Shown: one piece after another, positions 1 through 36,864 of the stretch
Layout: each line of letters opens with the position of its first letter
Position numbering within the stretch: position 1 is the stretch's first letter
Source: Sulfurimonas sp.
Lineage (GTDB): Bacteria; Campylobacterota; Campylobacteria; Campylobacterales; Sulfurimonadaceae
Length of the DNA: 36,864 nt
Direction of reading: 5' to 3'
NCBI RefSeq assembly: GCF_018698455.1
Contig: NZ_JABIOQ010000058.1
Coordinates: 1-36,864 of the forward strand
Position numbers and translations under genes: made by a program
Notes under the pieces: generated by a model
What the model saw: the letters and a program-made list of their open reading frames with translations, nothing else
What the model was told of the DNA's origin: nothing
Databases searched by the model: none

Positions 1-426
1 AAAATCAAATCTAGCATTAAAAGTGACGAATACTAAAAAAGCATTCGGACACTTTACGCTAAAATACTGTTACAGAAAATATCTCTTCTTAAACTGTCCG
101 AACTCAAACGACATGGGTGTCCGGATACTCCGTTATATGCAGCTGTAATGGAGCAAGTACATGAAACAGCAAACAAAGAAGCAAATGTTTGTTGGTGTAT
201 AAGCTATAATAAATTAAGAACAAAAAATGATGTTGAAATACATACTTTTTTATTTTCTTAATTAAGTCTTATCTTTGATTGAATTGTATGTTGATCTTCC
301 AAGTTAAAGTTATTTATTGATTTAATTTATGCCTCATAAACTCTTATATTTGGAACAGATTTTAGTAACAGGAAGATTGTTTCAAATAGAGTTGAATTTT
401 GGAACATTATGAAGTAGTCAAATTGA
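1..426. other. Accessory DNA without an identifiable gene
   Basis: No gene is recognised here. An open frame on the plus strand runs from 37 to 261 between stop codons. It includes an ATG at 148 and encodes a short peptide with several Cys and Trp residues, but it matches no family I know and has no clear ribosome site. A perfect 8-bp inverted repeat, TTCGGACA at 44-51 and TGTCCGAA at 95-102, lies inside that frame. A related GTGTCCGGAT follows near 117. One copy of a 25-bp dispersed repeat lies at 333-357. The stretch is best read as debris next to the recombinase remnant that ends at 427. Confidence 0.4.
333..357 (+). repeat. 25-bp direct repeat, copy 1
   Basis: The core CTCATAAACTCTTATATTT is followed by GGAACA. 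It matches the sequence at 4636-4660 in 24 of 25 bases and in the same orientation. This copy sits about 70 bp beyond the stop of the serine-recombinase remnant. The two copies enclose the AbiE-like pair and the caspase operon, so they may be element ends or a duplicated target. They are too short to exclude a dispersed intergenic repeat. Confidence 0.6.
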
Positions 427-648
427 CTACTTCTTTTTAGCTACATCTTTAATAGCTCGATAGATTGTATTTCGAGCAACATGGAAGAATTTTTACAGCC
501 ATGCCACAGACTTTCCTTTTTCGTGTTCCTTATATATGACATTTTTCTCTTTGCTATTTAGAATAGCTCTTCTTCCAAATTGAACTCCTTTTTTCTTTGC
601 AGCTTCAATTCCTTCTCTAACTCTTTCATTGATGAGTAGTTGACTCCT
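427..648 (-). pseudogene. Serine recombinase (resolvase/invertase) C-terminal remnant
   Basis: The reverse strand encodes the end of a Hin/resolvase-type serine recombinase. It begins with the long-helix text NERVREGIEAAKKKGVQFGRR, of the type that precedes the DNA-binding domain. A helix-turn-helix follows, ending VARNTIYRAIKDVAKKK. Two TAA codons (649-654) close the frame upstream, so the catalytic Ser domain is absent. A further TAA at 493-495 interrupts the HTH domain. Such enzymes invert or resolve DNA segments for transposons, plasmids and phase-variable loci. This copy cannot be active, but it marks the region as former mobile DNA. The family call is strong; the parent element is unknown. 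Confidence 0.8.
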
Positions 649-743
649 TTATTATGAATAGATTCACTATAACATTTTGTAAATTAGTACTTATTTGCTA
701 TTTTAGTCCGAATATCGTATAATTATAAAAAAGGAGGATACTT

Positions 744-1136
744 ATGAAAACTAAAGATATATTTGATGTATTTGGTATTGCTCCATCTACATTGTCTGAC
801 TGGAGTAAAGAAGATAACAAAAAACATACTCTTGCTCAGTTGCTTAAAAATATGAGCATGGACGATGTTAAAGGTATCTTATCAAAGGAACTAAACTCTC
901 AATCAAAACCAGTAATGCTTTTATCAACAGTAAACTGTTCCATAGGGAATAAAAAAAAGCATTTTACACTTACTGGTTTAAAGAATCTGTTTTATAAAAA
1001 AGAACCTTTAGATGTGTATGATAAATATGCACTTAAAACTATAAAGAATGAAGCATTAGAAGAAGAGATAGTTGATTTTAGAAACTACTATAGAATATCT
1101 CCTAAGAGAGTTGAAACAGTATTGGCTTTATTATGA
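744..1136 (+). CDS. AbiEi-like antitoxin or HTH regulator of an AbiE-type pair
   Basis: This 130-residue protein begins with a helix-turn-helix-like stretch (residues 4-22, including FGIAPSTLSDWSK). A basic middle and a short acidic C-terminal part follow. It overlaps the next gene by 4 bases, and that gene is an AbiEii-type nucleotidyltransferase remnant. The arrangement is typical of bicistronic AbiE toxin-antitoxin loci, where the first protein neutralises the toxin and represses the operon. Translation is set by a strong AAAGGAGG site just before the ATG, and a TATAAT at 718-723 could be the -10 box. Sequence similarity to named AbiEi proteins was not evident by eye, so the antitoxin role rests mainly on position. 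Confidence 0.55.
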   Translation: MKTKDIFDVFGIAPSTLSDWSKEDNKKHTLAQLLKNMSMDDVKGILSKELNSQSKPVMLLSTVNCSIGNKKKHFTLTGLKNLFYKKEPLDVYDKYALKTIKNEALEEEIVDFRNYYRISPKRVETVLALL

Positions 1137-1679
1137 AAAATGTTGAATTTATAAAAGAGCATTACAGTGAACAGATACATGCTTTAAACAGTTTTATTGA
1201 AGATGCCTACAGCTTTTTACCAAATCAAGACCACTCAACAATCAGGTTTGGTGGTGGGACTGCATTAGCTATATACTATTTTCAACACAGGCTGAGTTTT
1301 GATATTGACTTATTTGTGACTGATGTACAAATATTAAACTACCTTAGTCCAAAGCACTGGATAGATGAAACAAATAAGTTTAATAATAGTAAGTACATTG
1401 ATCTATCAAACCACATAAGGGTATTGGAGAAAAAGAATAATATAAAAGTCGATGTGTTGGTCTCTCAAAATGCTTCATCTGACTATTTACTTGACAATTC
1501 AAAAGTTCTTTTTACCAGTGATGTTTATGTTGAGAGTATAGAAGATATTATTGGAGAACTTGGATAAAACAACTTTTGAAGAAGAGATAGAAATTGTAGC
1601 ACCTTTTGAGAATTATATAAATGACTCTAAAAATGCACCTGAGATTATAAAACAAGAATGTCAAAAAATATTAACTTAG
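1133..1679 (+). pseudogene. AbiEii-type nucleotidyltransferase toxin, internally deleted
   Basis: Residues 39-60 carry the nucleotidyltransferase signature of the AbiEii family: GGGTA, then HRLSFDIDLF with Asp57 and Asp59 as the expected metal-binding pair. The frame stops at 1567 after the family-typical ESIEDII. From 1560 another frame, starting LDKTTFEEEIEIVAPFENY, reads without interruption to a stop at 1679 and looks like the protein's C-terminus. The likely history is an internal deletion that joined the two parts out of frame and removed part of the C-terminal helical domain. AbiEii enzymes are reported to transfer nucleotides to RNA targets and block growth. The truncated 144-residue product keeps the catalytic motif, but its activity is doubtful. 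Confidence 0.7.
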
Positions 1680-1767
1680 ATGTATTGCTATTGAGTTTAC
1701 TTGTTCCAAAAAGAACAGTATGAGGAACGCTTCCGTTTAATCTATAACAACTTACAAAGCACTTCAT

Positions 1768-2005
1768 TTAATTTGTTTTATCAATAAGTTTTGATAAATA
1801 ATCATCCATACCAGCCTCTAAAACCTTTCTCTATCCCCTTTAAGTGAATTAGCAGAGATTGCTATAATTGAGGTATGTTCTAAGTTTTTTTCTATGGCAA
1901 GTATATTTTTTGTAGCTTCTATACCATTCATATTTGGCATATTTTCATCCATTAATATAACTATCCAAGTTAGCTATCTTGATATTTTCTTTTCGCTTGA
2001 GTTAG
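1768..2005 (-). pseudogene. Response-regulator receiver domain remnant
   Basis: The reverse strand reads VILMDENMPNMNGIEATKNI and then IIAISANSLKGDRERF. These are the phosphoacceptor loop and the following strand of a receiver domain of the type at the end of hybrid sensor kinases. After RERF the frame hits TAG. In the next frame the text continues EAGMDDYLSKLIDKTN to a TAA at 1768-1770, which fits loss of one T from a T run. A second frame slip precedes the phosphoacceptor region, where IKIANLD is in another frame. The rest of the parent kinase is absent. It lies just downstream of the caspase operon in the same orientation and looks like an unrelated fragment. Confidence 0.75.
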
Positions 2006-2032
2006 TTTATTATAAGGTTCTATAGAATATTG

Positions 2033-2992
2033 TTACTTCTTAATTTTAACTACATAAGAAGAAAAAACAATATTGTTGAGTTCTGCAATAAGCTTATGAA
2101 AATTAAAATTAGTTTTATCTAGTAGGTCATCACTTACACTTTCAAACTCATCTAAATCTATTGCCGTTTTACTGTATATTGCAATATAAAGCTCTTTAAT
2201 TGGTCCTTTGTAAGGATTTACTATTGTAAATGTATCTTCATCTTTTCCATTAGGATAGTTAAAAAAATTATCTGATTTACGGTTCGATAGTAAAACACCA
2301 ACTTTTCCATTATGCTCAACATAAAGAATAGAAATATAACCAGCATCTTTATTGTGTATCTTAAAATACATTTTATCGTTTTGCTTATACTCTCTTTTAT
2401 TAGCTTTGATAGAAATTGTGTTACTTTTTGTATTTGAAAATAGCTTATAAAAATTATCTTGAGAAATGGGCAAGAAAATATCTTTATATGATATCTGCCA
2501 TAGATTATCTTTTCTGATGATTTTATAGTTTAGATTTTTCTTTATCTCACTGTTTAAACTTTTAACAAGAGGAGTGTTCTTTAAATATTGATTTTGTTTT
2601 TCATTTTGCAACTTTTTTGGTAAAAGTTTTTTAAATTTTTTCTCTAATGGGGAGTTGTCATATTTTACAGCAACATACCATTTTCCATCTGTTTTAACAG
2701 ACTTAAGAACCTTAACCCCACTTAACACTGCACTAGCTTCTGATTTGATTTTACTTGAAGAATTACTATTTATTTCTCCATTTACATCTGAATCTGAAAT
2801 ACTCAAAGTTGACTGGATTTTGACAGATATAAACTCTACTATACTAGTAGTAGCTTTTTGTTTTGCTTTTACTAGTTCTTTATCTATTCCATAACCGATA
2901 AGTTCATTTCTATTAGTTGGTTCTAAATTGTAGAACCAACTAGGATTAGCAAAGGACAGGATAGGTAGAAAGATAAATAAAACTATTTTCAT
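2033..2992 (-). CDS. Exported LPP20/DUF4384-like protein of the caspase operon
   Basis: I place the start at the ATG at 2992, one base after the caspase stop, because MKIVLFIFLPILSFA is a clean signal peptide. The ATG at 3049 would prepend a charged 19-residue tail. The mature protein of about 300 residues starts NPSWFYNLEP and continues with ELIGYGIDKELVKAKQKATT, the pattern of the LPP20 lipoprotein domain, although no lipidation Cys is present. From about residue 205 to 300 a beta-rich segment (KREYKQNDKMYFKIHNKDAGY, then GKVGVLLSN) resembles DUF4384, a domain often found with caspase-like peptidases. It probably acts in the periplasm or at the outer membrane with the two upstream lipoproteins. 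The domain calls are by eye. Confidence 0.65.
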   Translation of the reverse strand: MKIVLFIFLPILSFANPSWFYNLEPTNRNELIGYGIDKELVKAKQKATTSIVEFISVKIQSTLSISDSDVNGEINSNSSSKIKSEASAVLSGVKVLKSVKTDGKWYVAVKYDNSPLEKKFKKLLPKKLQNEKQNQYLKNTPLVKSLNSEIKKNLNYKIIRKDNLWQISYKDIFLPISQDNFYKLFSNTKSNTISIKANKREYKQNDKMYFKIHNKDAGYISILYVEHNGKVGVLLSNRKSDNFFNYPNGKDEDTFTIVNPYKGPIKELYIAIYSKTAIDLDEFESVSDDLLDKTNFNFHKLIAELNNIVFSSYVVKIKK

Positions 2993-2993
2993 A

Positions 2994-3932
2994 TTAATAA
3001 AGCTTTTGTTCTTTGTTTCCATAAATCTGAGGAACTTGTTTATATCCAAGACCTTTCATCAGGGAAGCTCTTCTTACTCTGCTTTTAATCTGTGGATAAA
3101 TTTTATGGAGATTAGTCTTACCATTTGCCAACTCTTTAATAAGAAAGTAAGTAAACATTCTTTGCTTTTTAGTTTCATAATCATTTGCAAAGTCTGTCGA
3201 TTTCCCTGCCGTAAAAACTGTAAGTTTATTTCCAGTTATAACTGTTTTATTTGTTCTTAAAACTGGAGCTACACCTTTATAGAGTAAACTTCCTTTATCA
3301 TCTTTTCCACTAAAACAACTATCCATAAATACAAATACTTTTTTAGCATTTGATTTTGAAAGTTTTGCATAGATTCTATCTAGTTGTAAGTTTGGTTCTA
3401 AATGAATTGCATCAGCACTCATATCATTTGGAAGCATATATGTATTTCCATCTTTACCTGGAACACCATGTCCTGCAAAGTAAACATAAATATTTCCATT
3501 TCTATCTGAGAGTTCTTTTATTAATTCTATTTTTGCTTTTATCTGTCCTGAAGTAGCTTCATTATTAAGTAAGGTAATGATGTTTTCTTTTGGTACACCT
3601 AATGTTTTATTAGCTAACTCTTCAAATGCTAATGCTGATAAGTCAGCGTACTCAACAGATGTATTTTCTTTATAAGAGTTTATACCTATAACTAAAGCAA
3701 AAGAGTTAAAATTTTCTTTGTAAGCTCTTGAAAATCTATATTCTTTCATTGAGTTATACTCTTTTTTAAGCTCTTCTTTTGAGTTAATAGTATTACCAAC
3801 TCTTACTATCTTTTCTTTATAAATAACTTTTATATTTTGTTTTGCTGGAGTATATGCATTAAGCTTTGGCTTAAGAGTACAACCAGAAAATGTAACTAGA
3901 ACAATAAAAATACCTAAAATAACACTCTTCAT
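2994..3932 (-). CDS. Caspase-like (C14 clan) lipoprotein peptidase
   Basis: This 312-residue protein starts with a lipoprotein signal (MKSVILGIFIVLVTFSGC, lipidated Cys18, no Asp at +2, so outer-membrane sorting is likely). A caspase-fold domain follows from about residue 75. FALVIGINSY forms the first strand, YVYFAGHG carries His155, and VFVFMDSCFSG carries Cys206. The dyad is therefore complete. Asp204 before SerCys is typical of metacaspase or paracaspase-like enzymes that prefer basic P1 residues; that specificity is inference. The C-terminus (RMFTYFLIKELANGKTNL) fits the fold's last helix. A surface-anchored caspase homologue between an orphan lipoprotein and an LPP20/DUF4384 protein suggests envelope proteolysis or signalling. 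The substrate is unknown. Confidence 0.85.
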   Translation of the reverse strand: MKSVILGIFIVLVTFSGCTLKPKLNAYTPAKQNIKVIYKEKIVRVGNTINSKEELKKEYNSMKEYRFSRAYKENFNSFALVIGINSYKENTSVEYADLSALAFEELANKTLGVPKENIITLLNNEATSGQIKAKIELIKELSDRNGNIYVYFAGHGVPGKDGNTYMLPNDMSADAIHLEPNLQLDRIYAKLSKSNAKKVFVFMDSCFSGKDDKGSLLYKGVAPVLRTNKTVITGNKLTVFTAGKSTDFANDYETKKQRMFTYFLIKELANGKTNLHKIYPQIKSRVRRASLMKGLGYKQVPQIYGNKEQKLY

Positions 3933-3936
3933 TTTA

Positions 3937-4443
3937 TTAATCTTCTTTTAGTTTTTGTAATTCTTCGTAACTTACTGGTGAGAATGGTGTTTTTCCAATC
4001 CAGAAACATTTAATATTAAACATAAATTCATCATCACTTAAACCAAAATTGAATGGTGCAAGTACACCAAGTTGTTCTTCACCGCGATCATATACGAAAG
4101 TGCCATCTGGAAAAACTAAATAACCAAAATCTCTACCCTGTAATTCTTTGTGTTTTAAAAGAATAGCTCTTTCATCAACAAGACCACCTTCAATTTCACC
4201 AAAAGATGAAACCTTTATATTTGCTGGAAGTTTATATCCCTTTATTAAGTCACCCTTATTGACTATAAACTTATGGGCACCTCCAACAAATCCATTTTGA
4301 CAATGAAAACTTTGATTTGCTTTCATCAAGACCTTATGATTGTTGATGCTATTAATATCCAAAGTATCAACATTATGTTTGAATGAACAGCCTGTAAAAA
4401 ATAAGCCCGACAACATAAATAGTATAAATATAAGTTTTTTCAT
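3937..4443 (-). CDS. Orphan lipoprotein, first gene of the caspase operon
   Basis: The 168-residue protein begins MKKLIFILFMLSGLFFTGC, a standard lipobox with Cys19 and Ser at +2. The rest is a compact mixed domain with no family I recognise. A GGAHKFIVNKGD segment lies near residues 54-65, an FPDGTFVYDRGEE segment near 111-123, and two further Cys (His-Cys near 49 and IKCFW near 149) could form a disulfide. It ends four bases before the caspase gene and is preceded by AAGGAA. It may be a partner, inhibitor or substrate of the caspase. That is inferred only from operon structure. Confidence 0.7.
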   Translation of the reverse strand: MKKLIFILFMLSGLFFTGCSFKHNVDTLDINSINNHKVLMKANQSFHCQNGFVGGAHKFIVNKGDLIKGYKLPANIKVSSFGEIEGGLVDERAILLKHKELQGRDFGYLVFPDGTFVYDRGEEQLGVLAPFNFGLSDDEFMFNIKCFWIGKTPFSPVSYEELQKLKED

Positions 4444-4494
4444 GTAACTATTCCTTTTTTAAAAATCAATTTAAGACTACAAATCTTATGAAAA

Positions 4495-4536
4495 ATTATA
4501 TATAAATATTCTTAATCTATTGTTACTTGATAACAA
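4495..4536 (-). promoter_or_regulatory. Candidate promoter and dyad for the caspase operon
   Basis: On the minus strand a TATAAT (4495-4500) lies about 50 bases before the lipoprotein start. Just upstream is a perfect 6-bp inverted repeat, TTGTTA at 4520-4525 and TAACAA at 4531-4536, with a 5-base gap. It overlaps where a -35 box would be. It could be an operator. The region is very A/T-rich, so chance matches are possible. Confidence 0.35.
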
Positions 4537-4635
4537 AATACACATATGATTAGGCCTTATTTTTTAAAGTGACTATTTCAGAGCTTTTTAGTTTATTTAG
4601 ATTCTCTAGTATACAAAGCTACATTAAACTTAAAG

Positions 4636-4660
4636 CTCATAAACTCTTATATTTAGAACA
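4636..4660 (+). repeat. 25-bp direct repeat, copy 2
   Basis: CTCATAAACTCTTATATTT followed by AGAACA matches 333-357 with one mismatch. It lies upstream of the caspase operon. Several GTTCC/GGAAC boxes follow within 100 bp: GTGTTCC near 4684, and GTTCCA paired with TGGAAC between about 4719 and 4750. Similar TGGAAC text is also seen near 352 and 401. The shared boxes suggest both ends derive from one element or recombination site. Confidence 0.6.
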
Positions 4661-4732
4661 ATAAGCACTCATATTACTTTACCGTGTTCCACAAAGTGTT
4701 CAAAAAGTAAAAACTGCAAAGTTCCAGAATCC

Positions 4733-4991
4733 TTAAGGGGTTATGGAACAAAAAAAGCGAGCTTCTAGGGCGGATGCAGTAAGTTCTTCAATCAGTGGAG
4801 CAAGTACTTCATCTTTAGAATTTAATATTCTATCTGTTTGATACAATGTTCTGAACACTTCCTTAAAAGTTACTCTCAAACTCATTGAGCATTTCCATAC
4901 TTTGAAGTACAAAACTACCGACACTATCTTTTTCGAATTTGTACTTCGATTCAAAGACATCTACTGCACCGACTTTACGGTTATTTATTTG
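4733..4991 (-). pseudogene. Unidentified frameshifted gene remnant
   Basis: Two reverse-strand frames look like consecutive parts of one helical protein. The first runs from about 4991 to a stop at 4863-4865 and reads VDVFESKYKFEKDSVGSF and then LQSMEMLNEFESNF. The second, one frame over, continues KEVFRTLYQTDRILNSKDEV and then LAPLIEELTASALEA before an unrelated-looking tail to 4733. A single-base shift near 4865 would join them. No family was recognised. An IS256-type transposase N-terminus was considered for the second part but the first part does not support it. A TAA closes the frame upstream at 4992-4994, so the N-terminus is also missing. Confidence 0.35.
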
Positions 4992-5081
4992 TTAAAGTCA
5001 ACCGCTAGACTCCAATGAGAACAATAAGTTTCATTATATTTTCTATTTTTGATACAATATATAAAATATACAAGGCTTTTA

Positions 5082-5260
5082 ATGAACTAAAATTTTGAAG
5101 GGGATCCAACAAAAGCGAAAAGTAATTTATCTAAGCATAAAATTAGTTTTGAAGATGCAAGTTCAATTTTTAAAGACAAAAAATCAATTTCACTTTTTGA
5201 TGAAAGTCATAGTGAAGATGAAGAACGGAAGATGAAATAAAATTTTATAATAAAGGATAA
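5082..5260 (+). pseudogene. brnT: BrnT toxin, degraded
   Basis: The remnant starts ATG AAC TAA, with a nonsense codon at position 3. It then reads NFEGDPTKAKSNLSKHKISF, the conserved BrnT N-terminus (a Trp before Asp is expected where Gly stands), and continues EDASSIFKDKKSISLFDES and HSEDEER. It then jumps to another frame whose end, EDEIKFYNKG then stop at 5258-5260, matches a BrnT C-terminus. The middle of the roughly 90-residue RelE-fold RNase is missing. The lesions are therefore a nonsense mutation, a Trp loss and an internal frame-shifting deletion. The antitoxin gene follows immediately. Confidence 0.85.
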
Positions 5261-5264
5261 ACAG

Positions 5265-5474
5265 ATGCAAAAAGAATATGATTTTTCAAAAGGCACAAGA
5301 GGAAAATTTTATAAAGAAAATGCTAATTTTCACTTACCAATATATTTAGATTCAGAACTTGAAGACTTTATAAACAAAATTGCTAACGAGAAAAATATAA
5401 CTGTGACTCAAGTTGTAAACAACTTACTCTTTAAAGATAAAGAACTCATCGAACTAGCAAGAGCTGAAATCTAA
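5265..5474 (+). CDS. brnA: BrnA-type antitoxin, now orphan
   Basis: The 69-residue protein opens MQKEYDFSKGTRGKFYKENA and continues with an LPIYLD strand. The helical segment that follows fits the ribbon-helix-helix BrnA family, which neutralises BrnT and represses the brnTA promoter. An AAGG ribosome site lies in the end of the brnT remnant, as expected for the coupled pair. The toxin is destroyed, so the protein has no cognate partner here. It may persist as a DNA-binding protein. A short open frame after the stop (NFDTLDEMISDKRIDSLEL, ending near 5535) may be debris of another small gene. Confidence 0.8.
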   Translation: MQKEYDFSKGTRGKFYKENANFHLPIYLDSELEDFINKIANEKNITVTQVVNNLLFKDKELIELARAEI

Positions 5475-5562
5475 CAAACTTTGATACTTTAGATGAAATG
5501 ATTTCAGATAAAAGAATTGATTCCCTAGAACTGTAATTAGGTGTTACTAAAGGATTACCACT

Positions 5563-6216
5563 ATGAATATACTTCTTATGGAAGATGATGCAGTTTTATC
5601 AGATATATTACTTGACTACCTTAGGGAGTCTTGGAGTGTTGATTATGCTTTTAATTCTGCTGAAGTGTTTAAGCATTTAGAATCTAAAAAATATGACCTT
5701 TTCGTTTTTGACATTAATGTTACTGGGAAAAATGGACTAGAATTATTAGAGGAACTTCGCCAGTTCCATGATAAAACCCCTACTATTTTCATCACAGCCT
5801 ACACTGATACTCAGTATCTTAAACATGCTTTTGACTTAGGAGCACATGACTATATAAAAAAACCTTTTGAGCTCGAAGAACTTGGTATACGTATACAAAA
5901 CATACAAAAAAAATTTAATATTAAGACAGACAAAAATATCGAGATAACTTCAGAAATAATCTTTTCTCCTACAAAAAAAGAAATTATAACAAATAACAAA
6001 AAAACATCTCTAGGTTCAAAAGACACTATGCTACTTTCATACTTTCTTAATAATCCTAGTAGACTTATCTCTTCGGATGAGCTTATTCAAAATATTTGGG
6101 ATTTTGACTCTATTCCAAGTGATGCAACACTTCGTTCACACATACGAACACTAAGAGAACTTATAGGAAAAGAGAAGATCAAAACTATTAGGGGAGAAGG
6201 ATACCTTTATGAATAA
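5563..6216 (+). CDS. OmpR-family response regulator
   Basis: The 217-residue protein has a receiver domain (residues 1-120) with acidic pair Glu7-Asp8-Asp9, phosphoacceptor Asp50 in LFVFDINV, Thr in FITAYT and Lys in IKKPF. A winged-helix DNA-binding domain follows at about 128-217 (SDATLRSHIRTLRELIGKE, ending IRGEGYLYE). It overlaps the kinase gene downstream by 8 bases, so the two form a two-component system. The stimulus and target genes cannot be read from the sequence. It begins just after the accessory region and looks intact. Confidence 0.92.
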   Translation: MNILLMEDDAVLSDILLDYLRESWSVDYAFNSAEVFKHLESKKYDLFVFDINVTGKNGLELLEELRQFHDKTPTIFITAYTDTQYLKHAFDLGAHDYIKKPFELEELGIRIQNIQKKFNIKTDKNIEITSEIIFSPTKKEIITNNKKTSLGSKDTMLLSYFLNNPSRLISSDELIQNIWDFDSIPSDATLRSHIRTLRELIGKEKIKTIRGEGYLYE

Positions 6217-7348
6217 GATTACAAAAAGATCTTTCTACTCATTTTTATCACTCTATCTTATCTCTTCTTTTATTTTCTTAGCAACTGCTGTTTACTGGTT
6301 TTTCAGTTCTCAACTTGCTATGGAAATGAACAACAATTTTTACAAGATGAATCATATAGCAGACAGTGTAAGTTCAAAAATAATTCATGCGCATATGAGT
6401 GCAGAGCATTATGAACTTCAAAAATTTCCAAATGCAAGGGTCGCATTACTAAGTAAAGACAAAAAACTTCTTTTTGGAGGGGTTAACAAAAACATAGACT
6501 TTTCACGAGAATTTTACAATGCAAACAATACATTCACACTCATTTCCAAGAGAGCATCTGGACACCTTGATGTCGAGTATATAGTTGTACGGAGTAGTGA
6601 GTGTAATGAAAATATTGTAATCTTAAAAAACAAGATAGCCTATGTAGTTATTATCACTGCGTTTGTTATCATTGTTATCGCTGTCTTTTTGTCCTATATG
6701 TTTTTAAAACCATTGCGAGATAAAATGCAAGAGATAGAAGACTTTGTTAAAGACACAACTCATGAGCTTAACACTCCTATTACAGCTCTTATGATGAGCC
6801 TTTCAAGACTAAAAAGTAAAAAGACCTATGATGAAAAGATTTTTAATAACATCTCCATTAGTACAAAACAACTTTATGATATATATTCATCTTTAAGTTA
6901 CATAAGTTTTGATAACTCAGCAGAACCCGCCGAAGATATAATGTTTAACGATGTTGTCAATAACTGTATCTCTTACCATGGAGAACTTTTAGCTAAAAAA
7001 AATATCTCTGTTATAAAATCTATAGATGAGTGCCAGATAAACATAGCATCTTCAAAAGCAAAAATGCTTATAAATAATCTTCTCAACAACAGTATAAAGT
7101 ACTCAACTCCAAATACAACTATTAGAATTATAACGACCGCTAATTCTCTCTGTATACAAGATGAGGGTATAGGAATTTCTAAAAAGAAACAAGAGGAAAT
7201 TTTCAAGAGGTTTGTTCGGGCTTCCTCTTATGCAGGTGGATTTGGAGTTGGTTTAAGCATCGTCGATAGTATAGTAAAAGAGTATAACTATAAACTTTCT
7301 CTTGTCTCAAATGAGGGGGAAGGTACTACTATTACAATTACTTTCTAA
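6209..7348 (+). CDS. Sensor histidine kinase
   Basis: This 379-residue inner-membrane kinase has two transmembrane segments (about 8-32 and 145-170) flanking a small periplasmic domain of roughly 110 residues. There is no clear HAMP domain. His185 lies in the H-box VKDTTHELNTPITAL. The N-box is LINNLLNNSIKYS, the G1 box is DEGIGI, and the G2 box is GGFGVGLSIVDSIV. All catalytic motifs are present. It should phosphorylate the regulator encoded upstream. The gene ends five bases from the convergent stop of the GspS-like gene. Confidence 0.92.
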   Translation: MNKITKRSFYSFLSLYLISSFIFLATAVYWFFSSQLAMEMNNNFYKMNHIADSVSSKIIHAHMSAEHYELQKFPNARVALLSKDKKLLFGGVNKNIDFSREFYNANNTFTLISKRASGHLDVEYIVVRSSECNENIVILKNKIAYVVIITAFVIIVIAVFLSYMFLKPLRDKMQEIEDFVKDTTHELNTPITALMMSLSRLKSKKTYDEKIFNNISISTKQLYDIYSSLSYISFDNSAEPAEDIMFNDVVNNCISYHGELLAKKNISVIKSIDECQINIASSKAKMLINNLLNNSIKYSTPNTTIRIITTANSLCIQDEGIGISKKKQEEIFKRFVRASSYAGGFGVGLSIVDSIVKEYNYKLSLVSNEGEGTTITITF

Positions 7349-7353
7349 ATAAT

Positions 7354-8439
7354 TTAAATTATATGCCCTATAAACTGACTTGCATTATCAAGAATTTCTG
7401 AGCCTCGCCTAAAACCTAACCCACAGGCTCCATCACTGTAAAAAACTCCTGCTTGGTAATAAACGCCATCTCCATCTTTTGAAAACTGTGTATACCTTTG
7501 GTAAATTGACTTATAGTCTCCATAAACGCCATCTCTTGCGTTTAGAAGCTTACCGTTTTCATGGATCTCTATGTTTGCACCCTCGCGTCCAAACATAGTT
7601 TTCTTGACATACTTTCCCTTTATCTCACAAAAGTCTGTCTCTAGTAAGTAAGGTGAGGTAGGAAAAAGTTCATAGAGTATAGCTAGCATTCCTTTGGACT
7701 GATATAAAAGTGTGTACGCGGGGTTGAGCATTGAGACACCCTCTTCGGCTTGAAAATCTTCCATATCTTCCCAAGGATACAGTTTAAAAAAGAACTCATA
7801 CTCTCTTTGTAAATCTACATCTTCAAGATAAGAAAACTCAGTTACAAGTCCTACATCTTTTGCCATCTTTTCTAAAAGCTTTACAGTCTGTTTTTCTTCA
7901 TCATTTCCATTAACACAAGCAAATAAAAGACGACTAAATGCACCTTTTTTAGATTCCGATATCTTTTTGAACTTACGGCTAACATTTTCATATATGTTAT
8001 TAAACTGTGTGTTATGTGTTAGGCAATTATCTTCTAAAAGCATTAGCTGTACTAGGGTAGACTCTACTAAAAGTGTTGGCGTGTCTGCATTGAACTCTAT
8101 GAGTTTTATAGGAAGCCCATCTATCCCTCCACTCAAATCGAAACGACCATAAAGGTGATTTTCTCTCTCATATTTCCATGAGTTTTTTATCTGTTCAATC
8201 AGAGTATTTGGTATATCAAGAGCATCAAATAAATCATTTTTAATTACATATTCTGCTGCTTCTTCATACATCTCATAAAGGGAATTTGCAGCATCATAAT
8301 AAGCTCTGGCCTCATCTTCTGTTATCTTTATTAAACTCTCTTTGACTAAGTATTCTGAATGTTCATCATTAAACCAAGAAAAACCAACTCTTTCCAGTGC
8401 ATCAGTATCTATTGGTTTTATATCAACAAAAGTAGGCAT
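7354..8439 (-). CDS. Glutathionylspermidine synthase-like ATP-grasp protein
   Basis: The 361-residue protein has the layout of the glutathionylspermidine synthase C-terminal family. An early acidic helical part leads to GRFDLSGGIDGLPIKLIEFN followed by ADTPTLLVES, and later EIKGKYVKKTMFGREGANIE, which would contact ATP and metal. It lacks the amidase domain of the E. coli bifunctional enzyme. ATP-grasp members join a carboxylate to an amine, classically glutathione to spermidine. The start overlaps the agmatinase stop by one base. Because the upstream enzyme would make putrescine, a polyamine or related amine substrate is plausible. The true substrate is not shown. Confidence 0.8.
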   Translation of the reverse strand: MPTFVDIKPIDTDALERVGFSWFNDEHSEYLVKESLIKITEDEARAYYDAANSLYEMYEEAAEYVIKNDLFDALDIPNTLIEQIKNSWKYERENHLYGRFDLSGGIDGLPIKLIEFNADTPTLLVESTLVQLMLLEDNCLTHNTQFNNIYENVSRKFKKISESKKGAFSRLLFACVNGNDEEKQTVKLLEKMAKDVGLVTEFSYLEDVDLQREYEFFFKLYPWEDMEDFQAEEGVSMLNPAYTLLYQSKGMLAILYELFPTSPYLLETDFCEIKGKYVKKTMFGREGANIEIHENGKLLNARDGVYGDYKSIYQRYTQFSKDGDGVYYQAGVFYSDGACGLGFRRGSEILDNASQFIGHII

Positions 8440-9341
8440 TACTCGTACTTTACTTCCATCTGTGAACCATTCATCTCTGTTTTATCAAAACCCTGTGATT
8501 TTCCCCAAAAAGAGATAATCTTTTGAAGTAGTTTTGCAGCAAAGACTTGAGAGACATTTGAAGCCTCAGGGATAAGCTCTACTATGTCAGCACCTTTAAT
8601 TGTTATGTTTGTGTTTGCAAATAAAGTCTCTAATATATCTAATGCCAAAAACCAGTCAATTCCACCAGGTTGAGGAGTCCCTACACTTGGAACACAGGCA
8701 GGGTCAAATGCATCCATGTCTATACTTAGGTAAACATCCCCCTCTAGGTTAGAAATGTGTGAGAGAAGTTCTTCTTGAACTTTTGATTTTTGTAGGGCTC
8801 TATCTGAGAAAAATGTTATGTTTTTATCTTCTGCTATTCGTATAGCCTCATTCTCAAAGATAGAACGCACACCAACAAGAACTATTTTATGTCCTTGGTC
8901 AAGCAAGTGATGAGTAGGTGTCGCATGACTAAACGCCGAACCTTGGTAAGACTCTCTCATATCTGCATGTGCATCTAAAAAAAGTATAGTCGATTTTTTA
9001 TCTAAAACACTCGAAGTTATTTGAGGAGTAATAGAATGTTCACCACCTAAAGATATAAGAAATTGATTTTCTTTGATGTTGAGGGCTGTGATGGCGTTTG
9101 TTATTTGTTTGTACTCGGTCAGTGAACTCTCAACTCTTACTTTCATGTACTTTGTAGGTGACCACTTAGCATCTTCTTCGTAAAACTCTAAGTCATCTCC
9201 TATCTCTAAAATAGCTTGGGGTGCACCTGCTGTCCCGCCTTTTCCTGAGACTGTTTGCTCATGAGGTATAGGAAGAATGATGATATCGGCACTCTCAAGA
9301 CTTGCATTAGGAAGAGATTGGTATTTCATATTTTTACTCAC
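8439..9341 (-). CDS. speB: Agmatinase / ureohydrolase family protein
   Basis: The 300-residue protein shows the ureohydrolase metal motifs in order: SLGGEHSIT, LFLDAHADMR and LSIDMDAFDPA, followed by PGGIDWF. Together these give the His and Asp ligands of a binuclear Mn centre. SpeB-type enzymes hydrolyse agmatine to putrescine and urea; guanidinobutyrase or formimidoylglutamase are possible alternatives. It overlaps bioA by 4 bases upstream and the GspS-like gene by one base downstream, so translation is probably coupled. No arginine decarboxylase lies in the window. A second ATG four codons in is an alternative start. Confidence 0.85.
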   Translation of the reverse strand: MSKNMKYQSLPNASLESADIIILPIPHEQTVSGKGGTAGAPQAILEIGDDLEFYEEDAKWSPTKYMKVRVESSLTEYKQITNAITALNIKENQFLISLGGEHSITPQITSSVLDKKSTILFLDAHADMRESYQGSAFSHATPTHHLLDQGHKIVLVGVRSIFENEAIRIAEDKNITFFSDRALQKSKVQEELLSHISNLEGDVYLSIDMDAFDPACVPSVGTPQPGGIDWFLALDILETLFANTNITIKGADIVELIPEASNVSQVFAAKLLQKIISFWGKSQGFDKTEMNGSQMEVKYE

Positions 9342-10627
9342 TTTGTATTTTCCTCAAACTCTTTTATCACTGCAAATAAAGCACTACTGAGTTTTGTAAG
9401 TTCTTCTTTACTTATAACATAAGGAGGCATAATGTAAACAAGGTTTAAAAATGGTCTTACCCAAACACCATGTTTTATAAACGCAGGGGTCATAAATGCC
9501 AAGTCAACTTCTTTGTTTAACTCTACAACACCGATAGCACCAAGGACTCTTGTTTCTTTGACTATATCTAGACTTTCACACTTTTTTAACTCTTGTTTTA
9601 GTTGCATTTGTATGTCTAAAACTTTTGTTTGCCATGGTGACTTTAAAAGAAGTTCAAGGCTTGCGTTTGCCACTGCACATGCAAGAGGATTTGCCATAAA
9701 AGTTGGTCCATGCATTAAAACATTTCCACCCGTTTCAACCCCTAACATCACTTTTTTACTTGTTAATGTAGCCGCTAGAGACATGTATCCTCCAGTCAAA
9801 GCCTTACCCACACAAAGGATGTCAGGCTCTATGTCTGCATACTCATAAGCAAAAAGTTTTCCTGTCCGACCAAACCCGGTAGCTATTTCATCTAAGATAA
9901 GTAACACACCATATTCATCACAAAGTTCTCTTACTCTCTTTAAAAAATGTGGAGAGTAAATTCTCATACCACCAGCACCTTGAACTATTGGTTCAACTAT
10001 AACAGCGGCTATCTGTTTGTGATTGTTATGAAGTTTTGTTTTAAAATCTTCTATGTACTTTTCATTCCATTCCTCATCAAAACCACACTCTGGTTCTTGA
10101 GCAAATATATTTTTATGAAGTATACCTTCAAACGCAGAGTGCATTCCTGTTACTGGATCACATACAGACATAGCTCCAAAAGTATCGCCATGATAACCCT
10201 TGCTAAACGCAAGGATTTTAGTTTTTTCTTTGTTACCTTCAGAGTTATGGTACTGAAATGCCATCTTCAAAGCCACTTCAACTGAAACTGAACCAGAGTC
10301 GCTAAAAAAGATATGTTCTAATGAAGGACTTGTAATCTCTATAAGTGTTTGTGCTAGTTTAATTGCAGGTTCATGTGTTAAACCACCAAACATAATATGG
10401 CTCATTTTACTAAGCTGTTCATGTGCTGCAATATTTAACTCACTAACATTATAACCATGAATAACTGACCACCATGAGCTCATTCCATCGATTATTTTTC
10501 TACCATCTTCAAGCTCTAAGTAAACACCATTTGCAGACTTTACAAGTTCCATATCAGTAGATGGACTTGAAGGTGCATAAGGATGTAATATATGTTTTTT
10601 ATCAAAATCTATCAAGTTATTCTCCAT
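9338..10627 (-). CDS. bioA: Adenosylmethionine-8-amino-7-oxononanoate aminotransferase
   Basis: This 429-residue class III PLP aminotransferase matches BioA. HPYAPSSPSTDMELVKSANG is near the start, DGMSSWWSVIHGYN is the BioA substrate loop, and HIFFSDSGSVSVEVALKMA binds PLP phosphate. LILDEIATGFGRTGKLFA carries the PLP Asp, and the Lys in CVGKALTGGYM forms the Schiff base. BioA makes 7,8-diaminopelargonate in biotin synthesis. No other bio gene is nearby. It leads an operon with agmatinase and the GspS-like gene, an unusual setting for biotin synthesis. A minus-strand TATAAT at 10713-10718 is a candidate -10 box. Confidence 0.92.
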   Translation of the reverse strand: MENNLIDFDKKHILHPYAPSSPSTDMELVKSANGVYLELEDGRKIIDGMSSWWSVIHGYNVSELNIAAHEQLSKMSHIMFGGLTHEPAIKLAQTLIEITSPSLEHIFFSDSGSVSVEVALKMAFQYHNSEGNKEKTKILAFSKGYHGDTFGAMSVCDPVTGMHSAFEGILHKNIFAQEPECGFDEEWNEKYIEDFKTKLHNNHKQIAAVIVEPIVQGAGGMRIYSPHFLKRVRELCDEYGVLLILDEIATGFGRTGKLFAYEYADIEPDILCVGKALTGGYMSLAATLTSKKVMLGVETGGNVLMHGPTFMANPLACAVANASLELLLKSPWQTKVLDIQMQLKQELKKCESLDIVKETRVLGAIGVVELNKEVDLAFMTPAFIKHGVWVRPFLNLVYIMPPYVISKEELTKLSSALFAVIKEFEENTK

Positions 10628-10765
10628 TCATTAAATATACTTAATATCTCCGTATTTAACTGCCAAATATTATCATTTAGTTGCATTGTTTCCCTCTTTA
10701 TTGATTAGAGTGATTATACATTTTATTTACTTTAGTCATGATGTTATGTTTAAGGTGAGTTTAGA

Positions 10766-10795
10766 AAAAGGGATTATTGAAACATAATCCCTTTT
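10766..10795. terminator. Intrinsic terminator after the M4 protease gene
   Basis: AAAAGGGATTAT (10766-10777) and ATAATCCCTTTT (10784-10795) form a perfect 12-bp stem with a 6-base loop. Read on the minus strand, the stem ends in a run of T residues. It lies 8 bases beyond the protease stop and should end that transcript. Confidence 0.85.
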
Positions 10796-10802
10796 GAAGT
10801 AT

Positions 10803-13559
10803 TTAGTCTATGCTAAGAGAATTTATAACGAACCAAGAACCTCTGTTTCCACCTCGCATCGAAATGTAGATTGCACTTACCTCTCCTTTAATTGGCAGAC
10901 TTGTAATACCAGGACTTGCTTTCCTTTGTGTACCAAGTCTGTGCCACTGGTTTTGTGCATAAACCCACACTTCCATCTCTCTTGCATAATAATAAGAATG
11001 CCAATCTATATAAATATTATTTACAGATTTTGGTGTATCAAATGCCACTTGAATAAAATCACTTTGATAATACCCATTAGTTAGTGTCTGACTAACCCAA
11101 CTTGTACCTTCATTACCATCAATTGTATTTTGAGGTACATATGAGTTATTGTAATAACTACCTGATGTAATACTTGCACCACTAAGAGTTGTTTCCTTAG
11201 TTGGAGTCTCTTCAGCTTCTTCATAAGTAGTAAACTCCCAAGTGGAAGCTAAAGATAAAGTGTTGTCATTAAGATCTTTAACTGTATTGCTTAAGTTAAC
11301 AGTATATTTTGTTCCATCACGAAGAGGAGAATCTGGAGTAATAGTTACTTGTTCACCTACTATTGAAATACTAATATTTACATTAGCCCCGCTTTGAGAC
11401 TTAATAGTTAGAGCTGATTCTAGGGATTCTAAGGTAACTTCTTCACTAAATATAATCTCTATATTGCTATCAACAGAAATATCAACAGCATTTGACTCAG
11501 GAGTATAACTTAATACTTCTGGTGGAACTATATCAGAGTTATCTTGTTTTACTTTAGTTGTAAAGCTTGAACTAAACGCAGTCTCTATAGTGTTCTCAGC
11601 CATATCTGTTACACCGCTAATGTTAATGGTATAAACACTTCCATAAGCTAATGCACTATTTGGTATGATACTTATTGTCTCGCCATTAACATTAAGTGTA
11701 CTTACAATATTAGTCCCCAATGCATCTTTTAATACAACTGTACTACTATTGACACTTGAGTTTTTAATAGGCTCACTAAATTTGACCTTAATAGTTGGTT
11801 CTACTGAGAGGTTAGTCGCATTTGAAACAGGAGTAATTGAAACTATTGTTGGAGCTATTGTATCAGGTTCTGTACATTCCCATGTTCCAGGAATTAAAAC
11901 AGCATCTAGAGATAACATTACTGATTTATATTCTGGTGAGCACTCTCCATAAACACCTGTTGCAGCTGTTTTAACAGAATTACGAACAGCCGAAAAACCT
12001 GTTCTGCTACCGATTGTATTGATTTGTGCTTCATACCAAATACGACTTGCTTTTTCTAAACCAATACCAGGAACACTTATATCACTTTTACCTTTAGGGT
12101 GTGTACCTCCACCTGCTAGTAGCGCATAAGAAAGATTATAAATACCACTATTTGTATGTACAAAACAGTTATCATTTTGTTGTGAACATGAGTTTGCTGT
12201 TCCTCTATCATTATAGTTATCATATGAGCGTCCATCTTTTGTTGGGTTATCCATATATCGCTCCCAACTCTCAGCATCAAGAGCTTCACCCAATATCCAT
12301 GTATTTTGTGTGATTTTAATCTCACTAGGATTGTCTATGTCTGAGCCACCTGATTCTGCCCATGACTGAATTGTCACTCCAAACATATCTGAAAGTGCTT
12401 CATTAAGTGCACCTGTCTCGTCTTCATACTTTAGTTTTGACTCATTATCTGTAATAGCATGTGTTAACTCATGACCCACAATATCGGGAGCTGAAGCAAA
12501 CTGATTAATATTGTTATCCCCTGCACCAAAGACTAGCGTGCCATTCTGACCGGTATAAAATGCATTTAGACCGCTACATCGTCGTGACTGCTGATCATAA
12601 AACTGTGCGTTAACAGTCATCTTAATAGCACCTCCATTAAGATCATAAGAGTCTCGGTTAAACATCAGCTTATAGAAGTTATATGAGTCAGCTAAAAAAT
12701 CATAAGCCTTATCAACAACTTTATTTCCTGTTGGTGTTGGACTATTTCGTCTAAGTTCACCTGGAAACTGATCGCACTCAACACCTTCATAAACACTCAC
12801 ATCAAGCGAGGAGTGTATCTGAGTATATTCTTGTAGTAACACCCCACTATTAGCATCTATATAAAACTCATCAAAGGCCTGTCCTCCATCAACATGTATA
12901 TATCTAACTTTCGAGCGGTATGTTAAAGATTGATTCTGATTTTTATCTGTAAAGACAACAAGTTCTGGTCCTTCATAAATTTTAGTTGTATCTTTGTTTC
13001 CATCTGTTCTAAGGTTTAGGAAGTCAGTCAGTGTCTGGTCTGCATCCATAGAAGCAGTGGTATCAATATCTACAAGTGTGTCATACTTACCAGAAATACT
13101 TTGAAGATTTAAATCTTTATCAATCTGAAGCACAAGTTCAGCTCCATCAATAGGTACGCCATTTAATGTCTGGTTAAAATGGTAGTAAGAGCTACCTGCA
13201 CCACCATAAGTTGAGTCAGTATATGTAAAGTTTATTTTATCTTGACGATGAGAAGGAACTAATGAGCTCATCAACAACTCTTTTGCATCATCTGTCGTGG
13301 CAACCTTTATAGTTTTACTGCTGTAACTTTGATAAACATCAAAAGTAGGACTCTTTTTCAGTTTGAGACTAGGAGTTGAACTATTTAAGTTTGAAGTCTT
13401 TTGTGCTGTAATATTTTTTTCTTCTTTTACAAAGCTAGAGAGAGGCTGGGATTCTTTAGATATTTCAACTTTATCTATTTTTTGCTCTTGTATATTATAA
13501 AGGCCTAACACTATAACTACTGCTATACTTCCACTTATTATTAGTCTTTTATTCTTCAT
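10803..13559 (-). CDS. Secreted M4 (thermolysin-family) metalloprotease with Ig-like and discoidin-like modules
   Basis: The 918-residue protein has an N-terminal signal or anchor (residues 5-22) and then an FTP/PepSY-type propeptide to about 250. The M4 peptidase domain spans about 255-565. His363-Glu-Leu-Thr-His367 and Glu387 (in GALNEALSD) are the zinc ligands with thermolysin-like spacing, and HTNSGIYNLSYAL supplies the later active-site His. Two Ig-like repeats follow (about 567-675 and 678-780), each starting near APTIVSITPVSNAT or PPEVLSYTPESNAV in the Big_5 style. A C-terminal discoidin-like domain (about 785-918) has NTIDGNEGTSWVSQ and IYIDWHSYYYAREMEVWVYA. The last domain may bind surface glycans. 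It is monocistronic with AAGGG before the ATG. Confidence 0.88.
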   Translation of the reverse strand: MKNKRLIISGSIAVVIVLGLYNIQEQKIDKVEISKESQPLSSFVKEEKNITAQKTSNLNSSTPSLKLKKSPTFDVYQSYSSKTIKVATTDDAKELLMSSLVPSHRQDKINFTYTDSTYGGAGSSYYHFNQTLNGVPIDGAELVLQIDKDLNLQSISGKYDTLVDIDTTASMDADQTLTDFLNLRTDGNKDTTKIYEGPELVVFTDKNQNQSLTYRSKVRYIHVDGGQAFDEFYIDANSGVLLQEYTQIHSSLDVSVYEGVECDQFPGELRRNSPTPTGNKVVDKAYDFLADSYNFYKLMFNRDSYDLNGGAIKMTVNAQFYDQQSRRCSGLNAFYTGQNGTLVFGAGDNNINQFASAPDIVGHELTHAITDNESKLKYEDETGALNEALSDMFGVTIQSWAESGGSDIDNPSEIKITQNTWILGEALDAESWERYMDNPTKDGRSYDNYNDRGTANSCSQQNDNCFVHTNSGIYNLSYALLAGGGTHPKGKSDISVPGIGLEKASRIWYEAQINTIGSRTGFSAVRNSVKTAATGVYGECSPEYKSVMLSLDAVLIPGTWECTEPDTIAPTIVSITPVSNATNLSVEPTIKVKFSEPIKNSSVNSSTVVLKDALGTNIVSTLNVNGETISIIPNSALAYGSVYTINISGVTDMAENTIETAFSSSFTTKVKQDNSDIVPPEVLSYTPESNAVDISVDSNIEIIFSEEVTLESLESALTIKSQSGANVNISISIVGEQVTITPDSPLRDGTKYTVNLSNTVKDLNDNTLSLASTWEFTTYEEAEETPTKETTLSGASITSGSYYNNSYVPQNTIDGNEGTSWVSQTLTNGYYQSDFIQVAFDTPKSVNNIYIDWHSYYYAREMEVWVYAQNQWHRLGTQRKASPGITSLPIKGEVSAIYISMRGGNRGSWFVINSLSID

Positions 13560-13734
13560 ATTTGTCCCTTAATATTAAAACCATATTTATTATAATATAT
13601 TATATTAACTTAGTGAGTTCTTTATTTATTTTTATAGAATTTAAAAAGATTTTATCGTTAAAATTCACTAACGTAGCTTTTTTGATGGATTTCAACTATA
13701 ATAAATTATTATTTTTATTGATGAGGAAAATATT

Positions 13735-14286
13735 ATGAATATTAGATATTTATTAGTGTTATTTATCGTATTAATTGTTTCTACTTTTAGTGCCTGTGGA
13801 TCACCATCAAGTGATGAGGCAAACCCTTTATCTGAAACAAATACATCTGTGATTATAGATCCAAATGACAATAACAATACAGTAGAGACAAATAGTACCC
13901 TTTCTCAAGAAGAGTCTCTAAGACTGCTTGCATCTAAAACGCTACTTTTTAATTTTTTTAGTGCTCCACATTATCGTACGGATACTATTAGTATGGATAG
14001 TGATATTACAGTACAGACAATTATCAATAATATAAAAGAGGTTGAAATAAATGGATTAACTTCTACTGGTCGAGCTTTTAAATGCATAAGTAATCCTGGT
14101 GCTTATCCTTATTACTGCTTTTGGACTTACGAAACACGAGGTACATATAATAACTATCTTTTCAATATAGATGCGAATGAAATAAAAGGTTTCTACTCTT
14201 TAAGTGCGACTGATGAAGACGGACTAAGTTCAGTCCGTGATAATCCAGATAGCAACCTAACTGTGGACAGTAATATATCTAATTAA
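13735..14286 (+). CDS. Hypothetical lipoprotein
   Basis: This 183-residue protein has a lipoprotein signal (MNIRYLLVLFIVLIVSTFSAC, Cys21, then Gly-Ser). A low-complexity Asn/Thr/Glu-rich linker extends to about residue 60. A small globular part follows with two Cys near residues 117 and 128 (FKCISNPGAYPYYCFW). No family was recognised. GAGG precedes the ATG and a TATAAT lies at 13697-13702. It diverges from the M4 protease gene and its last 30 bases overlap the convergent CitE-like gene. A link to the protease is possible only on grounds of adjacency. Confidence 0.7.
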   Translation: MNIRYLLVLFIVLIVSTFSACGSPSSDEANPLSETNTSVIIDPNDNNNTVETNSTLSQEESLRLLASKTLLFNFFSAPHYRTDTISMDSDITVQTIINNIKEVEINGLTSTGRAFKCISNPGAYPYYCFWTYETRGTYNNYLFNIDANEIKGFYSLSATDEDGLSSVRDNPDSNLTVDSNISN

Positions 14287-15165
14287 TTTATCTGCTACTC
14301 CATATATCTCTGCTCTTATTAAAATAATATTTGAGTATGGCTCCATCGTCAACTTCTCTGCCATTTTGTCATTTAGATTAAACACTGTGTTTTGACTCTC
14401 ACAAATTTTCTTTGCTTCATCATACTCTTCTCTACTTACTTTATATAAATCATTTACAATTTTTATCTGATTCGGATGAATAATAGTCTTAGAGAAAAGT
14501 CCTTCTTTGAGGTCGCGTTTAACATCTCTGATAAATCCATCCTCATCTTTAAAACATGGATAAACACCACCACTAACTACAAAACCTGCACTTTTAAAAA
14601 CTGCGATAAAGTTTCCAATAACTGATGCAGTAGCAGCATAATCAAATAGACTCTCTTCACAACTGCGTTTCATGCTCAACTGTCTTAACATATCTTCTAA
14701 TCCAAAACGCACTAACACTATGTTTTGTTTTGATGTTAGTAAAATATCTTTGAGTTCATGTAGTTCATTTTGATTAAAAAGTTCCTTTCCCTCTATGCTT
14801 GGCATAAGCCCAAAATCATAAGGCTTTAAAATGTCAAGATACTCTTTAGCATTTGTAAGTGAAAACTTCGGAAGGATAAAGCCATCTATTTTTTCTATTC
14901 CACTCATTGATAAAAGTTTTTTCAATATATTTGTATTTTTAGGTCTAATAAAAACTAAAAGTTTCTTTTTCTTATACACTTTTAAAAGCTTCTCTATAGC
15001 CTTTAAGCCTATGCTTAATTCAACTTCATTAAGTCCATCTTCGGTATCAACCAAGACACTTTTTAGATTAACATATTTCTCATGGCAAATAATATTTTCA
15101 AGGTTTTTATGTGTACTTGGAACAAAAAGAGTTCCCCCTAAAGCTATGTAGTTCTTTTCATTCAT
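14257..15165 (-). CDS. HpcH/HpaI-CitE-like TIM-barrel aldolase/lyase
   Basis: This 302-residue protein resembles the CitE branch of the HpcH/HpaI family. GGTLFVPSTHKNL opens the barrel and SVLVDTEDGLNEVE carries the acidic loop. LLVFIRPKN holds the substrate Arg, LMPSIEGKELF the metal-side Glu, and KTIIHPNQIKIVNDLY is a typical C-terminal motif. Enzymes of this fold cleave or form C-C bonds in acyl-CoA or keto-acid substrates. No citrate lyase partner genes are present, so the substrate is unknown. The start overlaps the end of a decayed oxygenase gene as ATGA, suggesting the two once formed an operon. Confidence 0.75.
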   Translation of the reverse strand: MNEKNYIALGGTLFVPSTHKNLENIICHEKYVNLKSVLVDTEDGLNEVELSIGLKAIEKLLKVYKKKKLLVFIRPKNTNILKKLLSMSGIEKIDGFILPKFSLTNAKEYLDILKPYDFGLMPSIEGKELFNQNELHELKDILLTSKQNIVLVRFGLEDMLRQLSMKRSCEESLFDYAATASVIGNFIAVFKSAGFVVSGGVYPCFKDEDGFIRDVKRDLKEGLFSKTIIHPNQIKIVNDLYKVSREEYDEAKKICESQNTVFNLNDKMAEKLTMEPYSNIILIRAEIYGVADKLIRYITVHS

Positions 15166-15451
15166 AATGTTTTATCCACCCTGAACCAACCTGCAATTGA
15201 GTGGCGTTTTTTCTTTGCAGGAAGAACTTCATGAGGGAACTTATCACTTAAAAACACTACCAAAGTGTTTTCATTTGGAACAACTGTGTCAATGAGAGTA
15301 CCATTATCATCATAAATAAGTAACTCTCCGCCATTCTCTTTATCCCAACCTTCATTAAGATAAAAAACAAGGGGTTAAGAGTGTTTTTAATAATGATGTA
15401 GCCATCACTTACTAAAGAGTCAGTTATGTTTTCGTAGAGTTTTGTACTCAT
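15162..15451 (-). pseudogene. 2OG-Fe(II) oxygenase, internally deleted
   Basis: The start codon at 15451 opens MSTKLYENITDSLVSDGYII followed by IKNTLNP, an N-terminus typical of small prolyl-hydroxylase-like enzymes. The frame then runs into unrelated text. One frame over, LVFYLNEGWDKENGGELLIYD is followed by FPHEVLPAKKKRHSIAGWFR to a TGA at 15162. That is the second half of the double-stranded beta-helix with the distal iron His and the 2-oxoglutarate Arg. The segment with the His-x-Asp iron motif is gone, so the enzyme is dead. The final TGA overlaps the ATG of the CitE-like gene. Its former partner role is unknown. Confidence 0.75.
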
Positions 15452-15470
15452 TATGAATATTTTGGATTAG

Positions 15471-15494
15471 ATAAACCTCACAAAGGAGGTTTAT
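15471..15494. terminator. Hairpin after nifU
   Basis: ATAAACCTC (15471-15479) pairs with GAGGTTTAT (15486-15494) around a 6-base loop, just beyond the nifU stop. There is no long T run on the minus strand, so it may be a weak terminator or an RNA-stabilising hairpin. It also precedes the decayed oxygenase gene and could insulate it from nifSU transcription. Confidence 0.55.
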
Positions 15495-15499
15495 TAAAA

Positions 15500-16480
15500 T
15501 TAGATAGGTAAAACGCGAATTTTACTTGAAAGTTTTTCTTGAAGAGTAGACTCTATTGCATAAAGTGTACCAGTAGCAGATGATGAACAACCATCACAGT
15601 TACCTAAGTAACGAATATAGATATCTATGTTTTCATCAGCTTTTTTGATGTCAATGATTTCAACATTACCACCGTCCATGATAAGAAATTGACGAACACT
15701 GTCATCAATAACTGCATCAACAGCTTTAATTTGCTGAACAAGAGTCATATCTTCAAAAACACCACCACCAGCTGCTATAGCATCAGCAGAAGCTTTCATT
15801 TTTTCTTCGTCCATTTCTTTTCTAGTGTCTGCTAAGATATCTACTAAGTAGTAATCCATAGCTTCGTGTCCACCAGGCTTGATACATGACTTACAAAAAC
15901 CACCAGCTTTAGTGTAATCTGTGATTTCACCAACTGTCTTAAGGTCATTTAACTTAATAACCTCTTGAAGTGTACCAAGTGAAACACGAGCACATTCACA
16001 AACGATGATTTCTGTTTCAAAACTCTCTGCATCAACACCCATGTAAAGACCAGCAGCTTTTTTGATAACATCATAAGCCATAACTGAACAGTGCATTTTT
16101 TGAGGTGGAACAGCAGGTGTTTCAGGATCATCACGAAGAGCAAGCTCAACATCAATATTTGTAATTTTAACAGCTTCTTGAACTGTTTTACCAATACAAA
16201 GTTCAGTCATAACATCAGAAGATGCGATAGCCGTACCACAACCAAAAGATTTAAACTTAGAGTTAACAATCTCATCATTTTTAGGATTAATCTCCCAGTA
16301 AAGACGAACTGCATCTCCACAAGATTCTGCACCAAAATCAGCAACAATAAGTTTATTACCACGATCTTCAGCTTCAGCATCAAAAATTTCTCCTTGATGT
16401 TGAGGGTTGTTCATTAATGTTGTTACTTTGTTAGAATACGCGTCCCATAAAGACTCGTTTAATATATCTGCTTTTGCCAT
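15500..16480 (-). CDS. nifU: NifU-type Fe-S cluster assembly scaffold
   Basis: This 326-residue protein has three domains. An IscU-like N-terminal scaffold (about 1-150) has Cys in FGAESCGD, KFKSFGCGTAIASSD and PPQKMHCSVMA. A BFD-like [2Fe-2S] domain (about 155-215) has CECARVS and GGFCKSCIKPGG. A C-terminal Nfu domain (about 245-326) has MDGGNVEIID and LGNCDGCSSS. All expected Cys are present. This full-length NifU with NifS is the general Fe-S assembly system in Campylobacterota rather than a nitrogenase-only one. The gene follows nifS after a structured spacer, and AAGGAAAA precedes the ATG. Confidence 0.95.
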   Translation of the reverse strand: MAKADILNESLWDAYSNKVTTLMNNPQHQGEIFDAEAEDRGNKLIVADFGAESCGDAVRLYWEINPKNDEIVNSKFKSFGCGTAIASSDVMTELCIGKTVQEAVKITNIDVELALRDDPETPAVPPQKMHCSVMAYDVIKKAAGLYMGVDAESFETEIIVCECARVSLGTLQEVIKLNDLKTVGEITDYTKAGGFCKSCIKPGGHEAMDYYLVDILADTRKEMDEEKMKASADAIAAGGGVFEDMTLVQQIKAVDAVIDDSVRQFLIMDGGNVEIIDIKKADENIDIYIRYLGNCDGCSSSATGTLYAIESTLQEKLSSKIRVLPI

Positions 16481-16512
16481 AATATTTTCCTTTTTGATTA
16501 TTTATCCCAGTA

Positions 16513-16595
16513 TCGGAACTCGTCCCGACACCTACACTAACGCTTGGTTCTCTTCAGCAGAGAGCTTGCGCAACTAGTTGCTTTTATTAGCGCTT
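16513..16595. promoter_or_regulatory. Folded nifS-nifU spacer with several dyads
   Basis: The 116-bp spacer is richer in G+C than its surroundings and packed with dyads. TCGGAACTCGTCCCGA (16513-16528) can form a 6-bp hairpin with a 4-base loop as RNA, one pair being G-U. TCTCT and AGAGA flank TCAGC (16549-16563). TTGCGCAA (16566-16573) overlaps the 12-base palindrome GCAACTAGTTGC (16570-16581), and AGCGCT lies near 16590. It may fold in the nifSU transcript to tune NifU levels or process the message. It could instead be a copy of a dispersed repeat. Confidence 0.5.
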
Positions 16596-16596
16596 T

Positions 16597-17826
<1,230 letters not shown>

Positions 17827-17828
17827 TT

Positions 17829-17847
17829 AAGAATGATTACCATTCTT
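17829..17847. promoter_or_regulatory. Fur-box-like palindrome upstream of nifS
   Basis: AAGAATGATTACCATTCTT is a 19-base dyad with 7-base arms, and by hand count it agrees with the classical Fur consensus at 13 of 19 positions. It lies 17 bases before nifS. A minus-strand TTGTCT box 17 bases upstream of TAATCA would place the -10 inside it, as expected for an iron-responsive repressor. A second small dyad, GACAA-TTT-TTGTC, lies at 17858-17870. Fur control of nifSU is inference. Confidence 0.5.
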
Positions 17848-17968
17848 TTTTAAACAAGACAATTTTTGTCCTCTTTTACTTTTGACATAGTAATAGCTTT
17901 GAGATTATGATTCGCTTAAGCAAAGCTAATAGTACTTTTGGCTTAAGAATTAAAACAGAGAGGAATGA

Positions 17969-17977
17969 TGCTATAAT
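17969..17977 (+). promoter_or_regulatory. Extended -10 promoter, hypothetical gene
   Basis: TGCTATAAT is a perfect TGnTATAAT extended -10 element, 25 bases before the start at 18003, with AAGGAAA in between. The same element occurs before leuC and moaC in this window. Confidence 0.6.
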
Positions 17978-18002
17978 TCTATGAACAACAAGGAAATATA
18001 AT

Positions 18003-18506
18003 ATGTGTAATTTTAACAAACAAAGTGAAGAGACAAAAGCTTTTATCCATCTTTTTATGATCAAAGCGTCTGAAAACATAGGTGGTACTAACTTTCTTTT
18101 AGCACTAATGGAATCAATGAAATTAAAAAAACCAAACGCTCTAATGTTTAAGGGTTGTCAAGTTTCATCTGAGAATACAATAATAAAATGGAACAAAATA
18201 GTCTTTAAAGATAAGGTAGATATATTAGATTCTATTCTTGCAGCACACAGAAGCTCTGAAAATCCAGACTTTAACATTCTAAATGAGCAAAGCACTAAGA
18301 AAAAGAAGAACATTACTAATATGATAAGAACTTTAACACCTGTAGAATTTACAGTTACACCACAGAATCCAAATGATGGTGAAGGTTTTAACTTTAAAGT
18401 ATTTGACAAAGTAGAAGATGATAATGTTACTCTTAACCCTATCTTTGTATCAATGTTTTTCTGTTCAACTGAATTTATGAAAAAGGTTATAAAATACAAT
18501 ATTTAA
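18003..18506 (+). CDS. Conserved-looking hypothetical protein
   Basis: The 167-residue soluble protein has no signal peptide or membrane segment and no family I recognise. The N-terminal third is helical (FIHLFMIKASENIGGTNFLL), the middle is Lys-rich, and the last part (VEFTVTPQNPNDGEGFNFKV, then PIFVSMFFCSTEFMKKV) is mixed. Cys occurs at residue 2, in a KGCQ segment and near the C-terminus. It is transcribed away from nifS from its own promoter and sits ahead of leuC, which also has its own promoter. Iron-linked expression is possible because of the shared divergent region with nifS, but this is speculative. Confidence 0.65.
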   Translation: MCNFNKQSEETKAFIHLFMIKASENIGGTNFLLALMESMKLKKPNALMFKGCQVSSENTIIKWNKIVFKDKVDILDSILAAHRSSENPDFNILNEQSTKKKKNITNMIRTLTPVEFTVTPQNPNDGEGFNFKVFDKVEDDNVTLNPIFVSMFFCSTEFMKKVIKYNI

Positions 18507-18514
18507 TTCTCTTA

Positions 18515-18523
18515 TGCTATAAT
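18515..18523 (+). promoter_or_regulatory. Extended -10 promoter of leuC
   Basis: TGCTATAAT (18515-18523) lies 35 bases before the leuC ATG. It is followed by AAGAGG as the ribosome site. It starts a short transcript likely to include leuC and mobA. Confidence 0.65.
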
Positions 18524-18558
18524 CGAAAAATTAAAACATATATAAGAGGTACTTCCTT

Positions 18559-19818
18559 ATGGCACAAACAATAACTGAAAAAATATTCTCACAACATATA
18601 GGTCGTGAAGTTTTAGCGGGTGAAATCATCCGTTGTGACATCGACATGGTTATCGGAAACGATATTACAACTCCTATTTCTATCTCTGCATTTAACCTAA
18701 GTGGTGCGACTAAACTAGCAAATCCAGATGGATTTTCAATAGTTCTAGATCACTTTATTCCAGCAAAAGACATTGCTTCTGCAAACCAAGCAAAAATATC
18801 TCGCTTATTCGCAAAAGAACATAAGCTTAAAAACTTTTTTGATGAAAAGGACATGGGAATAGAGCATGCTCTTTTACCAGAAAAAGGTCTTATCGTTCCT
18901 GGTGATGTTATCATTGGTGCAGATTCACATACTTGTACTCATGGTGCTCTTGGAGCATTCTCTACTGGTATGGGTTCAACTGACTTAGCGTTTGCAATGA
19001 TAACGGGAGGAAACTGGTTTAAAGTTCCTGAGTCTATCAAAGTAAATCTTAGTGGTAAACCAGCACAGCATACAACTGGTAAAGACATTATCTTAGAAAT
19101 CATCCGTTTAATCGGTGTTGATGGTGCACTTTATAAAACTTTAGAGTTTACAGGTAGCACAATAGAACACTTAACAATGGATGATAGATTTTCTATGTGC
19201 AACATGGCTATAGAAGCTGGTGCGAAGAGTGGAATTGTAGCTTATGACGATGTGACAAAAGAATTTTTATCTGATAAAAACTTAGCTCGTGAGCCTCGTA
19301 TTCACTACTCTGATGATGATGCTGTTTACTGTTTAACATTAGACATAAATGTAGCTGAGTTAGAACCAGTTATTGCTTATCCTTTCTTGCCATCAAATGG
19401 TCATTCAATCACTCAAGCGGTTAGTGACAAGATAAAAATTGACCAAGCATTCATCGGATCTTGTACAAACGGACGTTTAAGTGACCTTAAGACTGCTGCT
19501 GCTATACTTGATGGTAAAAAAGTTCATGAGGATGTACGTTTAATAGTAACTCCTGGAACTCAAAAGATCCTTAAAGAGGCTTATAAACTTGGCTATATGG
19601 ATATCATCATCGATGCTGGTGGTGTTGTTTCAAACCCTACATGTGGTGCTTGTTTAGGTGGGTATATGGGAATCTTAGGAGATAGCGAAGTTGCTGTTTC
19701 AACAACTAACAGAAACTTTGTAGGTCGTATGGGAAGTCGTTCTTCTGAAGTTTACTTAGCAAACTCTGCTGTAGCGGCTATCAGTGCTATAACTGGTTAT
19801 ATTTCAGACCCTAGATAG
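18559..19818 (+). CDS. leuC: 3-isopropylmalate dehydratase large subunit
   Basis: This 419-residue aconitase-family protein carries [33 protein letters not shown] and [13 protein letters not shown]. These supply the three Cys ligands of the [4Fe-4S] cluster. The length and the [18 protein letters not shown] start fit the compact LeuC/homoaconitase type that pairs with a separate small subunit. It isomerises isopropylmalate in leucine synthesis. LeuD is not in the window. The stop is two bases from mobA, so the two are probably co-transcribed. Homoaconitase activity cannot be excluded from sequence alone. Confidence 0.92.
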
Positions 19819-19820
19819 TC

Positions 19821-20393
19821 ATGATTGACATTCCATGTGTAATCTTTGCAGGTGGAAAAAGTAGCCGAATGGGAGAGGACAAAGCTCTTCTCTCTTTTGG
19901 GAATTTTAAAACTCTTACAGAATTCCAACTATCGCGTTTAAGCAAAATATTTTCCAATGTATACATCTCATGTAAAGACCAGAATAAGTTTGATTTCCAA
20001 GCCAATTTTTTAGAAGATGATAAGAATATAAGTACTTTTGCACCTACGGCAGGTTTTATCTCCGCATTTAAACATCTCAAAGAAGAAAAGTTTTTTGCCA
20101 TAAGTGTGGACTCTCCATTCATAAACTTTGATGTCATCCAAAAACTATTCAATGCTGACAATTCTAATAATGATGCCACAATAGCAAAGACACAGCAAGG
20201 GATTCAACCACTATGCGGTATTTACCATCGTTCACTAGATGTAAAGTTTCAAGAGATGCATCAAAATGAAAATCATAAACTTGGATTCTTACTCAAAAAT
20301 TCAAGAACTGAATATGTAGAATATCTAGATAATCAAACTTTCTTAAACCTCAACAACCTAGAAGATTATAAAGAAGCACTCAGTCTCTTATAA
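19821..20393 (+). CDS. mobA: Molybdenum cofactor guanylyltransferase
   Basis: This 190-residue nucleotidyltransferase begins [20 protein letters not shown], the MobA GTP-binding signature. [11 protein letters not shown] carries the metal Asp, and IQPLCGIYH is typical of the family. MobA adds GMP to molybdopterin to make the guanine dinucleotide form used by DMSO-reductase-type enzymes. SoxC-type sulfite oxidase enzymes do not need that form, so it serves other molybdoenzymes. It begins two bases after leuC. moaC follows from its own promoter. Confidence 0.9.
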
Positions 20394-20478
20394 TTTTCAT
20401 ATACAGTGAAAGTAAGAGACTCTAAAAAATCAAACTACCATCTCTTCAGAAAACTGCTAAACTAGATTACCTTACTTT

Positions 20479-20487
20479 TGCTATAAT
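20479..20487 (+). promoter_or_regulatory. Extended -10 promoter of the moaC operon
   Basis: TGCTATAAT, preceded by a T-rich tract, lies 24 bases before the moaC ATG. No good Shine-Dalgarno is visible in the A-rich leader. Confidence 0.6.
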
Positions 20488-20511
20488 AGTAAAAAACAAA
20501 AAGATTTTACT

Positions 20512-20982
20512 ATGAACCTCACACATTTAGATGAAAACCAAAGACCAAAAATGGTCGATGTTAGCGACAAAAGTCAAACAACACGTATTGCAGTTGCAAG
20601 TGGTATTATAGAAATGAGCCAAGATGCTTATGATGCTATAGTCACTGAAAAAACAAAAAAAGGCCCTGTTTTACAAACTGCAGTTATTGCAGCAATCATG
20701 GGTGTTAAAAAAACAAGTGATCTTATTCCTATGTGTCATCCCCTCAACCTTAGTGGTATCAACTGTGATGTTGATGAACTTGAGCAACTCCCTGGTTTTA
20801 AACTCACAGTGACTGCTAAACTTACAGGACAAACAGGTGTAGAGATGGAAGCACTTACTGGTACGAGTATAGGTCTTTTAACTATCTATGACATGGTTAA
20901 AGCAATCGATAAAGGTATGGTTATCCGGAATGTACAACTAGAAGAAAAGTCAGGAGGAAAAAATGGAAATTTTAAACGATAG
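20512..20982 (+). CDS. moaC: Cyclic pyranopterin monophosphate synthase
   Basis: This 156-residue protein matches Moa[19 protein letters not shown] is near the start, [20 protein letters not shown] and [12 protein letters not shown] form the active-site wall, and [20 protein letters not shown] carries conserved acidic residues. MoaC works with MoaA in the first step of molybdenum-cofactor synthesis, needed for SoxC encoded downstream. Its last 20 bases overlap the DUF493 gene, which suggests coupled translation. Confidence 0.95.
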
Positions 20983-21232
20983 TGAGAAAGAAGTTGTTTT
21001 AGAATACCCTTGTACCTGGTGCTATAAGGTAATCGCTAGCGAGAGAAAAGCTCTTGAGCAAGCCATTAGAGATGTATTAGATGAACGTGAACATAAGCTC
21101 ACTCATTCAAATAAATCAAAAACAGGTAAATATACAAGCATGAATTTAGATTTATTAGTGCATAATGAAGATGATAGAACTTTTATTTTCGAAGCACTTA
21201 AAAAGCATAGTGCCATAAAAATGGTACTCTAA
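20963..21232 (+). CDS. DUF493 (YbeD-like) protein
   Basis: The 89-residue protein has the DUF493 pattern. [20 protein letters not shown] forms strand one and helix one, [15 protein letters not shown] the middle strands, and [16 protein letters not shown] the final helix and strand. The fold is a small ACT-like alpha/beta domain. E. coli YbeD has a suspected regulatory role but no firm function. The C-x-x-C near residues 16-19 is notable. The gene overlaps moaC and is followed 12 bases later by the next gene. Confidence 0.8.
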
Positions 21233-21244
21233 AAGGTATACCCC

Positions 21245-22279
21245 ATGAATAGTGACACTCTCAAAGAACTTTATAACAAAAAACTTGAAACCTTAAATCA
21301 AAGGATTTCTTCTCTTGTAGCCAACTCGGCACTTGACTTGCATCAAGCATCTCTAGAAGAAGTAAAAGAGTTAGCAACAACTATAGTTGATATAGAAACA
21401 GCTGAACTAAATAAAGATGTTGCAAAACTTCTTGAACAAAAAGAAGCGATAGATCGAGAACTTGAAAAGAAATCTGAAGCACTTCAAGATGCTAAATACA
21501 ATGTGTTTAACACTCTTGAAAGTGAACTTACTTCAAATCCAGCGTTTGTCCTAAAACTTCATCAAGTGAAACTTCAGTCAATCGACCTTTATGACATACT
21601 AAGTGAAATGGTTGAATCTGCAATTATTTCAGCACTAGAAAAAGATAGTGATGGGGATATATCTGAAACAATCATAGAAGTTATAAAAGAGATAACATTT
21701 GAATCTATTAAAGAAGGCTCCCTAAATACTATTCGTGTAAGAAAAATTTTATCAACTATATTAATAACAGCAATTGATATTTCAGAGGCAACTCCAAATA
21801 GAGCAGATGATATACTTCGTGCTACTTTAAAGGGAATGAGAAGTGGTTTAGTTCGTTCCATAGACAGGTTTAAAAAGAGACTTACATTTATGCCAATGGA
21901 AGCCAAACATATACTTATAGAAGATTATGACACTATCATGGAGGATTTAAGCCAAACTGATACTCTTTTCTCTCAGGTTATAGCAATTCAAGCAGCTCAC
22001 AATACAGCACAAATAAATACAATCCTTCTACAAATTAACAAAGATATGTCATATGACTTAGAAGAGCTTGTGCATATCTCTAAAGAGACGGCGGAAGTGA
22101 TGAGAAAGAGATTTGCATCTTTTGCAAAAAATGCTGTTAAAAAAGCAGATATGGCAATGAAATCTCCAAGAGCTAAAGAAGCTAAACGCATGGGTATACA
22201 AGCTCTAGGTGTTGCTAAGGTGGCCTTAGGCACAGCTATTAAATCTGCTAAAGATGCCATAGATACAAAGGATAAATAA
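21245..22279 (+). CDS. Helical hypothetical protein, possibly DUF6781-like
   Basis: This 344-residue, almost entirely helical protein has a coiled-coil stretch at about residues 40-90. Regularly spaced amphipathic helices follow (SETIIEVIKEITFESIKEGS, then RVRKILSTILITAIDI). That pattern recalls DUF6781 proteins, but I hold the assignment loosely. The C-terminal 60 residues are Ala/Lys-rich and phasin-like (KRFASFAKNAVKKADMAMKS). No signal peptide or transmembrane helix is seen. It ends with a one-base overlap with the DUF2231 gene, so the two products may work together, perhaps at the membrane. Confidence 0.6.
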   Translation: MNSDTLKELYNKKLETLNQRISSLVANSALDLHQASLEEVKELATTIVDIETAELNKDVAKLLEQKEAIDRELEKKSEALQDAKYNVFNTLESELTSNPAFVLKLHQVKLQSIDLYDILSEMVESAIISALEKDSDGDISETIIEVIKEITFESIKEGSLNTIRVRKILSTILITAIDISEATPNRADDILRATLKGMRSGLVRSIDRFKKRLTFMPMEAKHILIEDYDTIMEDLSQTDTLFSQVIAIQAAHNTAQINTILLQINKDMSYDLEELVHISKETAEVMRKRFASFAKNAVKKADMAMKSPRAKEAKRMGIQALGVAKVALGTAIKSAKDAIDTKDK

Positions 22280-22842
22280 TGATGTTACACCCTGCAATAG
22301 CACATTTCGCCATAGTTTTACCAGTTGTAGCTTCAGTTTTTGGAATTATGTACCTTGCTACAAGAAAAGAACTTTTAGGGAAAATCTCCTCAGTTTCAAT
22401 TTTCCTTGCCGCATTAGCGATGGTTGGTGCATGGTATACCGGAAATCAAACTGGGCCTGAGATATATGACTATTTAAGCGAAGCGGGACAACAAGAACTA
22501 GTGGAACATAAAAACTTAGGTCTTTACCTTGCGATTGTCTTGTCATTGCTCTCTGTATTAAAACTACTAGGATGGAAACTCAATAAGTTTAGATTAGAAG
22601 CAGTAGCCATTGTACTTTTACTTATAGTAACTGCTACAGCACTTGTCCAAGGTAAAGATGGTGGTGAGCTAGTTTATAAGCATGGAACACCTTTTAAGTC
22701 ATTCTCTATACTTGAGACACTTAATGATGCAGCACTAGATGAGCAAGAAGAAGATCATGCGGACAGTAAACTTGAAGTTTATCAAGATGCACTTGAAGAT
22801 ATAAAACTACACTCGAATGAAGTAGACAAACTTTATGAATAA
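22279..22842 (+). CDS. DUF2231 membrane protein
   Basis: The 187-residue protein starts MMLHPAIAHFAIVLPVVASV, the N-terminal motif of DUF2231, whose His residues have been proposed to bind heme or metal. Four membrane segments are visible: about 5-25, 33-52, 80-98 and 107-125. The last 50 residues are an acidic soluble tail. DUF2231 proteins often occur near cytochromes, and soxCD lies about 600 bp downstream, but this gene belongs to the moaC-led run. The function is unknown. The start overlaps the previous stop by one base, and the next small gene begins within its final codons. Confidence 0.75.
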   Translation: MMLHPAIAHFAIVLPVVASVFGIMYLATRKELLGKISSVSIFLAALAMVGAWYTGNQTGPEIYDYLSEAGQQELVEHKNLGLYLAIVLSLLSVLKLLGWKLNKFRLEAVAIVLLLIVTATALVQGKDGGELVYKHGTPFKSFSILETLNDAALDEQEEDHADSKLEVYQDALEDIKLHSNEVDKLYE

Positions 22843-22963
22843 AGAAATGCAAGAGGCTATCCTAGAAGAGATAGTCAACTACAAAAAAGATCCATCTCAA
22901 TACAGACTTTATTTTACTAGTATGAAAGAAATGTCACTTTGGCTTCAAGAAGTACAAAAATAA
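22835..22963 (+). CDS. 42-residue small protein, possible antitoxin
   Basis: An ATG at 22835 overlaps the DUF2231 stop and opens a 42-codon frame, MNKEMQEAILEEIVNYKKDP onward to SLWLQEVQK. The stop at 22961-22963 overlaps the next ATG as TAATG. Overlap at both ends argues that it is translated. It lies directly upstream of a RelE/ParE-like gene, where an antitoxin is normally found. It is short for one and has no clear DNA-binding motif. It could also be a truncated antitoxin or a coupling peptide. Confidence 0.55.
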   Translation: MNKEMQEAILEEIVNYKKDPSQYRLYFTSMKEMSLWLQEVQK

Positions 22964-23226
22964 TGAATATATTTTGTACTCCACTTTACGAAAGACAACT
23001 CAAAGAAATTCTCCAAGATTATATAGCTGAAGATTCTCAAGCGACAAAAAGTTTTAAACTCTACCTTGACACTATTATTATAAATATTCCAACAAAAGCT
23101 AATAAATATAAAAAATCTATCTACTTTAATGATGAAAATATTAAAGATGTTGAACATGAAAATCTCACTATTTCTTTTTATCTAGATAATGAAAATTATC
23201 TTATACTAAGTATCATAAAAAAATAG
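22963..23226 (+). CDS. RelE/ParE-like small protein
   Basis: I choose the ATG at 22963 (87 residues) because it overlaps the preceding stop. An upstream start at 22939 would lie inside the 42-codon gene. The protein has the layout of RelE/ParE toxins: a helical N-terminus (YERQLKEILQDYIAEDSQAT) and then four beta strands ending FYLDNENYLILSIIKK. The basic catalytic residues typical of RelE are not obvious, so it may be a weak or inactive member. It ends the moaC-led gene chain. Confidence 0.5.
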   Translation: MNIFCTPLYERQLKEILQDYIAEDSQATKSFKLYLDTIIINIPTKANKYKKSIYFNDENIKDVEHENLTISFYLDNENYLILSIIKK

Positions 23227-23436
23227 AAAAAATCCTTTGTCTCATTGTTTCATTTTGTAACTCTTTAAAACTCAATCATCGCTACAGCTTATAATCAATA
23301 TTCATTCAATAACTATCTATAATTAATTTAAGAAAAAGATGGCATAATATGGGGGTAATAACTTTACCATAACTTAAAATATGGCTTAAGGTAATAATTT
23401 AAATATAACTAATTAACAGACTACAAAGGAGACAAT
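23227..23436 (+). promoter_or_regulatory. sox cluster upstream region
   Basis: No gene is seen. TATAAT boxes occur at 23290-23295 and 23318-23323, and CATAAT at 23343-23348, any of which could serve soxC. A GGTAA-TAACT-TTACC dyad begins near 23355 and GGTAATAATTT recurs near 23390, giving two GGTAATAA copies that could be regulator sites. A strong AAAGGAG precedes the GTG start of soxC. Which promoter is used cannot be decided by eye. Confidence 0.4.
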
Positions 23437-24741
23437 GTGAATAATAAAAAATCTCAAGAAGAAACTACTATCGACAGAAGAGACTTTTTCAAAAAAGCGG
23501 CTGCTTTTTCAGCTACAGCTTTAGCTGGAACATCACTTTTAGCAAATGAAGTAACTGGTGAAGGCGATCCTGCCATTATGCATCATACAAAATGGGGGCA
23601 AGTTTGGGGAGATCCTATAACTACAAACCTTTATGGTGTTCCTTCACCTTACGAGCATAATGTTACAAGAAGAAGTACATCATTACTTTCTTCTGGTAAC
23701 TTTAGAGCATCTATTGCTGTTACTCCAATACACGAGTCCCAAGGAATCATCACTCCAAATGGTCTTTTCTTTTCTCGTTCACATGGTGGTACTGCACATG
23801 TAGATCCTAACGAATTCCGTTTAATGATACATGGTTTAGTTGACAAGCCTATTGTTCTTACATTAGAGCAACTAAAGCGTTACCCAAGTGTAACTCGTAC
23901 TCACTTTATCGAATGTCCAGCAAATGGTGGACAAGAATGGAGAGGGCCACAGTTCAACTCTGTTCAATTTGCTAAAGGTTTTATGGCATCAGCTGAGTGG
24001 ACTGGTGTTTACATCAAGACTATCTTAGAAGATTTAGGTCTTAAGCCAGAAGCACAATGGATGTTAGCTGAGGGTTCTGATAACTCTAAAATGGGAAGAA
24101 CTATTCCTGTAGATAAAGTTCTTGACGATGCAATGATTGTTTGGGGACAAAATGGTGAAGCTCTTCGTCCAGAGCAAGGTTACCCAGCAAGACTACTTGT
24201 TCCAGGTTGGGAAGGTAACTTATGTGTTAAATGGTTACGTAGATTAGAATTTGCTGTTGAGCCATGGTACTGTAAAGAAGAGACTTCTAAATATACAGAC
24301 CTTAAGCCAACTGGTAAAGCTATTCAACATTTCTATGCAAATGAAGTAAACTCTACTGTAACTTCTCCATCTCCAGAGATTGATTGGTCACACCTAGAAG
24401 ATGGTGCTACAGTTGAAATTGAAGGTCTTGCATGGTCTGGTATGGGTACTATTACTGGTGTTGATATCTCTTTTGATGGTGGTAAGAACTATGTAGAAGC
24501 AAAACTTAAAGGTTTGGTACTGCAGAAGTCATGGACTCGTTGGAGTATCATACATACTTACAAAAAAGGTGAAACACTTTTACTTACATCTCGTGCAATG
24601 GATGATGCTGGTTATATTCAACCAACAATCGATGAAGAGACTAAGATAATGGGTGTAGAAGCTGTATATCACAGAAATGCAGTTGAGACTTGGGAAGTAA
24701 CAGAAACAGGAAAGGTAAATCATGTTCAAATTAGATCGTAA
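23437..24741 (+). CDS. soxC: Sulfane dehydrogenase molybdopterin subunit
   Basis: This 434-residue protein begins at GTG, because the nearby ATG is followed at once by a stop. A Tat signal (DRRDFFKKAAAFSATALAG, residues 13-31) marks export of the folded cofactor enzyme. Cys160 in FIECPANGGQEWRG is the molybdenum ligand of sulfite-oxidase-fold enzymes. The C-terminal dimerisation domain starts near residue 300. SoxC with SoxD takes six electrons from the sulfane sulfur bound to SoxY, allowing full thiosulfate oxidation without stored sulfur. The gene overlaps soxD by 20 bases. Confidence 0.95.
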   Translation: MNNKKSQEETTIDRRDFFKKAAAFSATALAGTSLLANEVTGEGDPAIMHHTKWGQVWGDPITTNLYGVPSPYEHNVTRRSTSLLSSGNFRASIAVTPIHESQGIITPNGLFFSRSHGGTAHVDPNEFRLMIHGLVDKPIVLTLEQLKRYPSVTRTHFIECPANGGQEWRGPQFNSVQFAKGFMASAEWTGVYIKTILEDLGLKPEAQWMLAEGSDNSKMGRTIPVDKVLDDAMIVWGQNGEALRPEQGYPARLLVPGWEGNLCVKWLRRLEFAVEPWYCKEETSKYTDLKPTGKAIQHFYANEVNSTVTSPSPEIDWSHLEDGATVEIEGLAWSGMGTITGVDISFDGGKNYVEAKLKGLVLQKSWTRWSIIHTYKKGETLLLTSRAMDDAGYIQPTIDEETKIMGVEAVYHRNAVETWEVTETGKVNHVQIRS

Positions 24742-25882
24742 ATTAATCATTTCTACTTCAGTAGCTGCTATTGCACTACTTGGGGTAGGTTGTGTTGGTG
24801 GTGAATCTGCTCCAACATTTAGCGATGGTGTAAATGGAAACATAAGTATAGATGGTGGTGTTTCTTACCCTACTATAAATGGAAAATCAGGTAACTACTT
24901 TGTAAATGAATCACATATTGGCAGAGCTATTAATAATGGTCGTGTTCCAACAGATGCTGAAGAAGCTAAGTGGAATACGGACGTTATGGCTGGATATGTT
25001 TATAATGAAGATCCAAAAGCATTAGGACTACCTGAAGGTGAAGGTTCTGTTGAAGAAGGTGAAGCACTCTATGAAGCACAATGTGTTATGTGTCACGGAG
25101 ACTTTGGTTCAGGTGGTGGTGGATACCCAGCACTTTCTAAAGGTAATGCAGAAGATTTACAAAAAACTTTAACAAACAATAGATACCAAGATCCACAAGC
25201 TGATGGTCCTACTCGTGTATTTGGTTCATACTGGCCACAAGCTAGTACTATGTTCTGGTACATTAGAGATGGAATGCCTCACCCTAAATCTGATACGTTA
25301 AGTGTTAATCAGACTTATGCTCTTACTGCTTATATGTTAAACATTAATGAGATGAGTATTGATGGCCAAGAAGTTGATGATGAGTATGTGCTAGATCGTG
25401 CAAAATTCTTAAAAATCAAAATGCCTAATCAAGATGGTTTTGAACCAAATGTAAGAGGTTCTGACTCTTTGCCTGGTGTTCGTGCATACTATGCAAACCC
25501 TGCAAACTTTGGTGCTCATAAAGTAAAACCTGCTGAGCGTTGTATGACAAATTGTCAAGAGACTAATGCAACAGTAGTTCGTATTGCCGGTGAAGGTATT
25601 TCTCAATTTATTCCACCTATGTCAATTGTAAGAGATTTGCCAGAGAAAAAAGCAGAAACTATTAATGTTAAAGAAGTTTATTCTAATGCATGTGCAATGT
25701 GTCATGATAGTTTCTTATCTCCAGGTTCTGCAGAATGGGCTGGATATACTGCTAAAGGTATTGATAAAGTTTACGCTAATGGTATTAACGGAACTGAGAC
25801 TGGTATGCCTGCAAAAGGTGGAGCAAATCTATCTGATGCTAATTTCAAACTAATGGTTGATTATTTAATCAGCGGTAAATAA
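24722..25882 (+). CDS. soxD: Sulfane dehydrogenase diheme cytochrome c subunit
   Basis: This 386-residue exported cytochrome c has an N-terminal signal to about residue 24; the LLGVGC at its end could be a weak lipobox. Heme sites are Cys121-Val-Met-Cys124-His125 and Cys324-Ala-Met-Cys327-His328. A third Cys pair (Cys274 and Cys278 in ERCMTNCQE) lacks a heme His and may be a disulfide. SoxD accepts electrons from SoxC and passes them to the respiratory chain. GGAAAGG precedes the ATG inside soxC. soxY follows after 18 bases. Confidence 0.93.
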   Translation: MFKLDRKLIISTSVAAIALLGVGCVGGESAPTFSDGVNGNISIDGGVSYPTINGKSGNYFVNESHIGRAINNGRVPTDAEEAKWNTDVMAGYVYNEDPKALGLPEGEGSVEEGEALYEAQCVMCHGDFGSGGGGYPALSKGNAEDLQKTLTNNRYQDPQADGPTRVFGSYWPQASTMFWYIRDGMPHPKSDTLSVNQTYALTAYMLNINEMSIDGQEVDDEYVLDRAKFLKIKMPNQDGFEPNVRGSDSLPGVRAYYANPANFGAHKVKPAERCMTNCQETNATVVRIAGEGISQFIPPMSIVRDLPEKKAETINVKEVYSNACAMCHDSFLSPGSAEWAGYTAKGIDKVYANGINGTETGMPAKGGANLSDANFKLMVDYLISGK

Positions 25883-25900
25883 ACTAAAGGAACGATAATT

Positions 25901-26380
25901 ATGGAAAGAAGAAAATTTTTAAGTATGACTTTAGGTGCACTAGCATTAGCTGCTGTTCCTGCGAGTGTTAGAGCGGAAGACTTCAGAAAAACTAAACCAA
26001 CAGTATGGACTGCTCACACAGTTGAAGATGGAATCAAAAACCTTTATGGATCAACTACACTAATCGAAAGTGGTGTTAAGCTTAAGGCTGCTGGTGAGTC
26101 ATTTGATAGTGGTAAGAAAGCTGTTGCAAGTAGTGGTGGAGCTATTCCTGTAGATTTCTCAACTGAGATACCAGCTAAATCAATTGCTGTATTCCAAGAT
26201 GCTAACCCAGAGTCAGCAGTATGTGTTTACACAGTAAGTAAGTATAGTGTTAATGATTACTCAATTAAAATTAAAATGGGTAAGCCAGGAACTATTACAG
26301 TTGTTGTTGAAGGTCTTGATGGTAAGCTTTATGCTGCTAAACAAACTTTAGATGTTGCACTTGGTGGTTGTGAAGGTTAA
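25901..26380 (+). CDS. soxY: SoxY sulfur-carrier subunit
   Basis: This 159-residue protein has a Tat-type signal (MERRKFLSMTLGALALAAVP) and ends VALGGCEG. The C-terminal swinging arm carries the Cys that binds sulfur intermediates; the usual ending is GGCGG, so Glu replaces one Gly. With SoxZ it shuttles substrate among Sox enzymes in the periplasm. The association with soxCD rather than soxXAB fits the split sox organisation of Campylobacterota. AAAGGAACG precedes the ATG. Confidence 0.92.
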   Translation: MERRKFLSMTLGALALAAVPASVRAEDFRKTKPTVWTAHTVEDGIKNLYGSTTLIESGVKLKAAGESFDSGKKAVASSGGAIPVDFSTEIPAKSIAVFQDANPESAVCVYTVSKYSVNDYSIKIKMGKPGTITVVVEGLDGKLYAAKQTLDVALGGCEG

Positions 26381-26420
26381 TTCCTCTACTACAATAAGAA
26401 ACTAATAATAAGGATTATTT

Positions 26421-26732
26421 ATGGGTATTAAAGTAAAAGCAAAGTTAAAAAATGGTGTTGTAAAAGTTAAATGTATGGCTAAGCACGAAATGTCAACTTA
26501 CAACCAAATGAAGAAAAAAACAGGAAACAGTGATGATGCTAACTTCATTACATATCTTACTGCTACTGTAAATGGTGAGAAAGTATTTGAGCTTTCAACA
26601 TCTCAGTTTCTTTCTAAAAACCCTATTTTCAAATTCCAATTTCAAGGAATTGGTGCTAAAGGTGATAAGGTTCTTATGACTTGGACTGACCGTAAAGGTA
26701 ATAGTGACAAGGGTAAGGGGAAAATTAAGTAA
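26421..26732 (+). CDS. soxZ: SoxZ sulfur-carrier partner
   Basis: The 103-residue protein without a signal peptide matches SoxZ: MGIKVKAKLKNGVVKVKCMA at the start, a central ATVNGEKVFELSTSQFLSKN, and GDKVLMTWTDRKGNS near the end. SoxZ forms the heterodimer with SoxY and is exported with it on the SoxY Tat signal. An AAGGATT site precedes the ATG. The basic C-terminus (DKGKGKIK) is typical. A hairpin follows. Confidence 0.93.
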   Translation: MGIKVKAKLKNGVVKVKCMAKHEMSTYNQMKKKTGNSDDANFITYLTATVNGEKVFELSTSQFLSKNPIFKFQFQGIGAKGDKVLMTWTDRKGNSDKGKGKIK

Positions 26733-26749
26733 TCTCTTAATTTTCCTAG

Positions 26750-26768
26750 GAAGTACTCTTAGTACTTC
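26750..26768. terminator. Hairpin after soxZ
   Basis: GAAGTACT and AGTACTTC form a perfect 8-bp stem around CTT. The tail is TTCTCC rather than a T run, so it is more likely a partial terminator or 3'-end stabiliser than a full stop for transcription. Confidence 0.5.
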
Positions 26769-26795
26769 TTCTCCTCTGTATCTCAAGGTTCAAAA

Positions 26796-27314
26796 ATGTT
26801 CAAAAAAACCACACTATTAATATCCCTTCTCTTTCTAACATTCCTAGATGCACAAGAGATCAATATAGATGAAGCTGTAAAGCTATCAAAGAAGACAAAT
26901 AAGCCAATACTGCTCTATTTTCATAAGATTGGTTGTAGCTACTGTAATAGTATGCAAGCATTTACACTTGAGGATGATTTTGTAATTGAGTTTATCCAAA
27001 ACAATTACAAAATCTTTCATATAAATGTCTCTCGCAATGATCAAATAACATATAAAGGCAAAACAAGTGGTGGATTATGTCTTGCCAAAGATGTTGGATA
27101 TAACTTTTATCCCTCTGTGCTTTTTTTAGATGACAAAGCAGATATAGAGTATGCAAGTTTAGGGTATAAATCTGAAAATGAGTTTTTAGTTATACTCGAG
27201 TATGTAAAAAAAGGTTTTTACAAGACGATGAGTTTAGATTTCTATAAAGAAAAAATTAACTATCAGAGTAATCTGGAAGATGAGATAAATGATAACAGAA
27301 ACTACAACAGGTAA
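26796..27314 (+). CDS. Exported thioredoxin-fold protein (SoxW-like)
   Basis: This 172-residue protein has a signal peptide (MFKKTTLLISLLFLTFLDAQ) and a thioredoxin-like domain with Cys47-Ser-Tyr-Cys50 in FHKIGCSYCNSM. A cis-Pro loop lies in YNFYPSVLF. A third Cys lies in SGGLCLAKD. It resembles the SoxW/DsbD-gamma-like thioredoxins that accompany sox clusters and may keep the SoxY Cys or cytochrome maturation thiols reduced. The last 26 bases overlap the MOSC gene. The physiological partner is inferred. Confidence 0.8.
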   Translation: MFKKTTLLISLLFLTFLDAQEINIDEAVKLSKKTNKPILLYFHKIGCSYCNSMQAFTLEDDFVIEFIQNNYKIFHINVSRNDQITYKGKTSGGLCLAKDVGYNFYPSVLFLDDKADIEYASLGYKSENEFLVILEYVKKGFYKTMSLDFYKEKINYQSNLEDEINDNRNYNR

Positions 27315-27744
27315 AGTTCTTGCTTTATTCATCACACTCAATGATGGAAATAAAACACGTAAATCTATTAAAAGTATTCACGTAGATGAACTTGGAATTA
27401 AAAATGATAAATTTTATTCAAAAGATTCCATGCGCTCAATATTACTAAGTTCTTCAGATAGTTATAGACTAACCAAAGAACAAGGAATATCTATTGAGGA
27501 AGGTTTACTAGGAGAAAATATACTCCTTAGTATTAATCCATACCATCTCAAACATGGGGATACTTTAAAAATAGGTTCTACATACCTTGAAATAACACAA
27601 AACTGTACACTTTGCAATGGCCTTAGTAAAGTAAATCCTAGGCTTCCAAAAATTCTTAAGAGTGATAGAGGTATATTTGCCAAGTATATTAAGGGTAGTT
27701 CCGAAATAAAAGTGGACGATAAAGTAGAAATTCTAGATTATTAA
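27289..27744 (+). CDS. MOSC-domain protein
   Basis: This 151-residue protein covers one MOSC domain: GKVLALFITLNDGNKTRKSI at the start, a central GISIEEGLLGENILL, and a Cys-containing QNCTLCNGLSKVNPRL near residue 108-123. MOSC domains occur in molybdenum-cofactor sulfurases and YiiM/YuaD-type proteins, and the conserved Cys handles sulfur or cofactor. No signal peptide is present, so it is probably cytoplasmic. Overlap with the thioredoxin-like gene suggests a shared transcript after soxZ. A link to SoxC cofactor is plausible but not shown. Confidence 0.8.
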   Translation: MITETTTGKVLALFITLNDGNKTRKSIKSIHVDELGIKNDKFYSKDSMRSILLSSSDSYRLTKEQGISIEEGLLGENILLSINPYHLKHGDTLKIGSTYLEITQNCTLCNGLSKVNPRLPKILKSDRGIFAKYIKGSSEIKVDDKVEILDY

Positions 27745-27807
27745 TACATTTTATACAAAAATGATGTTAAACTCATGGACAATATATTAAAAAAAGAAGG
27801 AAAACGA

Positions 27808-28776
27808 ATGAAAAGAATACATACCCTCGCAATAGCATTATTCGCTATAATGACTATTACTGGTAGTGCACTACAAGGTTCTGAGGTAAAAAAGTCTAAA
27901 AAAGTACAAGATGTACAAGTTTATTCTGCAACTGATAGTAAAATAACTAGCAAAACAATAGAAGCAGCATTTGATGCGGCAGGTCTTGTCATGATTGGAA
28001 ATAACGACATGAATAAACCATTTGCAGCTAGATTTACAAAACTGCACTATAAAAAATACTATTTAGCAATGTTTATGCATACTGACCTAACTTTTAAACT
28101 AGTGAAAAAATACCCTAAATTTGGTGCACTTTCACCTTTAACAATGTCAATTTGGGGTGATGGAACAACATGGAATATTGCAACACTTACTATAAATGCT
28201 ATGGCTAGATCAACAGATATCCCAGTTAACGATCCAGACTTAATTGCTTATACAGACCTCGTTACTGCAACTTTAAAGAAGGCACTTCCTAACGGTTCTT
28301 TCATAGACTTAAATCACACCGTTAAATTTCCAAATAAAACACTCGCAACTGATTTTACAATGAAAGTTGAATTAGGAGATGATCAAACTGCTGAAGAGTT
28401 TGTTGAAGATTTTGAAGCTGAATTTGAAGCGGAAATGGAGCCTTTAGGTTTCTTACTTCCTAATTATACAAATATGCAAGAAGAAGTTTTTGATGACAAG
28501 GGCTATACTGATTTGTACGACTACTATCATACATATTCGATCTGTAAATTTGATGTCATTTATCCTGTATCTGAAAAATATCCTGAAGCTGGAGCTTGGG
28601 CTCCGTGTTCATTCTACATCTATAAGAGAAAAGGTGAGAACACAATGTATATGGGTTTCTTGTCTGTTGAGAATTGGATTACAACTCTTGATATGAAAGA
28701 TGAAGAAGAAGGTGTTATAAAACTTCGTGAAGCTCAAGCTTTCATTGAAAACATCATCAATGAAGCAAGTGAATAA
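27808..28776 (+). CDS. Exported DUF302 protein, copy A
   Basis: I start at 27808, where GAAGGAAAACG precedes ATG and a signal peptide (MKRIHTLAIALFAIMTITGS) follows. The ATG at 27775 would add a charged prefix. The mature protein of about 300 residues has two DUF302-like halves, near 40-170 and 185-320, each with an acidic helix (FVEDFEAEFEAEMEPLGFLL in the second). Cys246 (YSICKFD) and Cys267 (WAPCSFYIY) are matched by Cys248 and Cys272 in the paralogue downstream. It follows the MOSC gene within about 60 bases and likely acts in the periplasm with Sox. The function of DUF302 is unknown. Confidence 0.75.
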   Translation: MKRIHTLAIALFAIMTITGSALQGSEVKKSKKVQDVQVYSATDSKITSKTIEAAFDAAGLVMIGNNDMNKPFAARFTKLHYKKYYLAMFMHTDLTFKLVKKYPKFGALSPLTMSIWGDGTTWNIATLTINAMARSTDIPVNDPDLIAYTDLVTATLKKALPNGSFIDLNHTVKFPNKTLATDFTMKVELGDDQTAEEFVEDFEAEFEAEMEPLGFLLPNYTNMQEEVFDDKGYTDLYDYYHTYSICKFDVIYPVSEKYPEAGAWAPCSFYIYKRKGENTMYMGFLSVENWITTLDMKDEEEGVIKLREAQAFIENIINEASE

Positions 28777-28784
28777 CTAAAAAC

Positions 28785-28811
28785 TTTCCTTGAGCCTTTG
28801 TGCTCAGGAAA
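28785..28811 (+). terminator. Terminator between the DUF302 genes
   Basis: TTTCC-T-TGAGC pairs with GCTCA-GGAAA around a 6-base loop. The stem has ten base pairs and one bulged T, and is followed by CTTTATT. It should end most of the transcript carrying DUF302 copy A. Confidence 0.6.
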
Positions 28812-28819
28812 CTTTATTC

Positions 28820-28863
28820 ATTCAAAAAGATATGGACTATAAATAGCTTATATCTTTTTGAAT
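28820..28863. promoter_or_regulatory. 14-bp inverted repeat before DUF302 copy B
   Basis: ATTCAAAAAGATAT (28820-28833) and ATATCTTTTTGAAT (28850-28863) are perfect inverted copies with a 16-base centre containing CTATAAAT. The pair lies just before the DUF302-B start at 28882 and after a terminator. It could be an operator around a promoter or a 5'-leader hairpin. Its arms are A/T-rich but too long for easy chance pairing. Confidence 0.6.
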
Positions 28864-28881
28864 TCTTATCTAAGGCTACAT

Positions 28882-29898
28882 ATGAAACTACTCAACACCG
28901 CACTCTCTGCTTTAGCCATAAGCACTGTCCTCATTTCCGCTCTTAATGCAGATAAATTTATACCAACAAATAACAAACATTTAGCTGTTGAATACACGAT
29001 AGATGGAGATATAGATGAGAAGTTTTTTGAATTTACAAAAAAACCCTTAGAAGATGCTGGATTTTTTTTAAGTAATCCTCATCATAATGTAAACATAGTT
29101 TATGAACAACAAGTTGGGGAAACATCTCTTAACCAACTTTCCTTCTCTTCTTTAGTAAATGATGAAGTGGCACGTCCTCTTTTAAACGTGGACCCTAGAA
29201 TAGGTGGGTTTACTCCATTTAACCTTGTTATTTATAGAAAAAAATCTGATAATAAAAGTGTTATAACACATATAACACCAGAAGCTGCACTTGACGTACT
29301 ACAAATTACAGATGCAAATGTAAGAAAAACATATATAGAAATGTACAAACCTCTTGATGCTATGATAGAAAAACATTTCTCAGGAGCACTAAAAAGCTAT
29401 ACAAAAATAGAAAGTTTTGCAGAAAAGACTATGATGAATTTCGAAATACCTTTTGATGAACCAGAAGATGTTGAAGACTTTTTTGATGAGTTCCAAGAAA
29501 CTTTCGAAAGTGCATTTGAAACTAAGGGCTATATTATCGCTGGTTTTTATAACATGAAAGATAGCTTAAACTCTGATGAAGACGTAATGCCTGGATATGA
29601 TGCTTACGTAGTCTGGTCATTATGTCACGTACCGTTTTCATACACAATATTTGATGGAGAAAAACCTCTCCCACGTGCCGCAGTATTCGCTCCGTGTTCA
29701 ATGTATGCTTACATTAAGGCAGGTGAAAATAAAATCGTTATAGGAATGCCAACACTAGGTGCATGGACATCAGCACTTGGAATAACAGATAAAGACAAAC
29801 AAGCTAAAATAGATCAACTTGATGTTGAAATTCCTGCCATTATTCACTCATTAGGTGGGATAGACACAGATAATGCAAATCCACTTCTAAGAAAGTAA
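28882..29898 (+). CDS. Exported DUF302 protein, copy B
   Basis: I start at 28882, seven bases after AAGG, because MKLLNTALSALAISTVLISA is a signal peptide; the ATG at 28858 lacks these features. The 338-residue product parallels copy A. NKHLAVEYTIDGDIDEKFFE opens the first half. The second has EIPFDEPEDVEDFFDEFQET, then WSLCHVPF (Cys248) and FAPCSMYAY (Cys272). The shared Cys spacing and the APCSxY motif suggest a conserved disulfide or metal site. It is probably a tandem duplicate that diverged, with its own regulatory inverted repeat. It ends three bases from the convergent PAS gene. Confidence 0.75.
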   Translation: MKLLNTALSALAISTVLISALNADKFIPTNNKHLAVEYTIDGDIDEKFFEFTKKPLEDAGFFLSNPHHNVNIVYEQQVGETSLNQLSFSSLVNDEVARPLLNVDPRIGGFTPFNLVIYRKKSDNKSVITHITPEAALDVLQITDANVRKTYIEMYKPLDAMIEKHFSGALKSYTKIESFAEKTMMNFEIPFDEPEDVEDFFDEFQETFESAFETKGYIIAGFYNMKDSLNSDEDVMPGYDAYVVWSLCHVPFSYTIFDGEKPLPRAAVFAPCSMYAYIKAGENKIVIGMPTLGAWTSALGITDKDKQAKIDQLDVEIPAIIHSLGGIDTDNANPLLRK

Positions 29899-29901
29899 AA
29901 A

Positions 29902-30318
29902 CTACTCTTTAGACTTTAAATCAGTATATAGAGGTATGCAAGCCTCTATTTCACTTTTCTTTGGAACTCTTCTAATCGATAAATATGTATAATTTCCATT
30001 ACTATCAATACGTCTTAATGCCGTTGCATGGACCCAATAATAGCCTCTATCTTTTCTACGATTCTTTACTATACCTGTCCAGAAACCTTTACTCTGTATA
30101 TCATCCCAAAGACCTTTAAATGCGATACGAGGCATATCAGGATGTCTTACAATATTGTGAGGTTCTCCAATTAATTCATCTAATTCATATCCAGCAAGTT
30201 CACAAAACATTTGGTTTGCATAAATAATAATACCTTTATCATCAGTTTCACTCAGAATATAACTATCTTCTGGAAAAAACCACTCATCACGTCCCTCACC
30301 TTGATAAATATCAGACAT
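29902..30318 (-). CDS. Single PAS-domain protein (CetB/Aer-like)
   Basis: This 138-residue protein is one PAS domain of the Aer type. FPEDSYILSETDDKGIIIYA and YELDELIGEPHNIVRHPDMP are followed by GFWTGIVKNRRKDRGYYWVH. The HNIVRHPDMP and WxGxVKNRRKDR blocks are signatures of FAD-binding Aer/CetB sensors. In Campylobacter, CetB pairs with the transducer CetA for energy taxis. No CetA-like gene is in the window. It follows aroC by 8 bases on the same strand and is probably the last gene of that run. Confidence 0.85.
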   Translation of the reverse strand: MSDIYQGEGRDEWFFPEDSYILSETDDKGIIIYANQMFCELAGYELDELIGEPHNIVRHPDMPRIAFKGLWDDIQSKGFWTGIVKNRRKDRGYYWVHATALRRIDSNGNYTYLSIRRVPKKSEIEACIPLYTDLKSKE

Positions 30319-30326
30319 CTATTCTC

Positions 30327-31400
30327 CTATTTATAGTATTTAGTAAGTCCTGTCATATTTGAACCCATATTTAAAAGGAGCATATCAGCTATAACAAGTG
30401 CAGCCATAGACTCGCATACAACACTTCCTCTTATCGCGACGCAAGGATCATGACGACCCTTAAGCGAGAAGTCGACTTCTTCATTTGATGTTGTGACAGT
30501 ATGTTGTTCTATAAAGATAGAAGGTGTTGGTTTAAAATAAATATTGACAACTATTTCATCTCCGTTACTAATACCGCCTAAAATTCCACCTGCATGATTA
30601 GATTCAAATCCGCCTGAACGAATTTCATCATTATTTTGTGAACCTAGAGTACGTGAGCTTAAAACACCATCACCAATTTCTACTGCTTTTACTGCGTTTA
30701 AGCCCATCATAGCACTAGCTAAGACACCATCAAGTTTATAGTACATCGGTTGACCTAGTCCAGCTGGTGCGCCTTTAATAAGTACACGAGCTACACCACC
30801 AACAGAATCATGATTATTTTTAGCTTCTAGAATCGCATCTTTTTGTGCCTGCTCTTTTGTTTTGTCTAAAGCATATATAAGACTATCTTTAGCCTCCGAG
30901 TAATCAAATGATTCACCTTTGATACCAGCGATTTCACTAATCCCACTCATCACAGAGATATTTAAATCCGCTATCATAAGCTTTGCTATAGCACCAGCTG
31001 CTACTCGAGCAGCAGTTTCACGTGCTGAACTTCTTCCACCACCTCTGTAGTCTCTTAAACCATACTTGTGAAAGTATGTAAAATCAGCATGTCCGGGACG
31101 GAAGACATCTTTTATATTTGTATAATCTTTTGACTTTTGATTTGTATTATAAATAATCATAGCGATAGGAGTTCCCGTGCTGAGTCCTTCAAATACACCA
31201 CTAAGGATTTCTACCTTATCTGCCTCTTTTCGTGCAGTTTCAAATTCACTCTTTCCTGGTTTACGACGGTCAAGCTCACTCTGAATATACTCTTCATCAA
31301 TTTTAAGACCTGCTGGGACACCATCTAAAAGACACCCTATTGCTGTTCCATGAGATTCACCAAATGTACTAAATCGTAACTTCTCTCCAAAACTATTCAC
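30327..31400 (-). CDS. aroC: Chorismate synthase
   Basis: This 357-residue enzyme begins NSFGEKLRFSTFGESHGTAI, with the catalytic His in GESHG. It contains DYRGGGRSSARETAARVAAG and DSVGGVARVLIKGAPAGLGQ for FMN and phosphate binding, and RHDPCVAIRGSVVCESM near the end. It converts EPSP to chorismate for aromatic amino acids and folate. The start overlaps the rnc stop by one base, matching the conserved rnc-aroC order in Campylobacterota. Confidence 0.97.
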   Translation of the reverse strand: MNSFGEKLRFSTFGESHGTAIGCLLDGVPAGLKIDEEYIQSELDRRKPGKSEFETARKEADKVEILSGVFEGLSTGTPIAMIIYNTNQKSKDYTNIKDVFRPGHADFTYFHKYGLRDYRGGGRSSARETAARVAAGAIAKLMIADLNISVMSGISEIAGIKGESFDYSEAKDSLIYALDKTKEQAQKDAILEAKNNHDSVGGVARVLIKGAPAGLGQPMYYKLDGVLASAMMGLNAVKAVEIGDGVLSSRTLGSQNNDEIRSGGFESNHAGGILGGISNGDEIVVNIYFKPTPSIFIEQHTVTTSNEEVDFSLKGRHDPCVAIRGSVVCESMAALVIADMLLLNMGSNMTGLTKYYK

Positions 31401-32080
31401 TACTTTTCCTTTTTTAACAGCTCTAAAGCAATTTCTGCTGCAGCTTGCTGTGCTATCTTCTTGCTTTTTCCTGTACCAATTGAATACTCTTTTGAATCTA
31501 TAAAAACACCAATTTCAAACTCTTTAATATGGTCTGGACCACTACTTTTTAAAACTTTATACTCTGGAGTAACTCCAAGTCTAGCCTGCGTAAGTTCCTG
31601 TAGAGAAGTTTTATAATCTCGCAAGAGTGAATCAAGAGAAATTTCATCATAGTTATCTTCGATAAGACCTATTGAAATCTCTGTAACTCTGGCTAAGCCT
31701 GCTTCAAGATAGACGGCCCCCATCACTGCTTCAAATGCATTAGAAAGAAGTGATGATTTTTCTCTACCACCATTATTATCCTCTGCGCTTGAAAGATAAA
31801 TGTGCTCTCCTAGAGAAAGTACACGTGCTAGTTTATCAAAACCTGCTTCATTTACAAGTGAAGCTCTTATTTTTGACAACTTTCCTTCATCGGACTTTCT
31901 AAACTTAGTAAAGAGGTACTCCCCAACCACTAAATCTAAAACAGCATCTCCCAAAAACTCTAATCGCTCATTATCGTAGGGCTGTTTATAACTTTTATGT
32001 GTCAGCGCTTCGATAAGGAGCTTTTGATCTTTAAACTTGTACCCAAGTCTCTCTTCTAATATTTTTGTATTTTTACTCAT
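31400..32080 (-). CDS. rnc: Ribonuclease III
   Basis: This 226-residue protein has the RNase III signature NERLEFLGDAVLDLVVGEYL with Glu and Asp ligands. SLLSNAFEAVMGAVYLEAGL carries the second acidic pair, and a C-terminal double-stranded RNA-binding domain (about 150-226) ends KSKKIAQQAAAEIALELLKK. It processes rRNA precursors and structured RNAs. In C. jejuni and H. pylori rnhA lies next to rnc, but here only 44 bases separate rnc from the TPR gene, so rnhA is absent from this position. Confidence 0.96.
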   Translation of the reverse strand: MSKNTKILEERLGYKFKDQKLLIEALTHKSYKQPYDNERLEFLGDAVLDLVVGEYLFTKFRKSDEGKLSKIRASLVNEAGFDKLARVLSLGEHIYLSSAEDNNGGREKSSLLSNAFEAVMGAVYLEAGLARVTEISIGLIEDNYDEISLDSLLRDYKTSLQELTQARLGVTPEYKVLKSSGPDHIKEFEIGVFIDSKEYSIGTGKSKKIAQQAAAEIALELLKKEK

Positions 32081-32124
32081 ATCTCCCTCTTTGTATTACA
32101 TATTTTGTTTTGTCTCTAGTAGCT

Positions 32125-33171
32125 TTACTGAAAAGAGTTGTTGTCTTCACTAAAATCTTTACTACTATTTTTTATTAAACTCCACTCTAAACGCGATGTA
32201 TCTAGTCCATGACATGAACTACACCTAGTGAACACAAAAGGATAGAGTTGCTTACAATTTGTACATATATACTCAAAACTAAGAGTAGCATTTGCTTTTC
32301 CAGCTAGACCAATAAGTACATCAAACTCAAATATATCGCTACTACTGGCAAGACTAATATCTCCACGTGCACTGTACATTTCTCTTAAAAATCCATTCTG
32401 TGAAATTATATCTAAATCCAGCTCTTTAGCTTCGAGCCCCCAAAGTAAATCTGCAAGCTGCTCACTCCTAGAAGCATCAAAATTATTCCAAGCAAAAGAT
32501 GGATTTATTCTAAAGAGATACTCATATGTTAGATAAAAAAGTTGTTGCTGTTCTTCATACATTTTTAGAAGAGCATGTGCTTTTACATCTTGGGAAATAT
32601 CGAGTCTATTAAGTAATCCCATCGCATTAATGTATGCACTTTCAAGTCTTATGTCTATACCTAATTCACCTAGTGGTTCTAAAACATCTTTCGCCGACTT
32701 AAAATCTTTCATATATTCATAAACAAGAAGTAGATACTTCAGTGCTTCTGGTGTTCGAGGTTTCTTTTTGAGTATCTCTAAAAATATCTTTTTTGAACGC
32801 TCTAAAAAACCTGCTTTAAAATAAGTTTTTCCAAGCAAGAACATAGTCTCAGTTGTATTTTCTCTACTTGGTAATTTTAGCATTTCATTATAAATCTCTA
32901 TACTTTTTTCATAATTTCCATTCTCAATGTATGACTGAGCGAGAAGTAACCAAGATTTCTCAGATAGTTCTCCACCAGAAATAAGAACTCTAAGGTCCTC
33001 TTTAGAAGGGTGAGCATTAAAATCTCTTAAAAATTTATCTAAATACTTTGAATCTTCATTGTGCTTATATCTATTCCACCAATAAGAGATAAAAGCAATC
33101 ACAAAAACAATAGAAAAAAACATAATAATGGAAAAGAGTGGATCTCTAAAGTCTATAAATAAACTGTTCAT
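32125..33171 (-). CDS. Membrane-anchored TPR protein with C-terminal zinc ribbon (LapB-like)
   Basis: This 348-residue protein has one N-terminal membrane helix (about 10-32) and then TPR helices, such as LLLAQSYIENGNYEKSIEIY, MFLLGKTYFKAGFLERSKK and LKYLLLVYEYMKDFKSAKDV. It ends with a rubredoxin-like four-Cys ribbon (YICTNCKQLYPFVF, then RCSSCHGLDTS). Membrane helix, TPRs and a C-terminal ribbon are the architecture of LapB/YciM, which controls LPS synthesis in E. coli through LpxC turnover. Orthology is inference; in C. jejuni a TPR-like gene of unknown function lies at the same place. It overlaps the upstream gene by one base. Confidence 0.75.
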   Translation of the reverse strand: MNSLFIDFRDPLFSIIMFFSIVFVIAFISYWWNRYKHNEDSKYLDKFLRDFNAHPSKEDLRVLISGGELSEKSWLLLAQSYIENGNYEKSIEIYNEMLKLPSRENTTETMFLLGKTYFKAGFLERSKKIFLEILKKKPRTPEALKYLLLVYEYMKDFKSAKDVLEPLGELGIDIRLESAYINAMGLLNRLDISQDVKAHALLKMYEEQQQLFYLTYEYLFRINPSFAWNNFDASRSEQLADLLWGLEAKELDLDIISQNGFLREMYSARGDISLASSSDIFEFDVLIGLAGKANATLSFEYICTNCKQLYPFVFTRCSSCHGLDTSRLEWSLIKNSSKDFSEDNNSFQ

Positions 33172-33638
33172 TAGTCGTAAACCACGATGCCATAATCATC
33201 TTTTAATTTATAAAAAGTAGATTCTGAAGTAAACTCTAAATCTTTCATCTTCCCCAATTGTACGAGAGAATCTTTTGTCACTTTTATACCATTTTCACGA
33301 AAAAACTTTTTTATGTTTACAAACTTTACATCTTGGACAAACTTATACTCAAACTCTTTATGAAGTTTCATCTTCTCATACGAAAATATATGTTCATTGA
33401 CATGTAGTTGGTCTGATGCGAATTTTATAGGGAGGTGACCAGAGAGGTCTGTTAATACATCTTCTATGTGCAAATACTTTGGAGGAAGTGTCTCCTTTTT
33501 CACAAAAACATATTTATTATTTAGCTTAAGATTAGGTGTATTTTTCCAGTACTTATACGCTGGATTTGAAACACCTAATTTAGCAGAAACTTCTCGCCAA
33601 AGCCAAAAGGAGTTAAGTGTACTAGGTAAATTAGCCAT
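33171..33638 (-). CDS. Hypothetical protein heading the rnc-aroC run
   Basis: The 155-residue cytosolic protein is of unknown family. The N-terminus (LNSFWLWREVSAKLGVSNPA) looks like a helix-turn-helix or MerR-like recognition segment, followed by YKYWKNTPNLKL. The rest is basic and mixed, ending STFYKLKDDYGIVVYD. A regulator role is possible but unproven. AAGGA precedes the ATG. A minus-strand TATAAT at 33672-33677 lies within a 9-bp inverted repeat (TAAAACTAT at 33655-33663 and ATAGTTTTA at 33677-33685), a likely promoter/operator for the five-gene unit. Confidence 0.65.
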   Translation of the reverse strand: MANLPSTLNSFWLWREVSAKLGVSNPAYKYWKNTPNLKLNNKYVFVKKETLPPKYLHIEDVLTDLSGHLPIKFASDQLHVNEHIFSYEKMKLHKEFEYKFVQDVKFVNIKKFFRENGIKVTKDSLVQLGKMKDLEFTSESTFYKLKDDYGIVVYD

Positions 33639-33725
33639 GTTCCTTACACTCCTTTAAAACTATTTATATAAATTATATAGTTTTATCCTAAAGAGTGCCC
33701 TTAAAAAGATTTTTTTACACTTTAC

Positions 33726-34736
33726 TTAGAGCGTACTAATAAGTAATGCACTAAACATTAACTGCAGTGCAAATAAAATAGATGAGACTTTAAATGCTGT
33801 CCCGGCAGTTTTCATTATTGTTCCAAAATGTATCATTAATCCTATTGCACTCATTGCAATGAGGGTGATATATTGACTCACAGAAGATATAAGAGTTTCA
33901 AGCTCTTTTGGTAGCAGTCCAAGTGAAGCGATAATAGAAAAAAAGACAAACCAAAGTATAAAAGATGGTACTCCTATTTTTGCCTTTTGGCTCACTTCTT
34001 CGTCATTGTTTTGACTTTCTTTTTTTGCTATATATATTAAAATGAGTACAAGAGGAACAAGTAATAGAACTCTTCCCATTTTCACAACGGTTGAATAATG
34101 CCCCGCTTCATCAGAAATACTAAATCCAGCGGCTACTGCTTGTCCAACTGCCTGAAGTGTATTTCCTGTGAAAACCCCAGCTTGAATATCGGTAAAACCT
34201 AAAAGGTGTGCTAAGAATGGTGCTAAAAATATACCGATTGTTCCCATAAGATTTACAAGTGCTATACTAATCCCAATATCATTGCTTTTGACCTTAGTAA
34301 TACTAGATGTCGCCGCGATTGCAGAACTTCCACATACACCATTTCCTATTCCTATCATAAGGGAAAGTTTAGGATTTAGTTTAAAAAGTTTTCCAAGTAG
34401 AACACCCATAAAAATTGTAAATACCATTCCTAAAACGATAATTAAGATAGTTTTAACACCTAAGTTTGCAAGCATAGTGAAATTAAGATTTATTCCCATA
34501 AGAGCAATTGCAAACATTAGTAGATCTTTTTCTGCAAACTTCACACCACTTTTAAACCTAGACTCTTCTGCATGAAAAGTACTGTAAAATATATTTCCTA
34601 CAATCATTCCAATAATAATAGCTACAGTTGCTGTACTAAATGAGATGAACTGAGTGATAGTAAGAGATACAATGGCTACTGCAATACTAGCAAGTAGGCC
34701 TCTTGTATATGTTTTATATTTAGATATATTAAGCAT
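33726..34736 (-). CDS. YeiH-family (UPF0324) membrane transporter
   Basis: The 336-residue protein has about ten membrane helices and the family motifs ATVAIIIGMIVGNIF, MIGIGNGVCGSSAIAATSSI and FTGNTLQAVGQAVAAGFSIS. UPF0324 members are annotated as putative sulfate or sulfonate exporters, on limited evidence. Export of sulfate would suit a sulfur oxidiser, but no experiment supports this here. It is transcribed after ccoG in the same direction from what looks like its own promoter. Confidence 0.8.
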   Translation of the reverse strand: MLNISKYKTYTRGLLASIAVAIVSLTITQFISFSTATVAIIIGMIVGNIFYSTFHAEESRFKSGVKFAEKDLLMFAIALMGINLNFTMLANLGVKTILIIVLGMVFTIFMGVLLGKLFKLNPKLSLMIGIGNGVCGSSAIAATSSITKVKSNDIGISIALVNLMGTIGIFLAPFLAHLLGFTDIQAGVFTGNTLQAVGQAVAAGFSISDEAGHYSTVVKMGRVLLLVPLVLILIYIAKKESQNNDEEVSQKAKIGVPSFILWFVFFSIIASLGLLPKELETLISSVSQYITLIAMSAIGLMIHFGTIMKTAGTAFKVSSILFALQLMFSALLISTL

Positions 34737-34766
34737 CTAAATCCTTCATAATTGTATAAGTTTCAA

Positions 34767-34786
34767 GCTATAACTAAAATTATAGC
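34767..34786. promoter_or_regulatory. Dyad overlapping the YeiH-gene promoter
   Basis: GCTATAA (34767-34773) and TTATAGC (34780-34786) are perfect 7-bp inverted copies. A minus-strand TATAAT (34779-34784) lies within the distal arm. The start codon is about 45 bases downstream with GAAGGATT between. It may be an operator or simply a hairpin after ccoG. Confidence 0.4.
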
Positions 34787-34802
34787 CAAAATAACTTTTT
34801 AC

Positions 34803-36248
34803 TTATTGAGCTTCTTCTAGTATAGATCTTTTTGGAAAGATAAATGTCGAATGTCTAATAACAGATACTTTTTCACTTTTTGTACCATCTTCATTTAATG
34901 CATAAGCATGAATAGTTACAGGAATAATTGTATCTTTTCTTATATCATCAATAAGGACATCCTCTGTTCTAAGCGTTACAATTTTTTTCTTTTTACTTCC
35001 AGGAATAACACTGAATGCTTTTGTTGGTTTTGCTATAACTATTTTTCCATTAACATTCTCTGGAGTTACAACCTCAAAGAAAAACTTCATTTTCTTATTT
35101 TCTGTATTTTGAAGTAAAAATATGTAAGAGTTATCTACTTGCACTACCTCATCAAAAAGACGTGCTGTAGAGTACATTCTTGGTTCTTTATTAATGTTAA
35201 GAAGCATATGCTCTTTTGTACTTCCCATAAACCCTAAAATAATAGTAATTCCAATAAGAAGTCCTATATAAGCTAAGATTTTTGGACGGAAGTACTGTGT
35301 CTTCCCTTTTTGATCTACTATTTCATAGTCACTAGACCAGGTCACAAGTGATGGTTTTCCAAGTTTTCCCATTACTGTAGTACAAGCATCTACACACTCT
35401 AAACAGTTTATACACTCAAGCTGGAAACCCTTACGGATATCTATATGTGTAGGACAAACACTCACACAAGACTGACATGTTGTACATTCTGCATTTGGTG
35501 CTACAGCTTGGAGTTCTTTTTGTTTTGTAAACTGTTTGTTATGGTCAGCATCATAGATGTCACCACCTCTGTTCATATCATAAAGTGCCATCACGGTATG
35601 ATCATCATAAAGTACAGACTGTATACGAGAGTAAGGACAAACATAAACACAAAAATTTTCTTGTAAAAATACTATGTCGTAAACTAAAAATAGTGCTACT
35701 GCTATCCATGTTCCAAAGAGTGCCCAGTGGTTATTAAAATCACTTAGATAACCTATAAACTCCATTGGTGGTACAAAAAACCATAAAAAGTCTGCTGCTG
35801 CTATATGAGCAAGTACAAATGCTATAACCCAAGAAGCAACTCTCTTAATCTTGTTCTTCGTGAGAGTCATGTCTGGTTCGACCTGCTTGTTCTTTATTCT
35901 TTTACGAAGTCCAAGAATCTTTGTTTCTATAAGGTCACGAAAAGCTGTACGAAAAACAGTCTGTGGACAAACCCATCCACAAAATACACGTCCACCTAAA
36001 ACAGTCATTCCAAAAATAGCTAAGAACATAAGCATAAGTAAAAAAGGAAGGAGATATAACTCTTGCATATCAAACTGGATAAATGCAAGATGAAGCTTTA
36101 GTTTATCAAAACTTAAAAGAAAAAAGTGATTTCCGTCGATTACAATCCACGGGAGTGCTAATGTAAACACAGTGGCAAATACAAATACTACATAGCGTTT
36201 GTATCTCCAAGGTGTTGGGATTTTAAATGGTTCAGTTGTATCTTTCAT
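34803..36248 (-). CDS. ccoG: CcoG (RdxA/FixG) polyferredoxin for cbb3 oxidase assembly
   Basis: This 481-residue protein starts with membrane segments (about 18-38, 85-105 and 150-200). It contains VFCGWVCPQTVFR, CVYVCPYSRIQSV and two [4Fe-4S] motifs, CTTCQSCVSVCP and CINCLECVDACT. A further membrane helix lies near 325-345, and a C-terminal Ig-like domain begins near 365. CcoG reduces copper for insertion into cbb3-type cytochrome oxidase. No cco structural genes are in the window. A minus-strand TATAAT (36275-36280) lies just upstream with AAGGA before the ATG. Confidence 0.93.
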   Translation of the reverse strand: MKDTTEPFKIPTPWRYKRYVVFVFATVFTLALPWIVIDGNHFFLLSFDKLKLHLAFIQFDMQELYLLPFLLMLMFLAIFGMTVLGGRVFCGWVCPQTVFRTAFRDLIETKILGLRKRIKNKQVEPDMTLTKNKIKRVASWVIAFVLAHIAAADFLWFFVPPMEFIGYLSDFNNHWALFGTWIAVALFLVYDIVFLQENFCVYVCPYSRIQSVLYDDHTVMALYDMNRGGDIYDADHNKQFTKQKELQAVAPNAECTTCQSCVSVCPTHIDIRKGFQLECINCLECVDACTTVMGKLGKPSLVTWSSDYEIVDQKGKTQYFRPKILAYIGLLIGITIILGFMGSTKEHMLLNINKEPRMYSTARLFDEVVQVDNSYIFLLQNTENKKMKFFFEVVTPENVNGKIVIAKPTKAFSVIPGSKKKKIVTLRTEDVLIDDIRKDTIIPVTIHAYALNEDGTKSEKVSVIRHSTFIFPKRSILEEAQ

Positions 36249-36337
36249 GTATAATCCTTATTAATTGTCATTCGATTATACAGACTATACCATTAATTTA
36301 CTTTAAATTATAATAATTATATACAAATATTATATAT

Positions 36338-36864
36338 CTACCAACCAATCCCTATTTGTGCCATATATCTTCTATCTGGAATATCTACACTTCCGGTACC
36401 TATTTGTTCTTCATATGTAGAAATATTTAATTTTATCACTGCTATTTCCATATCAAGACCTGCCGTATATGCACTCTGATAAAGACCCAAATTTACTTGT
36501 GCAGAAAACCAAGTACTGTCGATAAGACCAATTCCCATACCTAATCGTAAACGTTTCATAAAATCATTATCACTATAATCACTATAGCTTACCGTATCTC
36601 CATTTCCACTATAGTCGTAAATTCGAATTGTATTTGCATTAAGCATGTCCACATAATCAACTGCAACAACAAATTTTTCCAAAAATGCAACTTCTGGAGA
36701 AATCGATGCACCAAGGTTAACCGTTGTCGGTTGTTTTCCAAAATTATCATCCATACCAATTGCACCTATATTTAAGACACTTAATCCAAAAGCAGGATGT
36801 AATGAGCTCTTGGCAAATGGATGATACACCACCCCCAAGTCTACACCAAAACCAGAAGAAGTTT
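36338..36864 (-). CDS. Outer-membrane beta-barrel protein, C-terminal part
   Basis: The frame runs off the right end of the window, so only about 175 C-terminal residues are seen. It continues past the ATG at 36838 as TSSGFGVDLG, so that ATG is not the start. Alternating strands (TTVNLGASISPEVAFLEKFV, then MKRLRLGMGIGLIDSTWFSA) and a final IGIGW with terminal aromatic residue mark an outer-membrane barrel. The SGxGxDLGVVY text resembles TraF/PorV-like barrel proteins annotated as conjugal transfer TraF in related bacteria. The exact family is uncertain. Confidence 0.65.
   Translation of the reverse strand, partial: TSSGFGVDLGVVYHPFAKSSLHPAFGLSVLNIGAIGMDDNFGKQPTTVNLGASISPEVAFLEKFVVAVDYVDMLNANTIRIYDYSGNGDTVSYSDYSDNDFMKRLRLGMGIGLIDSTWFSAQVNLGLYQSAYTAGLDMEIAVIKLNISTYEEQIGTGSVDIPDRRYMAQIGIGW

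Follow-up and report, generated by a model that had tools for sequence, protein, structure and literature searches.

Bacterial relatives of the caspases are mostly discussed as cytosolic proteases of cell death and defence. The orthocaspases, or prokaryotic metacaspases, possess a C14 domain with a His/Cys dyad and an Asp preceding the Cys, and have varying fusion or operon partners (PMC3501461, PMC5756287). The 2012 survey portrays Epsilonproteobacteria as poor in orthocaspases and, in the portion available to us, describes a pairing neither with a small lipoprotein nor with an LPP20/DUF4384 protein. In cyanobacteria, DUF4384 is fused to the caspase in 23 of 473 orthocaspases (PMC8283722, PMC7475262). 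LPP20 domains are found in exported proteins such as H. pylori LPP20/HP1454 and a Campylobacter flagellar periplasmic scaffold, and TPR-CHAT proteases belong, like the caspases, to clan CD. Furthermore, DGR-diversified conflict systems combine caspase or CHAT effectors with C-type-lectin-like sensors (PMC10907252, PMC7517822).

The locus described here lies in a 36,864-nucleotide stretch of DNA (the window) from Sulfurimonas sp., a marine sulfur bacterium. The window is an entire contig (C7) of a genome (G000) of 76 contigs and 2.23 Mb, which its named relatives assign to Sulfurimonas or its close vicinity. The locus shares the C14 domain, the dyad and the preceding Asp with orthocaspases, but its caspase is, judged by sequence, exported and lipid-anchored, and is encoded together with a small lipoprotein and a separate LPP20/DUF4384 partner. 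As in cyanobacteria, caspase and DUF4384 associate; however, DUF4384 stands here behind an LPP20 domain in a separate exported protein rather than in a fusion. Compared with the LPP20 family, this partner has an additional macroglobulin/Ig-like C-terminal domain, has no lipobox and is encoded beside a caspase. In contrast to the TPR-CHAT proteases, the window protease is of the C14 and not of the CHAT type, and no CRISPR or gasdermin context was seen, although a TPR-CHAT lipoprotein elsewhere is coupled to the same family of small lipoproteins. The operon differs from the DGR conflict systems in having no lectin domain and in a host genome without reverse transcriptase. A caspase-DUF4384 fusion has been reported for cyanobacteria (PMC8283722); for the caspase + LPP20/DUF4384 pairing we found no description in the open-access literature.

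The operon is located on the minus strand and consists of genes for the small lipoprotein (positions 4443-3937, 168 aa), the caspase-like lipoprotein (3932-2994, 312 aa) and the LPP20/DUF4384 protein (2992-2033, 319 aa), separated by 4 and 1 bp, exactly as originally predicted. Note that the ATG at 2992 was taken as the start of the last gene, and that the longer TTG-start reading frame in the ORF list is mechanical. The prediction of export signals on all three products and lipoboxes on two of them agrees with our inspection, which was made by eye rather than with a signal-peptide predictor: the small lipoprotein (MKKLIF...FFTGC) has its lipobox cysteine at C19 (4389-4387), the caspase (MKSVIL...TFSGC) at C18, and the third protein (MKIVLF...SFA/NPSWF) has an ordinary signal peptide. 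All three products are therefore predicted to be exported, and the two lipoproteins would most likely be placed in the outer membrane, as their lipoboxes are not followed by Asp at +2. The surroundings had been described as decayed throughout, which holds only for the immediate flanks: an AbiEii-like nucleotidyltransferase fragment (1133-1567) forms with the preceding 130-aa reading frame an apparently decayed AbiE-type pair (744-1567), a broken response-regulator remnant is found at about 1740-2000, and unreadable gene remnants extend from 4500 to about 5260. Genes from 5563 onwards are intact. A scan for promoters and terminators gave nothing beyond chance level, and NCBIfam hits to FosY and Cu_nitrite_red were rejected, their scores lying far below cut-off.

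The middle gene product (2994..3932, minus strand) matches Peptidase_C14 (PF00656; 3.5e-13, 50.2 bits, cut-off 21.4) and no CHAT domain in Pfam. The catalytic His155 (FAGHG; codon at 3468..3470, minus strand) is invariant, and the Asp204-Ser205-Cys206 stretch (MDSCFSG; 3315..3323, minus strand) contains the catalytic Cys. The predicted dyad proved exact in its residue numbers: the protein aligns well around both positions, and His155, Asp204 and Cys206 are conserved in an alignment of 25 relatives, with D204 invariant. The gene is under purifying selection, with dN/dS values of 0.09 and 0.11, the latter from the comparison with its C54 paralogue. The protein is predicted to be a protease with intact catalytic residues, and its cleavage specificity is probably of the Arg/Lys type, because Asp204 is expected to acidify the S1 pocket. 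Four further caspase genes are present in the host genome (contigs C54, C45, C31 and C47). The C54 protein, 79% identical over the domain, is a lipoprotein with an extra N-terminal domain accompanied by a divergent LPP20/DUF4384 gene, C45 encodes an Lcl_C-caspase fusion with an LPP20/DUF4384 gene directly behind it, and on C47 a WD40-caspase adjoins a FlgO/DUF4384 protein. Among related loci, one envelope caspase has its catalytic Cys replaced (FIDSGFS; L026:1486-3177) and is likely a pseudo-protease in an otherwise similar locus, and one window-type caspase, adjoining its own LPP20/DUF4384 gene, is apparently frameshifted past the DSCFS motif (L050:2976-4250).

The last gene product (2033..2992, minus strand) contains an LPP20 domain (PF02169; 1.5e-10, above cut-off; residues 17-111, 2660..2944, minus strand), whereas the expected DUF4384 match is borderline (6.2e-6, 26.6 bits, i.e., 0.4 under the cut-off of 27.0). 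It has no lipobox by eye, while some of its relatives do. In an AlphaFold model built with 15 relatives (pLDDT 85), the N-terminal part resembles two known structures, 9hmf (Foldseek 3.7e-4), a flagellar periplasmic scaffold of Campylobacter, and 4kzs, the H. pylori protein HP1454 (71 residues aligned with 25% identity, rmsd 5.5). The C-terminal part (residues 190-319; 2036..2425, minus strand), which includes the DUF4384 match, forms in the model a macroglobulin/Ig-like beta-sandwich (VIA Z 9.3, rmsd 2.3 Å over 91 residues), a Z value that is common for this fold and no proof of function.

The pairing of this protein with caspases recurs in many genomes; the original prediction had named such recurrent linkage, for all three genes, as support for a system. 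A joint search for both proteins in 151 genomes of the family placed a caspase within 2.5 kb of 18 of the 21 strong LPP20/DUF4384 loci (E <=1e-20), against roughly 0.3% expected by an estimate that is rough but lies far below this outcome. Elsewhere, in a set of 79 caspase loci taken from named genomes, 45 have an LPP20/DUF4384 gene nearby, 33 of them at <=100 bp (all 33 on the caspase strand) and 12 more at <=2.5 kb; 18 of the other 34 loci are situated <=2.5 kb from a contig end. A plasmid, pSULFM1 of Sulfurimonas aquatica, carries the pair as well (annotated by PGAP as "caspase family protein" and "LPP20 family lipoprotein"); there (L184, 7158-10733) a 263-aa protein without Pfam match is encoded along with them. 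In Vibrio, Photobacterium and Shewanella (L093:4846-10906; also L088, L095, L098) we found a conserved run of six genes for mostly exported proteins, in which the caspase is followed by a 220-aa exported protein, an LPP20/DUF4384-type protein, an SLT/MltC-like lytic transglycosylase, a small LPP20 protein and a membrane protein. The transglycosylase in this run, and the resemblance of the LPP20 domain to proteins of the flagellar basal disk and to secreted proteins of H. pylori, would suit ordinary housekeeping of the envelope, i.e., maturation or turnover of surface lipoproteins or assembly of LPP20-type structures without any role in conflict. We consider this improbable in view of the patchy distribution of the caspase (31 of the 151 family genomes), the plasmid copy of the pair and the close relatives of the window caspase in Gammaproteobacteria.

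The small lipoprotein (3937..4443, minus strand) had been regarded as an orphan. Indeed, Pfam revealed no domain in it, and single-sequence searches yielded signal-peptide matches only. The gene neighbourhoods of the nearest full-length relatives of the window caspase, however, revealed small lipoproteins in the equivalent position (L070, L071). As pairwise similarity was weak (p 0.0075 by shuffling for the window protein against L071), a profile was built; when the window protein was left out of it, the profile of the remaining 15 members still gave this protein 43.4 bits, whereas none of 5000 shuffled sequences exceeded 12.3. The protein belongs, therefore, to a very divergent, unnamed family of two-cysteine lipoproteins rather than being an orphan. 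Besides the lipobox Cys, the family is characterized by two more Cys, a P-x-G and a C-terminal P-F (invariant in mature numbering: C1, C30, P94, G96, C128, P135, F136). Profile searches retrieved 11 copies in Sulfurimonas AH-709-D16 (G506), which holds eight to nine caspases and in which most copies are not beside a caspase, more copies in the genome of L070 and one in G099; a genus-wide search added members in G125, G748 and G679. None of the 16 members had a noteworthy Pfam match, and the only PHROG match covered 25 residues (E 0.004). Folded alone, the protein reached a pLDDT of 40. Designed beta-trefoils, found in a PDB profile search (E 0.04), were discounted as evidence.

Between the window and other genomes, the caspase retains 54-66% identity and the LPP20/DUF4384 protein 42-54%, but the small lipoprotein only 22-29%. 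Such fast divergence suits a recognition role. It would also suit an inhibitor or immunity lipoprotein restraining a toxic envelope protease, as would the position of a small two-cysteine lipoprotein directly upstream of the caspase in the same operon; as intact caspases of the same clade are commonly found without a linked lipoprotein, an inhibitor appears distinctly improbable to us.

In seven loci the small lipoprotein abuts another lipoprotein. Five of these neighbours are C14 caspases of one kind (the window, L070, L071, L168 and L202). The proposed combination of a putatively lipid-anchored caspase with a dedicated lipoprotein has gained stronger support than could be known from the window itself. 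L070, from a Gammaproteobacteria MAG, has the same gene order as the window, and L168 and L202 have no adjacent LPP20/DUF4384 gene. In the sixth locus (L172:2740-5624) a TPR-CHAT lipoprotein, by its sequence another envelope protease of clan CD, overlaps the small lipoprotein by 4 bases. In the seventh, a 179-aa Ig-like lipoprotein without protease domain abuts it (L201); besides the small lipoprotein and this tether-box protein, the operon (L201:7627-12791) encodes a TPR lipoprotein as well as an exported protein of 921 aa for which Pfam gave no match. The caspases of the window, L070, L071 and L168 fall into one supported clade of 11 rows (98/88) in which Campylobacterota and Gammaproteobacteria are mixed (L202, found later, is not in the tree).

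The window caspase has a short, putatively lipid-anchored, Lys/Arg-rich tether (residues 18-73; 3714..3881, minus strand) with the membrane-proximal tether box CTLKPKLNAYTPAKQNIKVIYKEK, a feature that recurs in other proteins adjoining the small lipoprotein. The linked caspases of the clade have a short tether beginning with C-x-[KR]P-x-[LF]-x2-Y-x2-P, whereas those without linked lipoprotein have a different, mostly longer N-terminus; 4 of 5 tether-type caspases in the clade are lipoprotein-linked, compared with 0 of 6 others (Fisher p 0.015). Furthermore, a tether profile built from caspases picks the non-caspase of L201 among 3157 ORFs (E 3.6e-7; 30.8 bits, best shuffle 12.5). The box is present in 6 of the 7 neighbours of the small lipoprotein, being degenerate in L168. 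Among 267 lipobox N-termini, 8 contain the box, a count that is descriptive only, as the pattern was written after viewing the sequences; 6 of the 8 adjoin a small lipoprotein, one of them being the CHAT protease, and in L073 the box is present without a linked small lipoprotein. As both the TPR-CHAT protein and a non-protease with the same box adjoin it, the lipoprotein tracks the tether and not the protease fold. Most simply, then, the small lipoprotein would work with the tether, and the effector behind the tether may be exchangeable.

Csx30 is cut by a TPR-CHAT protease and gasdermins are cut by their proteases, and by analogy the small lipoprotein could be the substrate of the caspase, released or activated by cleavage. 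Its pairing with two different clan-CD proteases, the abundance of stand-alone copies in G506, the genome richest in caspases, and the basic KKG-like motif kept in most family members would be compatible with a substrate. Nevertheless, the KKG stretch is absent from several members, and the partner in L201 is a tether-box protein without protease domain; we regard cleavage of the lipoprotein as unlikely.

We prefer, with evenly balanced confidence, an envelope-anchored caspase module of Arg/Lys type, in which the small lipoprotein would dock on and control the tethered effector and the LPP20/DUF4384 protein would serve as a scaffold. Judged by sequence, the C14 domain hangs from its lipobox cysteine on the short Lys/Arg-rich tether; the small lipoprotein would sit on it in the membrane, most likely the outer one, as sensor or regulator, and the LPP20/DUF4384 protein would act as periplasmic scaffold or co-factor. 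An envelope signal or an intruder might alter the small lipoprotein and so activate the caspase, which could then cleave behind Arg/Lys in targets of the periplasm or the membrane, perhaps beginning with its own tether, although self-cleavage within the tether is a guess. Such a module may function in envelope conflict or stress. More tentatively, and with a likelihood well short of even, the locus could represent a whole class of envelope surveillance, where small lipoproteins dock on the tether box and control interchangeable anchored effectors (C14, CHAT, Ig-like) together with an LPP20/DUF4384 scaffold, and where caspase-type proteolysis in the periplasm answers attack or damage.

That unrelated genomes, too, encode the lipoprotein beside caspase-like proteases suggests a so far undescribed proteolytic system in the bacterial envelope. 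A recurrent and sometimes plasmid-borne set of an anchored caspase, an LPP20/DUF4384 partner and a lipoprotein family that also pairs with CHAT points to caspase-type proteolysis in this compartment, and the named genes and the short peptide motif make the idea testable. A role in defence or competition, surmised in the original prediction, is possible but found no backing: PADLOC recognized one of the three operon genes with its generic caspase model and gave no match to a described anti-phage system, no caspase match was obtained in the phage collection searched, and the neighbours of the operon vary between genomes.

Sister envelope caspases fused to or located beside exported Lcl_C (C-type-lectin-like) proteins are encoded in L057:8036-10485, L052:4084-15224 and L054:2459-4835, and in G140 envelope caspases with Lcl_C proteins are present in tandem copies. 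Lcl_C is a known DGR target. A DGR link was rejected, as RVT_1 is absent from the host genome and from five more genomes of the genus (it was found in 3 of 14 controls and 3 of 13 genomes). Directly upstream of another subtype of envelope caspases there are exported proteins of 260-290 aa (L058:286-1113, L060:2304-3104, L065:4575-5354, also contig C31); those of L058, L060 and L065 have a beta-barrel-looking sequence and, where tested, no Pfam match. Two MAG records titled Helicobacter pylori PMSS1 (L089, L143) contain caspases that group with those of Arcobacter, and the title is probably wrong. Finally, a large peptidase of the M4 (thermolysin) type, which also contains Big_5 and F5/8 type C domains, is encoded in the window at 10806-13559.
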